A stretch of DNA of 64,000 nt from Qipengyuania sp. JC766 (GTDB lineage Bacteria; Pseudomonadota; Alphaproteobacteria; Sphingomonadales; Sphingomonadaceae). Every line of letters begins with the position of its first letter. Within the stretch, counting starts at the first letter, position 1. The notes beneath the pieces are model-generated. The model did not search any database. It saw only the letters and a program-made list of their open reading frames with translations, and was not told the DNA's origin. The DNA lies in contig NZ_JBFEFL010000001.1 of the NCBI RefSeq assembly GCF_040717445.1, positions 2,056,001-2,120,000 on the forward strand, given 5' to 3'. Below, in pieces: positions 1-64,000 of this stretch. A program made the translations under genes and the position numbers.

Positions 1-153
1 GACAACATCAAGCTGACGAAGTCGGACAGCATGGACGATATGCACCACTTCATCGCCATGAGCGATGTCGAGAAGATCGACGAAAACCGCGTCGTCCTCA
101 AGCAGGGCGCGCGCATCCCGGAAGGGCTCGGCAACAAGGCCAGCGCTTCGTAA
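1..153 (+). CDS. DUF2171-type protein, C-terminal end (partial)
   Basis: This is the last 50 codons of a gene that begins outside the window; frame 1 runs open to a TAA at 151-153. The visible tail contains KLTKSDSMDDMHHFIAMSDV and then a valine/lysine strand (RVVLKQ). That layout is the second half of the small beta-rich DUF2171 domain, where a 'K-L-T-K-x-D ... H-H-(Y/F)-I' segment precedes the last strand. Members are often stress-associated or PRC-barrel-like, but no biochemical role is established. A strong hairpin terminator follows 40 bases later. Family assignment rests on one half-domain, so it is moderate. Confidence 0.6.
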   Translation, partial: DNIKLTKSDSMDDMHHFIAMSDVEKIDENRVVLKQGARIPEGLGNKASAS

Positions 154-194
154 GGCGACACACGAAATTCGCTCCGGTCCATGGACGGGAGCAA

Positions 195-240
195 AGAGGA
201 ACCCGGCACTGCCACATGGCGCTGCCGGGTTCTCTTGTGT
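195..240. terminator. bidirectional intrinsic terminator
   Basis: A perfect 10-bp inverted repeat (GAACCCGGCA at 199-208, TGCCGGGTTC at 223-232) has an extra partial AAAGAG/CTCTT extension, so a U-rich tail is read in both directions. It lies between the convergent DUF2171 gene and the nrdA/beta-helix unit and can serve both. Confidence 0.8.
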
Positions 241-274
241 GAAATCCTAAATTTCTGGAGAGGATCGTCCTAGC

Positions 275-712
275 TTAGAAAATTCCTCCAAAGATCTGAA
301 TTGCTAGAGACGCGACGGAGGATGATGATCCTGCGAGATTTATAAGGTCCACGTAAGCGGACCTATTTTTTGTTTTTGAGCCGCCCTGAGAGATCGCCTC
401 AATCATCTTGAGGCAGGCGTTTTTATCGGACACGGAAAGGTTCGAGGCGTTGAGAGCAGTCTCAAACTCCTCTCGAATACGACTTCGAGCTTCCGGATTC
501 ACCGAATAGTGATCATTATTATCTACAACAGCATCTGAGAGAAACAATTTCGAATTAGATGCTTTAACACCAAAATCTTCATTATCTTTGATCGTGGCGC
601 GATTGAAAGAGGCAAATGAATTCTTGAGGATGACACCACCACCCCGATTGCCCGTGATTTTCGCACCATCAGCGATCACATAGCAACCATCTTCGATGAT
701 CATACCAACCAT
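275..712 (-). CDS. AT-rich hypothetical protein with right-handed beta-helix repeats
   Basis: This is a 145-residue protein of unknown function. Residues about 8-65 show repeating short strands and turns (for example ITGNRGGGVILKN, ATIKDNEDFGV, DAVVDNN), as in parallel beta-helix (pectate-lyase-like) folds. Residues about 70-145 look helical and end in a hydrophobic segment. No signal peptide is seen. The start at 712 has a good ribosome site (AGAGGAA, 7-base gap) placed right on the nrdA stop, so the gene is probably co-transcribed with nrdA and ends before the bidirectional terminator. The stretch is clearly richer in A+T, with AAT/AAA/ATT codons, than every neighbour, which suggests recent acquisition. 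It could be a fragment of a larger beta-helix protein. A real gene is likely; no function is assigned. Confidence 0.6.
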   Translation of the reverse strand: MVGMIIEDGCYVIADGAKITGNRGGGVILKNSFASFNRATIKDNEDFGVKASNSKLFLSDAVVDNNDHYSVNPEARSRIREEFETALNASNLSVSDKNACLKMIEAISQGGSKTKNRSAYVDLINLAGSSSSVASLAIQIFGGIF

Positions 713-724
713 TCTTTATTTCCT

Positions 725-2758
725 CTACTGGCAGCTCAGGCATTCCTCGTAATCGGTCTGCTCGCCGGCAGCGGCGCTCAGTTCGATCTTGGTCGCCTCG
801 GCCGTGTTGTCGGCTTCCACGCCGCCGGCAAAGCCTGCCCGCTGCACCGATTTCGAGCGCAGGTAGTAGAGCGACTTGATGTTCTTCTCCCACGCCTGGA
901 AGTGGAGCATCATCAGGTCCCACTTGTCGACGTCGGCCGGGATGAAGAGGTTGAGCGACTGCGCCTGGTCGATGAAGGGCGCGCGGTCGGCCGCGAATTC
1001 GAGCAGGTAGCGCTGGTCGATCTCGAAGCTGGTCTTGAAGACCGCCTTTTCCTCCGGCGTCAGGAAGTCGAGGTGCTGGACCGACCCCCCCTTCTCCAGG
1101 ATGGAGTTCCAGACATTGGTGCTGTCCTTGGACTTCTTCGCCAGCACCTTTTCCAGATAGCGGTTCTTGACCACGAAGCTGCCCGACAACGTCTTGTGGG
1201 TGTAGATGTTGGCCGGGATCGGTTCGATGCAGGCGCTGGTGCCGCCGCAGATGATGCTGATGCTGGCCGTCGGCGCGATCGCGGTCTTGCAGGAGAAGCG
1301 CTCCATCGCGCCCATTTCCTCCGCATCCGGGCACGGCCCGCGCTCCTGCGCCAGCACCATGCTCGCCTCTTCCGCCTTGGCCGCGATGTGCTTGAACATT
1401 TTCAGGTTCCACACCTTGGCCATCGTGCCTTCCAGCGGCAGGTTCTTGGCCTGCAGGAAGGAGTGGAAGCCCATCACGCCCAGCCCCACGCTGCGTTCGC
1501 GCGCAGCGGAATACTTGGCGCGCGCCATCTCGTCCGGGGCACGGTCGATATAGTCCTGCAGCACGTTGTCGAGGAAGCGCATGATGTCCTCGATGAACTG
1601 CTTGTCCGTGTTCCACTCGTCCCAGGTTTCCAGGTTGAGCGAGGACAGGCAGCACACGGCCGTGCGATCGTTGCCGAGGTGGTCGATGCCCGTCGGCAGG
1701 GTGATTTCGGAACACAGGTTGGAGGTGGAAACCTTCAGGCCCAGGTCGCGATGATGCTTGGGCATCATGCGGTTCACCGTGTCGGAAAACACGATGTAGG
1801 GCTCGCCCGTGGCAAGGCGCGTTTCGACCAGCTTCTGGAACAGGCTGCGCGCGTCCACTTCGCCGCGCACGCTGCCGTCGCGCGGGCTCTTGAGCTCGAA
1901 CTTCTCGCCCGCGCGCACCGCTTCCATGAATTCGTCGGTCAGCAGCACGCCGTGGTGCAGGTTCAGCGCCTTGCGATTGAAATCGCCCGACGGTTTGCGG
2001 ATTTCGAGGAATTCCTCGATTTCCGGATGGCTGACGTCGATGTAGCAGGCGGCCGATCCGCGGCGCAAGCTGCCCTGGCTGATCGCCAGCGTCAGGCTGT
2101 CCATCACGCGTACGAAGGGGATGATGCCGCTGGTCTTGCCGTTGAGGCCGACCGGTTCGCCGATGCCGCGCACATTGCCCCAGTAGGTGCCGATGCCGCC
2201 GCCCTTGGAAGCCAGCCAGACGTTCTCGTTCCAGGTGCCGACAATGCCTTCCAGGCTGTCCTCGACACTGTTGAGATAGCAGCTGATCGGCAAGCCGCGC
2301 GTGGTGCCGCCATTGGACAGCACCGGCGTCGCGGGCATGAACCAGAGCCGGGAAATGTAATCGTACAGGCGCTGCGCATGCTCCGCATCGTCGGCGTAGG
2401 AATCGGCGACGCGCGCGAACAGGTCCTGGTAAGTTTCCTTCGGCAGCAGGTATCGGTCGCGCAGCGTTTCCTTGCCGAAATCAGTCAGCTTGTCGTCACG
2501 CGAGGGATCGGTCGTGATCGTGAAGCGGCGCGGCAGCACGGTCTTGCTGTCCGGCTTGGCCGCAACGGCCGCCTTCGCCACTTCCGCCATGGCGGATGCG
2601 GTCGCGGTGGTCAGCGCATCGGTGCCTTCGTCTGTCTTTTCCATGCTCACGGCAGCCTTGTCCTGCGATCCGGCGGTGGTGCGCGCGGGTCGTTCGGTTA
2701 CATCGGTATCCGGCGTTTCCACATCCATCGCTGCGTCGTCTCCAGCCTTGAAATCCAT
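725..2758 (-). CDS. nrdA: ribonucleoside-diphosphate reductase, large (alpha) subunit
   Basis: This is the catalytic subunit of class I ribonucleotide reductase, which makes deoxynucleotides with the NrdB radical subunit. Visible family marks are WFMPATPVLSNGG, the substrate-site segment SNLCSEITLP with its thiyl-radical cysteine, GGTSACIEPIPANIY, and a C-terminal redox pair (ECLSCQ) for thioredoxin or glutaredoxin. The catalytic domain starts near residue 75. Before it lies an Ala/Asp/Thr-rich low-complexity stretch rather than a recognisable ATP-cone, so overall dATP control may sit elsewhere. The start chosen is the ATG at 2758; an ATG at 2770 is also possible. Neither has a strong ribosome site. 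nrdB is not adjacent; the beta-helix gene follows instead. A LexA-like box and GANTC sites lie upstream. Confidence 0.93.
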   Translation of the reverse strand: MDFKAGDDAAMDVETPDTDVTERPARTTAGSQDKAAVSMEKTDEGTDALTTATASAMAEVAKAAVAAKPDSKTVLPRRFTITTDPSRDDKLTDFGKETLRDRYLLPKETYQDLFARVADSYADDAEHAQRLYDYISRLWFMPATPVLSNGGTTRGLPISCYLNSVEDSLEGIVGTWNENVWLASKGGGIGTYWGNVRGIGEPVGLNGKTSGIIPFVRVMDSLTLAISQGSLRRGSAACYIDVSHPEIEEFLEIRKPSGDFNRKALNLHHGVLLTDEFMEAVRAGEKFELKSPRDGSVRGEVDARSLFQKLVETRLATGEPYIVFSDTVNRMMPKHHRDLGLKVSTSNLCSEITLPTGIDHLGNDRTAVCCLSSLNLETWDEWNTDKQFIEDIMRFLDNVLQDYIDRAPDEMARAKYSAARERSVGLGVMGFHSFLQAKNLPLEGTMAKVWNLKMFKHIAAKAEEASMVLAQERGPCPDAEEMGAMERFSCKTAIAPTASISIICGGTSACIEPIPANIYTHKTLSGSFVVKNRYLEKVLAKKSKDSTNVWNSILEKGGSVQHLDFLTPEEKAVFKTSFEIDQRYLLEFAADRAPFIDQAQSLNLFIPADVDKWDLMMLHFQAWEKNIKSLYYLRSKSVQRAGFAGGVEADNTAEATKIELSAAAGEQTDYEECLSCQ

Positions 2759-2798
2759 TGCATGCCCCATCCAGACCAACGGGTGCGCACACCCGGGT

Positions 2799-2813
2799 GT
2801 TCCACATTCGTTC
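2799..2813. promoter_or_regulatory. LexA (SOS) box of the alphaproteobacterial type
   Basis: GTTC-N7-GTTC occurs exactly (GTTC at 2799-2802 and 2810-2813). This direct repeat is the known LexA operator form in alphaproteobacteria. It sits 29-55 bases upstream of the two possible nrdA starts, where an operator would act. Binding is inferred, and such an 8-base pattern can occur by chance. Confidence 0.5.
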
Positions 2814-3168
2814 GACTCGCGGGTCGTGTCCCGTCCTAGCCGAAAACGTCCTGGCACCGATGCGAAATCGCTCCCCCGCCGGTCCCCCGTTGCGCCCACA
2901 GCCCTGTCCACACCTGCGGCCCCTTTCCCGTCGCGGCATCGCCGTCGGGCGAGTGGGGCAGCTAGGTCTTGTGGTGTTCGACCTCGACCAACCCCTAGAT
3001 GATGAATCAGAGCGGACTCGCACGCAAGGGGTAAATGCAACGGAAACCATCCGGCGGAGCCTGTGCACAGGGGTGGTCTAATACCCTGATACACCGCGAC
3101 GCGCGGAGCGAGCTTGAGTCGACGAACGCGCAAGAGACAAAATGAAACTGTGAAGAAAAATTTGGTGA

Positions 3169-3197
3169 TTGAATCATTTGAATCAATCGTTGAATCA
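3169..3197 (+). repeat. three copies of TTGAATCA
   Basis: TTGAATCA occurs at 3169-3176, 3178-3185 and 3190-3197, each copy containing a GANTC methylation site. The repeat lies 70-100 bases upstream of the small membrane protein start and may be a methylation-sensitive regulatory element. Confidence 0.6.
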
Positions 3198-3267
3198 GGC
3201 TGTCGCAGCGGCGCAATTTCCGTCCGGTCGGCGCCGCCGACGCAACGGGAAGAGGGGGACAAGATCC

Positions 3268-3510
3268 ATGTTGAACTTTATCGGCGCGCTCATTGCAGGC
3301 CTGATCGTGGGCGGGCTGGCCCGGTGGTTCTATCCGGGCGAAATCGACATGAACTGGCTGGAAACGATCCTGCTCGGCGTGGGCGGATCGCTGCTCGCGG
3401 GGCTCTTCTCCAGCCGCGGCCACCAAGGTTTCCACCGGGCCGGATGCCTTGCCAGCATATTGGGCGCGATGGCGCTGATCTTCATCGGCCGGCTGATCCT
3501 GGCGGGCTAG
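3268..3510 (+). CDS. GlsB/YeaQ/YmgE-family small membrane protein
   Basis: This 80-residue inner-membrane protein has three hydrophobic, glycine-rich segments (IGALIAGLIVGGLARWFYPG, then LLGVGGSLLAGLF, then a last helix ending LIFIGRLILAG). The G-x-I-V-G-(x)-A-R-x-F-x-P-G pattern is typical of the transglycosylase-associated/YeaQ family, which is often stress-induced; its biochemical role is not established. The ATG at 3268 is preceded by AGAGGGGGA. Its TAG overlaps the stop of the convergent hydrolase gene in a shared CTAG. Confidence 0.85.
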   Translation: MLNFIGALIAGLIVGGLARWFYPGEIDMNWLETILLGVGGSLLAGLFSSRGHQGFHRAGCLASILGAMALIFIGRLILAG

Positions 3511-4394
3511 GCAGCGCCCTTCGCATGGGCCGCGATGGCATCGGCTATCTCGTGCGTCAGGGGCTCGGGCAGGTCGTGCCCCCAGCCCGGGATTGTCTTC
3601 AGCTTCGCGCCGGGAATGATGGCGGCCGTGTCGTGCCCGCCTTCCACCGGTACCAGCGGATCGGCCTCTCCGTGCAGGACCAGCGTGGGCACGGTGATAT
3701 CGCGCAGCATGGCGCTCCGGTCCCCGTCATGCAGCACCGCCGCCAGGTGCCGGGTCGGTCCCTCGGCATAGACGCTGCGACGCACATTGGCCGTCACCCG
3801 ATCGCGCAGTTCGTCCTCCTCTGCCGGGTAGCCGGGGCTGCCGATGGTGCGCGCCAGCATCATGCCATGCGCGACCAGCACGTCTTCTTCGGTGCTGTCC
3901 GGCCGCTTGGTCAGCGCATCGAGCGCTTCCTTGCGCGCCGCGGGCAGCTTCGGATTGCCGGTGGTCGAGAAGATCGAGGTGAGCGAAAGGCATCGACCGG
4001 GATATTTTGCCGCGATGTGCTGCGCGATCATGCCGCCCATGCTGCCGCCCACGATATGCGCCCGCTCGATCCCCAGCGCATCCAGCAGGCCCACCCCGTC
4101 CGCGGCCATGTCCGCCATGGTGTATGGCACCTTGGGCCGCAGGCCGATCTTTCCGAGGAGGACCTGCTTCACGGGTGACGGCGGCCTGTGGCCGGTGAAC
4201 TTCTGGCTGAGGCCGACATCGCGATTGTCGTATCGGATGACCCGGAAGCCGTGCGCAACCAGCGCATCGACCAGCGCCATCGGCCACAGCGTCAGCTGCG
4301 CCCCGAAGCCCATGATGAGCAGCATCGCCGGATCGGCGGGATCGCCGTATTCCTCGTATTCCAGCTCGATATCGTTGGCGGTGGTCCGGGGCAT
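3507..4394 (-). CDS. alpha/beta hydrolase
   Basis: This is a 295-residue cytoplasmic alpha/beta-hydrolase-fold enzyme. The nucleophile elbow is GGSMGG (serine near residue 112), the oxyanion region is LLIMGFGAQ, and the C-terminal LVLHGEADPLVP and GWGHDLP segments supply the acid and histidine. The fold class resembles epoxide hydrolase or ester hydrolase relatives; the substrate is unknown. It lies 11 bases downstream of nadB on the same strand and is probably co-transcribed, though a role in NAD synthesis is not implied. Its stop overlaps that of the convergent membrane protein gene. Confidence 0.85.
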   Translation of the reverse strand: MPRTTANDIELEYEEYGDPADPAMLLIMGFGAQLTLWPMALVDALVAHGFRVIRYDNRDVGLSQKFTGHRPPSPVKQVLLGKIGLRPKVPYTMADMAADGVGLLDALGIERAHIVGGSMGGMIAQHIAAKYPGRCLSLTSIFSTTGNPKLPAARKEALDALTKRPDSTEEDVLVAHGMMLARTIGSPGYPAEEDELRDRVTANVRRSVYAEGPTRHLAAVLHDGDRSAMLRDITVPTLVLHGEADPLVPVEGGHDTAAIIPGAKLKTIPGWGHDLPEPLTHEIADAIAAHAKGAA

Positions 4395-4405
4395 CGCAGT
4401 CTCCT

Positions 4406-5995
4406 TCAGGGGACGAGCACGGTATCCTTCGCGACCGGATCGGTCGCGGGATGGTCGAGCGTGTAATGCAGTCCGCGGCTCTCGTGCCGGCGCAGGGCGC
4501 TCTGCACGATGAGGTCCGCCGCCTGCAACAGGTTGCGCAATTCGATCAGGTCGGTCGTGACGCGGAAGCTGCCGTAGTAATCCTCGACCTCCGCCTTCAG
4601 CAGCCGGATGCGGTTGGCGGCCCGCTCCAGCCGCTTGGTGGTGCGCACAATGCCGACATAGTTCCACATGAAACGGCGGATTTCCGTCCAGTTCTGCTTG
4701 ATGACGACTTCCTCGTCCGAATCGGTCACGCGGCTTTCGTCCCATTCGCGGATCGCGGGCGGCTCGGGCAGGTCGTCCCAGCCGTCGAGGATGTCGTTCG
4801 CAGCCGCCTCGCCGAAGACGAAGCATTCGAGCAGGCTGTTCGATGCCAGCCGGTTCGCGCCGTGCAGGCCGCTTTCGGTGCATTCGCCCGCCGCCCACAG
4901 GCCCGGCAGGTCGGTGCGCGCATCGAGACCGACGATCACGCCGCCGCAAGTGTAATGCTGCGCCGGGACGACCGGGATCGGCTGGGTGGTCATGTCGATC
5001 CCCAGGCCGGACAGCTTCTCGTCGATCGTGGGGAAATGCTCGCGCACGAATTCGGGGGGCTGGTGACTGATGTCGAGATGGACGCAGTCGAGACCGAAAC
5101 GCTTGATCTCCGCATCGATCGCGCGGGCGACGACATCGCGCGGGGCGAGTTCCATTCGCTCCGGATCGTAGAATTCCATGAACCGCTTGCCGGTGCGCGG
5201 GTTGATCAGCCGCCCGCCTTCCCCGCGCACAGCCTCCGTGATGAGGAAGTTCTTGACGTCCAAATTGTAGAGGCAGGTCGGGTGGAACTGCATCATCTCC
5301 ATGTTGGAGACCCGCGCACCCGCCCGCCATGCCATGGCGATGCCGTCGCCGGTCGCGCCGCGCGGGGCCGTGCTGAACTGGTAGACGCGGCCTGCCCCGC
5401 CTGCCGCCAGAACGGTGGCGCGCGCGACATGGGCTTCCACCCGGCCGGTTTCCTCGTCGAGCGCATAGGCGCCCCAGACGTGACCGTCGCCCGAATAGGT
5501 CCGGCCATGGCGCCCGGTAATCAGGTCGATGCAGCTGCGCCCGGGCAGCAGGGTGATGTTGGGGTTGGCCTTGGCGGCGTTCAGCAACGCTTCCTGCACC
5601 GCCCAGCCGGTCGCATCGTTGACATGCACGATGCGGCGATGACTGTGCCCGCCCTCGCGCGTGAGATGCAGGTCGCCCGCCTCCCGGTTGAACGGGACGC
5701 CGAGCTTAGAGAGCCGATCGATGGAGTCGGGAGCCCGCTCGATCACAAATTCGACCGTCTCCCGGTCGTTGAGCCCGGCGCCCGCGATCATCGTGTCGCG
5801 CACGTGGTTCTCGAACGTGTCGCCTGCATCCAGCACGGCGGCGATCCCGCCTTGCGCCCAAGCAGTGGACCCGCCGGTGAGCGATCCCTTCGCCAGCACC
5901 AGCACGCGCCGGTGCTCCGCCAGCGCCAGTGCGGCCGTCAGTCCGGCCGCGCCGGACCCGATCACCAGTACGTCGTGGGACATAGACAGGGTCAC
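4406..5995 (-). CDS. nadB: L-aspartate oxidase
   Basis: This FAD enzyme oxidises L-aspartate to iminoaspartate, the first step of de novo NAD synthesis. The 529 residues show the N-terminal FAD-binding motif VIGSGAAGLTAA, the GGSTAWAQGGIAAV segment, the fumarate-reductase-family core with HPTCLYN and a substrate-side EAVRGEGGRLIN, and a C-terminal helical domain. The length is normal. The start at 5995 is preferred because GGAG stands about 9 bases upstream; the internal ATG at 5983 lacks one. nadA and nadC are not next to it. It could be confused with a succinate dehydrogenase flavoprotein, but the short length and QGGIAA segment favour NadB. Confidence 0.93.
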   Translation of the reverse strand: MTLSMSHDVLVIGSGAAGLTAALALAEHRRVLVLAKGSLTGGSTAWAQGGIAAVLDAGDTFENHVRDTMIAGAGLNDRETVEFVIERAPDSIDRLSKLGVPFNREAGDLHLTREGGHSHRRIVHVNDATGWAVQEALLNAAKANPNITLLPGRSCIDLITGRHGRTYSGDGHVWGAYALDEETGRVEAHVARATVLAAGGAGRVYQFSTAPRGATGDGIAMAWRAGARVSNMEMMQFHPTCLYNLDVKNFLITEAVRGEGGRLINPRTGKRFMEFYDPERMELAPRDVVARAIDAEIKRFGLDCVHLDISHQPPEFVREHFPTIDEKLSGLGIDMTTQPIPVVPAQHYTCGGVIVGLDARTDLPGLWAAGECTESGLHGANRLASNSLLECFVFGEAAANDILDGWDDLPEPPAIREWDESRVTDSDEEVVIKQNWTEIRRFMWNYVGIVRTTKRLERAANRIRLLKAEVEDYYGSFRVTTDLIELRNLLQAADLIVQSALRRHESRGLHYTLDHPATDPVAKDTVLVP

Positions 5996-6029
5996 GCTTC
6001 GCTCCGTTTGCAGGGAGGGGGTGTTTGTG

Positions 6030-6968
6030 TCAGTTCGAAGACGAGGTCAAACTGACGAACACGTCCTCCAGATCCGCCTCCCGGGTGGTCACGTCTTCCA
6101 CTTCCAGCCCCTGATCCTGGAGGCGCGCGAGGACCTGGCCCGCCGTGACGCGGTCCTTGTCGTAGGTCACTTCGATGGTCCGGGGGCCGTCGAGCTCCGA
6201 CTTGACGAAGTCCGGGTCGGACGGCGGTCCGGTCAGGTCGTGGCCCACCGTCACCCGCACGATCTTCTCGCGCGCCATTTCCACCAGTTCACGGGTCGGC
6301 TTTAGCGCGATCAGTTCGCCGTGGTTGATGATGGCGATGCGGTCGCACAGCTGCTCCGCCTCTTCCAGGTAGTGCGTCGTCAGCACCACGGTCACGCCCT
6401 GATCGTTCAGTTCGCCCACGAGTTCCCAGAGCTGGCGACGCAGTTCGACATCGACGCCCGCGGTCGGCTCGTCCAGCACCAGGATCGGCGGCGAATGGAC
6501 CATCGCCTTCGCGATCAGGAGGCGCCGCTTCATGCCGCCCGAAAGCGTGCGGGCATAGGCGTCGCGCTTGTCCCAGAGGCGCACCGCCTTCAGCAATTCC
6601 TCGCTGCGCCGCTCGGCCTTCGGAATGCCGTAGAACCCGGCCTGGTTCTCAAGCACCTCGAAGGGCGTGAAGAAGGGGTCGAACACGATCTCCTGCGGCA
6701 CGATCCCGATCGCGCGCTTCGCGTTCCGGCGGTGCTCGTCGATATCGAAGCCCCAGATCTCGGCGCTTCCGCCGGTCTTGGTGACCAGCCCTGCAAGGAT
6801 GTTGATGAGAGTGGACTTGCCAGCGCCGTTCGGCCCCAGCAGACCGAAAACGCCGCCTTCGGGCACGTCGAAGCTCACGCCCTTCAGCGCCAGCTTGCCC
6901 TGGCCGCCCTTGTCCCCGGCATAGCGTTTGACGAGGTTGTCGATGCGGATGGCGGGTGGCGGGCTCAT
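6030..6968 (-). CDS. ABC transporter ATP-binding protein (ABC-2 type)
   Basis: This is a 312-residue ATPase subunit. It has Walker A GPNGAGKS, signature LSGGMKRR, Walker B ILVLDEPTAGVD and the H-loop TTHYLEEAEQ, followed by a roughly 80-residue C-terminal extension common in CcmA/YadG-type exporters. Such proteins pair with an ABC-2 permease; none lies beside it, so the partner must be elsewhere. The ATG at 6968 is chosen; an in-frame TTG at 7004 is less likely. The substrate cannot be read from the sequence. It is transcribed divergently from the CHCC zinc-finger gene. Confidence 0.9.
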   Translation of the reverse strand: MSPPPAIRIDNLVKRYAGDKGGQGKLALKGVSFDVPEGGVFGLLGPNGAGKSTLINILAGLVTKTGGSAEIWGFDIDEHRRNAKRAIGIVPQEIVFDPFFTPFEVLENQAGFYGIPKAERRSEELLKAVRLWDKRDAYARTLSGGMKRRLLIAKAMVHSPPILVLDEPTAGVDVELRRQLWELVGELNDQGVTVVLTTHYLEEAEQLCDRIAIINHGELIALKPTRELVEMAREKIVRVTVGHDLTGPPSDPDFVKSELDGPRTIEVTYDKDRVTAGQVLARLQDQGLEVEDVTTREADLEDVFVSLTSSSN

Positions 6969-7047
6969 GACGCGCCACGTAAGGACGCAGGCCGCCCGGC
7001 GCAAACCCTGCTTGCATCGTCACGGACGACAATTTATCGCGCCGGCC

Positions 7048-7308
7048 ATGAGCATAGCCCCGCCCGAGATCGTGAAAGTGGATACCCGCCGCGTCTGGTG
7101 CGACGGCGCCAGCGACATCCGGGGCGGGCCGAACTACCGCCCGGCGGCGCTCGGCCATCCGAAAATCTATCTCAACATCGACGAGCACGGCTATGTCGAT
7201 TGCGGGTATTGCGATCGGCGCTTCGTGCTGATCGACGGGCCGGCCGACGGTGCCGACCAGTCCGCACTGCCCGACATTTCCGAAGGCGGCGATCCGGGCC
7301 ACCGTTGA
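7048..7308 (+). CDS. CHCC zinc-finger domain protein
   Basis: An 86-residue protein whose centre carries the zf-CHCC pattern: a cysteine in VWCDGA, a histidine in LGHPKIYL, and the pair in VDCGYCDRRF. This domain is shared with the NDUFS6 subunit of mitochondrial complex I and with small stand-alone alphaproteobacterial proteins. The C-terminal 20 residues look disordered. Zinc binding is expected from the conserved ligands; its cellular role is not known here. Confidence 0.88.
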   Translation: MSIAPPEIVKVDTRRVWCDGASDIRGGPNYRPAALGHPKIYLNIDEHGYVDCGYCDRRFVLIDGPADGADQSALPDISEGGDPGHR

Positions 7309-7385
7309 ATCGGACCCACGCCGACACTTTCGGCAACCATTGCGGCGCTCAGGCGTAATTCATTTACGTCGTGTAGGATTGCGCC

Positions 7386-7802
7386 ATGAAAAGAATCGCC
7401 ACTCTCGCCTTCGTTTCCGCTCTCGCCTCCGCCACCGGCGCCACTGCGCAGGATGACGACAAGCGCAATGCGAAGGGCGAAGCCGAACTCGCCAAGATCC
7501 TCGAGGACCGCGTCGCGGGCGAACCGCAGCGCTGCCTTGCCGAAACGAAGCGTCGCAACCTGGAGATCGTCGACGGCACGGCGATCGTCTGGCGCGACGG
7601 CGACACGATCTGGGTCAACCGGACCCGTTCGCCCCAGTTCCTCGACGATTTCGATCTGCCGGTCTTCAAGATTTTCGGTAACGATCTGTGCCGTCTCGAC
7701 CAGGTCGAGATGCGCGACAGGACCGGCGGAGTACCCGGGCCGGTGATCGGTCTGGCCGATTTCGTTCCATACCGAACGGTTGATTCCGACACAGGAGCCT
7801 AA
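7386..7802 (+). CDS. secreted hypothetical protein, tandem paralogue A
   Basis: A 138-residue protein with a Sec signal peptide (MKRIATLAFV... cleaved near ATAQ/DD). The mature part has a K/E-rich helix, then VAGEPQRC, an all-beta-looking middle and a second cysteine in NDLCRLD; the two cysteines may form a disulfide. I do not recognise a named family. The next gene encodes a clear paralogue with the same order of motifs (V-A-G-E-P-x2-C ... L-C, ending F-(V/I)-P-Y-R), starting 3 bases after this stop, so the two are surely an operon. Confidence 0.8.
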   Translation: MKRIATLAFVSALASATGATAQDDDKRNAKGEAELAKILEDRVAGEPQRCLAETKRRNLEIVDGTAIVWRDGDTIWVNRTRSPQFLDDFDLPVFKIFGNDLCRLDQVEMRDRTGGVPGPVIGLADFVPYRTVDSDTGA

Positions 7803-7804
7803 GC

Positions 7805-8215
7805 ATGTCCACTTTCAAATTTCTCGCCGGAGCCACGCTTGCCATGGCAGTCGGCCTCGCCGCGCCGGCAGTGACCGCCGATGACGCGAAAGCGACCAAG
7901 GGCCAGGAAAAACTTGCCAGAATGCTGGAAGGCAAGGTGGCCGGGGAACCGGTCGGCTGCATCAACAACACGCGCGGTCTCGACCTGACCGTGATCGACG
8001 AGACCGCCCTGGTCTACAAGCGCGGCAGCACGCTGTACGTGAATTACACGACCGATCCGGAAGACATCGACGACGATGACGTGCTGGTCCTGCGTACCAC
8101 CATCGGCAGCCTGTGCAGCACGGACGTGCTGACCACGCGCGACCGGGCGGGCGGTTTCTTCACCGGCAACCTGTTCCTGGAGGAATTCATTCCGTACCGT
8201 CCTGCCGAGCGCTGA
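7805..8215 (+). CDS. secreted hypothetical protein, tandem paralogue B
   Basis: A 136-residue protein with an Ala-rich signal peptide and probable cleavage before DDAKATK. It shares with its upstream neighbour the segments L-A-(K/R)-(I/M)-L-E-x-(R/K)-V-A-G-E-P, the following cysteine, the second cysteine in GSLCSTD and the end FIPYR. Divergence elsewhere is high, so the duplication is not recent. The centre is acidic (DPEDIDDDD), which could bind cations. Function unknown; periplasmic location inferred. Confidence 0.8.
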   Translation: MSTFKFLAGATLAMAVGLAAPAVTADDAKATKGQEKLARMLEGKVAGEPVGCINNTRGLDLTVIDETALVYKRGSTLYVNYTTDPEDIDDDDVLVLRTTIGSLCSTDVLTTRDRAGGFFTGNLFLEEFIPYRPAER

Positions 8216-8221
8216 CGAACC

Positions 8222-8776
8222 TTGGCGCTCGCGGCGCGTCCCTGGGCGGCAGAACTGCTTCATGTCTGGTTTCGCGTGCTGCGCCCGTCCGACTGGTTCG
8301 GATCGAGCGATGCGGTCGACAGGCTCCTTGCCGAACGTTTCGCGGATGACCTCGACCGATTGGGCTCATGCGGCGCGGAGGATTTCCTGGACGATCCCGG
8401 CACCGCGCGCGCGGCCATCCTCCTTTTCGACCAGGTCCCGCGCAATCTCTTTCGTGACGATCAGCGTGCCTTTGCTTACGATCCGCTCGCCCGGGCGCTA
8501 ACCCATGGCGTCCTGAGGCGCGCATGGCATCGGGGGCTGGACGGTCCCGGCCGCCAGTTCATCGCCATGCCGCTGATGCACAGCGAAGATATTGCGGACC
8601 AGCTTCTGGCCCTGCGCTTCTTCGCGCAGGAAGGCCTGCATGAAGCATTGCGTTTCTCCCGCGCACACTACCGGATGATCGCGCGCTTCGGCCGATTCCC
8701 GCACCGGAACGCGACGCTGGGGCGAACCAGCACGCTGGCTGAAAAGCGGGCGATCGAGGCGGGATTCGCCTGGTAG
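8222..8776 (+). CDS. DUF924 family protein
   Basis: A 184-residue soluble helical protein. The family marks are VLRPSDWFGSS, a conserved LLFDQVPRN(L/I)FR segment, AFAYDPLAR, FIAMPLMHSED and a terminal FGRFPHRNATLGR. DUF924 proteins have a tetratricopeptide-like helical fold and no proven role. The start is a TTG at 8222, six bases after the preceding stop, since no ATG suits; it may therefore be the third gene of the operon with the two secreted proteins. Confidence 0.87.
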   Translation: MALAARPWAAELLHVWFRVLRPSDWFGSSDAVDRLLAERFADDLDRLGSCGAEDFLDDPGTARAAILLFDQVPRNLFRDDQRAFAYDPLARALTHGVLRRAWHRGLDGPGRQFIAMPLMHSEDIADQLLALRFFAQEGLHEALRFSRAHYRMIARFGRFPHRNATLGRTSTLAEKRAIEAGFAW

Positions 8777-8821
8777 GAAACCGAGCACCTCTTCCGCCGT
8801 TCACAGCGGCAGGAGACGCCC

Positions 8822-9604
8822 TTGCCCGAACTGCCCGAATCAGACGCCATGCGTCTCGTCATCGAACGCGAATGCCTCCATCGCACGATCGAAACGGTCG
8901 AACTCGGCGACGATACCGAATATATCGATCTGCCCGGCGCCAATGCGCGCCAGCGCCTCGTAGGCCGGCAATTCACCGAGACGGGGCGGCACGGGAAGTT
9001 CATTTTCGCAGGGTCTAAGACCGGACCGTGGATGGCGGTGCATCTCGGCATGACCGGGAGCCTCATCGCTTTCGACCATCCCGACGATCCGCCCGACTAT
9101 ACCAAGTTCCTGATCCGGTTCGAAGGCGACCGGCGGCTGGCCTTCCGGTGTCCGCGCAAGCTGGGCCGCGTCGAAATCTTCGACGATCCGGACGCATTCG
9201 TCGCCGAGGGCGGTTACGGCCCTGATGCCCTTTCGATCGACCGCGCGACCTTTCGCGAAGTCGTCGGCAGCACGAACGGCGCGATCAAGTCGGCCCTGAT
9301 GAGCCAGAAGAAAGTCGCGGGGATCGGCAACCTTTGGTCGGACGAAATCGACTATCGCATGGGCCTCGACCCGGAACGCACGGCAAGCGCCCTGTCGGAC
9401 GACTGTCTAGACCGGATGTACGATGCGATGGGCGACGTACTGTGCGCGATCATGGAGACCGAGGCGACCTATTCGAAACTCCCGGAGGACTGGCTGGTGC
9501 GCAATCGCAAGGCGGGCAAGACCTGTCCGGAATGCGGCGGGACGATTGCGAAGAAGACGGTCGGCGGTCGGACTGCCTACTGGTGCCCGGACCACCAGAC
9601 CTGA
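8822..9604 (+). CDS. formamidopyrimidine-DNA glycosylase family protein (Fpg/Nei)
   Basis: A base-excision-repair glycosylase/lyase of 260 residues. A TTG start gives MPELPES, so Pro2 (the Schiff-base nucleophile) and Glu3 are present. Other marks are GRHGKFIF with the beta-hairpin lysine, HLGMTG, the helix-two-turn-helix segment KVAGIGNLWSDE and a zinc finger at the end. The fourth zinc ligand differs: the finger reads C-x2-C-x16-C-x2-H (TCPECGG ... WCPDH) instead of four cysteines. ES rather than the usual EVE after PELP also marks it as a divergent member. Substrate preference (8-oxoG or oxidised pyrimidines) cannot be fixed from this. Confidence 0.87.
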   Translation: MPELPESDAMRLVIERECLHRTIETVELGDDTEYIDLPGANARQRLVGRQFTETGRHGKFIFAGSKTGPWMAVHLGMTGSLIAFDHPDDPPDYTKFLIRFEGDRRLAFRCPRKLGRVEIFDDPDAFVAEGGYGPDALSIDRATFREVVGSTNGAIKSALMSQKKVAGIGNLWSDEIDYRMGLDPERTASALSDDCLDRMYDAMGDVLCAIMETEATYSKLPEDWLVRNRKAGKTCPECGGTIAKKTVGGRTAYWCPDHQT

Positions 9605-9613
9605 CGGATCGGC

Positions 9614-10591
9614 TCAGGCAGCCTCTGCCATACCATTCATCCGCGCGAGTATGACCTCGGCCTCTCTCATAATCCTGTCGATGAGGTCCTGGCAGGACGG
9701 GATGTCGTCGATCAGCCCGGCAACCATGCCGCAACTCCACGCGCCTGCGTCCATGTCGCCTTCCATCATGATGCGCGGATAGACGCCTGCGACTTCGGGC
9801 AGGATATCCTGAATGGTCAGGTCCTCACCCAGTTCGCGCTCCTTTTCCAGCAGGCGTTCAACCGCTTTGTTGGTCATCACGCGCTCCGTATTACGCAGCG
9901 GCCGCATCACCAGCCGCGTGTCCAGCTCGCTCGCCGCGACGATGGCCTTTTTCACGTTTTCGTGAACCGGCGCTTCCTTCGTCGCGATGAAGCGGGTGCC
10001 CATGTTTATGCCGGCGGCCCCCATGGCGAGGCTGGCAACGAGGCTGCGCCCGTCCGCCATTCCGCCGCTGGACACGAACGGTATCTCGAGCTCGTCCGCG
10101 GCGCGCGGCAGCAGGATGAAATTGGGAACATCGTCTTCCCCGGGATGGCCGCCGCATTCGAAGCCGTCCACGCTGACGGCATCGCATCCGATGCTCTGCG
10201 CTTTCAGCGCGTGGCGCACGCTGGTGCATTTGTGGATGACCTTGATCCCCGCGTCCTTCAGCGCTGGCAGGACTTCCTGCGGATTGCGCCCGGCCGTCTC
10301 CACCACCGGGATCCCGGCATCGATGATGACCTTCACCAGTCCAGGATAGTCCGGCGGCGTCAGGCTGGGGAGGAAGGTCAGGTTCACGCCGAACGGCTTG
10401 TCCGTCATGTCCTTGCAGCGCGCGATTTCGTCCGCCAGCTTCTCCGGCGTGCCTTGCGTTAGCCCGGTGATGATCCCTAGCCCGCCGGCGTTCGATACCG
10501 CAGCCGCCATTTCCGCGAAGCCGACATAGTGCATCCCTCCCTGGATGATCGGGTGGCGGATGCCGAACATTTCGGTGATGGCGGTCTTCAT
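9614..10591 (-). CDS. nitronate monooxygenase-type flavin oxidoreductase
   Basis: A 325-residue FMN-binding TIM-barrel enzyme of the 2-nitropropane dioxygenase/NMO family. The N-terminal HPIIQGGMHYVGFAEMAAAV and GGLGIITG, the ECGGHPGEDD segment with the family histidine, and the phosphate-binding SSGGMADGRSL and GTRFIATKEA segments are all typical. It may oxidise alkyl nitronates or act as an NADH:quinone reductase; the family includes both. The ATG at 10591 has a very good site (AGGAGG, 7-base gap). It starts 2 bases after the endonuclease III stop, so the two form an operon. Confidence 0.88.
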   Translation of the reverse strand: MKTAITEMFGIRHPIIQGGMHYVGFAEMAAAVSNAGGLGIITGLTQGTPEKLADEIARCKDMTDKPFGVNLTFLPSLTPPDYPGLVKVIIDAGIPVVETAGRNPQEVLPALKDAGIKVIHKCTSVRHALKAQSIGCDAVSVDGFECGGHPGEDDVPNFILLPRAADELEIPFVSSGGMADGRSLVASLAMGAAGINMGTRFIATKEAPVHENVKKAIVAASELDTRLVMRPLRNTERVMTNKAVERLLEKERELGEDLTIQDILPEVAGVYPRIMMEGDMDAGAWSCGMVAGLIDDIPSCQDLIDRIMREAEVILARMNGMAEAA

Positions 10592-10593
10592 GG

Positions 10594-11322
10594 CTATGCC
10601 TCCTGTGTCTCGTCCTGATGTGCCGCATACCACTCGCACATATCGCTGACGGGACAAGTCTCGCACTGCGGTGCGCGGGCCTTGCAGACGCGCTTGCCGA
10701 ACTGGATCAGCCAGAAATGGCCATCCGCCAGCGCCCAGCCGGGTGCGCGATCTTCCAGTTGCTGCGCGGTCCGGTCGGCGGTTTTCGCGTGCGTCAGTCC
10801 GATGCGGTTGCAGACACGGTGCACATGCGTGTCCACCGCGATGACGTCCTTACCGAAGGTGAAGCTCATCACGATGTCCGCACATTTGCGACCGATCCCG
10901 GGCAGCGAAAGCAATCCCTCGCGCGTATCGGGCACCGTCCCGCCATGTTCGGCCAGCAAGGTTTCGCAGAAGCGGCGAATGGACCGCGTCTTGTTGTTGT
11001 AAAGCCCGCACGGCTTGATAGCCGCCGCGATCGTCGTATCGTCGAGTTCCAGTATCCCTTCGGGCGTCGTCGCCAGCGCGAACAGGGCGTCCGCGGCCTT
11101 CGCGGTGTTACGGTCCAGCGACTGTGCGCTCAGCATGCAGGAGATGCAGCTTCGAAAGGCATCGGGCTGGCCCTTGGGACCCTTGGCATTGCGCGTGCGG
11201 CCGGGCATCGCCTCGCGCAGCCGCTCGAACACGGTCTCGACCTGTTTCTCATCCAGCATGGACTTAGGAACGAGCCCGAAGCCGGTCGGTTGCCAGTGCG
11301 GAGCTTCAGGAGAACCGGACAT
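10594..11322 (-). CDS. nth: endonuclease III-type DNA glycosylase/AP lyase
   Basis: This enzyme removes oxidised pyrimidines and cleaves AP sites. It has the helix-hairpin-helix LPGIGRKCADIVM with the catalytic lysine, VDTHVHRVCNR with the catalytic aspartate, and a C-terminal 4Fe-4S ligand set C-x6-C-x2-C-x5-C (CKARAPQCETCPVSDMC). The start is uncertain: the ATG at 11322 gives 242 residues but overlaps the start of divergent gloA by two bases, while the ATG at 11259 gives 221 residues. Neither has a clear ribosome site. It has a basic insertion (GRTRNAKGPKGQP) after the first helix. A second paralogue lies just beyond gloA. Confidence 0.9.
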   Translation of the reverse strand: MSGSPEAPHWQPTGFGLVPKSMLDEKQVETVFERLREAMPGRTRNAKGPKGQPDAFRSCISCMLSAQSLDRNTAKAADALFALATTPEGILELDDTTIAAAIKPCGLYNNKTRSIRRFCETLLAEHGGTVPDTREGLLSLPGIGRKCADIVMSFTFGKDVIAVDTHVHRVCNRIGLTHAKTADRTAQQLEDRAPGWALADGHFWLIQFGKRVCKARAPQCETCPVSDMCEWYAAHQDETQEA

Positions 11323-11809
11323 GGCGGCAAATCCGCACGGATACACGTTCAATCACACCATGCTGCGGGTGAAGGACCCCGCGAAGAGCCTCGAGTTCTA
11401 TTGCGACGTCCTCGGGATGACACTGCTGCGCAAGAGCGATGTCGAAGCGGGCGAGTTCTCGCTCTACTTCCTCGGTTTCACCGATGACGAGGACGAGGTG
11501 CCGAAGGACGAGAAGGCCGCGGCGGAATACGTTTTCTCCCGCCAGGGTGTCCTCGAACTCACGCACAACTGGGGTACGGAGGACGAGGACGGTCCCGTCT
11601 ATCACGACGGGAATGCCGAGCCGCAGGGCTTCGGCCATATCGCGCTCGACTTGCCCGATCTTGAAGAAGCCGTGGCGCATTTCGACCGGCTCGGCGTCGA
11701 ATTCCAGAAGCGTCCGGAAGACGGGAAGATGCGGCATATCGCCTTCATCAAGGACCCGGACGGCTACTGGATCGAGATCCTGAGCGCGAAGGCGATGGCG
11801 GGCGGCTAG
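11321..11809 (+). CDS. gloA: lactoylglutathione lyase (glyoxalase I)
   Basis: This converts the methylglyoxal-glutathione hemithioacetal to S-lactoylglutathione. The 162 residues carry the two beta-alpha-beta-beta-beta repeats and the four metal ligands: His in FNHTMLRVKD, Glu in LELTHNWG, His in FGHIALD and Glu in YWIEIL. The ATG at 11321 has AGGAGA nine bases upstream. Its start codon overlaps that of the divergent nth (CATG), if nth uses its longest form, and its TAG overlaps the stop of the downstream convergent glycosylase. The length, with the internal EDEDGPVYHDG loop, resembles the longer eukaryote-like/zinc type. Confidence 0.92.
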   Translation: MAANPHGYTFNHTMLRVKDPAKSLEFYCDVLGMTLLRKSDVEAGEFSLYFLGFTDDEDEVPKDEKAAAEYVFSRQGVLELTHNWGTEDEDGPVYHDGNAEPQGFGHIALDLPDLEEAVAHFDRLGVEFQKRPEDGKMRHIAFIKDPDGYWIEILSAKAMAGG

Positions 11810-12513
11810 TCCGCCATCCGGCGGCCGGTATCGCACAGGGACTGCGCGGGACACCCCGCGCATTCGGGCGCGGCCGGCCGGCAATATGTCTGCCCGACCT
11901 TCTTCATCAGCAGGTGATGTTCGTCATACTCCGCGGCCGTCCATTCGGCCGGCAGGACGGGTTCGAGCGCGGTGTACGCACGCTTCGTGTCGGCGCGCGG
12001 CGGGACGATACCCATGCGGCGCAATATCCGGAGGTGATGACTGTCCAGCACCATCGCCTTCCGATTGAGCGTGGAGGCGTTGACGACACCGGCGGCGATC
12101 TTTCGCCCGATTCCGGGCAGGTCTTCGAGCCAGCGCATGGCCGCATGGGTGTCGAGATCCTCGAGGTGCGCAAGATCGACCGCCCCTCGCTCGACGAAGA
12201 TTGCCTGCAATGCCGCTTTCAGTCGCTCCGCTGCGACGTTGGGGTAGGTCTGCGTGGCGAGTTCCGCCTGCAGTTCGTCCAGCGATGCGGCGGCCACCGC
12301 CTCCCAGCTTCCAAAACGGGACACCAATCTGTCGGTGGCGGCGTTGGACACTTCCGACTTCGTCCGCGCCCCGATCACCCCCTGCACCAGGACCCATTCC
12401 GGCTCCCGCCACTCCGCCGCCGCGCGCTCGATCCTCCCGAAACGTTGGACCAGGAGTGGCTGGAGGCGGCGTAGGCGCTCCGTTCGCGGGTCCGGACCGA
12501 GGGGTAGTTCCAT
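11806..12513 (-). CDS. second endonuclease III-like DNA glycosylase (HhH-GPD, 4Fe-4S)
   Basis: A 235-residue HhH-GPD protein. The hairpin LPGIGRKIAAGVVN and the following VLDSHHLRILRR keep the catalytic Lys and Asp positions, and the C-terminus has a full iron-sulfur set (CRPAAPECAGCPAQSLC). It is diverged from the nth paralogue about 1 kb away, and the helix after the hairpin reads ASTLNRKAM rather than the usual form, so its substrate may differ. It begins 24 bases after guaA on the same strand and is probably read from the guaA promoter. The ATG at 12513 is the only good start. Confidence 0.87.
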   Translation of the reverse strand: MELPLGPDPRTERLRRLQPLLVQRFGRIERAAAEWREPEWVLVQGVIGARTKSEVSNAATDRLVSRFGSWEAVAAASLDELQAELATQTYPNVAAERLKAALQAIFVERGAVDLAHLEDLDTHAAMRWLEDLPGIGRKIAAGVVNASTLNRKAMVLDSHHLRILRRMGIVPPRADTKRAYTALEPVLPAEWTAAEYDEHHLLMKKVGQTYCRPAAPECAGCPAQSLCDTGRRMAD

Positions 12514-12537
12514 CGTTCTAAAGAACGCTACCCTCGA

Positions 12538-14112
12538 TCACTCCCATTCGATCGTGCCCGGCGGCTTCGATGTGTAGTCGTACACGACCCGGTTGATACC
12601 CTTGACCTCGTTGACGATGCGGGTGGCGCATTGTGTCAGGAATTCGGAGGGGAAGGGATAGACGTCTGCGGTCATGCCGTCGGTGCTGGTCACGGCGCGC
12701 AGTGCGCACACGCTGTCATAGGTGCGGCCATCGCCCATCACGCCCACGGTCTTGACCGGTAGCAGGACCGCGAAGGCCTGCCAGATCGCGTCGTAGAGGC
12801 CGGCCTTGCGGATTTCGTCGAGGTAGATCGCATCCGCCTTGCGCAGGATATCGCACCGCTCTTTCGTCACTTCGCCGGGAATACGGATCGCGAGGCCGGG
12901 GCCGGGGAACGGGTGGCGACCGACGAACATGTCGGGCAGGCCGAGTTCGCGGCCAAGGTCGCGCACCTCGTCCTTGAACAGTTCGCGCAAGGGCTCGACC
13001 AGCTTCATGTTCATCCGTTCCGGCAGCCCGCCCACATTGTGGTGGCTCTTGATCGTGACGCTCGGCCCGCCGGTGAAGGACACGCTTTCGATCACGTCGG
13101 GATAAAGCGTTCCCTGCGCGAGGAAGTCCGCCCCGCCGATCCTGTTCGCTTCTTCCTCGAACACGTCGATGAAGGTCTTGCCGATGAACTTGCGCTTCTT
13201 CTCCGGGTCGGTCTCGCCCGCGAGGCCGGCCATGAAGCGCTCCTCTGCGTCCACCACGACCAGCGGGATGTTGTAATGGTCGCGGAACGTCGTCTCGACC
13301 TGCTCCCGCTCGCCCAGCCGCAGAAGGCCGTGATCGACGAAAACGCAGGTCAACTGCTCGCCGATCGCCTCGTGGATCAGCACCGCGGCGACCGAGGAAT
13401 CGACCCCGCCGCTAAGACCGCAGATGACCTTGGCATCACCCACCTGCTCGCGGATCTCGGCGATCTTCGTGGCGCGGTATTCCGCCATGGTCCAGTCGCC
13501 CGAAAGCCCGCAGACATGGCGCGCGAAGTTCGCCAGCAGCTTGGCGCCGTCCGGCGTGTGGAACACTTCCGGATGGAACTGCGTGCCGTAATAGCGACGC
13601 TCGTCATCGGCAATGAGAGCAAAGGGCGCGCCATCGCTGGTGGCGACGATCCGGAAACCTTCGGCGAACTGCGTCACCTTGTCGCCGTGGCTCATCCAGA
13701 CTTGGTGCCGTTCGCCGACCTGCCACAGGCCTTCGAACAGGACGCAGGGCTCGGTCACGGTCAGGAAAGCGCGGCCGAATTCCCCGCCTTCCCCGGTTTC
13801 GTGCCCGGGTTTCACTTCCCCGCCCAGCTGCGCCGTCATCACCTGCTGGCCATAGCAGATGCCCAGGATCGGAAGCCCCGAATCGAACAGGATCTGCGGC
13901 GCCCGCGGGCTGCCCTCGTCCGGCACGCTGGCGGGAGAGCCCGACAGGATGATCCCCTTGGGCTGCATCCGCTCGAAAGCCTCTTCGACCGCACTGAACG
14001 GAGCAATTTCCGAATAGACGCCGGCCTCGCGAATGCGGCGGGCGATAAGCTGGGTAACCTGGCTGCCGAAGTCGACGATCAGGATGGAATCGGGGAGATG
14101 TTCGGACTGCAT
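12538..14112 (-). CDS. guaA: GMP synthase (glutamine-hydrolysing)
   Basis: This amidates XMP to GMP in purine synthesis. At 524 residues it is of normal length. The N-terminal class I glutamine amidotransferase has the nucleophile in GICYGQQVM (near residue 87) and the His-Glu pair in QFHPEVFHT. The ATP pyrophosphatase domain has the PP-loop SGGVDSS near residue 237. The C-terminal dimerisation domain ends PPGTIEWE, the family's typical end. It is divergent from gyrB across a 507-base gap, with a second endonuclease III gene downstream. Confidence 0.97.
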
Positions 14113-14146
14113 GGGGGAAGCGTGTGGCTTGCGTCGCGCCCCCTGT

Positions 14147-14168
14147 CCAGCATCGGGCCAGCATCGGG
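14147..14168. repeat. 11-bp tandem duplication
   Basis: CCAGCATCGGG occurs twice head-to-tail (14147-14157 and 14158-14168), exactly one helical turn apart, about 35 bases upstream of the guaA start. It may be a regulator site or a simple slippage duplication. Confidence 0.6.
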
Positions 14169-14271
14169 GGCGCCAGTCGCCAAGTCAGGCAGCCCATGTT
14201 GCATAATAATCATCAAAAATCGATGTTTTCGCATTTGTGTGCGATCCGACGCAAGACTAAATGGGGCTCAA

Positions 14272-14310
14272 GCCGGGCGGCGACCCTCTCTCCTCTCCCC
14301 GCCGCCCGGC
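14272..14310 (+). other. GC-rich hairpin with CU-rich loop in gyrB leader
   Basis: An 11-bp perfect stem (GCCGGGCGGCG at 14272-14282, CGCCGCCCGGC at 14300-14310) closes a 17-base loop made almost only of C and T. No U-tract follows, so it is not an ordinary terminator. Confidence 0.65.
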
Positions 14311-14337
14311 ATCAAGGCCCAGCGTGACCCCCAATGA

Positions 14338-17160
<2,823 letters not shown>

Positions 17161-17163
17161 GCC

Positions 17164-17943
17164 GTGAGCTGGGCCGCAACGCCTGGTTCGCAGGAGGAAC
17201 AGGTCGGCCGGCTGATCCTGGCCGGGCTGATCTGCGTATTCCTGCCCCAGTTGCCGCTGCTCAACTACCTGTTCTACCCGTTCGTGATCCTGACCACGTG
17301 GTTCCATGAAATGGGCCACGGGGTCACGGCCATGGCCATCGGGTACAGCTTCGACCAGCTGGTTATCTTTCCCGACGGATCCGGGCTGGCGCAGTCGAGC
17401 GCGGAAGGGCGTCCGTCCGCGATCGGCCGCGCCCTCATCAGTGCAGGCGGGCCGCTGGGACCCGTCGCGATCGGTTCGGTCCTTATCCTCGCCAGCAGCC
17501 GGGAGAAATACTGGCGCCCGGCGTTGATGACCATTGCCGTCCTGATCGGCATTTCCGTGCTGATCTGGGTCCGCAGCCTGGTCGGTGTGATCGTGCTCCC
17601 CTTGGTGGGGGCGGGTCTCGTATGGCTGGCCCTGCGCGCAGACGATGGCTGGGTGCGCTTCAGCGTGCAGTTCCTGGGTGTGCTCGCCGCGCTCAGCATG
17701 TTCCGCGACTGGGACTACCTGTTCTCCGAAGGGGCCGTGATCGGCGGGGTCCCGCAGCTTTCCGATACCGGCAATATCGAGCAGGCCCTGTTCCTGCCCT
17801 ACTGGGTCTGGGCCATCGTGATCACGGGCATTTCCGCAGTGATGGTCGGGGCCAGCTTGAAATATGCGCTCAACCCGAAGCGACCGGGTAGTCCGCCCCG
17901 GCCCCCGAAACGGCGCGACAATGTCATCCGTGGAGACTTTTGA
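17164..17943 (+). CDS. M50-family (M50B-like) membrane metallopeptidase
   Basis: A 259-residue multi-pass membrane protein with the zinc motif HEMGH at residues about 48-52 inside a hydrophobic segment, and a second conserved stretch, ISAGGPLGPVAIGS, as in site-2-protease-like M50B proteins. Five or six further hydrophobic helices follow; the tail is basic and Pro-rich. The start is a GTG 3 bases after gyrB, so translation is probably coupled. No PDZ domain is seen, unlike RseP. The substrate is unknown. Confidence 0.85.
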   Translation: MSWAATPGSQEEQVGRLILAGLICVFLPQLPLLNYLFYPFVILTTWFHEMGHGVTAMAIGYSFDQLVIFPDGSGLAQSSAEGRPSAIGRALISAGGPLGPVAIGSVLILASSREKYWRPALMTIAVLIGISVLIWVRSLVGVIVLPLVGAGLVWLALRADDGWVRFSVQFLGVLAALSMFRDWDYLFSEGAVIGGVPQLSDTGNIEQALFLPYWVWAIVITGISAVMVGASLKYALNPKRPGSPPRPPKRRDNVIRGDF

Positions 17944-19102
17944 CGCGATCGTCCTGGGCGGCGGTGCGGCGGGGCTGTTCCATGCCGGCGTTGCCGGGCA
18001 GCGCGGCGCACGCGTGCTGGTGCTCGAAAAGGCCGACCGGGTCGGCAAGAAGATCCTGATTTCCGGCGGCGGTCGCTGCAACTTCACCAATCTGGGTGCC
18101 GGGCCGGCCAATTACCTTTCGGCCAATCCGCATTTCGCCAAGTCCGCGCTCGCCCGCTACAAGCCTCGCGATTTTCTGGATCTTGTCGAAAGGCACGGCA
18201 TCGCCTGGCACGAAAAGACCCTCGGCCAGCTGTTCTGCGACGGATCCTCGCGCCAGATCGTGGACATGTTGCTCGCCGAATGTACGGGAGGCGACGTCAA
18301 CATTCTCACCAGGCAGGACATCGCCTCGGTGGATCGGCAGGGCGATGGCTTCGAGGTGGTGGCGAACGGCACGACATTCGCGTCGCGGGCATTGGTCATC
18401 GCTAGCGGGGGGCCCTCCATCCCGAAGATGGGAGCGAGCGACTTCGCCTATCGCCTAGCGCGCCAGTTCGGCCTCAAGGTCGTCGAACCGCGCCCGGCCC
18501 TGGTGCCGCTGACGCTGGGCGGGGAAGACCTGCTGTTCCGGGACCTCTCGGGCGTATCGGCGCCGGTCGATGCCCGGGCGGGCAAGAGCTCGTTCCGCGA
18601 AGCGGCCCTGTTCACCCATCGCGGCCTGTCGGGTCCTGCGATCCTGCAGGCAAGTTCCTACTGGAAACACGGCGAGACGGTCGGGATCGACTTCGTGTCC
18701 GGGAAGAACGCAGACTGGCTGCTCGAGGCAAAGCGGGACCGACCCAAGGCGACGATGGTGTCGGTCCTTTCGGACATACTGCCGAACCGCCTGGCCGAAG
18801 CCCTGTGCGAAAAGCTCGGCCTATCCGGAGAACTGGGGCAACTGTCCGACAAGGCCCTGCGCGAGGCCGCGCAACGCCTTTCGAACTGGAGCTTCCGTCC
18901 GACAGGAACGGAAGGGTTCGCCAAGGCGGAAGTGACGGCAGGCGGCATCAGTACGGCGGAACTGTCCAGCCAGACCATGGAAGCCAGGAAAGTCCCCGGC
19001 CTCTACGTTATCGGCGAGGCAGTGGACGTTACCGGTTGGCTCGGCGGCTACAATTTCCAGTGGGCATGGGCAAGCGGGGACGCCGCGGCGCGGGCGCTCT
19101 AG
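17921..19102 (+). CDS. HI0933/YhiN-family NAD(P)/FAD-dependent oxidoreductase
   Basis: A 393-residue flavoprotein. It has the dinucleotide motif VLGGGAAGLFHA, the family signature KILISGGGRCNFTN, a central inserted domain and the C-terminal FAD motif GLYVIGEAVDVTGWLGGYNFQWAWASG. The reaction is not known for this family. The ATG at 17921 lies inside the end of the M50 gene (23-base overlap), so gyrB, the peptidase and this gene probably form one unit. Confidence 0.9.
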   Translation: MSSVETFDAIVLGGGAAGLFHAGVAGQRGARVLVLEKADRVGKKILISGGGRCNFTNLGAGPANYLSANPHFAKSALARYKPRDFLDLVERHGIAWHEKTLGQLFCDGSSRQIVDMLLAECTGGDVNILTRQDIASVDRQGDGFEVVANGTTFASRALVIASGGPSIPKMGASDFAYRLARQFGLKVVEPRPALVPLTLGGEDLLFRDLSGVSAPVDARAGKSSFREAALFTHRGLSGPAILQASSYWKHGETVGIDFVSGKNADWLLEAKRDRPKATMVSVLSDILPNRLAEALCEKLGLSGELGQLSDKALREAAQRLSNWSFRPTGTEGFAKAEVTAGGISTAELSSQTMEARKVPGLYVIGEAVDVTGWLGGYNFQWAWASGDAAARAL

Positions 19103-19117
19103 GCGTCCCAGGCCCGA

Positions 19118-19576
19118 TCACATCGCGGCGTCTTCCGATCTTTCGTAGGTCATGTCGGCGGAGCGTGGGCCGTTGGCCTCGGCTTCGGGGCCTTCAAGCT
19201 GGTAGAGATATCCGTCGGCAACGCCGAAGACCATGTTCTCCTCGCCGTCGCGGATCAGGATGCGGCTGTTGTCGCTGTACCAGCTGAATTCGCCGGTCTT
19301 CACGAGCCCGTCCTCGCCTTGCAGGCGGTAGGTATCGTCTTCGCCCAGTGCGATCGTGGTCGACGTGCCGTCCGCGCGGCGGAGCTGGTAAGTGCCTTGA
19401 TAATCGACGGTATTTCGCGCATCCAGCGGCACTTCGGGATAGCTGACCTCGGTCTTCGGGACGGTCACGTCTACCGCTTCGCCTTCGACCGGATCGGCGG
19501 CATCCCCGCCTCCGCCGCATGCGGCGAGGGCCAGCGTGGCGGGCGCGATTGCGAGCGTTGTCAGAAACTTGCGCAT
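19118..19576 (-). CDS. putative lipoprotein of unknown function
   Basis: A 152-residue protein with a lipobox (LALAAC, lipidated Cys near residue 20) followed by an acidic linker. The mature part is a predicted small beta-barrel: YQGTYQLRRADGTSTTIALG, TYRLQGEDG, GEFSWYSDNSRILI and VADGYLYQLEG. That strand pattern resembles the NlpE N-terminal/META-like lipocalin fold, but similarity is weak and the NlpE CxxC motif is absent. It is convergent with the HI0933 flavoprotein gene and divergent from the nucleotidase gene. Confidence 0.75.
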   Translation of the reverse strand: MRKFLTTLAIAPATLALAACGGGGDAADPVEGEAVDVTVPKTEVSYPEVPLDARNTVDYQGTYQLRRADGTSTTIALGEDDTYRLQGEDGLVKTGEFSWYSDNSRILIRDGEENMVFGVADGYLYQLEGPEAEANGPRSADMTYERSEDAAM

Positions 19577-19699
19577 CGGAAATTCCTCCTCTTTGTCTCT
19601 CGTTCAAGCAACACGGATGCGGGGCGATTGTTTCGCCGGGCCTGCGCCAGGAGTGCATTTGTCACGTCATTGAAGCGCTCGATGTGGTAGCGGCGAAGC

Positions 19700-21418
19700 A
19701 TGATTCGATCCGTTTGCCGGGGCCTCGCCCTTCCGCTTTCCGTCCTCCTCCTTTCCGCCTGCGCCACGACCGCTCCCGAGAGCGTGTCCGGCAGCGCGGA
19801 GCCGGTGAAGGTCGGCATTATCGGCCTCAACGATTTCCACGGCAATCTCCAGCCGGTGTCGCGGCCGTTCGAGATCGACGACGCGACCGAAGTGCAGGCG
19901 GGCGGCGCGGCCTATCTTGCCAGCGCCATCGATGCGCTTCGCGCGCGGCAGGAAAACACGCTGGTCATTTCCGCAGGCGACCTCATCAGCGCGAGCCCGC
20001 TGGTGTCCTCCCTGTTCCTGGACGAGCCGACCGTCGGCGCCATGAACCGCATGGGGCTGGACTTCAACGCGGTCGGCAATCACGAATTCGACCGGGGCTG
20101 GCGCGAACTCAAGCGGCTGGCCGAAGGTGGCTGCGCAAAGCTGACCATGCGCGAACCTTGCGCGGTCGAGCCGGACTATGCCGGTGCGCAGTTCGGTTTC
20201 CTCGCCGCCAACGTGCTGGCCGCGCCGGAAGTCTCGCAGGACGGCACGCTGTTCCCGGGCACTGCGATTCGCCGCTTCGGCACCGGAAAGCGCGAAGTCG
20301 CGATCGGCATCATCGGGCTGACGCTGGAAGGCACGCCCGGCCTCGTCACCCCTCAGGGGATCGAGGGGCTGACCTTCGCCGACGAGGCGGAGACGATCAA
20401 CGCCGCCGCCGCGGACCTCGACGCGAACGGAGTGGATGCCGTGGTGGTCGCGATCCACCAGGGCCTCGCCCCGGACGACCAGCCCGACGTGTTCGGCTGC
20501 GCCGCGATCTCGGGCCCCTTGCGCGAAATCCTCGACCGGCTGTCCCCCGGTATCGACGTGGTCATTTCCGGTCACACCCATCGCCCCTATGTCTGCGACT
20601 ATGCCACGGTCGATCCCGCACGCCCCATGCTGGTGACGAGCGCGGCGTGGGGCGGGCAGATGCTGACCGACATCACGCTCACCATCGATCCGGTGGCGGG
20701 CCACGTGACCGGCCGGACCGCGCGCAATCTCGTGGTCGGGAACGATCGCGACCTGATGCGCGAAGGCGTGCTGGCACCCGAACCGCGCGCCGACATCGCC
20801 GCCTATGTCGCGCGCTATGCCGAAGCTGCCAGGGAATCGGAATCGCGGCCGGTCGGCACGCTGTCCGGCCCGGCGCGCAAGGACGGGCTGGAGAACCCGC
20901 TCGGCAACATCATCGCCGACGCGCAGCTGGAAGCGACGCGGCCGGCGGGAGCGCGCATCGCGCTGATGAACCCCGGCGGCATCCGCGGCGACCTGGTGCC
21001 CGATGCGAACGGCACGCTCACCTTCGGACAGATCTACACCGTCCAGCCCTTCGGCAACACGCTGGTCACCAAGACCTTCACCGGCACCCAGCTGCTGGCG
21101 CTGCTACGGACGCAGACCGAGGGGGACCGGCAGACGATCTTCGCCGGATCGCGCGGTTTCCGGCAGGTTTTCGAGCGCGACGGCGAGCAGCTGCGTTTCG
21201 TCTCGGCCTCGCTCAACGGCCGGCCGATCCGGGCCGGGGAAACCTACCGCGTCACCATGAACAGCTTCCTCTCGACCGGCGGCGACGGCTTCACCGTCTT
21301 CGCCGAAGGCACCGACGCGGTGACCGGTCCGGTCGATCTCGACGCGATGGAAGCCTATCTCGACGGCGAAGCGGTCCGCGAACTGCCCGTTTCGGACCGC
21401 ATCACGATCCGGGACTGA
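19700..21418 (+). CDS. lipoprotein 5'-nucleotidase / metallophosphatase
   Basis: A 572-residue UshA/5'-nucleotidase-family enzyme. The N-terminal lipobox (LLLSAC) replaces the usual signal peptide, so it should be anchored to a membrane. The calcineurin-like domain shows GLNDFHGNL, SAGDL, GNHEFD near residue 126 and GHTHRP near residue 291. The C-terminal nucleotidase domain shows NPLGNIIADA, MNPGGIRGDL and the substrate-stacking segment GDGFTVF. It releases phosphate and nucleosides from extracellular nucleotides, which fits the other phosphate-scavenging genes in the window. The ATG at 19700 is used; no clear ribosome site is visible. Confidence 0.92.
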   Translation: MIRSVCRGLALPLSVLLLSACATTAPESVSGSAEPVKVGIIGLNDFHGNLQPVSRPFEIDDATEVQAGGAAYLASAIDALRARQENTLVISAGDLISASPLVSSLFLDEPTVGAMNRMGLDFNAVGNHEFDRGWRELKRLAEGGCAKLTMREPCAVEPDYAGAQFGFLAANVLAAPEVSQDGTLFPGTAIRRFGTGKREVAIGIIGLTLEGTPGLVTPQGIEGLTFADEAETINAAAADLDANGVDAVVVAIHQGLAPDDQPDVFGCAAISGPLREILDRLSPGIDVVISGHTHRPYVCDYATVDPARPMLVTSAAWGGQMLTDITLTIDPVAGHVTGRTARNLVVGNDRDLMREGVLAPEPRADIAAYVARYAEAARESESRPVGTLSGPARKDGLENPLGNIIADAQLEATRPAGARIALMNPGGIRGDLVPDANGTLTFGQIYTVQPFGNTLVTKTFTGTQLLALLRTQTEGDRQTIFAGSRGFRQVFERDGEQLRFVSASLNGRPIRAGETYRVTMNSFLSTGGDGFTVFAEGTDAVTGPVDLDAMEAYLDGEAVRELPVSDRITIRD

Positions 21419-21419
21419 C

Positions 21420-23027
21420 CTACATCCGGAAGACGCCGAACTGCGGGCGGTCCGCGATCGGCGCTTCGAGGCAGGCGGAAAAGGCGAGGCCCAGCACGTC
21501 GCGCGTCTGCGCCGGGTCGATCACGCCGTCGTCCCACAGGCGCGCGGTGGCGTAATAGGGGTTGCCTTCGTCCTCGTATTTCTGGCGAATGGGCGCCTTG
21601 AATTCCTCGGCCTGTTCCTCGCTCCAGCTGTCGGCATCGCGGTGGACCGTGGCGAGCACGCTGGCCGCCTGTTCCCCGCCCATCACGGAAATGCGCGCAT
21701 TGGGCCAGGTGAACAGGAAACGCGGGGAATAGGCGCGCCCGGCCATGCCGTAATTGCCCGCGCCGAAGCTGCCGCCGATGACAACGGTGATCTTCGGCAC
21801 GCTGGCGGTGGCGACCGCCGTTACCAGCTTCGCGCCATGCTTGGCGATGCCTTCCGCCTCGTACTTCCCGCCGACCATGAAGCCGGAAATGTTCTGCAGG
21901 AACAGCAGCGGGATGCGCCGCTGGCAGGCGAGTTCGATGAAGTGCGCGCCTTTCTGCGCGCTTTCGGAAAACAGCACGCCGTTATTGGCGAGGATCGCCA
22001 CCGGCATGCCCCAGATATGGGCGAAGCCGCAGACCAGCGTGCTGCCGTATTGCTGCTTGAATTCGTGGAATTCGCTGCCGTCCACCAGCCGGGCGATGAC
22101 CTCGTGCACGTCGTAGGGCGCACGCACGTCGTCGGGGATCAGGGCGTAGAGATCGTCCGCGTCGAATTTCGGCGGACGCGGGTCCTTGAGGGCGATGTCG
22201 CGCGCCGCGCCGGTGTTGGCGCCCAGATGGCTGACGATGTCGCGCACGATGGTGAGCGCGTGCTCGTCGTTTTCCGCCAGGTGGTCGACCACGCCCGATT
22301 TCTTCGCGTGCAGGTCGCCGCCGCCCAGGTCCTCGGCGCTGATTTCCTCGCCGGTGGCCGCCTTCACCAGCGGCGGCCCGGCGAGGAAGATCGTGCCCTG
22401 TTCGCGCACGATCACCGTCTCGTCGCTCATCGCGGGCACATAGGCGCCGCCCGCGGTGCAGCTTCCCATGACGCACGCGATCTGCGGGATGCCGGCCGCG
22501 CTCATGTTCGCCTGGTTGAAGAAGATGCGCCCGAAATGGTCGCGGTCGGGGAAGACTTCCGCCTGGTAGGGCAGGTTCGCCCCGCCGCTGTCGACCAGGT
22601 AGATGCAGGGCAGGCGGTTCTCCGCCGCGATTTCCTGCGCCCGCAAGTGCTTCTTGACCGTCATCGGGTAATAGGAGCCGCCCTTCACCGTCGCATCGTT
22701 GGCGGCGATCATGACCTGCCGCCCGGACACGCGGCCGATACCGGCGATGATGGAAGCGCCGTTGACGTCCCCTTCATACATGCCGTTCGCGGCCAGCTGG
22801 CCGATCTCGAGGAACGGTGAGCCCGGATCGAGCAACCGCTCCACCCGCTCGCGCGGGAGCAGCTTGCCCCGGCTGACATGCTTTTCCCGGTGCCGCTCGG
22901 GCCCGCCCAGCGCGGCTTCGGCGACCTTCGCGCGCAATTCGTCGGCCAGCCCCTTGTTATGCGCAAAACGCGCCTTGGCATCCGGGCTTTCGCGGTCGAG
23001 CGTCGAAGTGAGTATCGGTGCGGTCAT
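21420..23027 (-). CDS. mccB: methylcrotonoyl-CoA carboxylase beta (carboxyltransferase) subunit
   Basis: This is the carboxyltransferase half of 3-methylcrotonyl-CoA carboxylase, a biotin enzyme of leucine catabolism. The 535 residues hold two crotonase-like halves, with oxyanion segments [15 protein letters not shown] near residue 192 and [19 protein letters not shown] near 422, and EGGMYEGD-like text at the N-terminal entry ([14 protein letters not shown]) typical of MCC rather than propionyl-CoA carboxylase. The ATG at 23027 has AGGAGAG upstream. ivd lies 1.2 kb upstream on the same strand, separated by an opposite-strand gene. The alpha subunit is not in the window. Confidence 0.9.
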
Positions 23028-23091
23028 CGTCTCTCCTTGATCACGCCCTAACCGTCTTGCATGGCATCGCCAAGGCGGGAGGAGAACGGCG

Positions 23092-24195
23092 ATGAAATCG
23101 GTATCGGAGGGCTTTGCGGCCATGCTCGCAGTGGTGCTCGCGGCGGGCTTCGCATTTGCGCATCCGGCCGATGCCCGGCCGCAGGTGGCGGCGCAGGCCC
23201 TCCCGCAGGTTCGGCCGGCGCCGGAGCAGGTTCCCTATTCCCCGCCGGTTGCGCCGCCCTGCCGCCGCGTGGGCGACGTGCCGTCGCTGACCATCGATCC
23301 CGCGATCGCGGCCGAGCTGGCCGGGATCGGGCTGGACCGCGAGGCGATCTTCGCGCGGATGCAGGAAACCTCGATCCCGGAGACGATGGGGTGCTGGGCC
23401 ATGCCGGTCGGCAATTTCGACAGCCAGCTGGTCTCCGTCGGCATGGCGCAATGGAATTACGGCACCGGCAGCCTGCAACCGGTGCTGAAGGAATGGCGCG
23501 CCTCCTTCCGGTCGCGCCGCGCGGCTAAGCGCGAACTGGACCGGCTCGCCCCGGTCTACGGCACGCTGCTGTTTTCGAAATCCTGCCTCGCGGTGCCCGT
23601 GAAGGACGCCTGCCGCGAGGGCATCCTTGCGGCGCACGCTCCGGACGGCAAGCTCAACCCGGTGATCATGGCCGAGCTGACCGCCCTGTTCGAAAGCGAC
23701 GCGATGCTGCAGGTGCAGCTCGATCATTACCTTGCCCTGCTGCAGGATGTCCGCGCGGAATTGCAGCGCGTCTTTCCCGATGGCCCGATCACGATGCGCA
23801 AGGTGCGCTGGGCGATCGACATGCGGGTCCAGCAGAAGGGGCTGCCGCCGAGCGAGGATATCGCCCGGCTGCGGGCGCGGATCGCCGCGATGCCGCCCGA
23901 ACAGCGGGCACCGCGGCTGGAAGCGATCTTCGGCTGGTACGAGAACATTTCGCAGACCATCGACCAGGACGGGATCGGGCGGGACTACGCCTGGAACCTG
24001 ATGCAATGGCGCTGCATGCTGGCGCGCGGCGAGGTGGACGACGAGCAGTACGAACTGCTCCATATCACTTTCCTGCGCAGCCGGTCCGCAACCGGCAATT
24101 CGGGCCGCTGGCAGGCGCTCACCTTCTCGCGCCGGGGCAAGATCGTGATGGGCGTGGGCAGCGTGAGCGGGGTGCGCGACGGCAGCTGCGGCTAG
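23092..24195 (+). CDS. secreted protein with lysozyme-like motif, unknown function
   Basis: A 367-residue protein with a signal peptide (hydrophobic core [12 protein letters not shown], cleavage near DARP) and a proline-rich linker. The middle segment [20 protein letters not shown] resembles the core helix of lysozyme-like or chitosanase-like peptidoglycan hydrolases, which have a G-x-x-Q-W-N-x-G-x-G-(S/T)-L-Q-P-L-(L/V) stretch. Four cysteines are spread through the mature part. No catalytic glutamate can be named with certainty. The gene lies between mccB and ivd on the opposite strand, and its TAG overlaps the ivd stop. Cell-wall hydrolysis is an inference. Confidence 0.65.
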
Positions 24196-25361
24196 CCCGC
24201 CGCCCCGATCAGTTCGCGCCCGATGAGCATCCGGCGGATCTCGTTCGTGCCGGCCCCGATGTCGAGCAGCTTGGCGTCGCGCATGTAGCGTTCCACCGGC
24301 CAGTCCAGCGTGTAGCCCGCGCCGCCCAGCGCCTGGACGCTTTCGGCCGCGACCCGGAAGGCGTTTTCCGACGACAGCAGGATGACGCCCGCCGCATCGA
24401 AGCGCGTCGTCTGTCCCGCATCGCAGGCCTTGGCCACCGCATAGGTGTAGGCACGCGCCGATTGCAGCGCGACATACATGTCCGCGACCTTGGCCTGCAT
24501 CAGCTGGAAACTGCCGATGGGCTTCCCGAACTGCGTCCGTTCGCGAAGGTAGGGGATGACCGTGTCGAGGCAGGCCTGCATGATGCCGAGCTGCAATCCG
24601 GCAAGCACCACGCGCTCGTAATCGAGCCCGCTCATCAGCACGCCGACGCCGCCGTTAACGGGGCCCATCACGCGGTCCTCCGGGATGCGGCAATCGTCGA
24701 ACACGAGTTCCGCCGTGGGCGAACCCTTCATGCCGACCTTCTCGATCTTCTGGCCGATGGAGAAACCTGCGTCCCCCTTTTCGATCAGGAAAGCGGTGAT
24801 GCCGCGCGATCCGGCCTCGCTGTCGGTCTTGGCGTAGACCACCAGCGTATCGGCATAGGGCGCGTTGGTGATCCAGAACTTGGTCCCGTTGAGGACGTAG
24901 CCGCCGTCCACCTTCTCCGCCTTCAGCTTCATGGAGACGACGTCCGATCCCGCGGCGGCCTCGCTCATCGCGAGCGAGCCGACCTGTTCGCCGCTGATGA
25001 GGCCGGGCAGGTACTTCGCCTTCTGCTCCGCATTGCCCCAGCGGCGGATCTGGTTGAGGCAGAGGTTGGAATGCGCACCGTAGGACAGGCCGATGCTGGC
25101 GCTCGCGCGGCTGACTTCTTCGACCGCGATGACGTGTTCGAGATAGCCCAGGCCGAGGCCGCCATCCGCTTCCTCGACCGTGATGCCGTGCAGGCCCAGT
25201 TCGCCCATCTGCTGCCAGAGCTCGTCGCGCGGGAACCAGTCCTCGCGATCGACCTTTTCCGCCAGCGGCGCGATCTGTTCGTCAGCGAAGCGGGCGGTGG
25301 TCTCGCGAATCATGTCGGCGGTCTCGCCGAGCTGGAAATCGAAGTCGGGGGTGGCGCGCAT
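24192..25361 (-). CDS. ivd: isovaleryl-CoA dehydrogenase
   Basis: This FAD acyl-CoA dehydrogenase oxidises isovaleryl-CoA to 3-methylcrotonyl-CoA in leucine breakdown. The 389 residues carry AMSEAAAGSDVVSM, KFWITNAPYAD, the catalytic Glu in GLDYERVVLAG near residue 247 (the position typical of isovaleryl-CoA dehydrogenases), RTQFGKPIGSFQLMQ and the end ALGGAGYTLDWPVERYMRDA. Its product is the substrate of the methylcrotonyl-CoA carboxylase encoded 1.2 kb downstream. The start at 25361 is an ATG. Confidence 0.93.
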   Translation of the reverse strand: MRATPDFDFQLGETADMIRETTARFADEQIAPLAEKVDREDWFPRDELWQQMGELGLHGITVEEADGGLGLGYLEHVIAVEEVSRASASIGLSYGAHSNLCLNQIRRWGNAEQKAKYLPGLISGEQVGSLAMSEAAAGSDVVSMKLKAEKVDGGYVLNGTKFWITNAPYADTLVVYAKTDSEAGSRGITAFLIEKGDAGFSIGQKIEKVGMKGSPTAELVFDDCRIPEDRVMGPVNGGVGVLMSGLDYERVVLAGLQLGIMQACLDTVIPYLRERTQFGKPIGSFQLMQAKVADMYVALQSARAYTYAVAKACDAGQTTRFDAAGVILLSSENAFRVAAESVQALGGAGYTLDWPVERYMRDAKLLDIGAGTNEIRRMLIGRELIGAAG

Positions 25362-25529
25362 GGGAACTCCTGTGGTGCCCGGACCGCATAGCGAAGCCGC
25401 CCGGTCGCATCAAATCGAATGGGGGCGCGGCAAAATTCAATGGAATCAAGGGGCGAGCGAATATCAAGTTTCGCACCGGTTCATGTTGATTTCGCGCGGC
25501 TTTGGATTAAGATATGCGCTGGCCACACG

Positions 25530-27041
25530 ATGACTGAAGACACTCTCACACCGTGGCCCCCTGGCCGTGCCCCAGCCGAGGATATGTGCGGGGAGGAGGA
25601 TCGCCTCAGGATCCTGTCGACCTATGGTCTCGACACGCTCCAGGACGATCCCGAACTTACCGAGATAACCCGCTTCGCCGCGCGCCTGTGCGGTACGCCC
25701 ATCTCCATGGTCACGCTGGTCGAGGAGGAGCGGCAGCGTTTCCTCGCCCGCAGCGGCACCGACGAGACCGAAACGCCGCGCCCGACCTCGTTCTGCGCCC
25801 ACGCCATGCTGGGCGCACAGCCGCTGGTGGTGCCGGACACGCGCGAGGACCCGACCTTCCGCGACAACCCCCTCGTCACCGGCGATCCCCACATCCGGTT
25901 CTACGCCGGGGCGCCGCTGATCAGCCACGAGGGCGCGCCGCTCGGCTCGCTGTGCGTGGTCGATACCGAGCCGCATCCCGATGGCCTGACCGAAATGCAG
26001 CTGGACGGGCTGCAGGTTCTGGCCGCGTCCGTCATGCGCCGCCTCAGGACGCAGCGCGAATTCCGCCAGCGGCTGGAACATGCGGAACGCAGCCGCGGAC
26101 AGCTGGAAGCGCTCGCCAACTCCATTCCCGACATTGCCTGGAGCACCGACAGCGAGGGCCGCGTCGAATATTTCAACGACCGCTGGTACGATTTCACCGG
26201 CGGCACGACCGAGATTCTGGATACGCAGGAATACGGCGAGTACTTCCACCCGGAGGACCGGTCTCAATGGGACCAGCTCTGGCAGGAGCATCTCAAGAGC
26301 GGCGATCCCTACGAGGCCGAGTTCCGCATCAAGCGCGCCGATGGCGAATATCGCTGGATGCTGGGTCGCGGGGTGCCCGTGAAGCGCGCCAATGGCCATG
26401 TGGAGAAATGGTTCGGCACCATCACGGATATCGACGACGCGCATCGCCGTCTGGACGCGCGCGAGATGGTCACGCGCGAACTGTCGCACCGGATCAAGAA
26501 CATCTTCGCCGTCGTGTCCGGACTGATGGCGATCAAGGGCCGCGACTGGCCCGAATCGCGCCAGGCGTTCGACGACGTGTCGAAAACCCTGGACGCGCTG
26601 GGCCGGGCGCACGGCTACGTAACGCAGGACACCGCCCGCAAGGGCGAGACGCTGCACGGCATCCTGCGCGCGCTCCTCGCACCCTATGGCGACGTGTCTG
26701 GCCACCGGCTCAAGATTACCGGGCAGGACGTGCCGGTCGATGCGAAGTCGGCAACGCCGCTCGCGCTCGTCTATCACGAACTCGCCACCAATTCGGCCAA
26801 GTACGGCGCGTTCTCCGTCGCGGAAGGCCGGGTGACGATCGAGACCGGCCTCGACGAAGGCAAGCTGACCGTCGAATGGACCGAGAGCGGCGGCCCGCCG
26901 GTCAGCGCGCCCGAAGGCGTCGGCTTCGGATCGAGGCTCGTCGAAATGACCGTGCGTAACCAGCTACGCGGCAGCCTCGACCGCAGGTTCGAGGAAGAAG
27001 GCCTCGTCGCCCGTCTCGAACTGGAACGCGACCGGCTTTGA
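25530..27041 (+). CDS. GAF-PAS HWE-family sensor histidine kinase
   Basis: A 503-residue cytoplasmic kinase with no membrane segment. A GAF domain (about 20-175, with TSFCAHAML and FYAGAPL) is followed by a PAS/PAC domain (about 200-310, with ALANSIPDIAWSTDSEG and WFGTITDI) and an HWE kinase domain. The H-box is ELSHRIKNIFAVV near residue 316, the N-box HELATNSAKYGAF near 417, and the glycine box GFGSRLVEM. HWE kinases often feed the alphaproteobacterial general stress response or light/redox responses. No response regulator is adjacent. The ATG at 25530 was chosen because GAF begins soon after. The following ABC ATPase gene overlaps its stop. Confidence 0.9.
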   Translation: MTEDTLTPWPPGRAPAEDMCGEEDRLRILSTYGLDTLQDDPELTEITRFAARLCGTPISMVTLVEEERQRFLARSGTDETETPRPTSFCAHAMLGAQPLVVPDTREDPTFRDNPLVTGDPHIRFYAGAPLISHEGAPLGSLCVVDTEPHPDGLTEMQLDGLQVLAASVMRRLRTQREFRQRLEHAERSRGQLEALANSIPDIAWSTDSEGRVEYFNDRWYDFTGGTTEILDTQEYGEYFHPEDRSQWDQLWQEHLKSGDPYEAEFRIKRADGEYRWMLGRGVPVKRANGHVEKWFGTITDIDDAHRRLDAREMVTRELSHRIKNIFAVVSGLMAIKGRDWPESRQAFDDVSKTLDALGRAHGYVTQDTARKGETLHGILRALLAPYGDVSGHRLKITGQDVPVDAKSATPLALVYHELATNSAKYGAFSVAEGRVTIETGLDEGKLTVEWTESGGPPVSAPEGVGFGSRLVEMTVRNQLRGSLDRRFEEEGLVARLELERDRL

Positions 27042-27832
27042 CCCGCGCCCGGCGGGCGGATAGGGCAGGTCCCGTGGGCGGGGCGGCACTCTCTTTCCGG
27101 AATTGCACCAAGCGCTTCGGCGCAATCGTGGCCGTCGACGACATCTCGCTCGACATCGCCGACGGTGCCTTTGTCGCGCTGGTCGGCCAGTCCGGCTCCG
27201 GCAAGTCCACCCTGCTCAAGACCGTCAATCGCCTGATCGAACCCGATTCCGGCGAAGTGCTGCTCGAAGGCGAGGACGTGCGCAGCGGCCCCGCGCCGGC
27301 CGTGCGACGCCGCATCGGCTACGTTTTCCAGGGGATCGGGCTCTTCCCGCACATGACCGTCGGGCAGAACATCGCCATCGGACCGCGCCTGGCCGGTGCG
27401 CCCATCGGTCAGGACCGGCTGGCCGAGCTGCTCGAAATGGTCGAGCTCGACGCCAGCTTCGCCGCCCGTATGCCGGACGAGCTGTCCGGCGGGCAGCGCC
27501 AGCGCATCGGCGTCGCGCGCGCGCTCGCGGGCGACCCGCATCTGCTGCTGATGGACGAGCCGTTCGGCGCGCTCGATCCCGTGACGCGCGACGCGCTCGG
27601 CAAGAGAGTGCGCGACCTGCACCGCGAACTGGGCCTGACGACCGTCATGGTCACGCACGACATGGCCGAGGCGCTGTTGCTGGCCGATCGCGTGCTGGTG
27701 ATGGAAGCGGGCCGGATCGTGGCGGACTGCACGCCCGCGCAACTGATGGCCGGCGAAGGCGGCGCGATCGCGCAGGGACTGGTGGACGTACCGCGCGAAC
27801 AGGCGCGCATGATGGCCGGGCTCGCTTCGTGA
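27038..27832 (+). CDS. osmoprotectant/ergothioneine-type ABC importer, ATPase
   Basis: A 264-residue ProV/OpuCA-like ATPase. It has Walker A GQSGSGKS near residue 50, Q-loop VFQGIGLFPHMTV, signature LSGGQRQR near 149, Walker B LLLMDEPFGALD and switch VTHDMAEALLLADR. There is no C-terminal CBS pair. The likely start is a TTG at 27038, overlapping the kinase TGA (TTGA); a GTG at 27074 is the alternative. It runs directly into the permease gene (GTGA overlap). The pair forms a complete importer of the quaternary-amine family. Confidence 0.88.
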   Translation: MTRARRADRAGPVGGAALSFRNCTKRFGAIVAVDDISLDIADGAFVALVGQSGSGKSTLLKTVNRLIEPDSGEVLLEGEDVRSGPAPAVRRRIGYVFQGIGLFPHMTVGQNIAIGPRLAGAPIGQDRLAELLEMVELDASFAARMPDELSGGQRQRIGVARALAGDPHLLLMDEPFGALDPVTRDALGKRVRDLHRELGLTTVMVTHDMAEALLLADRVLVMEAGRIVADCTPAQLMAGEGGAIAQGLVDVPREQARMMAGLAS

Positions 27833-29370
27833 ACGGAGTCTGGACCGCCTTGCTCGGCCTCGGGGACAAACTCGCCGCCCATGTGATCCTAGCCGCGTCC
27901 GCGATAGCGCTCGGCATCGCCGTCACCCTGCCGCTGGCGGTCTGGGCCAGCCGCAACCGGCAGGTCGGGCGCGCGGTGCTGGGTTTCGCCAGCCTCGTCC
28001 AGACGATCCCGGCCCTGGCCCTCCTCGCCCTGTTCTTCCCGATCCTGCTGTCCCTGCGCGCCGTCTTCGGCGAAGGCCTGCCGACGCTGGGCTTCCTGCC
28101 CGCGCTGCTGGCCTTGGCGCTCTACGCCCTGCTCCCGATCCTGCGCAACGCGGTCACCGCGCGCGAACATATGGAGGCCGGCGTACTGGAAGCGGCAGAC
28201 GGGGTCGGCATGACCGGCTGGCAGAAGCTGCGCCTGGTCGAGGCGCCACTCGCTGCGCCCTACATCATGGCGGGCATCCGCACGGCCAGCGTCTGGACCA
28301 TCGGCGCGGCAACGCTTTCGACCACCATCGGCCAGCCGAGCCTGGGTGATCCGATTTTCGCCGGACTGCAGACCCAGAACTGGGCACTGGTCCTTGCCGG
28401 CTGCATCGGGTCCGCCGGTCTGGCCCTGATTGCGGACGGGCTCCTCGGCCTCGTCGAAAAGGGCTTCGCAACGCGGCGGAGCTGGATGGTCTGGACCGGC
28501 CTCGGCATCGCGCTGCTCGGCGTGGCCGCTGCCGGCTGGACCCTGCGCCCGGCGAGCGACGACCGGGAGACGATATCGATCGCCGCCAAGCAGTTCAGCG
28601 AGCAGTACATCCTGGCCCGGCTCATCGGGAACCGGCTGGAGGAGGCGGGATATCGCGTCGAATATCGCGACGGGCTGGGGTCCGCGGTCGTCCACCAGGC
28701 GCTGACCAGCGGCAATGTGGACATCGCGATTGACTACACCGGGACGCTGTGGACCAACCAGCTCGGCCGGCAGGACAATCCCGGGCGCGACGCGATGTAC
28801 CGGCGGATTGCCGAGTGGGAGCGGGATACCACCGGTACGCTGGTGCTGGGCAAGCTCGGCTTCGAGAATGCCTACGGCTTCGCCATGCGGTCCGATCGCG
28901 CGCGCGACCTCGGCGTCACATCGCTCGCCGACCTGTCCCGCGTATCCCCCCGCCTGACCATGGGCGGGGACCCGGAATGGTTCGAGCGGCCCGAATGGGA
29001 AGCGGTGCGCGATGCCTACGGCCTGCGCTTCGCGGAGCAGCGAAACTTCTCGCCCACCTTCATGTATAACGCGCTCCAGTCGGGCGAGGCCGACGTCATC
29101 AGCGCCTATACCTCCGACGGACGCATCGCCGCCGACGGCCTCGTCATCCTCGACGATCCGCGCGAAGCGCTGCCGTCCTACGATGCGTTGCTGATGATCA
29201 CGCCGTCGCGCGCGGACGACGAGCCTTTTCTGGAAGCGCTACGGCCGCTCATCGGATCGATCGATGTCGAGATGATGCGCGAGGCGAACCTGGCCGTCGA
29301 TGGCGACGAGGGCCTGAGCCCGGCACAGGTGGCGCGGCAGTTGCAGCAGAGGATTACCGAAGGCTCCTGA
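27829..29370 (+). CDS. fused permease / substrate-binding protein of quaternary-amine ABC importer
   Basis: A 513-residue fusion. Residues about 10-215 are the MetI-type permease domain with the EAA-like loop VLEAADGVGMTGWQKLRLVE. A further helix (GLGIALLGVAAAGW, near 225) carries a periplasmic substrate-binding domain from about 245 (DRETISIAAKQFSEQYILA ... GNVDIAIDYTGTLWTNQLG ... ADVISAYTSDGRIA). This arrangement is found in OpuB/ProW-X types and in the ergothioneine importer EgtU. The ligand could be glycine betaine, choline, carnitine or ergothioneine; the sequence alone does not settle it. Start GTG at 27829, coupled to the ATPase gene. Confidence 0.9.
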   Translation: MNGVWTALLGLGDKLAAHVILAASAIALGIAVTLPLAVWASRNRQVGRAVLGFASLVQTIPALALLALFFPILLSLRAVFGEGLPTLGFLPALLALALYALLPILRNAVTAREHMEAGVLEAADGVGMTGWQKLRLVEAPLAAPYIMAGIRTASVWTIGAATLSTTIGQPSLGDPIFAGLQTQNWALVLAGCIGSAGLALIADGLLGLVEKGFATRRSWMVWTGLGIALLGVAAAGWTLRPASDDRETISIAAKQFSEQYILARLIGNRLEEAGYRVEYRDGLGSAVVHQALTSGNVDIAIDYTGTLWTNQLGRQDNPGRDAMYRRIAEWERDTTGTLVLGKLGFENAYGFAMRSDRARDLGVTSLADLSRVSPRLTMGGDPEWFERPEWEAVRDAYGLRFAEQRNFSPTFMYNALQSGEADVISAYTSDGRIAADGLVILDDPREALPSYDALLMITPSRADDEPFLEALRPLIGSIDVEMMREANLAVDGDEGLSPAQVARQLQQRITEGS

Positions 29371-29372
29371 CA

Positions 29373-29394
29373 GGCTTCCTCCATGAAGGAAGCC
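29373..29394. terminator. hairpin between convergent genes
   Basis: GGCTTCCT (29373-29380) pairs with AGGAAGCC (29387-29394) around a 6-base loop, between the convergent importer and midA genes. There is no U-tract, so it is a probable but weak or factor-assisted terminator. Confidence 0.4.
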
Positions 29395-29400
29395 CAATGG

Positions 29401-30474
29401 TCAGGACGGTTGCGCGAACCCGGCACCGCCTGGCCATGCGGCGTGCGCCACGCCCATCGCCTTGAACAACCTGCCCATCTGATCCGCGTCGATCAGGCGA
29501 TGCATCGCCGCGTCGATATCTTCGGCGTAATGGGGGGCAGCCTTTGCCAGCGCCTGCGCCCGCGCCTCGACCCCCAGTGCGCGCAGCCAGTCCCCCTGGC
29601 CCACGGTCCCCAGATTTCTCAGGCCGCGCGATTCGGCGATATTGGCCAGCGTACCGAAATCGACATGGGCCGTAAGGTCGGCGCTCCCCGGCGTTTCGAA
29701 CGGATCGACCTTGCGATGCGCCCTGACCGCCTGCAGCGTGGATCCCGCGTCCGGCCGCTGCGCGCCGTAATCGAAGACCAACGCGCAACCGCCCTGTTCG
29801 GCCAGCCGGTGGAACAGTTCGTAAGCGACCGCGGCGGCGGCCGGACATGTCTCGACAATGCTGCCGGGCGGCAAGTCGCCCGCACCGGCGGGCATGGCGG
29901 CATCCATCGGCTGTTTGCCCGCGACAAACACGAAATCGTCCCCGTCCAGCGCGATCATGCGTTCGCGCCATCCTTCCTCGGTCCGGACCAGCTGGCGCAC
30001 CGGCAGCGCGTCGAAGAATTCGTTCGCCACGACCAGCAGCGGATCGTCCCACGGCAGGGTGGACACATCGTCGTGCCATTGCGCCTGAGGTACCGCGGCC
30101 AGCTGCACTTCGCGCAAGGTCCGCGACGTTTCGACGAAATGGACTGCCGGCTCCAGCCCGTACCGCTTCATGGCGCGCAGGGCGTCCTTCGCCAGCGTAC
30201 CGCGACCCGGGCCCAATTCGACGTAGGAGACGGGCTCTTCCCGGCCCGAATTGATCCACATGTCGGCCAGCCACAGGCCGATCAGTTCGCCGAACATCTG
30301 GCTGATTTCGGGTGCGGTGACGAAGTCCCCTGCCCCGCCCAGCGGATCGCGCGTCGCGTAATAACGCGCGTTGCTTTCCCCCATGAACTGCACCAGCGAG
30401 ATCGGACCGGTGTTCCGGATCAGCCGGCGGAAGATCTCCGCCAGCTCGCCGTCCGGTTCCGGTAGGGTCGTCAC
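29401..30474 (-). CDS. MidA/NDUFAF7-family SAM-dependent methyltransferase
   Basis: A 357-residue class I methyltransferase-like protein. It matches the NDUFAF7/MidA family: an N-terminal SLVQFMGESNARYYATRDPLG, FVTAPEISQMFGELIGLW, the SAM-binding VELGPGRGTL, and ANEFFDALPVRQ. The mitochondrial homologue dimethylates an arginine in the complex I subunit NDUFS2. An equivalent role in bacterial NADH dehydrogenase assembly is an inference. It begins with GTG at 30474, ten bases after lgt, and should be co-transcribed with it, an arrangement also common in relatives. Confidence 0.9.
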   Translation of the reverse strand: MTTLPEPDGELAEIFRRLIRNTGPISLVQFMGESNARYYATRDPLGGAGDFVTAPEISQMFGELIGLWLADMWINSGREEPVSYVELGPGRGTLAKDALRAMKRYGLEPAVHFVETSRTLREVQLAAVPQAQWHDDVSTLPWDDPLLVVANEFFDALPVRQLVRTEEGWRERMIALDGDDFVFVAGKQPMDAAMPAGAGDLPPGSIVETCPAAAAVAYELFHRLAEQGGCALVFDYGAQRPDAGSTLQAVRAHRKVDPFETPGSADLTAHVDFGTLANIAESRGLRNLGTVGQGDWLRALGVEARAQALAKAAPHYAEDIDAAMHRLIDADQMGRLFKAMGVAHAAWPGGAGFAQPS

Positions 30475-30484
30475 GCGCCGTGCG

Positions 30485-31399
30485 TCACGCGGTGGCGGAA
30501 TCGAACCGCCCGGTCCCGCCGGCGAGCGGCTTGCGGCGCAGGGCCCAGACCATGACCGCGATGCCCAGAAGGATCAGCGGGATCGTGAGCCACTGGCCCA
30601 TCGAAAGCCCGGTTTCCTCGGCGAACTGTCGCAGCTGCGCATCCGGTTCGCGGAAGAATTCGTTGGTGAAGCGGGCGATGCCCATGCCGAGCGTGAAGGT
30701 CCCGACCAGCAGTCCGGGCCGGTACCGCGCATTGGTCTTCCAGAACATCAGCAGCAGGATCACGATCAGTGCCAGCCCCTCCAGCCCGGCCTGGTAGAGC
30801 TGGCTGGGATGGCGCGGGATGCCTTCCGGATCGGTGGGGAAGATCATGGCCCAGGGCACGTCGGTCGGGCCGCGGCCGTACAACTCGCCGTTCACGAAGT
30901 TCGCGAGACGGCCGAACAGCATGCCGAAGGGCACGCAAACCGCGATGTAGTCGCACACCCGGATGAAGTTCAGCTTCCCGCGCCAGGTGACCCAGGTGAT
31001 CGCCACCAGCACGCCGATCAGGCCGCCGTGGAAGGCCATGCCGCCATCCCACAACCGCAGCAGGTTCCAGCTGACGAAGCCTTCGCCGTTGAAGCTGGTG
31101 AAGAGCGAGGGATCGTAGAAGGTGGCATATCCCAGCCGTCCGCCCAGGATGATGCCCAGCGTGCAGTAGAAGAACAGGTCTTCGGCATGGCGCTGCGCCA
31201 TCGGTGCGCCCGGCGCCCGGATCATGCGCGTCAGGTGCCAGTATCCCAGCACGATGCCGGCAAGGTAGGCGAGCGAATACCACCGCAGGATTATGGGTAC
31301 GCCGAAGACCTCGAATCCGAGATCGATCCCGCTCGACAGGCCCAGATCCTGCCAGAGGATCGGATCGCCGGTCGATGCAGCCAATAGTGACAGGTCCAC
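30485..31399 (-). CDS. lgt: prolipoprotein diacylglyceryl transferase
   Basis: This inner-membrane enzyme transfers diacylglycerol from phosphatidylglycerol to the lipobox cysteine of prolipoproteins. The 304 residues have about seven hydrophobic segments, the Lgt signature GRLANFVNGELYGR, the essential GGMAFHGGLIG with its histidine, RHPSQLYQAGLEG and FREPDAQ. The start is a GTG at 31399 preceded by AGGGG. At least four lipobox proteins in this window are clients of this enzyme. The midA gene follows. Confidence 0.96.
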   Translation of the reverse strand: MDLSLLAASTGDPILWQDLGLSSGIDLGFEVFGVPIILRWYSLAYLAGIVLGYWHLTRMIRAPGAPMAQRHAEDLFFYCTLGIILGGRLGYATFYDPSLFTSFNGEGFVSWNLLRLWDGGMAFHGGLIGVLVAITWVTWRGKLNFIRVCDYIAVCVPFGMLFGRLANFVNGELYGRGPTDVPWAMIFPTDPEGIPRHPSQLYQAGLEGLALIVILLLMFWKTNARYRPGLLVGTFTLGMGIARFTNEFFREPDAQLRQFAEETGLSMGQWLTIPLILLGIAVMVWALRRKPLAGGTGRFDSATA

Positions 31400-31570
31400 G
31401 CTTAACCCCTAGATAATCCGCAAACGTGCGGGATCGTCCCAATGCGCGCGGCTTTTGGCATAGGCTTTCGGCGGGGGGAACCCTCGACGCGGTCCGGACC
31501 GGCAAAATCCCCGTGGCCCCTGGGCGCGAGACACCGCATTGCGCACACACGAGAGAGGAGACCGCCGCAG

Positions 31571-33271
31571 ATGCCGACCGAACTGGACAATGCCCTCGAG
31601 AAGATTGTCGCTGGACTGACCCAGCCGGGCATGCCCTTCGAAACGACCCCGTTCGAGAAATTCGGCGTGGAAATGCCGGCATTCAAGGGCGCGCCGCCAA
31701 GCCTGGCGCATTACCTCGCCCATTTCTGCAACGAGCACAAAGACGTGCCCTTCGTGGTCGATGGCGATGTCCGCCTGACCTTCGGCGAAATCTACGCCCA
31801 CGCCGCGGCGGTGGCGGCCGGCCTTGCGAACGAGCATGGCGTGAAGAAGGGCGACCGGGTCGGCATCGCGGCGCGCAATTCGGCGAACTGGATGATCGCG
31901 CACATGGGCGTCGTCATGGCGGGCGGCTGCGCCACGCTGCTGAACGGCTTCTGGAGCGGAGAGGAGCTCGCCTACGGCATCCGGCTGTGCGAATGCGACC
32001 TGGTGCTGGCCGATCCGCAGCGCGCCAAGCGCATCCAGGGAACCGATCACCCGGCGAAGGTGGTGGTGATCGAGCACGGCGATCCCGCGACCGGCCTCGC
32101 CGCCATTCGCGGGGAGGGCGACACGGCGATGGCCATGCTGGGCGAGCTGGGGCCGGATGACCTTTGCACCATTCTTTACACTTCGGGCTCCACCGGGCAG
32201 AGCAAGGGCGCCTATTCCGACCATCGCGGCGTCGTCCACGGGGTCATGAGCTACATTTCGCAAACCGCGATGAGCAAGCTGTACCTCGAATCCACGGGCG
32301 AGGATCTGAGCAGGCAGCCCTGCGCCCTGGTCGCGGTGCCGCTGTTCCACGTGACGGGCGAGATACCGCTCTGGCTGCAGAGCTTCGGGATCGGTCGCAA
32401 GCTGGTACTGATGCCCAAATGGGATGCGCGCGAGGCGCTGCGCCTGATGGAAGCGGAAAAGGTCACCTATTTCGTCGGCGTGCCGCTGATGAGCTACGAG
32501 ATCGCCTCCCATCCCGAGCGCGAGCAGTTCGACCTGTCCGCCTGCAAGAGCTTCGCCGCCGGCGGCGCCCCGCGCCCGGTCGAACACGTGAACAAGATCA
32601 AGGAAGCGTTTCCCGGCGGCTTCCCCCTGCTCGGTTATGGCCTGACGGAAACCAATGCCGTCGGCTGCGGCAATTTCAACGAGAACTACCTCGCCAAGCC
32701 CGGCAGCACCGGGCGGGCGAGCGAACCGCTGGTCGATCTCGCCATCCTCGACGATGCCGGCCGGCCGCTGCCGCAGGGCGAAACCGGCGAGGTCTGCATC
32801 CGCACGGTCGCCAACTTCCTCGGCTACTGGAAGAACGAGGAAGCGACCCGCGAGGCCTTTACCGATGACGGATACTTCCGGACCGGCGACCTCGGCTATC
32901 TCGACGAGGACGGCTACCTGTTCATCGTCGACCGCAAGAAGGACATCATCATCCGCGGCGGGGAAAACATTTCCTGCATCGAGGTGGAGGAAGCGATCTA
33001 CGCCAACGAAGGCATCGCCGAATGTTCGGTCTTCGGCCTGCCGGACGAACGCTTCGGCGAGATCCCGGCCGCCGTCTACCTGCCGAAGTCGGGCGTCGAC
33101 ATGGCACCGGACGACCTGCGCGACTTCCTGCTGGCCAGCATCGCGCCGTTCAAGGTGCCGCGCGCCGAACACATCTGGCGCGCCGGCGAGACCCTGCCGC
33201 GCCTCGGCACCCAGAAGGTCGACAAGCGCGCCGTCCGCCAGCAATTCGCAAAGGACCTCCTCGGCAATTGA
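31571..33271 (+). CDS. class I adenylate-forming acyl-CoA ligase
   Basis: A 566-residue ANL-superfamily enzyme: P-loop YTSGSTGQSKGAYSDHRG, A5 GYGLTETNA, A7 YFRTGDLGYLDEDGY and A8 DRKKDIIIRGGENISCIEVE, with the C-terminal lysine in GTQKVDKRAV. It activates a carboxylic acid with ATP and joins it to CoA. The chain length cannot be read with confidence; closest in style are medium/long-chain fatty acid ligases. The ATG at 31571 has GAGGAGA upstream. The glnD start overlaps its TGA by TTGA. Confidence 0.9.
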   Translation: MPTELDNALEKIVAGLTQPGMPFETTPFEKFGVEMPAFKGAPPSLAHYLAHFCNEHKDVPFVVDGDVRLTFGEIYAHAAAVAAGLANEHGVKKGDRVGIAARNSANWMIAHMGVVMAGGCATLLNGFWSGEELAYGIRLCECDLVLADPQRAKRIQGTDHPAKVVVIEHGDPATGLAAIRGEGDTAMAMLGELGPDDLCTILYTSGSTGQSKGAYSDHRGVVHGVMSYISQTAMSKLYLESTGEDLSRQPCALVAVPLFHVTGEIPLWLQSFGIGRKLVLMPKWDAREALRLMEAEKVTYFVGVPLMSYEIASHPEREQFDLSACKSFAAGGAPRPVEHVNKIKEAFPGGFPLLGYGLTETNAVGCGNFNENYLAKPGSTGRASEPLVDLAILDDAGRPLPQGETGEVCIRTVANFLGYWKNEEATREAFTDDGYFRTGDLGYLDEDGYLFIVDRKKDIIIRGGENISCIEVEEAIYANEGIAECSVFGLPDERFGEIPAAVYLPKSGVDMAPDDLRDFLLASIAPFKVPRAEHIWRAGETLPRLGTQKVDKRAVRQQFAKDLLGN

Positions 33272-36027
33272 CCCGGCTGCGCATACCCGACCAGAGAGCC
33301 GTCATCGACCGGCGCCGGCTGGACGCAGCGATCGGCGAACTTGTCGCGCGCGAAGGCAGGGACGCGCGGCAGCCGATCGTCGAACTCCTGCGCGGCGCCC
33401 TGGATGACGGGCGCGAGGAACTGGGGCGAAGGCTGGAAGAAAACCCGTCCGCGGGGCACGAAATCTGCGCCGGTCATTCCTTCCTGATCGACCAGCTGGT
33501 CCGCCTGATCCATGATCACGTCAGCACCAATGTCTACCCGTCCGCGAACCGTTCTACCAACGAACGGATCGCGATCATGGCCGTCGGCGGATACGGCCGG
33601 TCCGAGATGGCACCGCACAGCGATGTCGATATCGGGTTCCTGACCCCGTCCCGCCGGACTCCCTGGTGCGAGCAGGTGATCGAGGCGATCCTGTATTTCC
33701 TGTGGGACCTGGGGCTGAAGGTCGGTCATTCAAGCCGCACACCGGACGAGGTCGTGCGCATGGCGCGCGAAGACCTCACGATCCGCACCGCACTGGTCGA
33801 AGGGCGCTACCTGTGGGGCGACAACGACCTGTACGAAGAGGCGCAGCGGCGCTTCACCGCCGAGGTCGTCACAGGGAGCGAACGCGATTTCCTGAGCGCC
33901 AAGCTCGCCGAACGCAACGAGCGCCACCGGCGGATGGGGGACAGCCGCTACGTCGTCGAACCCAATGTGAAGGACGGCAAGGGCGGCCTGCGCGACCTGC
34001 ATGCGCTCTACTGGATCGGGAAGTATATCCACCAGGCGACCACCGCGTCCGAACTGGTCGATGCCGGCCTGTTTACGAAGGGCGAATACCGCAATTTCCG
34101 GCGCGCCGAAGGTTTCATGCTGGCGGTCCGGTGCCACCTGCACACGATTACCGGCCGCGCGGAGGATCGCCTGACATTCGACCTGCAGCGACAGGTCGCG
34201 GAGCGGATGGGCTTTGCCGACCGTCCCGGGAAAAGCGCAGTCGAGCGCTTCATGCAGTACTATTTCCTGCAGGCGAAGCGTGTCGGCAGCCTGACCGGCG
34301 TGTTCCTGGCCCATCTGGACGAGCAATTCGCCGCCAGGCGCGCGCGGCGCGGCCTGCTCGCGGGGTTCCGTGCGAAGCCGCGGGACCTGAAGGGTTATCG
34401 CGTCTTCGGAGGCAAGATCGCCGCGCCATCGGAAGACTGGTTCGCCCGGGACCCGGTGCGCCTGATCGAGATTTTCCAGCTCGCCGAGAAGGAAGAACTG
34501 GAAGTCCATCCCGAAACGATGCGCATCGCCGCGCGCAACGCCAAGCTGATCGATGCCGAGGTCCGCAAGGACCCGCGCGCCAATGCGCTTTTCCTTGGAG
34601 TGCTGACGGGTCGCAACGATCCGGAGACGGTGCTGCGCTGGATGAACGAGACCAACGTCCTCGGGCGATTCGTGCCCGATTTCGGCAAGGTCAACGCGCA
34701 GATGCAGTTCGACATGTACCACCACTACACGGTCGACGAGCACACGATCCGCGCCATCGGCTTGCTCAACAAGGTGGAGAAGGGCGAACTGGCCGAGGAT
34801 CATCCGCGCGCCACCAAGATGATCCACCGGGTCGCTTCGCGCAGGGCCCTGTTCGTGGCGGTCCTGCTGCACGACATCGCGAAGGGCCGCGGCGGCGACC
34901 ACTCTGTCCTGGGCGCCAAGGTGGCGCTCCGGCTGTGTCCGCGCTTCGGCCTGAACGATCGCGAGACCGAGCTCGTCGCATGGCTGGTGCGCTATCACCT
35001 GCTGATGAGTTCCACCGCGCAGAAGCGCGACCTGACCGATCCGAAGACGATCGAGGATTTCGTTGCGCAAGTGCAGGGTCACGAGAAGCTGCGCAACCTC
35101 GCCATCCTGACCGCCGTCGACATTCGGGCGGTCGGGCCGGGGACATGGAACAGCTGGAAGGGCCAGTTGCTGGGCGAACTGTACGACGCCGCGCACGAGC
35201 GCTTGCGGCTGGGCCATATCAGGCAGGGTCGCGAGCAACGGATCGAGGGCCGGAAGGAAACCGTCCGGGAACTGCTGGGCGAGAAAGGACAGCTCGTCGA
35301 CGACTACGATCGCCTGTTCCCCGCGTCCTACTGGATCGCGGAGCCCGAGGAAATCATCGCGCGCAACCTAGTCCAGTATTCGGTCGCGCGGGGAAAGAAG
35401 GAAGGCCTGTCGATCCATTGCGAGTTCGACGAGGAGCGCGGCGCGACGCTGGTTTCGGTCATCGCCTCGGACCACCCCGGCCTGTTCTACCGGATCGCGG
35501 GTGGCATCCATCTGGCGGGTGGCAACATTATCGACGCGCGCATCCATACCAATCGTGACGGCTGGGCGGTCGACAATTTCCTGGTGCAGGATCCGCTCGG
35601 CAAGTCCTTCTGCGAGGACGAGCAGATCGCGCGGATCAAGCAATCGATCGCCGATGCGCTGGCGAACCGCATCGATCTGGAACCGCGGCTGGCGAAGCGT
35701 CCGCTGCCGCGCACGCGCTCGGGCGCGTTCGACGTCAATCCATATGTCGTATTCGACAACAGCGCCTCAAACCGGCTGACGGTCATAGAGGTCAACGCCC
35801 GCGACCGGCCCGCGCTGCTCAACCGGCTGGCCCGATCGCTCTTCGAGAACCAGCTCATCATCCACTCGGCGCACATCACGGCTTACGGGGAACGGGCGGC
35901 CGACACGTTCTATGTCACCGACACCCTGGGGGACAAGGTGCTGTCGCGCGACCGGCTCGCGGCGATCGAGGCGGACCTGCTCGACGCGGCGAGCGATGCC
36001 CGTCAGGCGGAGATGGAAGACGCGTGA
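33268..36027 (+). CDS. glnD: [protein-PII] uridylyltransferase / uridylyl-removing enzyme
   Basis: This is the nitrogen-status sensor that uridylylates or deuridylylates PII (GlnB/GlnK). The 919 residues hold a nucleotidyltransferase domain (GGYGRSEMAPHSDVDIGFL near residue 106), the GlnD linker (VEPNVKDGKGGLRDLHAL), an HD domain with LLHDIAKGRGGDHS near 534, and two C-terminal ACT domains from about 730 and 838 that bind glutamine. The first active-site glycine/aspartate set is intact. The start is a TTG at 33268 because no ATG exists before the catalytic motif. Coupling to an acyl-CoA ligase is unusual but gives no functional hint. Confidence 0.95.
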   Translation: MTRLRIPDQRAVIDRRRLDAAIGELVAREGRDARQPIVELLRGALDDGREELGRRLEENPSAGHEICAGHSFLIDQLVRLIHDHVSTNVYPSANRSTNERIAIMAVGGYGRSEMAPHSDVDIGFLTPSRRTPWCEQVIEAILYFLWDLGLKVGHSSRTPDEVVRMAREDLTIRTALVEGRYLWGDNDLYEEAQRRFTAEVVTGSERDFLSAKLAERNERHRRMGDSRYVVEPNVKDGKGGLRDLHALYWIGKYIHQATTASELVDAGLFTKGEYRNFRRAEGFMLAVRCHLHTITGRAEDRLTFDLQRQVAERMGFADRPGKSAVERFMQYYFLQAKRVGSLTGVFLAHLDEQFAARRARRGLLAGFRAKPRDLKGYRVFGGKIAAPSEDWFARDPVRLIEIFQLAEKEELEVHPETMRIAARNAKLIDAEVRKDPRANALFLGVLTGRNDPETVLRWMNETNVLGRFVPDFGKVNAQMQFDMYHHYTVDEHTIRAIGLLNKVEKGELAEDHPRATKMIHRVASRRALFVAVLLHDIAKGRGGDHSVLGAKVALRLCPRFGLNDRETELVAWLVRYHLLMSSTAQKRDLTDPKTIEDFVAQVQGHEKLRNLAILTAVDIRAVGPGTWNSWKGQLLGELYDAAHERLRLGHIRQGREQRIEGRKETVRELLGEKGQLVDDYDRLFPASYWIAEPEEIIARNLVQYSVARGKKEGLSIHCEFDEERGATLVSVIASDHPGLFYRIAGGIHLAGGNIIDARIHTNRDGWAVDNFLVQDPLGKSFCEDEQIARIKQSIADALANRIDLEPRLAKRPLPRTRSGAFDVNPYVVFDNSASNRLTVIEVNARDRPALLNRLARSLFENQLIIHSAHITAYGERAADTFYVTDTLGDKVLSRDRLAAIEADLLDAASDARQAEMEDA

Positions 36028-36071
36028 ACGCAACACTCGTCTAGAAAATCAGGGCGTTCGTGAAATTTTTG

Positions 36072-36100
36072 TTGCGATACGGACCGCCAGAGTCTCAAAT
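36072..36100 (+). promoter_or_regulatory. candidate sigma70-type promoter for TonB-dependent receptor
   Basis: TTGCGA (36072-36077) and TCAAAT (36095-36100) lie 17 bases apart in an AT-rich stretch 36 bases before the receptor start. The -10 match is only moderate. Confidence 0.35.
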
Positions 36101-36135
36101 CAAAAGAAAACTGATAATTCATAATGGGAGAGACT

Positions 36136-38925
36136 ATGAAGACCTTTGGTTCACTACGCGCGCTCGCCTTCTTCGGGGCCGGCATGGCCCTCGCACCTTC
36201 GGCCTACGCGCAGGAGGCGCCGGAACCGACCCCCGACACCGATGCCGCCTCGGTCGAGGACGACAGCGTCCTCATCGTCGTCACCGCACAGGGTCGCGAG
36301 CAGGAGCTGTCCGATGTCCCGGTCGCCGTGTCCGCGGTTTCCGCCGACCAGCTAGCCAAGTCCGGCACGAACGACATCCGCGAACTGAACCAGGTCGCCC
36401 CTTCGCTGCTCGTGTCTTCCACGGGTAACGAAGCCAACGGATCCGCGCGTATTCGCGGTATCGGCACCGTCGGGGACAACCCCGGCCTCGAAAGCTCTGT
36501 CGCGGTGTTCGTCGACGGGGTGTATCGCTCGCGCTCGGGCAACGCACTGTCCGAACTCGGGCCTCTCGACCGGGTGGAAATCCTGCGCGGCCCGCAGGGC
36601 ACGCTCGGCGGGCGCAACGCCTCGGCCGGTCTCATCAGCATCTATACCGCGCCGCCCGAATTCGAAGCCGGCGGCTATGGCTATTTCACCTACGGCAATT
36701 TCGACGCGATCCGCGCGGAAGCAGGCGTCAACATCCCGCTCGGCACGACTGTCGCCGCGCGTGTCGACGGCGTCTATTTCGAACGCGACGGCTTCTACAA
36801 CGACGTGAACAATGGCGGCACGGTCAATGATCGCGACCGCTACTTGGTCCGCGGCCAGCTGCTCTTCGAACCCAGCGACGACCTGAGTTTCCGCGTCGTC
36901 GCCGACTATTCGAAGAAGGACGAGGCGTGCTGCGCAGCGACCTTCGTGCAGCCCGACTTCGCGCCGCTGGCCCGCGTAAGCCCGGGTCTCGACACCTTCG
37001 CGCGTCCGCTGCCAGGCGCCCCGGCGCTGACCAGCACCGATAACCCGATCATCAACGTGCTCCTCGGCCTGGGTCAGGATCCGCGCGCGCTTACCCAAAG
37101 CACGTTCAATCGCGACATCTATGTCACGCCGGGTCGCTCCTACGACGGTGAAACGGAAGATTACGGCGTTTCGGGCGAGCTGAACTGGAGCTTCGGCGAT
37201 GTGAACTTCACGTCCATCACCGGATACCGCGAATATTCGAACACGCAGGGATCGGATACCGACTACACGCAGGTCGACATCCTCTACCGTGCGCCGGGCG
37301 ACAATGCTGGTGCTCGCGCGTTCGAGACGTTCACCCAGGAATTCCGGCTCAACGGTTCGCTGTTCAATGACCGGTTCGACTGGCTGATCGGCGCCTATTA
37401 CGCCGACGAACAGCTGCAGACCCGCGACAATCTGCGGTTCGGTTCGCAGTACGGCACCTTCGCTTCGTGCCGCATTGCGATCGCGCTTGCCCCGACGCTC
37501 GGCCCGACCACGGTCAACCCGGGCAACGCCAACTGCCTCGGTGCTGGCGCCCAGGGTGCACTGATCGGAGATCCCGCCAACCCCCTCGACGGGGCTTTCG
37601 GACCGGCCGGCGACGCGCTGGTGAACGGGCTCAACATCCTGTCGCAGATCCGCGACCGCGGCAGCACGATGGATGTCTACAACCAGAACAGCCGCAACTT
37701 CGCCCTGTTCACGCACAACATCTTCGCGATCACCGATACCGTCGATCTGACGCTGGGTGCCCGTTACACGAACGAGCGCAAGGAATTCGACGCGACGTTC
37801 GGCAACGACAACATCTTCTGCCCGCAACAGCGCGCGTTGCAGAATGCCACCCTGCTGAACCCGACCTTCCTCGCGAACTTCCCGGCCGCCCTGCGTCCGA
37901 CGTTCCAGGGTCTCGGCGGGGGCCTTGTCTCGCTGTCCTGCCAAGGCAACTCGACATCCGAACTCGACGGCGTGTCGATCGACGACGAGCGGGAAGAAGA
38001 CCAGTTCACCGGGACCGCGATCCTGAGCTGGAAGCCGACCGACGACCTGCTGCTCTACGGCAGCTATTCGCGCGGCTACAAGGCGGGTGGCTTCAACCTC
38101 GACCGTTCCGCGCTCCAGGCGAGCCCGGTGGTCGGCAATCCGGCGGTGACCGGATCGGCCGACAACCTGCAGTTCGAGGAAGAGACCGTTACGGCATACG
38201 AAATCGGGGCCAAGTACGCCAAGCGCGACTTCAGCCTGAGCCTCGCCGCGTTCCGCCAGGAGTTCTCGAACTTCCAGCTGAATACGTTCAACGGCTCGGT
38301 CTTCCTCGTGCAGAACGTCAATGCCTGCGGCACCGATCTCGGTGGCGCGGACACCGACGCAAGCGCCGCGACGGGATCGTGCAATGCGGACGACGTCGAA
38401 CCCGGCGTAATCTCGGAAGGCGTTGAACTGGAACTGGCGCTCAACCCGATCCGTGACTTCGGCATGACGCTGGGTCTCACCTACGCCGATACGAAGTACC
38501 AGGAAAACCTGATCGGCAACGACACGGGTGCCCCGCTGGATCCGGCGCTGCGCCTGCTGCCGGGCGACAACCTGTCCAATGCGCCGGAAATCACCGCGAC
38601 CACGTCGTTCAGCTGGACGCCGCGTCTGGGTGACGGTCCGGCGCGGGGCTTGGTGTTCGTCAACGCCCGCATGGTGGACGATTACAACACCGGTTCCGAC
38701 CTCCTCTACGGGAAGGAACAGGACTCGTTCTTCGTCATGAACGCCCGTGTCGGCGTCACGGACATCGCGGACGCGTTCTCGGTCGAGGCGTGGGTGCAGA
38801 ACCTGACCGATACGGATTACACCCAGGTCGCGTTCAACACGCCGTTCGTCGCGCCACAGCAGACCTACTCGGCCTACCTCGCCGAACCGCGCACCTACGG
38901 CGTCACTGTGCGCGCGGAGTTCTGA
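36136..38925 (+). CDS. TonB-dependent outer-membrane receptor
   Basis: A 929-residue outer-membrane transporter. It has a signal peptide (cleavage after APSAYAQ), a TonB-box-like SVLIVVTAQ, a plug domain (about 55-165) with RIRGIG, VDGVYRSRSG and VEILRGPQGTLGGRNASAG, and a 22-strand barrel ending in the expected aromatic residue (RAEF). Cysteine-containing extracellular loops are seen near residues 257 and 450-465. It belongs to the large Sphingomonad receptor class with iron-siderophore, saccharide or other small substrates; none can be named. The start at 36136 follows GGGAGAG, so the upstream in-frame ATG at 36124 is rejected. It is monocistronic, with a strong terminator. Confidence 0.92.
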   Translation: MKTFGSLRALAFFGAGMALAPSAYAQEAPEPTPDTDAASVEDDSVLIVVTAQGREQELSDVPVAVSAVSADQLAKSGTNDIRELNQVAPSLLVSSTGNEANGSARIRGIGTVGDNPGLESSVAVFVDGVYRSRSGNALSELGPLDRVEILRGPQGTLGGRNASAGLISIYTAPPEFEAGGYGYFTYGNFDAIRAEAGVNIPLGTTVAARVDGVYFERDGFYNDVNNGGTVNDRDRYLVRGQLLFEPSDDLSFRVVADYSKKDEACCAATFVQPDFAPLARVSPGLDTFARPLPGAPALTSTDNPIINVLLGLGQDPRALTQSTFNRDIYVTPGRSYDGETEDYGVSGELNWSFGDVNFTSITGYREYSNTQGSDTDYTQVDILYRAPGDNAGARAFETFTQEFRLNGSLFNDRFDWLIGAYYADEQLQTRDNLRFGSQYGTFASCRIAIALAPTLGPTTVNPGNANCLGAGAQGALIGDPANPLDGAFGPAGDALVNGLNILSQIRDRGSTMDVYNQNSRNFALFTHNIFAITDTVDLTLGARYTNERKEFDATFGNDNIFCPQQRALQNATLLNPTFLANFPAALRPTFQGLGGGLVSLSCQGNSTSELDGVSIDDEREEDQFTGTAILSWKPTDDLLLYGSYSRGYKAGGFNLDRSALQASPVVGNPAVTGSADNLQFEEETVTAYEIGAKYAKRDFSLSLAAFRQEFSNFQLNTFNGSVFLVQNVNACGTDLGGADTDASAATGSCNADDVEPGVISEGVELELALNPIRDFGMTLGLTYADTKYQENLIGNDTGAPLDPALRLLPGDNLSNAPEITATTSFSWTPRLGDGPARGLVFVNARMVDDYNTGSDLLYGKEQDSFFVMNARVGVTDIADAFSVEAWVQNLTDTDYTQVAFNTPFVAPQQTYSAYLAEPRTYGVTVRAEF

Positions 38926-38950
38926 TCGCAGGCAACAGCCGCAGACGGGA

Positions 38951-38980
38951 AAGGGGGCGCTCACCGGCGCCCCCTTTTTT
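38951..38980 (+). terminator. intrinsic terminator of the TonB-dependent receptor gene
   Basis: GGGGGCGC (38953-38960) pairs with GCGCCCCC (38967-38974) across a 6-base loop and is followed by six T (38975-38980). It is a textbook rho-independent terminator 28 bases after the stop. Confidence 0.93.
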
Positions 38981-39003
38981 CTATCCCAATTTTCCTGACC
39001 CGA

Positions 39004-39672
39004 TCAGGTCCCGGGTCGTTCTCCAAAGAGTGCGGTCCCCACGCGGACATGCGTGGCCCCGAGCATGATCGCGGTCGGATAATCGCCGCTCATTCCCATG
39101 CTGCGTCCGTCTAGGCCATTGTCGCGCGCCAGCTTGTCCAGCAGGGCGAAGAACGGCGCCGGCTCGATATCCGCCGGCGGCAGGCACATCAGGCCGGCAA
39201 CCGGAATATCCGCCTCGCGCGTCCGGGCGAGGAAGTCCGGCAGGTCCGCGACCGCGCATCCGCCCTTCTGCGGTTCTTCGCCGACGTCCACCTGGATGAA
39301 GCAGGGCACGCGCCTGCCGGCCTTGTCCATCGCCTTGGCCAGCGCCTTCAGGAGGCTCGGCCGGTCGAGCGAATGGATGCAATCGAAGGTCGCGACGGCA
39401 TCGTCCGCCTTGTTCGACTGCAGCTGCCCAACGAGGTGCAGGCGGACGTCCGGGAAGCGCTCCCGCAGTTCGGGCCATTTCTCCTGCGCTTCCTGCACCC
39501 GGTTCTCGCCGAAGACCCGGTGCCCCTGCTCCAGCAAAGGCTCGATTGCCGCGGCCGAATGCTTCTTGCTGACCGCCACGAGAGTGACGTCCTCGGGCTT
39601 GCGCCGCGCAATCCGGCACGCCTTTGCGATCTCGGCCCGGACCATGGCCAGCAGGGTGTCTGTCGTATCCAT
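39004..39672 (-). CDS. YggS/PLPBP-family pyridoxal-phosphate protein
   Basis: A 222-residue fold-III PLP protein that manages vitamin B6 homeostasis rather than catalysing a known reaction. The PLP lysine is in LVAVSKKHS. Other marks are FGENRVQEAQEKW, LHLVGQLQSNK, FIQVDVGEEPQKGGC, and the phosphate-binding MGMSGDYPTAIMLGATHVRVG. Start ATG at 39672. It is divergent from the ThiE-like gene with only 23 bases between, so their promoters overlap or lie inside the genes. Confidence 0.93.
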   Translation of the reverse strand: MDTTDTLLAMVRAEIAKACRIARRKPEDVTLVAVSKKHSAAAIEPLLEQGHRVFGENRVQEAQEKWPELRERFPDVRLHLVGQLQSNKADDAVATFDCIHSLDRPSLLKALAKAMDKAGRRVPCFIQVDVGEEPQKGGCAVADLPDFLARTREADIPVAGLMCLPPADIEPAPFFALLDKLARDNGLDGRSMGMSGDYPTAIMLGATHVRVGTALFGERPGT

Positions 39673-39695
39673 TATCCGGCCGCTATAGCGCCTGC

Positions 39696-40277
39696 GTGCT
39701 GCGCGACCACCCCTCCACCCGCCCTGCCGGACGAGTATCCCGGCCACTCCCCGCGCTCTGGCTGCTCTCGGACGCGCGCAACGATGCGCAGCTGGAAGCC
39801 GCCGTCGGACGCCTGCCGCGCGGATCGGCGTTCGTGTACCGCCACTACGACCTTGCGCCAGACGAACGCCGGCGGCGGTTCGAACGGCTGAAGGCACTGT
39901 GCCGGGCGGCAGATCATGCAGTCATCCTGGCCGACAGCGCGCTCACCGCGCGCGAGTGGGGTGCGGACGGTATCTATGGCGCTCCGCTGATGCTGACGCC
40001 ACGGCGGCAGGGACTACTCTCGATCGCGACCGCGCACGATCTGGCGGAGATCGGGCAGGCCCACCTGATCGGGGCCGATGCGATCATGCTGTCGCCCGTA
40101 TTCCCGACGCGCTCCCATCCGGGTGCAGACGTGCTGGGACCCGTGCGCTTCCGCCTGCTCGCATCCCGCGCCGCGATGCCCGTCATCGCGCTCGGCGGCA
40201 TGACGCCACGATCCGCGATGCGGCTTGGCTGCACCCGCTGGGCGGCGATTGACGGACTTTCTGCAAGGCGTTCTTGA
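39696..40277 (+). CDS. thiamine-phosphate synthase family protein (ThiE/TenI-like)
   Basis: A 193-residue short TIM-barrel protein. The late segment GADAIMLSPVFPTRSHPGA with ALGGMTPRSAMRL matches the phosphate- and thiazole-binding region of thiamine-phosphate synthases. The early part (LWLLSDARND, FVYRHYDL) is less conserved and lacks the full pyrimidine-binding set, so it may be a TenI-type or diverged paralogue rather than the main ThiE. The start is probably the GTG at 39696. No thiamine riboswitch is visible nearby. Confidence 0.8.
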   Translation: MLRDHPSTRPAGRVSRPLPALWLLSDARNDAQLEAAVGRLPRGSAFVYRHYDLAPDERRRRFERLKALCRAADHAVILADSALTAREWGADGIYGAPLMLTPRRQGLLSIATAHDLAEIGQAHLIGADAIMLSPVFPTRSHPGADVLGPVRFRLLASRAAMPVIALGGMTPRSAMRLGCTRWAAIDGLSARRS

Positions 40278-40333
40278 CCGGGAGTCCGGGCTCTGCGATT
40301 CCCCTTTCGTTCGCACATTGAGGGGAATTGCGC

Positions 40334-42691
40334 ATGGCCAGCCGCGCCATCGGAAAATCGAACGCCGCCGATTGGCGTCTTGCCTTCCGGCGCTCGCTGC
40401 GCCGCGCCCTGCAGGTCGGCGGTGCCGTCGCGCTCTTCGCCCTTCTGTTGTTCCTCGCGATCGCCCTGCTGACCTACAGCCAGACAGACCCGAGCATCTC
40501 TACCGCGGCCGACGGAAGCGACATCGACAACTGGATGGGCGCGTCCGGCGCATGGATGGCGGAACGCATCTATTTCCTGTTCGGGCGGACGGGATGGCTG
40601 ATCCTGCCGATGCTTTACGTTTTCGCCCGCAAGCTGTGGCGCGATGTCGAGCAGGAAGACCGGGACACCGACACGCCGTGGTGGCGCCCGATCGCGCTGC
40701 TCATCCTGGCGATGGCGCTTCTCTCGACCGTCCTCTCGCTCACTTTCTCCGCGCCGGGCGGGACCATGCCGGCTTCGGCGGGTGGCTTTACCGGACTGCT
40801 GGGCGCTCTCGCGGTCGAGGGGATCGCGGGCCTGTTCGGGGAAAGCCTCGATGGCTGGGTGATCGGGCTGCTCGCGCTCGCGGCGCTTGCCGCCGGCGTA
40901 TCGCTCGTGACACGCGTGTTCGCGATCGACTGGGTTCAGCTGCTGACCCTGCCGGACTTCCTGCGCAACCGGATGCCCGAGGCGGCGGCGAAGATTCCCG
41001 CACTGCCGCGCAAGGCCGCATCGACCGGCCCGGCGCCGAAGAGCGACAGGCCGGTCGCGGCAAAGCCGACCACCGACGAGGAACCGGCCCCGCGGCGCGC
41101 GACGGAAATCACCGATCCGCGCCAGCCGCCCAAGAAGGCGGTCCTGACGCAGGCCACGCAGAAGGACATGTTCGCTGACTACGAATTGCCGAGCCTCGAC
41201 CTGCTGGCCGAACCGCCGCCGCAGAAGGGTCCGCCGCTCGACAAGCTGGCACTGGAACGCAATGCGCGCCTGCTTGAAACGGTGCTCGACGATTTCAACG
41301 TGAAGGGCGAGATCACCGCCGTGCGAACCGGCCCGGTGGTCACGATGTACGAGCTGGAGCCTGCTCCGGGCATCAAGGCTAGCCGCGTCGTCGGACTGGC
41401 TGAAGACATCGCGCGGAACATGAGTGCCGTTTCCGCCCGCGTCTCGCCGATCCCCGGCAAGACCGTGATGGGCATCGAACTGCCCAACGCGGATCGCCAG
41501 ACCGTGGCGCTGAAGGAACTGATGGCGTGCGAGGCCTTTGCCGAAGCCAAGGGCGCGCTTCCCATCATCCTGGGCAAGGATATCGCCGGCGAACCGATCA
41601 TCGCGGACCTTGCCGCCATGCCCCACCTGCTGGTTGCGGGCACGACCGGGTCGGGCAAGTCCGTGGGCCTGAACTGCATCCTGATGAGCCTGCTCTATCG
41701 CTTCACGCCGGAAGAGTGCCGCCTGATCCTGATCGATCCGAAGGTGCTGGAGCTCAAGACCTACGACGACATCCCGCACCTGCTTAGCCGGGTCGTCACC
41801 GAGCCGCACAAATCCGTCCGCGCGCTGAAATGGGCGGTCGAGGAGATGGAACGGCGATACCGGATGATGAGCAGCGTCAATTCGCGCAACATCGCCGGTT
41901 TCAACGAGAAGGTCCGCGCGGCCGCTGCGAAGGGCACGCCGCTGGGCCGACGCGTCCAGACCGGCTTCGATCCCGAAACCGGCGAGGAATTGTTCGAGGA
42001 GGAACAGCTCGACTACCAGCCACTTCCCAAGATCGTGCTGATCGTGGACGAACTCGCCGACCTCATGGTGACGGTCGGCAAGGAAATCGAAGTCCTGATC
42101 CAGCGCCTCAGCCAGAAATCGCGCGCGGCGGGCATCCACCTGATCATGGCGACGCAGCGCCCCTCGGTCGACGTGATCACCGGCGTCATCAAGGCGAACC
42201 TGCCGACCCGGATCAGCTTCAAGGTCACCAGCCGCATCGACAGCCGCACCATCCTGGGCGAGCAGGGCAGCGAGCAGCTGCTGGGCAAGGGGGACATGCT
42301 CTACAAGCCGAGCAGCGGCGCGACCGTGCGCGTGCACGGTCCGTTCGTCAGCGACGAGGAAGTGGAAGTCGTGGCCGACCACTGGCGCGGCCAGGGCAGC
42401 CCGGAATATGTCGATGCCGTCACCGAGGAACCGGAAGACGGCGGCGGCCTGGCCTTCGAGGACGAGATGACCGCTTCCGACAATCCGGAAGAGCGCAAGT
42501 ATCGACAGGCCTGCCAGATCGTGATCGAAAACCAGAAGGCGTCCGGATCCTGGCTCCAGCGCCAGATGGGCGTCGGCTACAACACGGCGGCCAAGTGGAT
42601 CGAGCGCATGGAAGGCGAAGGGCTGGTGGGCCCCGCCAACCATGTCGGGCGCCGCGAGATCTTCCGCGACCAGGACGGCAACCCGCTTTAG
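40334..42691 (+). CDS. ftsK: DNA translocase FtsK
   Basis: This septal DNA pump clears the terminus during division and activates XerCD. The 785 residues show four or five N-terminal membrane helices (to about 205), a short Pro/Ala linker, the alpha/beta motor with Walker A AGTTGSGKS near residue 436 and Walker B LIVDELADLM near 567, and a C-terminal winged-helix gamma domain (about 720-785, LQRQMGVGYNTAAKWIERME) that reads polar sequences. The linker is short compared with E. coli FtsK, as in many alphaproteobacteria. The ATG at 40334 follows GAGGGGA. Confidence 0.96.
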   Translation: MASRAIGKSNAADWRLAFRRSLRRALQVGGAVALFALLLFLAIALLTYSQTDPSISTAADGSDIDNWMGASGAWMAERIYFLFGRTGWLILPMLYVFARKLWRDVEQEDRDTDTPWWRPIALLILAMALLSTVLSLTFSAPGGTMPASAGGFTGLLGALAVEGIAGLFGESLDGWVIGLLALAALAAGVSLVTRVFAIDWVQLLTLPDFLRNRMPEAAAKIPALPRKAASTGPAPKSDRPVAAKPTTDEEPAPRRATEITDPRQPPKKAVLTQATQKDMFADYELPSLDLLAEPPPQKGPPLDKLALERNARLLETVLDDFNVKGEITAVRTGPVVTMYELEPAPGIKASRVVGLAEDIARNMSAVSARVSPIPGKTVMGIELPNADRQTVALKELMACEAFAEAKGALPIILGKDIAGEPIIADLAAMPHLLVAGTTGSGKSVGLNCILMSLLYRFTPEECRLILIDPKVLELKTYDDIPHLLSRVVTEPHKSVRALKWAVEEMERRYRMMSSVNSRNIAGFNEKVRAAAAKGTPLGRRVQTGFDPETGEELFEEEQLDYQPLPKIVLIVDELADLMVTVGKEIEVLIQRLSQKSRAAGIHLIMATQRPSVDVITGVIKANLPTRISFKVTSRIDSRTILGEQGSEQLLGKGDMLYKPSSGATVRVHGPFVSDEEVEVVADHWRGQGSPEYVDAVTEEPEDGGGLAFEDEMTASDNPEERKYRQACQIVIENQKASGSWLQRQMGVGYNTAAKWIERMEGEGLVGPANHVGRREIFRDQDGNPL

Positions 42692-42728
42692 GGCAGGTTG
42701 CCGTCCGATCGGCGGGAGCCCGCTTGTC

Positions 42729-43766
42729 CTAGCTCAGTTCGTCCGCCGTCAGCGGCGTGAAGGATGTCGCCTTTTCGAGGTTCGCCGCCCGCTTTTCGGC
42801 ATCCGACGCCACGAGGCCGCGCGCCGCGAGCGCGCCGTCCGGACCCCAGTTCTTGCTCCATTCCTCGACATAGGAACGCAGGCCCGGAATGGCCTGGAGG
42901 TGCGCGTTTTTCACGTAGATGTAGAGCGGCCGCGCGCCGGGATAGGAGAAGTTGGAGATATTCTCGTAGGTCGGTTCGAACCCGTTCACCGGCAGGCCCT
43001 GCACCCGGCCCGCGTTCTTCTCCAGGAAGGAATAGCCGAGGACGCCGACAGCGTTGCGGTTGTTCGAAATTTTCTGGATGATCAGATTGTCCTGCTCGCC
43101 GCCTTCGACGAACTTGCCGTCATTGCGCACTTCGGTGCAGACCTGCCCGTGCCGGTCCTCGTCGCTTTCCGCGAGTGCTTCCATCCGGGGATCCGTGTCG
43201 CAACCGGCTTCCAGCACCAGTTCCTTCAGCGCGTCGCGCGTGCCCGAGGTCGGCGGCGGACCGTAGACCAGGATCGGCACGTCGGGCAGCGAAGGGTCGA
43301 CGTCGGACCAAGTTTCGTTGGTCTGTTCCTCGCCATAGGGCGATGCGGCCAGCGCCTCGTAGACGATCTTGGGCGTCAGGTTCATCGTGATGCCGCCGGC
43401 GGTGGAAACGAACACGATCCCGTCCAGGCCGACCTGGATTTCGGTAATTTCCTGGACGCCGTTGCGCTGGCAGGTCTCGAATTCGGACAGCTTCATGCGG
43501 CGCGAGGCATTCGCGATATCGGGCGTCGACGCGCCGGTTCCCTGGCAGAACAGCTGGATACCGGCCCCGCTGCCGATGCCTTCGATGATCGGCGTCCCGG
43601 CACCCGGATTGGCGCGGGCCGTCATCTCGGCGACCAGTTCGGCGAAGGGCAGCACCGTGGACGAGCCGACGGCGCGCACGTTCTCGCGCGTTCCGTCCTG
43701 GCAACCGGCCAAGGCGATGGTCAGGGTGGCGATAGCTGGGAGGGCGAGTGTTCTAAGCTTCATCAT
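42729..43766 (-). CDS. PstS-family phosphate-binding lipoprotein
   Basis: A 345-residue periplasmic phosphate-binding protein with a lipobox (IALAGC, Cys near residue 22). The phosphate loop region reads RAVGSSTVLPFAELVAEM, and GIGSGAGIQLFCQGTG, DIANASRRM and PPPTSGTRDALKEL are the other ligand loops. pstCAB genes are not adjacent, so this is an orphan binding protein. The start is the first of two ATGs, at 43766, with GAGGA upstream. A three-repeat Pho box lies 32-60 bases upstream and strongly suggests induction by PhoB under phosphate starvation. Confidence 0.9.
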   Translation of the reverse strand: MMKLRTLALPAIATLTIALAGCQDGTRENVRAVGSSTVLPFAELVAEMTARANPGAGTPIIEGIGSGAGIQLFCQGTGASTPDIANASRRMKLSEFETCQRNGVQEITEIQVGLDGIVFVSTAGGITMNLTPKIVYEALAASPYGEEQTNETWSDVDPSLPDVPILVYGPPPTSGTRDALKELVLEAGCDTDPRMEALAESDEDRHGQVCTEVRNDGKFVEGGEQDNLIIQKISNNRNAVGVLGYSFLEKNAGRVQGLPVNGFEPTYENISNFSYPGARPLYIYVKNAHLQAIPGLRSYVEEWSKNWGPDGALAARGLVASDAEKRAANLEKATSFTPLTADELS

Positions 43767-43797
43767 GGGGTGAATCCTCGATAGACGAAGCGCGCCT

Positions 43798-43826
43798 ATG
43801 ACTCCGGCATGACACATATGTGACAA
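43798..43826 (-). promoter_or_regulatory. Pho box (PhoB site), three direct repeats
   Basis: Read on the minus strand, TTGTCAC, GTGTCAT and GAGTCAT follow at exact 11-base steps (7-base units separated by ATAT and GCCG). The first two give a near-consensus Pho box (consensus CTGTCAT-N4-CTGTCAT). The site ends 32 bases before the pstS start. It may also affect the divergent alanine dehydrogenase gene. Confidence 0.8.
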
Positions 43827-43899
43827 CGCGCCACCGGACTGTGCTTGAGCGAAACTGGTTTCCCAAGTAACGAGCGCCAGCCTCCCAGGAGTTTGAGAC

Positions 43900-45012
43900 A
43901 TGCGCATTGGCTGCCCCACCGAGATCAAGAACCACGAATACCGCGTCGGACTGACGCCGGAAAGTGCGCGCGAGCTGGCGTCGCGCGGCCACGAGGTCTG
44001 GATCCAGAGCGGGGCCGGCATGGGTATCGGCGCCTTCGATCACGAATACCAGGAAGCCGGAGCCCAGATCGTGGATGGGCCGGACCCGATCTTCGCCGAG
44101 TGCGAAATGGTCGTGAAGGTCAAGGAACCGCAGGCGCAGGAACGCGCCAAGCTGCGCCGCGACCAGATCCTCTACACCTATCTCCACCTCGCTCCCGATC
44201 CCGAGCAGACCGCGGACCTCGTCAAGTCGGGCGTCACGGCGATCGCTTACGAGACGGTGACGGGAGAGCGCGGCCAGCTTCCGCTCCTCAAGCCCATGAG
44301 CCAGGTCGCGGGCCGGATGAGCGTGCAGGCCGGTGCCACCGCGCTGGAAAAGGCGCATGGTGGGCGCGGTGTGCTGCTGGGCGGCGTTCCGGGCGTCATG
44401 CCGGCGAAGGTGGTCGTGATCGGCGGCGGCGTGGTCGGGTTCAACGCCGCGCAGATGGCGGTCGGCCTCGGCGCGGATGTCACTATCCTCGATCGCGATC
44501 CCGAAGTGCTGGAAAAGGTCGGCACCCATTTCGAAGCGCGTGCCTCGACCCGGTTCTCCAACGCCGCGAATTTGCACGATTCGGTCTGCAATGCGGATCT
44601 CGTCATCGGCGCGGTGCTGATCCCGGGCGCAGCCGCGCCCAAGCTGGTGGCGCGCGACATGCTGAGGCACATGCTGCCGGGCGCGGTGCTGGTCGACGTG
44701 GCGATCGACCAGGGCGGCTGTTTCGAAACCAGCAAGCCGACCACGCATGCAGACCCCACCTATGTGGTCGACGACGTCGTCCATTACTGCGTGGCCAACA
44801 TGCCCGGCGCCGTGGCGCGGACCAGCACTTACGCCCTCAACAACGTGACCTTGCCGCATGCTCTGCGAATTGCGGATATGGGGTGGAAGGATGCCATGCG
44901 CGCCGACGCGCACTTGGCGGAAGGGCTCAACGTCCATGCCGGCGAAGTGACCTATCAGGCTGTCGCGGAAGAACTGGGCCACGACTACCGCCCTGTGGCG
45001 GACCTGCTCTGA
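43900..45012 (+). CDS. ald: alanine dehydrogenase
   Basis: This NAD enzyme interconverts L-alanine with pyruvate and ammonia. The 370 residues match the family: [27 protein letters not shown] with the substrate lysine, YTYLHLAPD with the catalytic histidine, the dinucleotide motif [20 protein letters not shown] and the [17 protein letters not shown]-like end ([19 protein letters not shown]). The length is standard. The ATG at 43900 follows AGGAG by 8 bases. It is divergent from pstS. No regulator gene (for example Lrp/AsnC) is adjacent. Confidence 0.96.
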
Positions 45013-45019
45013 CCGATTT

Positions 45020-45415
45020 CTAGCCGAGGAAAGCCGCCGTCACGTCGCCGCGAATGCGGGCGGGACGGCCCGTTTCCCGGTCCAGCATGACCCACGTCGT
45101 GTTGGCACTGACGATGACCTTGCCATCCGCATTGCGGAAATCGACCCTGCGATCGAACCTGGCGCCCCTGGGTTCGCCGGGGATGAAGGTTTCTCCGGTC
45201 ACGCTTTCCCCTTCGGCGATGTTGCCGCGGTAATCGATCTCGTGCCGGGTCACCAGCCAGACATAGGTTTCCTGATGCTCCGCCGGTGCGACCGCTTCCC
45301 AATGCGAAACGGCGATATTCTGTATCCACTGGACCCAGACGGCATTGTTGACGTGGCCCATCACGTCGATGTGATGCGGCTCGGCCACGAAGGTCTTGCG
45401 GAAGGGTTCGCTCAT
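45020..45415 (-). CDS. acyl-CoA thioesterase, 4HBT/YbgC-like
   Basis: A 131-residue hot-dog-fold enzyme. The catalytic pattern HHIDVMGHVNNAVWVQWIQ contains the D-x2-G-H-V-N-N motif of 4-hydroxybenzoyl-CoA/YbgC thioesterases. Later strands RHEIDYRGNIAEGE and the terminal IRGDVTAAF fit. The acyl substrate is unknown. Its ATG overlaps the stop of the DUF2939 gene (TCAT on the plus strand), so translation is coupled. Confidence 0.88.
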   Translation of the reverse strand: MSEPFRKTFVAEPHHIDVMGHVNNAVWVQWIQNIAVSHWEAVAPAEHQETYVWLVTRHEIDYRGNIAEGESVTGETFIPGEPRGARFDRRVDFRNADGKVIVSANTTWVMLDRETGRPARIRGDVTAAFLG

Positions 45416-45879
45416 GCCGTGTCTCGCCGTTCCACGCCGACAAGAATCCAGCCGATCCCGCGGCGTTCGAAGACGAGGTCCGCAAGTGGGACGCCGTCGC
45501 CGCTGGTCCGGCGCATGCGAAAGCTGTTGAACCCCCGGTGGAGTGTCCAGCCGGTCTGGCCAGCCCGTTCCCACTCGATGGCAGGCAGGGATCGGACCAC
45601 GCCGCGCAGCGCAGGGTCACGCGGGTCGAGCCGGGCTATGGCGGCCAGTCCCTGCGGCGTCCCTCTCAGGAGATCGGGCAGGGCGGATGCAGCAGCGGTG
45701 CCGTATTCCCGCTCGATCGATTGCCGGAAACGGGTGGTGTCCACCAAAGTCGCGAGTTCCGCCACATCGCGATCCTCGGCGGCATCCTGGAGGTTCTTCG
45801 CAGCGAGGATGGGGCTTTCCCAGTACCACAGCCCGACGACGGCAAAGGTGATGAACGCCAGCAGCAAGAGTTTCTTCAT
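45412..45879 (-). CDS. DUF2939 family membrane-anchored protein
   Basis: A 155-residue protein with one N-terminal hydrophobic segment (LLLLAFITFAVVGLWYW), either an uncleaved anchor or a signal peptide. The periplasmic part follows the DUF2939 pattern: SPILAAKNLQDAAEDRDVAEL, LVDTTRFRQSIERE and a beta-rich end FRMRRTSGDGVPLADLVFERRG. No function is known. It is 18 bases downstream of the oligopeptidase B gene and overlaps the thioesterase gene, making a three-gene unit. Confidence 0.8.
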   Translation of the reverse strand: MKKLLLLAFITFAVVGLWYWESPILAAKNLQDAAEDRDVAELATLVDTTRFRQSIEREYGTAAASALPDLLRGTPQGLAAIARLDPRDPALRGVVRSLPAIEWERAGQTGWTLHRGFNSFRMRRTSGDGVPLADLVFERRGIGWILVGVERRDTA

Positions 45880-45897
45880 CGAACCGGCACCTCCGGG

Positions 45898-47958
45898 TCA
45901 GTCTTCTATACCCAGTTGCCACAGAATGAAGGCGTATGCTTCGGCTGTCTCCCTCAGGGACGCGAACCGGCCGGACTTGCCCCCATGGCCCGCCCCCATG
46001 TTCGTCTTCAGCAGCAGAACATTGTCGTCCGTCTTCATCTCGCGCAGTTTCGCCACCCACTTGGCAGGTTCCCAGTAAGTGACGCGCGGATCGTTCAACC
46101 CGGCGGTCACCAGCATAGGCGGATAGGCCTGCGATCGCACCTGGTCGTAGGGGCTGTAGCTCCTGATCAGGCGGAAGGCCGCTTCGTCCGTGATCGGGTT
46201 GCCCCATTCGGGCCATTCGCCGGGCGTGAGGGGCAGTGTCGCATCGAGCATGGTGTTGAGGACGTCCACGAAGGGTACGTCGGCCACCACGGCACCCCAC
46301 AGGTCCGGATCGGAATTGACGATCGCGCCCATCAATTCGCCGCCGGCCGAGCCGCCACTGGCGCTGATCTGGCCTTTGCTGGTGTATCCCCGCTCGATCA
46401 GGCCGTTCGCGACATCGACGAAATCGGTGAAGGTGTTGGTGCGCTGGGTCAGTTTGCCCGACTTGTACCAGGCCCGGCCGAGATCGTCCCCGCCCCGGAT
46501 ATGCGCGATCGCATATGCCATGCCACGATCGACAAGGCTTAGGCGGCTGGTCGAGAAACCCGGATCGATGGCGATACCGTAAGCACCATAACCATAAAGG
46601 TGAAGCGGGCCCGGTTGGTTGCGGTCTTTCCGGTACAGGATGCTGATGGGGATGGACGTCCCGTCCTGCGCAGGGATTTCCATCCGTTCTGTCGTGTAGA
46701 GGCTGGCATCGTACCCCGAGGGTATTTCCTGTTGCTTCAGGAGCTTGCGGTCTTTGCTCGCGACATCGAAGTCGAGGACGCTGCCCGGCGTCACCATGCT
46801 CTCGTATCCGATCCGCAGGACGGTCTGCGTGTACTCCGGATTGTTGCCGAGGCCGGCGCTGAAGCTTTCTTCGGGAAATTCGACCGGCTCGATCCGGGCA
46901 GGATCGTCGTAGTAGCGGATCTCGATCCGGTCGAGACCGGCCACGCGCCCTTCGATCACGTAGAAATCGCGGAAAAGCTCGAAGCCGGTGAGGTAGAATT
47001 CGTCCGATCCCTCGATCAGGCTCGTCCATTCGCCGGGATTGTCGATTGGCGCCGTCGCCAGCCGGAAATTGTCGTGACAGTCGTCGGTCAGGACGAAAAT
47101 CGTCCCTTCGCGCATGTCGATATCGTATTCGCGCCCGCTGCGTCGCGGCGAGACGAGGGTTTGCGATGCCAGCGGATCGGCAAGCGGAACGAAGCGGACT
47201 TCGCTCGTTTCGTGGTCGCTTGCGGCGATCAGCAGATAGTCTTCCTGCGCGCTCATAGATACGCCGACGCGGAACCCCTCGTCATCCTCGTGGTAGAGCT
47301 CGACATCTTCGGAGACCGGCCGGCCCAGCCAGTGAAGGTGGGCATTGTCCGTGCGCCACTGGTCGTTGGCGAGACAGTAGGCGAGCGCCGCGTCCTTCGC
47401 GCACCACACCAGCGATCCGAGCGTACCCGGTATGCTGTCGGGCAGGTCTTCGCCGGTCGAAAGATCGCGGATGCGGACGGTGTACCGTTCCGAACCGTCG
47501 ACATCGACCGAATAGGCGAGCAGCTTCGCGTCCTGGCTTACCGAGAAGGCCCCGAGGCGGAAATACTCGTTGCCTTCGGCGAGCGCGTTCTCGTCCAGGA
47601 TCAGCGTTGGTTCGCCGCCCGCGACAGGCTTACGGTACCATTTGCGGTATTCGATGCCGTCCTCGAACTCGGTCCAGTAGAGATAGTCGCCGTCCTTCTG
47701 GGGAACGGAGGAATCGTCCTTCTTCACCCGCCCCTTCATTTCCTCGAACAGCGTTTCGACCAGCCCCTCGTGCGGTGCCATCGCCGCTTCGAACCATGCG
47801 TTCTCCGCTTCGAGATGCGCGAGGATCTCCCGGTCCTTCACCTCGGGGTAGCCCGGATCGCGGAGCCAGGCGTAATCGTCGGTCCATGATACCCCGTGGC
47901 GGGTTTGTTCGTGCGGGCGCTTGGCCGCGAGCGGCGGGGAAAGGGGCTTGTCGGTCAT
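45898..47958 (-). CDS. oligopeptidase B-like S9 serine peptidase
   Basis: A 686-residue prolyl-oligopeptidase-family enzyme that cleaves short peptides, typically after basic residues in the OpB subgroup. An N-terminal beta-propeller (about 75-400) gates the C-terminal hydrolase. The hydrolase has LYGYGAYGIAIDPGFSTSRL, the nucleophile SGGSAGGELMG near residue 537, an aspartate in LNDPRVTYWEP near 623 and the histidine in GAGHGGKSGR near 658. No signal peptide, so cytoplasmic. The ATG at 47958 is preferred over an upstream alternative because the family start (ARRPH/HEQTRHG) follows soon after. Confidence 0.92.
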   Translation of the reverse strand: MTDKPLSPPLAAKRPHEQTRHGVSWTDDYAWLRDPGYPEVKDREILAHLEAENAWFEAAMAPHEGLVETLFEEMKGRVKKDDSSVPQKDGDYLYWTEFEDGIEYRKWYRKPVAGGEPTLILDENALAEGNEYFRLGAFSVSQDAKLLAYSVDVDGSERYTVRIRDLSTGEDLPDSIPGTLGSLVWCAKDAALAYCLANDQWRTDNAHLHWLGRPVSEDVELYHEDDEGFRVGVSMSAQEDYLLIAASDHETSEVRFVPLADPLASQTLVSPRRSGREYDIDMREGTIFVLTDDCHDNFRLATAPIDNPGEWTSLIEGSDEFYLTGFELFRDFYVIEGRVAGLDRIEIRYYDDPARIEPVEFPEESFSAGLGNNPEYTQTVLRIGYESMVTPGSVLDFDVASKDRKLLKQQEIPSGYDASLYTTERMEIPAQDGTSIPISILYRKDRNQPGPLHLYGYGAYGIAIDPGFSTSRLSLVDRGMAYAIAHIRGGDDLGRAWYKSGKLTQRTNTFTDFVDVANGLIERGYTSKGQISASGGSAGGELMGAIVNSDPDLWGAVVADVPFVDVLNTMLDATLPLTPGEWPEWGNPITDEAAFRLIRSYSPYDQVRSQAYPPMLVTAGLNDPRVTYWEPAKWVAKLREMKTDDNVLLLKTNMGAGHGGKSGRFASLRETAEAYAFILWQLGIED

Positions 47959-48131
47959 CTGCGCGCAGGTAGGCAATCGCCGGGCGAATTGCACCCTGTC
48001 TTCGTCGGCCTCGGCAGGACGTGCGGCACGGACGGGGTATGGGGGCGCCGCTGAGGCGAAACCCTAGCCCCGGGCCGGATCGATCCCTATCCTTGGGAGG
48101 AATCGAAATTAACGCCAGCTTGGGAAAACCG

Positions 48132-49937
48132 ATGTTGATGCAAACCCACGAAGCCCGCCTTTCCGCCTTGCGCGAGGAATTGAAGCGGCGCGATCTCGAC
48201 GGGTTCGTCGTCCCGATCAGCGACGAGCACATGTCCGAATATATCGGCAGCTACGCCCAGCGTCTCGCTTGGCTCACGGGCTTCGGCGGGTCCGCGGGCA
48301 GCGCCATCGTCCTGCGCGACCGGGCCGCCATGTTCACCGACGGACGCTACACCGTGCAGGTCCGCGAACAGGTGGACGGAGCGCATTACGACTATTGCCA
48401 GATCCCGGGCGAAAGCATGTCGGCCTGGCTCAAGGACCATGCGCCCGAAGGTGCGCGGATCGCCTACGATCCCTGGCTGCACACCCAAGGGTGGGTGGAC
48501 GACCTTTCCGCCGCGCTCAAGCGCAAGCGGATCGAACTGGTACCGGTGGCCGACAACCCGGTGGACGCGGTATGGGACGATCGTCCGCAGCCCTCGAGTG
48601 CGCAGGCGGTCGTTCATGAAGATCGCTATGCCGGGCGCAACAGCTCGGAAAAGCGGGCCGAGGTGGCCGACTGGCTGAAGAAGGAGGGCCATGACGCGAC
48701 TGTCATTTCAGCGCTCGATTCGATCGCCTGGCTGCTCAATATCCGCGGAAGCGACGTGGACCGGACCCCGGTGGCGCTGTCCTATGTCGTCGCGAAGGCC
48801 GACGGAACGGCCGAGCTGTTCATCGCGCGCGAGAAGATCACGCCCGAACTGGAACGCCACCTGGGCAATGCGGTGACGATCCGCGAGCGGTCCGAATTCG
48901 AAAGCGCGCTGGGCGAACTTTCCGGCAAGAGCGTGGCGGTCGATCCCGATTTCGGCGTCGCAGCGATTCACCAGTTGCTGCGCGATGCCGGCGCGACTCC
49001 GGTGGTGGCGCGCGATCCCGCGATCCTGCCCAAGGCGATCAAGACCCCGGCCGAACAGCAGGGCCATCGCGATGCGCAGGCCCGCGACGGGGCGGCCGTG
49101 GCGCAATTCCTGCACTGGCTGAGCGAAGAAGCCCCCAAGGGCAGCGAGACGGAACTGTCCGCCTGCGCGAAGCTGCGCGAATTCCGCGAGGCGACCGGGG
49201 CACTGAGGGACCAGAGCTTCGACACGATCTCGGCAGCCGGCCCGCATGCCGCGATCCCGCATTATCGCGTGGACGAGGAAAGCAACCTGCCGATCGAGCC
49301 GGGCAGCATCTTCCTGTGCGATTCGGGCGGCCAGTATCTCGACGGGACCACGGACATCACCCGCACCGTCTGGATCGGGCCGGGCGAACCGGGTGCCGAG
49401 CAGCGGGACCGGTTCACGCGGGTCCTGAAAGGCCATATCGCCCTTGCGCAGGCACGCTTTCCCGACGGGACGCCTGGCGGCGCGCTCGACAGTTTCGCCC
49501 GCCAGTTCCTGTGGCAGGCCGGGATCGATTACGGGCACGGCACCGGGCACGGCGTCGGCAGCTATCTCGGCGTGCACGAAGGGCCGCAGCGCATCGCCAA
49601 GGCCAGCGGCCCGCAGCCGGGCACCGGAGAGCCGCTGCGCGCAGGGATGATCCTGTCGAACGAGCCCGGCTATTACAAGGCGGGTCACTACGGCATCCGG
49701 ATCGAGAACCTCGTGCTGGTGGTCGAACAGGAGATCGAGAACGGCGAAGGCACGTCGCTCGGCTTTGAGACGCTGACATTCGTCCCCATCGACCGGACGC
49801 TGGTGGACCGCAGCCTGCTGACCGAGAGCGAGATCGAGTGGTGGAACAGCTACCACGCGCAGGTCCGCGACATCCTGGCACCGCAACTGGAAGGCGATGC
49901 GCTCGCATGGGTGGAAGAGGCCTGCAAACCCTTGTAG
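48132..49937 (+). CDS. aminopeptidase P-family (M24) metallopeptidase
   Basis: A 601-residue Xaa-Pro aminopeptidase of the long, three-domain type. Two creatinase-like N-terminal domains precede the M24 pita-bread domain. Metal ligands are visible: the two aspartates in LDGTTDITRT near residue 405, the histidine in DYGHGTGHGVGSYL near 472, and glutamates in SNEPGYYKAGHYG near 513 and IRIENLVLV near 525. It removes N-terminal residues next to proline. It is divergent from oligopeptidase B, and both act in peptide turnover. The start at 48132 (or the ATG two codons later) has GGGAAAA upstream. Confidence 0.93.
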   Translation: MLMQTHEARLSALREELKRRDLDGFVVPISDEHMSEYIGSYAQRLAWLTGFGGSAGSAIVLRDRAAMFTDGRYTVQVREQVDGAHYDYCQIPGESMSAWLKDHAPEGARIAYDPWLHTQGWVDDLSAALKRKRIELVPVADNPVDAVWDDRPQPSSAQAVVHEDRYAGRNSSEKRAEVADWLKKEGHDATVISALDSIAWLLNIRGSDVDRTPVALSYVVAKADGTAELFIAREKITPELERHLGNAVTIRERSEFESALGELSGKSVAVDPDFGVAAIHQLLRDAGATPVVARDPAILPKAIKTPAEQQGHRDAQARDGAAVAQFLHWLSEEAPKGSETELSACAKLREFREATGALRDQSFDTISAAGPHAAIPHYRVDEESNLPIEPGSIFLCDSGGQYLDGTTDITRTVWIGPGEPGAEQRDRFTRVLKGHIALAQARFPDGTPGGALDSFARQFLWQAGIDYGHGTGHGVGSYLGVHEGPQRIAKASGPQPGTGEPLRAGMILSNEPGYYKAGHYGIRIENLVLVVEQEIENGEGTSLGFETLTFVPIDRTLVDRSLLTESEIEWWNSYHAQVRDILAPQLEGDALAWVEEACKPL

Positions 49938-49996
49938 GGCGGATTTTGTTCCTGTATTGTTCCTGCGGGTCGTGAGTCGTTTGCCGGAGATGCGCG

Positions 49997-50386
49997 ATGA
50001 TCGGATATGTGACGCTTGGGACCAATGACATCGAAGCGGCCGCGCCGCTCTACGATGCGATTGCTGCGGAAATGGGCTTCGGCCGGATGATGGACTTCGG
50101 CAGTTTCATCGCCTGGGGGAACTGGGAAGTGCCAGGGGTCGCCCTGACCAAGCCCTTCGACGGGAACGCGGCCTCGGTGGGCAACGGCACTATGGTCGCC
50201 CTGCAGGCGAAGGACCGGGACCAGGTCGACAGGATCCACGCGATCGCCCTTTCCCATGGCGGTAGCGACGAGGGCGCGCCAGGTCCGCGCGGCGAACCGG
50301 ACGACAAGGGCGAAACCTTCTACGCCGCTTATTTCCGCGACTGCGACGGCAACAAGCTCAACGCCTTCTGCATGGTGCGCGACTGA
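49997..50386 (+). CDS. VOC-superfamily (glyoxalase-like) protein
   Basis: A 129-residue vicinal-oxygen-chelate protein with the paired beta-alpha-beta fold: start MIGYVTLGTNDIEAAAPLYD, then FIAWG and a C-terminal YAAYFRDCDGNKLNAFC. The usual first metal histidine is replaced (YVTLGTND), so metal binding and activity are uncertain. The cupin gene begins on its stop codon (TGATG). Confidence 0.85.
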   Translation: MIGYVTLGTNDIEAAAPLYDAIAAEMGFGRMMDFGSFIAWGNWEVPGVALTKPFDGNAASVGNGTMVALQAKDRDQVDRIHAIALSHGGSDEGAPGPRGEPDDKGETFYAAYFRDCDGNKLNAFCMVRD

Positions 50387-50784
50387 TGGCGGACGCGTTC
50401 CGCTTGGCGGACAGCTTCGTCCATCTCGGATCGGGTGCGACCGCCGTCCCGCAACCGCCGTTCTCCGGAATGAAATGGTATGCGGAGTACGGTGAGCGCC
50501 ACGGGGACGGCGGGCGCGAAGGGCGGCTCGTCTCGCTCCATCGCTTCGAGGAAAGCTGGGACAGCTGGGAAATGCACCCCGTCGGCAGCGAAGTCGTCAT
50601 CTGCACCGAGGGCGCGATGGTCCTGACGCAGGAACATGCCGACGGGCGACGCGACACCGTCGCGCTCGGCCCGGGCCAGTACGCGATCAATCCGCCCGGC
50701 GTCTGGCACATTGCCGATGTGGAAACCGCCTGCACCGCGATCTTCATTACCGCAGGCGAAGGCACCGAGCACCGGCCGCGGTAA
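50386..50784 (+). CDS. cupin-domain protein
   Basis: A 132-residue single-cupin protein. The barrel motifs are degenerate: SWEMHPVGSEVVICTEGAMVL (motif 1 with one histidine and a glutamate) and ALGPGQYAINPPGVWHIADV (motif 2 with the histidine). It could bind a metal and a small ligand. No named activity. It shares the TGATG junction with the upstream VOC gene, so the two are translated together. Confidence 0.83.
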   Translation: MADAFRLADSFVHLGSGATAVPQPPFSGMKWYAEYGERHGDGGREGRLVSLHRFEESWDSWEMHPVGSEVVICTEGAMVLTQEHADGRRDTVALGPGQYAINPPGVWHIADVETACTAIFITAGEGTEHRPR

Positions 50785-50810
50785 CGCGCCGCCTCGTTGT
50801 CGCGCAGATG

Positions 50811-50830
50811 AACGCCGGTCCACCGGCGTT
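50811..50830. repeat. 20-bp inverted repeat upstream of EF-hand gene
   Basis: AACGCCGGT (50811-50819) and ACCGGCGTT (50822-50830) are perfect arms around a two-base centre. This dyad, 158 bases before the EF-hand start, looks more like a protein operator than an RNA hairpin because its loop is too small. No regulator can be assigned. Confidence 0.5.
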
Positions 50831-50988
50831 ACACTTTGCGACAAATCTCCGCCGATCGGGCATAAACCTGCGACATGGCGGCTCCAGAAGGGTCATACGA
50901 GCTGCGGTGCCGGAGCGATTTCTCTCCCCCATCCCCTCCCCGGTCGCCGCAGCTCACCCTTTTTCCCCGACCATACGGAGAAACCGCG

Positions 50989-51678
50989 ATGAAGAAGATG
51001 ACCCTTTCCCTTTCCGCCGCCGCGCTCGCACTGACCGGGCTGGCCGGAGTGGCCTATGCCCAGCAGGACGAGCGGGTCCGTCCCGACGCCAATGGCGACG
51101 GGACCCTGACCGCTGCGGAACACCGCGCGCATGCAACGGCCATGTTCGCACGGCTCGACGTCAATTCCGACGGCCGGATCGATGCCGCCGACCGTGAAGC
51201 GCGCAAGGAGCGCCGGTTCGCCAGGCTCGACGCCGACAATGACGGCGAAGTGACGCAGGCCGAAATGACGCAGGCCCGCGAAGCACGCCGGGCTCGCATG
51301 GAAGAGCGCCGCGCCGCGCGTGCCGAACGCTGGGGCGATCGCCGCGAACAGCGTTTCGCCCGGCTCGACACGGACAATTCGGGCGGCCTTTCCGAAGCCG
51401 AGCTGACGGCCGGCCGCGAACGTGCCGGCGAGATGCGCGGGCAGCGCGGTGGCAAGATGCGTCGCGGCGGGCGCCGTGGCGGCGGGATGCAGATGATGCG
51501 CCAGGCCGATACCAATAACGACCAGGCGATCACGCAGGCCGAGTTCGTGGCAGCCGCGGACGCGCGCTTCGCACGCCTCGATGCGAATTCGGACGGCAGC
51601 GTCACGCGGGCCGAACGGCAGGCCGCCCGCGAAGCGATGCGCGAACTCCGGGCCCAGCGGCGCGCGCAGCAGAGCTGA
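50989..51678 (+). CDS. secreted EF-hand calcium-binding protein
   Basis: A 229-residue exported protein (signal peptide cleaved near AYAQ/QD) with six EF-hand loops: DANGDGTLTAAE, DVNSDGRIDAAD, DADNDGEVTQAE, DTDNSGGLSEAE, DTNNDQAITQAE and DANSDGSVTRAE. Arg/Glu/Ala-rich helices separate them, with a basic Gly-Arg stretch around residues 145-165. Loops four and five lack the standard Gly or acidic position and may bind weakly. It probably buffers or senses Ca2+ in the periplasm. The start follows ACGGAGAAACC. A two-component system begins 51 bases later on the same strand. Confidence 0.87.
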   Translation: MKKMTLSLSAAALALTGLAGVAYAQQDERVRPDANGDGTLTAAEHRAHATAMFARLDVNSDGRIDAADREARKERRFARLDADNDGEVTQAEMTQAREARRARMEERRAARAERWGDRREQRFARLDTDNSGGLSEAELTAGRERAGEMRGQRGGKMRRGGRRGGGMQMMRQADTNNDQAITQAEFVAAADARFARLDANSDGSVTRAERQAAREAMRELRAQRRAQQS

Positions 51679-51729
51679 TAGGAGTTGCGCAGCCGAGCCG
51701 TCCGGTCCTACGTCCGCAGTCGCTGAACC

Positions 51730-52464
51730 ATGACCGACGCCGTGCCCGTTTCCATCCTGCTGGTCGATGACGAGCAGACCTTACGCGAACCCCTGGCGGA
51801 ATATCTCGTCCGCCAAGGGTTCGACGTGCGCGAGGCAGACAGCGCGGCTGCGGCGCGCAGCGCCCTGCTGGAACAGGACGCCGACATCGTCCTGCTCGAC
51901 GTGATGATGCCGGGCGAGGACGGCCTGTCCCTGTGCCGGCACCTGGTGGAGGCGAAGGACCTTCCGGTCATCCTGCTGACCGCGAAGGGCGAAGCGACCG
52001 ACCGGATCGTGGGGCTGGAAATCGGCGCGGACGATTACGTCACCAAGCCGTTTGAGCCGCGCGAACTGGTCGCCCGCATCAGGTCGGTCCTGCGCCGCGC
52101 CGCGCGCGGGCCCGCCACCACGGCGGACGAGGATGCGGGTTACCAGTTCGAAGGCTGGCACCTCGATACGCTGAAGCGCAAGCTGACCGATCCGGACGGC
52201 GCGACCATAAGCATCTCGACGGCCGAATTCCGCCTCCTGCGTGCCTTCCTCGATCACCCGCGCCAAGTCATGGACCGCGACACGCTACTCGACATGGTGC
52301 AGGGCCGCGAGGCGCACATGTTCGATCGCGCGGTGGACAACCAGGTCGCGCGCCTGCGCCGCAAGATCGAGCAGGACAGCCGCGATCCGCAGCTTATCCA
52401 GACCGTGCGCGGCGGCGGCTACCGGTTCGCCACCGACGTGCGCCGGACCGCGAAGGCTGGCTGA
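51730..52464 (+). CDS. OmpR-family response regulator
   Basis: A 244-residue regulator: receiver domain with the acidic pocket LLVDDEQ, phosphorylation Asp in IVLLDVMMPGEDG near residue 57, LLTAKG and the lysine in YVTKPFEPRE; then a winged-helix DNA-binding domain (about 140-235) ending VRGGGYRFA. The sensor kinase gene starts 3 bases later. The target genes are not known; the upstream EF-hand gene is a natural candidate. Confidence 0.95.
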   Translation: MTDAVPVSILLVDDEQTLREPLAEYLVRQGFDVREADSAAAARSALLEQDADIVLLDVMMPGEDGLSLCRHLVEAKDLPVILLTAKGEATDRIVGLEIGADDYVTKPFEPRELVARIRSVLRRAARGPATTADEDAGYQFEGWHLDTLKRKLTDPDGATISISTAEFRLLRAFLDHPRQVMDRDTLLDMVQGREAHMFDRAVDNQVARLRRKIEQDSRDPQLIQTVRGGGYRFATDVRRTAKAG

Positions 52465-52467
52465 GCG

Positions 52468-53895
52468 ATGCGGTTCTGGCCCCGGAGCCTGCTGGGCCAA
52501 GTCCTGCTGGCCGCCGCTGCCGCCCTGTTCGTGGCGCAGGCGATTTCGGCCGTGCTGCTGTACCGCGCGGCCGAGAACCGGCGCGAGGAATCGGCGCTGA
52601 CCTCGGCGGCCTTCCGCCTTTCCGAAAATCCCGACCTGCGGGACTTGGCGCGCGAACGCCGCGCCGCGCGCAGGGCGGCAATCGCCGAAGCGCGCGGATC
52701 GGACCGGGCGGAACCCGACAGCCGCCGCCGCGGGGGCCGACTGTTCCGCGCGCGGCGCGAAGCCCAATCCCCCGCCATGGCCGGCGAGACCTCCTCGCCC
52801 GAACTCGAGCGGCGCCTCGCTGCCTTGCTGGAAAACCAAGGCATCGAAGCGGCCGAAGTCCGCGCGATCGTGCGGCGGTCCGGCCGGGACCCGGTCGTCC
52901 GGGAAGCGGCACAGGACGGGTCCCCTTTCGCCAGCGACCCGGACTGGGCCGACCGCAGGATACTGGTCAGCGCGATCAGGCTGGCCGGAGAAGACGGCTG
53001 GCGCGTCGTCCGCTCGCCGCTGTCCGGGCGGGACGATCGGGCCGTCGGACCCATCCTGTTCCAGACCGCGATCATATTCTGCATCCTGATGGGCGTGCTG
53101 TTCGTCCTGCTGCGCCGCATCACGCGTCCATTGGGCCAGCTGACGCGCCGGACCCGCCAGTTCGCCCGGACGCAGGACGCATCCAATCCGCTCGAGCCGA
53201 GCGGTCCGGAGGATATCGAGACTTTGATCACGGCCCACAACGCGCTCGAAGCGCGGATCGTCGCCATGCTGGACGAAAAGGACGTGATGCTGGGCGCGAT
53301 CGGCCACGACCTGAAGACGCCGCTGGCGGCCCTTCGCGTGCGCATCGAATCGGTCGAGGATGATGGCCAGCGCGCCAAGATGGCCGAAGGCATCGAGGAT
53401 ATCGCCGCGACTCTCGACGACATCCTGTCCCTCGCCCGGATCGGCAGGTCGGACGGGCCGCCCGAGCCGGTGGAACTGTCCGCCCTGGTCGCATCCGTGG
53501 TCGAGGAATACGAGGATCTGGGCGAGCCGGTCGACCTGTTGCACACCGCCCGGCTGGTGCGTCCGGTCCACCTCACATGGCTCAAGCGCGCACTGCGCAA
53601 TCTCATCGGCAATGCGCTGCGCTACGGACACCGGGCCCGGGTTGCCCTGCTGACCGAGGGCAAGTTCGTAGTCCTGCGAGTGGAGGATGACGGGCCGGGT
53701 ATCGCCGAAGGCCAGATCGACCGGATGTTCGAGCCGTTCCAGCGCGGCGAGACGAGCCGCAATCGGACGACCGGTGGAGCGGGCCTCGGACTGACGCTGG
53801 CCCGCGCGATCGCGGAGCAGCATGGCGGGAAGCTGGTGCTGGCCAATCGGGCCGAAGGCGGCCTGCGCGCCGAACTGCGCTTGCCGAAGGACTGA
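52468..53895 (+). CDS. membrane sensor histidine kinase
   Basis: A 475-residue EnvZ-like kinase. It has one N-terminal helix, a periplasmic part of about 170 residues rich in Arg/Ala/Glu, a second helix (TAIIFCILMGVLFVLL), a HAMP domain (RRITRPLGQLTRRTRQFA), the H-box MLGAIGHDLKTPLAALR near residue 278, the N-box NLIGNALRYGH near 378, DDGPGI and GAGLGLTLAR. It pairs with the preceding regulator. The very basic periplasmic stretch (RERRAARRAAIAEARG) is unusual and might meet acidic ligands or lipids. The stimulus is unknown. Confidence 0.93.
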   Translation: MRFWPRSLLGQVLLAAAAALFVAQAISAVLLYRAAENRREESALTSAAFRLSENPDLRDLARERRAARRAAIAEARGSDRAEPDSRRRGGRLFRARREAQSPAMAGETSSPELERRLAALLENQGIEAAEVRAIVRRSGRDPVVREAAQDGSPFASDPDWADRRILVSAIRLAGEDGWRVVRSPLSGRDDRAVGPILFQTAIIFCILMGVLFVLLRRITRPLGQLTRRTRQFARTQDASNPLEPSGPEDIETLITAHNALEARIVAMLDEKDVMLGAIGHDLKTPLAALRVRIESVEDDGQRAKMAEGIEDIAATLDDILSLARIGRSDGPPEPVELSALVASVVEEYEDLGEPVDLLHTARLVRPVHLTWLKRALRNLIGNALRYGHRARVALLTEGKFVVLRVEDDGPGIAEGQIDRMFEPFQRGETSRNRTTGGAGLGLTLARAIAEQHGGKLVLANRAEGGLRAELRLPKD

Positions 53896-53956
53896 CCAGA
53901 ACCGATTTGCCGCCGCGTGCGTTCATGACGCAGCAGCAGGACGATAGAGCGGATTT

Positions 53957-55576
53957 ATGAAGGCGGTTCTGGGCTGGGTGGGGCGCAAGGGGATCCTCTT
54001 CGCGATCCTCGTGCTGGCCATCGGATTCTACACATTGTTCTGGCCTTCGATTTCCGAAGGCCTGTCCGCCGACCGCATGAGCATCGGCGACGTGCGCCAG
54101 GAGATAGCGCTCCAGGCGGAGGAAGCGCAATCGGCGCTGGAGGAAACCGGCACCACCGCGCGCACGCTGCCGGCCGAAACGCTCGAGGACAGGCTGGCCG
54201 AACGGCAGAAAGCCCTTGCGCAGGCACGCCGCGCGCTGGACGACGCGAGCGACGGATTGCTGGCCGCGTATCGACCTTCGCGCATCCTCGCACGCAAGCG
54301 CGCCGAAATCGACATTGCCCTTGCCGAGCGCGAAATCGCGGTCCTCGAAACGGCGCTGGGCCGCAGATCCGCACTCGATGCCGTGGAAGCGCGCGCGGCG
54401 GAATACGCCCGGATACCAACCGAAGCCGCGATCGCCGCGAGCAACCGGATTTGCCGCGACCGCCGGGCGGACGTTGCGCGCTTCGACGAGCGATCGCGCG
54501 TGGTGCGCGGTGTGCGCAATGCCCTGCTGGACGAACGCCAGGTGCTGCTCGCGCGCAGCGAGGAAGCGTGCCGGACCGCCCGGGAGCGCGCCGAACGACG
54601 TACCGAGGGATTGGCGTGGGCGCGGCAATTGCGCGAGGCGCGCGAGGCGTTCCGCGAGGCCGGTGCCATCGCAGCCAATCCGCTGCCGGAGAGCTTTACC
54701 GACGACATCGCCGGCAACACGATCCGCGACATCCTCGTGAAGGCCTTCATCGCCCTGCTGCTGATTTCGCTGACGCCGCTGCTGGTCCGGCTGCTGATGT
54801 TCTACGTCGTGGCACCGATCGCCCAGCGCCGGCCGTCGATCACGCTGGGCATGGGAGCGCCCGCGAACCGCATCCAGCCGAGCGGGCCCAGCACCACATC
54901 CGCCGCCATTCGTCTTGGCGAGGGCGAGGAACTGCTGGTCCGGCAGGACTATTTGCAGTCGACATCCATGGAAGGGGTGAAGCGCACCCAGTGGCTGCTC
55001 GACTGGCGCCATCCGCTCGCCAGCATCGCCAGCGGGATGACGTTCCTGACCCGTATTCGGGGGTCGGGCGAAACCACCACCGTATCCCCCGTGAAGGACC
55101 CGTTCGCCGAGGTGACCGTGTTGACGCTGCCCGAAGGGGGGTGCTGCGTGCTGCGCCCGAGCGCGCTTGCGGCCGCGGTCCAGCGCGAAGGCGAGCCGAT
55201 GCGCATCACCAGCCACTGGCGCCTGTTCTCCATCGCGGCCTGGCTGACCTTCCAGCTGCGCTACCTCGTATTCCACGGGCCGGCGCGGCTGGTCATCAAG
55301 GGCGGCCGCGGCATCCGCGTGGAGCGGGCCGAGCGCGGTCGCATCTTCTCGCAGGCGCAACTGGCCGGATTTTCGACCGACCTCGCCTACGCGGTCACGC
55401 GGACGGAGACCTTCTGGCCCTATTTCTTCGGCCGCGAATCGCTGCTCAAGGACCGCGTCTCGGCGGGCCAGGGCGTCCTTATCGTCGAGGAAGCACCGAT
55501 GGCGGGCAAGCGCGGCGGCCTGACCAAGGGGATACAGGGCGTGATCGATGCAATGCTGAAAGGTGTCGGCATCTAG
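53957..55576 (+). CDS. membrane protein with coiled coil, family not recognised
   Basis: A 539-residue protein. One helix ([18 protein letters not shown], residues 12-29) is followed by a long charged coiled coil (about 40-235, Arg/Glu/Ala-rich), a second helix ([22 protein letters not shown], about 262-283) and a C-terminal region of about 250 residues. The latter contains [36 protein letters not shown] and [19 protein letters not shown], which suggest a beta-rich domain with faint likeness to AIM24-type folds. So a large periplasmic coiled coil and a cytoplasmic beta domain are inferred. Its stop overlaps that of the convergent HerA-like gene. Function unknown. Confidence 0.75.
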
Positions 55577-57147
55577 CGCATCAGGCCGCCGATCAGGTTG
55601 CGCACGAAGCTGCCCGCGATCGGGCCGGCCAAGTCGGTCGCGATCGATCCTACGGCCGAAGTGATGCCCGAAGCGGTCGGATTGGCGCGCGATTTCTTGC
55701 CCGTGATCCGCCGTGCAGCCATCCCGGCGGCGGAACTGGCCGCCGTCTTCGTCCCGCGCGACAAGGCCTTGCCCCAGATGCTGGTGCTCTTGCGCGGGCG
55801 CTTGCGGACTTCCTCCTCGCCCTGCTCCGCCACTTCCTCGGCTGTCACCGCCGCATCCTCCGCCTTGGCGAGCAGGATTTCCTCGGCGCTCTCGCGGTCC
55901 ACCAGCGTGTCGTACTTGCCTTCGACCGGACTGACCGACTGGATGATCGCGCGCTCCTTGGGCGTCAGCGGACCCAGCCGGCTGCGCGGGGGCTTGATCA
56001 GCGTGCGCTGCACGACTGTCGGCGCGCCGTCCTCGTCCAGCGTGGAAACCAGCGCCTCGCCCACCTTGAGTTCGGTGATCACCTGTTCGGTGTCGAGATG
56101 CTCGTTGATGCGGAACGTCTCGGCCGCAGCGCGGATCGCGCGCTGGTCCCGCTTGGTGAAGGCGCGCAGCGCATGCTGCACCCGGTTACCGAGCTGGCCG
56201 GCGACTTCTTCCGGGATGTCGATCGGGTTCTGAGTCACGAAATAGACGCCCACCCCCTTGGACCGGATCAGGCGCACGACCTGCTCGATCTTGTCCTGCA
56301 GCGCGGCGGGTGCATCGTCGAACAGGAGGTGCGCCTCGTCGAAGAAGAACACCAGCTTCGGCTTTTCTGGGTCCCCCACTTCGGGCAGGCTCTCGAACAG
56401 TTCCGCCAGCAGCCACAGCAGGAACGTGGCGTAGAGTTTGGGGCTGCGCATCAGCCGGTCCGCGGCGAGAATGTTGACGTATCCGCGCCCGTTCTCGTCC
56501 GTCTTCAGGAAGTCGTCTATTTCCAGTGCCGGCTCGCCGAAGAACCGATCTGCACCCTGGCTCTCGAAGCTCAGAAGCTGGCGCTGGATCGCACCGACGC
56601 TCTGCTTGCTGACATTCCCGTACTGGCCCGAAAGTTCGGCCGCGTTCTCATGCGCCCAGGCCAGCATGGACTGCAGGTCCCCGAAATCGAGCAGCAACAG
56701 GCCGTTCTCGTCGGCGTAGCGGAAGACGATTTGCAGGACGCCTTCCTGCGTTTCGTTCAGTTCGAGCAGGCGCGACAGCAGGAGCGGCCCCATCTCGCTG
56801 ACCGTGGTGCGGATCGGGTGACCCTGTTCGCCGTAGAGGTCCCAGAAAATCGCCGGATTGTCCGAGTAGGCGTAATCCTCCATGCCCAGTTCGCGCGCCC
56901 GCGATTCCAGCTTGTCGGCATGCCTGAAGGTGGGCGAGCCGGGCATGGCGATGCCCGACAGGTCGCCCTTCACGTCGGCGACGAAGACCGGCACGCCGCT
57001 TTCGGAGAAACTTTCCGCCAGCCCCTGCAGCGTCACGGTCTTGCCCGTCCCCGTGGCGCCCGCGACCAGACCGTGCCGGTTGGCTCGCGACAGGTCGAGC
57101 GATTGCCGTTCGCCATTGTCCGCCAGCCCGAGAAAAATCTGCCCCAT
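55573..57147 (-). CDS. HerA-like ATPase (DUF853 family)
   Basis: A 524-residue FtsK/HerA-superfamily ATPase. Walker A is [14 protein letters not shown] near residue 34, Walker [15 protein letters not shown] near 266, and the arginine-finger region follows [20 protein letters not shown]. The C-terminal third is acidic then basic ([17 protein letters not shown]) and ends in a Gly/Ala/Ser-rich tail. DUF853 proteins are common in proteobacteria and their role is unclear; unlike archaeal HerA, no NurA nuclease is adjacent. The ATG at 57147 has a perfect AAAGGAGGTG site. Confidence 0.9.
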
Positions 57148-57242
57148 GAACCGCACCTCCTTTGACCCGGCCACCTGTGACCCGAGCGCGATGCGCCGGT
57201 CAAGCACTCGACTTGGCCGCATCAGCGGTTAAGGCAGTCGCC

Positions 57243-59054
57243 ATGGGAGGACCCGCGCCCTTCGTGCTGCTCGACGATGCCCGTGCCGATGGCGCGGCCG
57301 ACGCGCATCTGTTCGAGAACCCGCAGGCGCTGTTCGTCGCGCGCCGGGCGGACGAAGTCGCGCGTGTGCTGGAGGACGCGGACAAAGCCCGCCGGGACAC
57401 GAGGGGCACGCTGGCCGGGTACATCGCCTACGAAGCGGGCATGGCGCTCGAACCGCGGCTGGCGGAACTGGCGGACACGCGCACGGGCGCGGCCGGCCCG
57501 CTCGTCTGGCTGGGGCTGTTCGACGATGCGCAGACGATCCCGGCCGGCGAAGTGCCCGGATGGCTGGCCACACGCGCTCCGGGCGAGGCGTCGATCGGGC
57601 CGTTGCAGCCGCAAGTCTCGCGCGGCGCATATGGCAGGGCGTTTGCCGCCCTGCAGGACGCGATCAGGGCGGGCGACATCTACCAGGCCAATCTCACGCT
57701 CCCGCTGGCGGGCAGCTTCCGCGGCGATCCCGTGGCGCTTTACGGCGCGCTGCGGCCGGCGGCGCAGGCGGGGTATGGCGGCATCGTCTTCGACGGGTCG
57801 GACTGGTTGCTCAGCCTTTCGCCCGAGATGTTCGTTTCGCTGAAGGACGGATCCGCCCGCGCCAAACCGATGAAAGGCACCCGTCCACGTGCCGGCGATG
57901 CGGGGGCGGACCGCGCGATGGCGGAAGAACTCGCCGGATCGGAGAAGGACCGGGCCGAAAACCTGATGATCGTGGACCTGATGCGCAACGACCTGTCGCG
58001 CGTGGCGGCGGCCGGATCGGTGCAGGTCGACAATCCCTTCGCGATCGAGACGTACCCGACCGTGCACCAGATGGTCTCCACCATCCGGGCCGAGCTGGCC
58101 GAGGGCAAGACCGCGATCGACCTCGTCCGCGCGCTGTTCCCCTGCGGTTCCATCACCGGTGCACCCAAGATTCGCGCGATGGAACTCATCGCACAGGTCG
58201 AGCGGGACGCGCGCGGACCCTATTGCGGCGCGATCGGCCGGATCGGACCGGGCAATGATGCGGCCTTCAATGTGGCGATCCGTACGTTGCGACTGACCCC
58301 GATCGAGAACGGGCAGGGCCGCGCGGTGCTGGGCGTCGGGTCCGCCATCGTCGCGGACAGCGATCCGCAGACCGAATGGAACGAAACGCTTCTGAAAGCC
58401 GGTTTCGCCCGCCGGAGTTCCGCGGAGCAGCGCGCCCCGGGCTTCGACCTGATCGAGACGATGCGGTTCGACCCCAAAGAAGGCATCGCACTGCTCGAAC
58501 TGCACCTGGAACGGATGAAGGCGAGCGCGGCGGAACTGGGCTTCGCTTTCGACCGGCACGCCGCGCGCAACCAGATCCAGGCGCTATGTTTCGATCTCGA
58601 TGCCGCCAGCAAGGTTCGGTTGGTGGCGGCGCGGAGCGGGGCGATCGCGCTCGAATCGACGCCGCTGGGTGAAGCTCCGGACGAGCCCGTGCGATGCATC
58701 GCCCTGCCGCTGCCTATCGAGCCGGGCGACATCCGCCTGCGCCACAAGACCACCGATCGCGACTTTCACGAAGCCGCACGCGCGGTCGCCCGCAAGGGCG
58801 GCGCGGCAGAAGCCGTGCTGGTGCGGCAGGACGGGTTCGTGACCGAAGGCGCGTGGACCAGCGTGTTCGTGGAACGCGACGGCGTGCTCCTGACCCCGCC
58901 CGCCCATCGCGGCCTGCTTCCCGGTGTCCTTCGCCGGTTCCTGCTCGAAAGCGGGCGTGCCGTGGAGGCGGACCTTACGCTGGACGACCTTGCAGGAGGC
59001 TTCCTGCTCGGCAATGCGGTGCGCGGACTGATGGCTGCGCGGATCGAACCATGA
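57243..59054 (+). CDS. PabB-PabC fusion: aminodeoxychorismate synthase I / aminodeoxychorismate lyase
   Basis: A 603-residue bifunctional enzyme for p-aminobenzoate in folate synthesis. The N-terminal part (to about 400) is the chorismate-binding PabB domain: AGDIYQANLTLPL, WLLSLSPEMFV, KPMKGTRPR near residue 209, NLMIVDLMRNDLSRV, PCGSITGAPKIRAMELI and GAIGRIG. After about 415 comes a class IV PLP aminotransferase fold (DLIETMRF, PLGEAP, the likely PLP lysine in RLRHKTTDRD near 500, VTEGAWTSVFVE, LLPGVLRRFLLE). The glutaminase PabA is not adjacent. Start ATG at 57243, with rluA overlapping its stop by ATGA. Confidence 0.92.
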   Translation: MGGPAPFVLLDDARADGAADAHLFENPQALFVARRADEVARVLEDADKARRDTRGTLAGYIAYEAGMALEPRLAELADTRTGAAGPLVWLGLFDDAQTIPAGEVPGWLATRAPGEASIGPLQPQVSRGAYGRAFAALQDAIRAGDIYQANLTLPLAGSFRGDPVALYGALRPAAQAGYGGIVFDGSDWLLSLSPEMFVSLKDGSARAKPMKGTRPRAGDAGADRAMAEELAGSEKDRAENLMIVDLMRNDLSRVAAAGSVQVDNPFAIETYPTVHQMVSTIRAELAEGKTAIDLVRALFPCGSITGAPKIRAMELIAQVERDARGPYCGAIGRIGPGNDAAFNVAIRTLRLTPIENGQGRAVLGVGSAIVADSDPQTEWNETLLKAGFARRSSAEQRAPGFDLIETMRFDPKEGIALLELHLERMKASAAELGFAFDRHAARNQIQALCFDLDAASKVRLVAARSGAIALESTPLGEAPDEPVRCIALPLPIEPGDIRLRHKTTDRDFHEAARAVARKGGAAEAVLVRQDGFVTEGAWTSVFVERDGVLLTPPAHRGLLPGVLRRFLLESGRAVEADLTLDDLAGGFLLGNAVRGLMAARIEP

Positions 59055-59707
59055 TCGAGATACTGTACGAAGACGGCGAAGCGCTGGTGATCGACAAGCC
59101 AGCCGGCCTGTCGGTCGATCCGCCGCGCCGCGGGGGCCCGTCGCTCGAGGATCACCTCGACGAGCTCAAGCTCGGCTTCCAGCGCGCGCCGATCCCGGTG
59201 CACCGCCTGGATACCGACACCAGCGGCTGCCTGCTCCTTGCCCGCAACCCCAAGGCGGTGAAGCGGTTTTCGGCCGCGTTCGAGGCGCGCAGCGTAGCCA
59301 AGACCTATCTCGGTATCCTCGCGGGCGTGCCCGACGACGAGGAAGGGCTGGTCGAACTGTCGCTCTCCAAGGTCAGCACGAAGGCGAAGGGATGGCGCAT
59401 GATCCCGGCGCGGAAGGGCAAGCCCTCGATCACGCATTGGCGCACCATCGCACGCGGGTCGGGTCGCACGCTGGTGGAGTTCACGCCCGAGACCGGACGC
59501 ACGCACCAGCTGCGCGTCCATGCGGCGAGTGGCATCGGCATCCCGCTGCTGGGCGATCCGGTCTATGGCGCCGGCAAGGCCGAGGCCGGGCGCACGATGC
59601 TGCATGCATCGGCCCTGCGGGTGCCGCGCGAGGGCAAGACGGATATCGAGGCGGTCGCGCCGGTCCCGGCGGATTTCGTCGCCCTGGGCTTCGACGGTGC
59701 TGGCTGA
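59051..59707 (+). CDS. RluA-family RNA pseudouridine synthase
   Basis: A 218-residue enzyme that isomerises uridines in rRNA or tRNA. It has DKPAGLSVDPPRRGG, the catalytic aspartate in PVHRLDTDTSGCLLLARN, TGRTHQLRVHAASGIGIPLLGDPVYG and MLHASALRVP. There is no S4 domain, as in the short RluA/TruC-like members. The target nucleotide is unknown. ATGA overlap upstream and 11-base overlap downstream indicate translational coupling in a pabBC-rluA-arfB unit. Confidence 0.92.
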   Translation: MIEILYEDGEALVIDKPAGLSVDPPRRGGPSLEDHLDELKLGFQRAPIPVHRLDTDTSGCLLLARNPKAVKRFSAAFEARSVAKTYLGILAGVPDDEEGLVELSLSKVSTKAKGWRMIPARKGKPSITHWRTIARGSGRTLVEFTPETGRTHQLRVHAASGIGIPLLGDPVYGAGKAEAGRTMLHASALRVPREGKTDIEAVAPVPADFVALGFDGAG

Positions 59708-60113
59708 CACCCTGGCACGCGCGCATGCGCTGGCGGAGGAGAAATTCGTCGCCGGCAGTGGCCCGGGCGGCCAGAACGCCAACAAGGTCGCCACCACGGT
59801 GCAGTTGCGGGTGAACATCTACGCGCTCGCCCTGCCCACCCCGGTCTTCCACCGATTGAAGGACCTTGCCGGCGGCAAGCTGACCAAGGAAGGCGACATC
59901 CTGATCGACGCGCGCGAATACCGTACGCAGGAACAGAACCGGGAAGCGGCGCGCGAACGGCTGGAGGACCTGCTGACCCGCGCGTTCCGGCCGCCGCCGC
60001 GGCGCAAGAAGGTGCGCGTGAACCGCGTGGGAAAGGTCAAGCGCCTCAAGGCGAAGAAGGAGCGCGGCGCAATCAAGGCCAACCGCGGCAAGGTTTCGCG
60101 CAAGGACTGGTGA
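59697..60113 (+). CDS. arfB: alternative ribosome-rescue factor (peptidyl-tRNA hydrolase)
   Basis: A 138-residue ArfB/YaeJ/ICT1-type factor that releases peptides from ribosomes stalled without a stop codon. It has the catalytic GGQ in GSGPGGQNANKVATTVQLR and a long basic C-terminal tail (KKVRVNRVGKVKRLKAKK ...) that enters the empty mRNA channel. It lacks the codon-reading domain of RF1/2. The GTG at 59697 is preferred, since it gives the usual N-terminal LARAHALAEEKFV. Confidence 0.93.
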   Translation: MLADTLARAHALAEEKFVAGSGPGGQNANKVATTVQLRVNIYALALPTPVFHRLKDLAGGKLTKEGDILIDAREYRTQEQNREAARERLEDLLTRAFRPPPRRKKVRVNRVGKVKRLKAKKERGAIKANRGKVSRKDW

Positions 60114-60160
60114 TTTTCTTGACTCTGGCGGTGGAATCCATCAAAGCGCGCGGCTGAAAC

Positions 60161-60178
60161 GGCGGTGCCGCCTTTTTT
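60161..60178 (+). terminator. short terminator after arfB
   Basis: GGCGG-TG-CCGCC (60161-60172) is followed by six T (60173-60178). The stem is short (4 bp with a 4-base loop), but the U-tract is clear. It ends the pabBC-rluA-arfB unit 50-65 bases after the arfB stop. Confidence 0.6.
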
Positions 60179-60253
60179 GAGGGCGCGCCGCCGCGTTTGT
60201 TTCACACCTTGCACAATAGGGGCGCTGCCCCACCAGACCGACAGGATAGCGCC

Positions 60254-60421
60254 ATGGCGAAGCCCGCAACCGTCAAGATCAAGCTCGTCTCGACCGCAGA
60301 CACGGGCTTCTACTACGTGACCAAGAAGAACCCGCGCAACATCACCGAGAAGATGTCCTTCCGCAAATACGACCCGGTCGCGCGCAAGCACGTCGAGTTC
60401 AAGGAAGCCAAGATCAAGTAA
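60254..60421 (+). CDS. rpmG: 50S ribosomal protein bL33
   Basis: A 55-residue basic protein matching bL33: [20 protein letters not shown], then [20 protein letters not shown] and KEAKIK at the end. The zinc-binding cysteine pairs are absent, as in the zinc-free (C-minus) form usual for proteobacteria. It is transcribed alone, from its own promoter after the terminator. Confidence 0.97.
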
Positions 60422-60504
60422 TCGCGCGAGCGAGCCTGAACGGCGGGAACCGCCCGGGTTCAGAACCGGTTCAATGCTCGATCTTTAATCGGAGGAGCAT
60501 GAGC

Positions 60505-61155
60505 ATGATCCATCGTTTCCGCAACGCGCCGCTTCGCAGCGCTCTCGCAGCCGCCCTGCTTCTCGGGGCGCCCGCTTCCGTCGCCACCACGTCCGCGACT
60601 GCCACGGCGCAGTCCGGCGATCTCGACAAGGCGGTCGCCGCCCTGCGCGGGATCTCGACCATGAAGGCGGACTTCACGCAGACCGACCGGCAGGGCCGAA
60701 CGGTCGGCGGCAAGCTGACTCTCAAGCGTCCGGGCAAGATCCGCTTCCAGTACGAGAAGGGCGTCCCGATGCTGCTCGTCTCGAACGGCAGCTCGCTGAC
60801 GCTGATCGATTACGAAGTGAACCAGGTCGAACGCTGGCCGGTCAAGAACTCGCCGCTCGGCGCGCTGCTCGACCCCAGCCGGGACGTGAAGCGGTACGGC
60901 AAGCTGCAGCCGACCAGCAACAGCAACGTGATCAGTGTCGAAGTGCACGATCCGAGCAAGCCGGAATACGGCCGGATCACGCTGATCTTCACCAAGAACG
61001 CCAGTGCGCCGGGCGGCTGGCAGCTGACCAACTGGGTGGCGCTCGATTCGCAGAACCATCGCACCACCGTGCGGCTGCGCAACCAGAAGTACGGCATGTC
61101 CGTTGCCGACAGCGAATTCACCTACCGCGATCCGCGCCGTTCGGGCCGTCGCTGA
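60505..61155 (+). CDS. lolA: outer-membrane lipoprotein carrier protein LolA
   Basis: A 216-residue periplasmic chaperone that takes lipoproteins from LolCDE to the outer membrane. It has a signal peptide (LRSALAAALLLGAP, cleavage near ATAQS), then the LolA half-barrel: MKADFTQTDRQG, GKLTLKRPGKIRFQYEKG, GSSLTLIDYEVNQVERWPV and LTNWVALDSQNHRTTVRL. The ATG at 60505 is preferred, because GGAGG is then 9 bases upstream; the ATG at 60499 lies too close to it. The four lipobox proteins in this window are potential clients. Confidence 0.94.
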   Translation: MIHRFRNAPLRSALAAALLLGAPASVATTSATATAQSGDLDKAVAALRGISTMKADFTQTDRQGRTVGGKLTLKRPGKIRFQYEKGVPMLLVSNGSSLTLIDYEVNQVERWPVKNSPLGALLDPSRDVKRYGKLQPTSNSNVISVEVHDPSKPEYGRITLIFTKNASAPGGWQLTNWVALDSQNHRTTVRLRNQKYGMSVADSEFTYRDPRRSGRR

Positions 61156-61202
61156 GGAGTAACGGCTGGTCCCCGGACAGTGCCGGATTAGCGACCAAAA
61201 CG

Positions 61203-61238
61203 GGGCTTTCGTTCATTCAGCGGACATGACGAAAGCCC
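61203..61238 (+). terminator. hairpin after lolA
   Basis: GGGCTTTCGT (61203-61212) pairs perfectly with ACGAAAGCCC (61229-61238) across a 16-base loop; TAGTTTG follows. The U-tract is poor, so it may be a weak terminator for lolA or a processing signal. Confidence 0.5.
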
Positions 61239-61249
61239 TAGTTTGTAAT

Positions 61250-61376
61250 CACCAGACGGTTGGAGACGGGTTTCCCCCCTGTTGCCTCGTTCTCCTGGTT
61301 TGGCCGATCTGGAAAGCGTGACGAACGCTGACATGGAACCCTCGTGCCAATGCCCCCGGCACGGGGGTTTTTTGTG
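61250..61376 (+). ncRNA. candidate small RNA between lolA and the alkaline phosphatase gene
   Basis: This is about 125 bases with no ORF that end in a strong terminator. The stretch can fold: ACCAG near 61251 pairs with CTGGT near 61295 around an arm that exposes TTTCCCCCCTG, a second small stem forms from AGCGT/ACGCT near 61315-61330, and the terminator follows. A free C-rich loop complementary to Shine-Dalgarno sequences is common in alphaproteobacterial trans-acting sRNAs. A -10-like TGTAAT is at 61244-61249, with no good -35. Not matched to a named family. It could also be the lolA 3' UTR. Confidence 0.4.
61339..61373 (+). terminator. strong intrinsic terminator
   Basis: CCCTCGTGCC (61339-61348) pairs with GGCACGGGGG (61358-61367; one G-U), followed by six T. 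It faces the convergent alkaline phosphatase gene and ends whatever is transcribed rightward from lolA or from the candidate sRNA. Confidence 0.85.
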
Positions 61377-61398
61377 TCCGTCTACCGATATCCGGCGT

Positions 61399-62847
61399 TC
61401 AGTCTCCCCAGCCGAACGCCCTGCGGATGATGTGATAGACGCGGTCCTGTTCGATTATGCCACGCACGTTTTCCGCGCCCGGTCCGGTTCCGAACAGGGC
61501 GACGTCCTCGCCGCCATGCGTTTCGCTGCCCAGCGGGACCAGCGATTGCTGGATCGCGCCGACGCCGGTCTGCGGTACCGGCCTTTCCCCGGTGACGGCG
61601 CCCGGTCCGTTTGCATAGCCGAGCGTGGTGTAGGGTTTCCCGTCGCGCGCGAGCGAAGGGCCGTCCTGCGTGTCCTCGTCATCCTCGCCCCCGCCGGCGG
61701 GCGGGTGGACGAGGCCGAGGATATCGTTGCCGCGGCGGGGATAACCGGCGATGGTGAACACGTGGCTGTGGTCCGCCGTGACCAGGATCATCGTTTCTTC
61801 CGGATCGGTGTTGTCGACCGCGTACTGGATCGCGCGGGCGAATTCCGCGCCTTCCTCCAAGGCATATCCCGCCTGTCCGGCGTGATGCGCGTGATCGATC
61901 CGCCCGCCTTCCACCATCAGGTAAAAGCCCTGCGGATCGCCGGACAGCCTGCGAATCGCTTCGCCGGTCATGTCGGTCAGGGTCGGTTCGGCGCTGTCGG
62001 CGGTGCGGTCCGCCGTGTATTCCAAGTGGCTCTGCGAAAAGAGGCCCAGCAGCGGCCGGTCGGCAGGGGCGGCGCGCATCGCCGCGGCAGTCTCCGCAAA
62101 GGTGCCGCCGGTGTCCTCCTGCCATGCGGCCACGAGGTCGGCATCGGCGTCGGTCCTGCGACCGCCCTTGTCGCTGCCGAAGAACTGCGCCCGGCCTCCG
62201 CCCAGCGCCACGTCCCACTCCGCCTCGACCAGCTGGCGCGCGATATCGCGGCAGCCGAAGCCGTTCTGGTCCGCCGCGATGCCGCTGTCGGCTTCCCAGT
62301 TGCGATCGACGCTGCGGGCGTAGACAGAGGCCGGCGTCGCATGGGTGATCCGCGCGGTACTGACGATGCCGAGCGCAAGGCCGCGCTCCTTCACTTCCTC
62401 GCCCAGCAGGGGCAGGTGGTGCTGCTCGCCCACCCGGCAGTCGCCGCGCGGCGCTTCGGGTCCGATGCCGAGCATTCCGATGCGGGTCTTGCTGCCCGAA
62501 TGGAGCGCGGTCGCGGTGCCGGCGCTGTCCGGCACCTGCGCATCGGTGTTGTAGGTCTTGACCAGCGCCACGTGGTCCCAGCGATCGAAGGGCAGTTCGT
62601 ACTCTTCGCCCGTCCCGCCCTGCTTCTGCCCGGCATAGATGCGCATGGCGGTGATCGTGGAAATGCCCATCCCGTCGCCGATGAACATGATCACGTTCTT
62701 CGCCCGTTTCGGCTGCGGCGCGGGCTTTTCCATCACGGCGGTGACCACGGTAGCGGATTGCGCCTGCGGAGCGGGATCGCGCCCGGTCGTGGTGCAGGCG
62801 GCAAGGGCCAGCGCGGCGGTGGCGAGGACGGGAAGGGTGCGGAACAT
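61399..62847 (-). CDS. lipoprotein alkaline phosphatase
   Basis: A 482-residue PhoA-superfamily phosphomonoesterase. A lipobox (LALAAC, Cys18) anchors it. Active-site residues are visible: metal Asp58 in MFIGDGMG, nucleophile Ser108 in VPDSAGTATAL, EGGRIDHAHH, TADHSHVF and the late histidine in SETHGGEDV. It is close in style to E. coli PhoA but membrane-anchored. It frees phosphate from organic esters outside the cytoplasm. The ATG at 62847 has AGGAGAG. Its promoter region holds only a poor half-Pho box. It is divergent from xthA. Confidence 0.92.
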   Translation of the reverse strand: MFRTLPVLATAALALAACTTTGRDPAPQAQSATVVTAVMEKPAPQPKRAKNVIMFIGDGMGISTITAMRIYAGQKQGGTGEEYELPFDRWDHVALVKTYNTDAQVPDSAGTATALHSGSKTRIGMLGIGPEAPRGDCRVGEQHHLPLLGEEVKERGLALGIVSTARITHATPASVYARSVDRNWEADSGIAADQNGFGCRDIARQLVEAEWDVALGGGRAQFFGSDKGGRRTDADADLVAAWQEDTGGTFAETAAAMRAAPADRPLLGLFSQSHLEYTADRTADSAEPTLTDMTGEAIRRLSGDPQGFYLMVEGGRIDHAHHAGQAGYALEEGAEFARAIQYAVDNTDPEETMILVTADHSHVFTIAGYPRRGNDILGLVHPPAGGGEDDEDTQDGPSLARDGKPYTTLGYANGPGAVTGERPVPQTGVGAIQQSLVPLGSETHGGEDVALFGTGPGAENVRGIIEQDRVYHIIRRAFGWGD

Positions 62848-62956
62848 GGGGTCGCTCTCCTGAAGGCGGCGCAGTGGCTCCCCTCTAACATCCATTCGCA
62901 ATGCGACGGAACGGTGAAACTTGTGCCTTTTCGACAGGCTGCCTAAGGCGCGGGGC

Positions 62957-63751
62957 ATGGTTTCCGTCGCCACCTGGAACATCAATTCCGTCCGCCTGCG
63001 CATGCCGATCGTCGAGCGTTTCCTGAAGGAAGAGGCGCCCGACGTCCTCGCCCTGCAGGAGATCAAGTGCCAAGAACACCAGTTCCCCTACGAGGCGTTC
63101 CGCGGGCTGGGTTACGAGCATTTCGCAATCACCGGCCAGAAGGGCTATCACGGCGTCGCCACGGTCAGCCGCATTCCGCTGAAGGATTTCTCCCGCCACG
63201 ACTGGCAGGACAATGGCGAGGCGCGCCATGTGGGCGTCGAACTGCTGGGCCCGGGCAAGGGCATGATCCTGGAGAACGTCTACGTCCCCGCCGGCGGGGA
63301 CGAGCCGGACCGGACGGTCAATCCGAAGTTCGGCCAGAAGCTCGACTTCCTCGGCCGCATGACCCGCTGGGCCGAAACGATCGACCGGCCCACGCTGATC
63401 GTCGGCGATTTCAACGTCGCCCCGCTGGAAAGCGACGTCTGGAGCCACAAGCAGCTGCTCAAGGTCGTCAGCCACACGCCGGTCGAGGTGGAGACGCTGC
63501 AGCGTTTCATGGACGCGCATGGCTGGACCGATATCGGGCGCGAGCACATCCGCGCGCCGGAACGCTATTACAGCTGGTGGAGCTACCGCGCGAAGGACTG
63601 GCGCAAGGGCGACCGGGGCCGGCGGCTCGACCACATGTGGGCCAGCCCCGACCTCGCGAAGCAGGCCACGGCGCACCGCGTGCTCGAACATCCGCGCGAC
63701 TGGGAAAAGCCGAGCGACCATGTGCCGCTGATCACGGAGTTCGACCTCTGA
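62957..63751 (+). CDS. xthA: exodeoxyribonuclease III / AP endonuclease
   Basis: A 264-residue Mg-dependent EEP nuclease that cuts DNA 5' to abasic sites. Motifs are TWNINSVRLR, LALQEIKCQ with the metal Glu, NVYVPAGG with the Tyr, IVGDFNVAP, WWSYRAKDWRKGDRGRRLDH and PSDHVPL with the His. The AP sites made by the Fpg-like and endonuclease III proteins of this window are its substrates. The start at 62957 has AAGGCGCGGGG; a TTG at 62921 is less likely. ribA follows immediately. Confidence 0.95.
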   Translation: MVSVATWNINSVRLRMPIVERFLKEEAPDVLALQEIKCQEHQFPYEAFRGLGYEHFAITGQKGYHGVATVSRIPLKDFSRHDWQDNGEARHVGVELLGPGKGMILENVYVPAGGDEPDRTVNPKFGQKLDFLGRMTRWAETIDRPTLIVGDFNVAPLESDVWSHKQLLKVVSHTPVEVETLQRFMDAHGWTDIGREHIRAPERYYSWWSYRAKDWRKGDRGRRLDHMWASPDLAKQATAHRVLEHPRDWEKPSDHVPLITEFDL

Positions 63752-63774
63752 ACGAGGCTTCGCCCACTCGCCGC

Positions 63775-64000
63775 GTGGCGCGGGCGATCGATGCGTTGCG
63801 GCATGGCTGGCCGATCGCGATGGAAGGGGGGCCGGTGCTGCTGCCGGTGGAAACCGCCATCGCATCGGAAGCGCGGGCCGGCCGGATGCTCCTTTCGGCG
63901 ACGCGGGCGGCGACTCTCAAGCTCGCCAACCAGCGCGAGGCGGGCGATCCGCGCAATCCTGTGCTGATCCGGGGCGCCGAGCCGTTCGACCTGGCAGGCG
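63775..64000 (+). CDS. ribA: GTP cyclohydrolase II, N-terminal part (partial at window edge)
   Basis: This is an open frame running off the window's end. The N-terminal text (ARAIDALRHGWPIAMEGG, VLLPVETAIASEARAG, LLSATRAATLKLANQR) matches the extended N-terminal domain of Sphingomonad RibA proteins, which is a decayed dihydroxybutanone-phosphate-synthase-like fold before the cyclohydrolase proper. That domain lies outside the window, so the call rests on the extension. The start is either GTG 63775 or a CTG at 63748 overlapping the xthA stop. Confidence 0.6.
   Translation, partial: MARAIDALRHGWPIAMEGGPVLLPVETAIASEARAGRMLLSATRAATLKLANQREAGDPRNPVLIRGAEPFDLAG

Follow-up and report, generated by a model that had tools for sequence, protein, structure and literature searches.

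The locus raises the question of what a small, strikingly AT-rich open reading frame directly behind nrdA is: whether it is a gene, where it came from, how it would be expressed and what its product might do. We analyzed this frame (ORF 275-712, hereafter the ORF) within a window of 64 kb, the whole stretch of DNA under study, and its features are collected in Table 1. The ORF opens with ATG, has no internal stop and is intact. Its G+C content is 0.445 compared with 0.657 for the whole window, of which it is the most AT-rich part, being overlapped by all eight of the lowest-G+C windows listed in a scan of 438-bp windows at 50-bp steps. G+C at codon positions 1, 2 and 3 is 0.486, 0.404 and 0.445 in the ORF, versus 0.591, 0.432 and 0.869 in nrdA. 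An earlier note on this DNA had described a 145-residue ORF behind nrdA with a base composition far from that of its neighbours, and both observations were confirmed.

Table 1. Features at the nrdA end of the window (positions counted from the first base of the window).
Feature	Position	Strand	Basis
DUF2171 gene, 3' end, convergent with the ORF; remainder beyond the window	1..153	+	PF09939, E 7.3e-24
Inverted repeat separating the convergent stops; may be a terminator	199..232		arms 88% complementary
Orphan ORF, 145 aa, 45% G+C, in the frame of nrdA	275..712	-	ORF translation, composition, shuffles
Predicted helical tail, residues 73-141	290..496	-	single-sequence AlphaFold2, moderate confidence in the tail only
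Three 22-residue beta-helix coils, residues 4-69	506..703	-	lag-22 periodicity, PF13229
AGAGGA, ribosome-binding-like, overlapping the nrdA stop codon (725-727)	721..726	-	sequence reading
nrdA, ribonucleotide reductase alpha subunit	725..2770	-	NF006577 equivalog, E 0, 1034 bits

Codon use is of little help in judging coding status because the ORF is AT-rich; scored by the codon use of the family in all six frames, its own frame ranked top by a narrow margin (-4.78 versus -4.88). Stronger coding evidence is provided by a 22-residue repeat in the protein, which reads as three successive coils, MIIEDGCYVIADGAKITGNRGG / GVILKNSFASFNRATIKDNEDF / GVKASNSKLFLSDAVVDNNDHY. Self-similarity of residues 1-75 at lag 22 gave a z of 5.29, and the best z over lags 5-39 was reached by none of 1000 shuffles. 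Regular coils of about 22 residues, as found here, are expected of the Pfam family PF13229 (Beta_helix), and residues 2-74 matched positions 70-145 of that profile at E 7.9e-5 with 22.8 bits, below the curated cut-off of 25.9 bits. When the frame was read beyond its start codon, the score rose to 25.2 bits, still under the cut-off. The beta-helix-like repeats of the earlier note are therefore real at the level of sequence, and the profile search that it proposed returned a family for the coils, albeit under the cut-off, and none for the tail, which alone had no Pfam or NCBIfam match.

The helical C-terminus proposed in the same note held up as a prediction. Single-sequence AlphaFold2 placed helices at residues 73-89, 94-108, 113-127 and 131-141, within the better part of the model (residues 71-140, ten-residue mean pLDDT 57-78), and the chain ends in a hydrophobic stretch. 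Structure prediction thus yielded tail helices and, when residues 1-83 were modelled alone, strands throughout the coil region, but from models that were poor (mean pLDDT 54 overall and 55.5 in the 83-residue model). A PDB fold search with the low-confidence whole model had nothing at E <= 0.001 among the best 50 of 181 matches, and the best PDB sequence matches for the whole protein (E 0.25, a phage tail-fibre protein) and for the tail (E 0.068) were both judged to be chance. No signal peptide was apparent by eye.

Homologues were sought with a loose filter as the first pass, in family sets (199, then 397 genomes), class and phylum sets that include the genome under study, and in a set from one other class that lacks it; these sets overlap, and the genus-level set consisted of this genome only. 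None of the 396 other family genomes yielded an orthologue, and neither did 385 class genomes or 398 phylum genomes (own genome in each set), or 258 genomes of the other class. Exact peptide patterns, a method that reaches close relatives only, gave no usable relative in genome contigs and viral contigs. A phage search likewise found no relative, and a plasmid search returned one Halobaculum beta-helix protein at E 0.5, not usable as a relative. No ORF of the same build was seen at the 20 non-self loci of the 199-genome family search and 10 loci of the wider searches that were inspected. Three candidates were set aside: a short frame in G036 resembling the end of the tail, judged to be chance; a DNA match on a Qipengyuania citrea plasmid, in which the alignment covers nrdA only; and a 261-aa beta-helix frame in G020, which is complete, stopping 17 bases short of the contig end, and of a different build, without the helical tail. 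The G020 frame has a Beta_helix match above the cut-off and, by eye, a secretion-like start.

The family (397 genomes), phylum and other-class searches yielded 10 distinct non-self matches. Those in G789 (E 6.1e-5, the top non-self hit in the phylum set), G957 (E 1.9e-4) and G1028 (E 0.0017) are PF13229 proteins by Pfam, the G1058 match is nearly the same protein as that of G1028, and those in G755 and G668 resemble beta-helix repeats by eye. The remainder are two penicillin-binding proteins, in G1188 (E 2.1e-4, Pfam-confirmed) and G1319 (E 2.9e-4, alike by sequence), and a protease-like protein (E 0.0153) and a broken frame, both in G614. Single E-values near 1e-4 therefore mean little here, given that penicillin-binding proteins matched equally strongly and a protease-like protein more weakly. 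The beta-helix proteins among the ten nevertheless favour a beta-helix fold for the product, at a match strength near noise. The three weak matches that the family search contributed all sit in long beta-helix proteins; Pfam confirms two of these, and the third resembles them in sequence. In the PF13229 matches listed for 59 genomes, all other open frames were at least 261 aa long, apart from one of 248 aa that a contig end truncates. A free-standing frame as small as this ORF is unusual among these relatives.

These matches bear on the main alternative, that the ORF is a functionless remnant of a larger beta-helix protein, one normally secreted, of which the last coils and the end are left. 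The ORF begins within a coil and has no N-terminal cap, its nearest beta-helix matches are long proteins, and the G789 match, spanning query residues 12-124, extends weakly into the tail near the end of the long G789 protein, which leans toward a fragment. The missing cap fits a broken fragment and a self-associating mini beta-helix equally well. On the other hand, the frame is intact, its start codon and ribosome site are well placed directly past the nrdA stop, and no long relative convincingly matching both coils and tail was found in the genome sets searched. We consider a remnant unlikely on balance, though a serious contender.

Given the position of the ORF, the earlier note had it occupying the place where nrdB might be expected. 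This is wrong in substance: an intact nrdB (G000:C1:2054386-2055198; PF00268, E 8.6e-78) lies on the same strand just outside the window, some 1.04 kb downstream from the ORF, and a variable gap between nrdA and nrdB is normal in the family. The ORF has no PF00268 match and is not NrdB by family, and replacement of nrdB by it is ruled out. Between the ORF and nrdB are the convergent DUF2171 gene and possibly a plus-strand ORF (L052:11395-11790, between nrdB and DUF2171) that could encode a polar, charged protein of 131 aa; it had no Pfam and no PADLOC match. A DUF559 (PF04480) endonuclease-like gene lies beyond nrdB in this genome (L052:8664-9023).

The comparison of the nrdA 3' side in relatives proposed in the earlier note was carried out on 80 family loci (L063-L142), own included, which were chosen by kinship or nrdA similarity and not at random. 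A search of 199 family genomes located the nrdA end in 190. Six high-ranking ones (G064, G134, G115, G068, G037 and G092) were left out of the 80, all with fragmented-looking contigs or a match near a contig end, and the stretch fetched per locus was 6 to 14 kb (3.9 kb in one case). Same-strand nrdB was present within the fetched stretch in 73 of the 80 loci, at a distance from nrdA of 54-5594 bp, and the gap was at least 1 kb in 57 loci. DUF2171 was found in 41 loci, own included. Of the 40 others, 8 have only 15-132 bp between the stops of nrdA and DUF2171, nearly empty sites compared with the 571 bp seen here. Many loci have unrelated small ORFs that start near the nrdA stop, often within about 100 bases. 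Among those put to Pfam, two were DUF559 endonuclease-like proteins, one was a PilZ protein and one SnoaL-like, and several had no match. Genes in the gaps were called with simple ORF rules, which leaves individual cases uncertain. The gap thus spans anything between 54 bp and more than 5 kb and often contains unrelated small genes, which makes the space behind nrdA a gene-turnover slot in this family. The first 450 nt past nrdA are 17 points under local G+C at our locus, the largest drop of the 80 (the next being 13 and 11), and a 300-bp gap window at least 12 points low occurs in 9 of the 80, own included.

Several occupants of this region were recorded in their own right. The two DUF559 (PF04480) endonuclease-like genes start about 100 bases behind nrdA in L063 (G002) and L142 (G164). 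A small lipoprotein-like protein recurs after nrdA in seven loci (L091, L097, L101, L102, L117, L120 and L129), with a common C-terminal part, WHGF.FPFA...GGWYDFGFFLG.TVLGGGS; the one put to Pfam, from L117, had no match. In L077 (G020), the nrdA-nrdB gap is filled, directly behind nrdA, by a 162-aa frame with 43% G+C that resembles our ORF in composition and place, not in sequence; the last 130 residues of this frame had no convincing Pfam match. On the Qipengyuania citrea plasmid NZ_CP098495.1 (L167), nrdA is followed by Ku and ligD on the same strand, and no nrdB is annotated in the stretch read.

Because no orthologue was found in 396 genomes, the composition is odd and near-empty sites occur in 8 of 40 loci, the ORF was likely gained in its own lineage. 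It probably belongs to the many unrelated passengers that are gained and lost behind nrdA. The earlier note had called it recently acquired and had named relatives carrying the same gene with normal codon use as evidence against its reading; no such relative appeared among the 396 family genomes. Acquisition, or at least lineage-specific gain, is accordingly the part of that claim that stands, and its recency is probable.

The junction with nrdA suggests how such a passenger could be read. On the minus strand it runs CAG TAG AGG AAA TAA AGA ATG, in which the ribosome-binding-like site overlaps the nrdA stop as the earlier note had claimed, and the start codon of the ORF (710-712) follows 12 nt past that stop, in the nrdA frame and with a second stop (TAA) in between. 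For nrdA itself there are two candidate start codons (ATG at 2756-2758 or 2768-2770). A promoter scan found no sigma-70-like site in positions 1-1200 of the window, which is weak evidence because only 0.9 were expected by chance. Taken with the junction, this makes co-expression of the ORF with nrdA plausible. A terminator scan gave three terminator-like stems, two of them on the plus strand inside the ORF, on the strand opposite to it, with T runs (345-364 and 396-414); these could halt transcription arriving from the DUF2171 gene. The scan missed the inverted repeat between the two convergent stops, and an Rfam search of window positions 1-6000 found no family.

Position and likely translational coupling would also recommend a role in assisting or regulating ribonucleotide reductase, with the ORF retained through joint production with NrdA. 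Relatives, however, have unrelated genes in the same slot, and the orthologue is missing from the 396 other family genomes even though nearly all of the 199 searched for the nrdA end had it. The accessory role floated in the earlier note has no support beyond position, and we give it little credence. About equally improbable is a defence or toxin-type gene, the other role suggested there, for which an AT-rich orphan in a gene-turnover slot with a hydrophobic C-terminus might be taken as a sign; the ORF had no PADLOC match (0 up to E 10) and no PHROG match, and its two small plus-strand neighbours had no PADLOC match either, one of them also lacking a Pfam match, leaving that suggestion unsupported. 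That the ORF is no gene but a chance open frame in an AT-rich spacer is hardly believable: dinucleotide shuffling of bases 238-727 produced an ORF as long or longer 8 times in 5000 and the two plus-strand stems fall within it, but both the 22-residue repeat and the PF13229 match would be unlikely to occur by chance in precisely the longest frame.

The best reading, which we advance tentatively, is that of a recent passenger gene read from the nrdA mRNA and encoding a cytosolic mini beta-helix that probably self-associates. The ORF would be a lineage-specific passenger, probably a recent gain, sitting in a variable slot directly behind nrdA; no promoter-like site of its own was found, and ribosomes on the nrdA mRNA would probably finish at the nrdA stop and re-initiate 12 nt on to translate it. 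Its product would be a cytosolic mini beta-helix with three coils and the helical tail closing one end. Open coil edges tend to pair. As the first coil has no N-terminal cap, we infer that the product pairs or stacks through this open end. The helical, hydrophobic-ended tail would bind a partner or the membrane, and the product may act as an adaptor or scaffold and not as an enzyme.

Were this reading true, the protein would offer a very small and testable beta-helix model that must solve the edge problem with a single cap. The 3' end of an essential core gene could then serve as a turnover slot, in which unrelated small genes gain expression without a promoter of their own. Taken alone, the ORF is one more orphan; the broader interest lies in the recurrent slot behind nrdA.

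Known systems offer partial parallels. The ORF product shares the 22-residue coils of PF13229 right-handed beta-helix proteins and differs by having only three coils, a score under the cut-off, an added helical tail, no signal peptide apparent by eye, and a length of 145 aa as against at least 261 aa in the other frames listed for the 59 relatives (one contig-cut frame apart). Bactofilins are described in PMC12364344 as having a self-polymerising beta-helical core with variable flanking ends. The comparison extends to a possible way of working only: self-association of our protein would be by analogy, it has just three coils from which to assemble, and it had no Pfam match to the bactofilin domain, PF13229 being the only family reported up to E 10 with filters that drop most very weak matches. 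A parallel in place is T4 mobE, a homing endonuclease gene lying between the nrdA and nrdB genes of that phage. PMC2988022 describes it as a cassette that lacks a promoter of its own and depends on promoters upstream of nrdA, with a start codon that touches the nrdA stop. What mobE shares with the ORF is the kind of place and, putatively, the mode of expression, but not the family: the ORF matched no endonuclease family and no HNH or GIY-YIG domain in Pfam, and it lies on a bacterial chromosome, not in a phage. In the boldest version, which we regard as a long shot, the ORF would be the first example seen of a minimal cytosolic beta-helix adaptor class whose members assemble via an uncapped coil, and the slot behind nrdA a standing landing site for promoterless small genes living off nrdA transcription, a bacterial counterpart of the T4 mobE slot.
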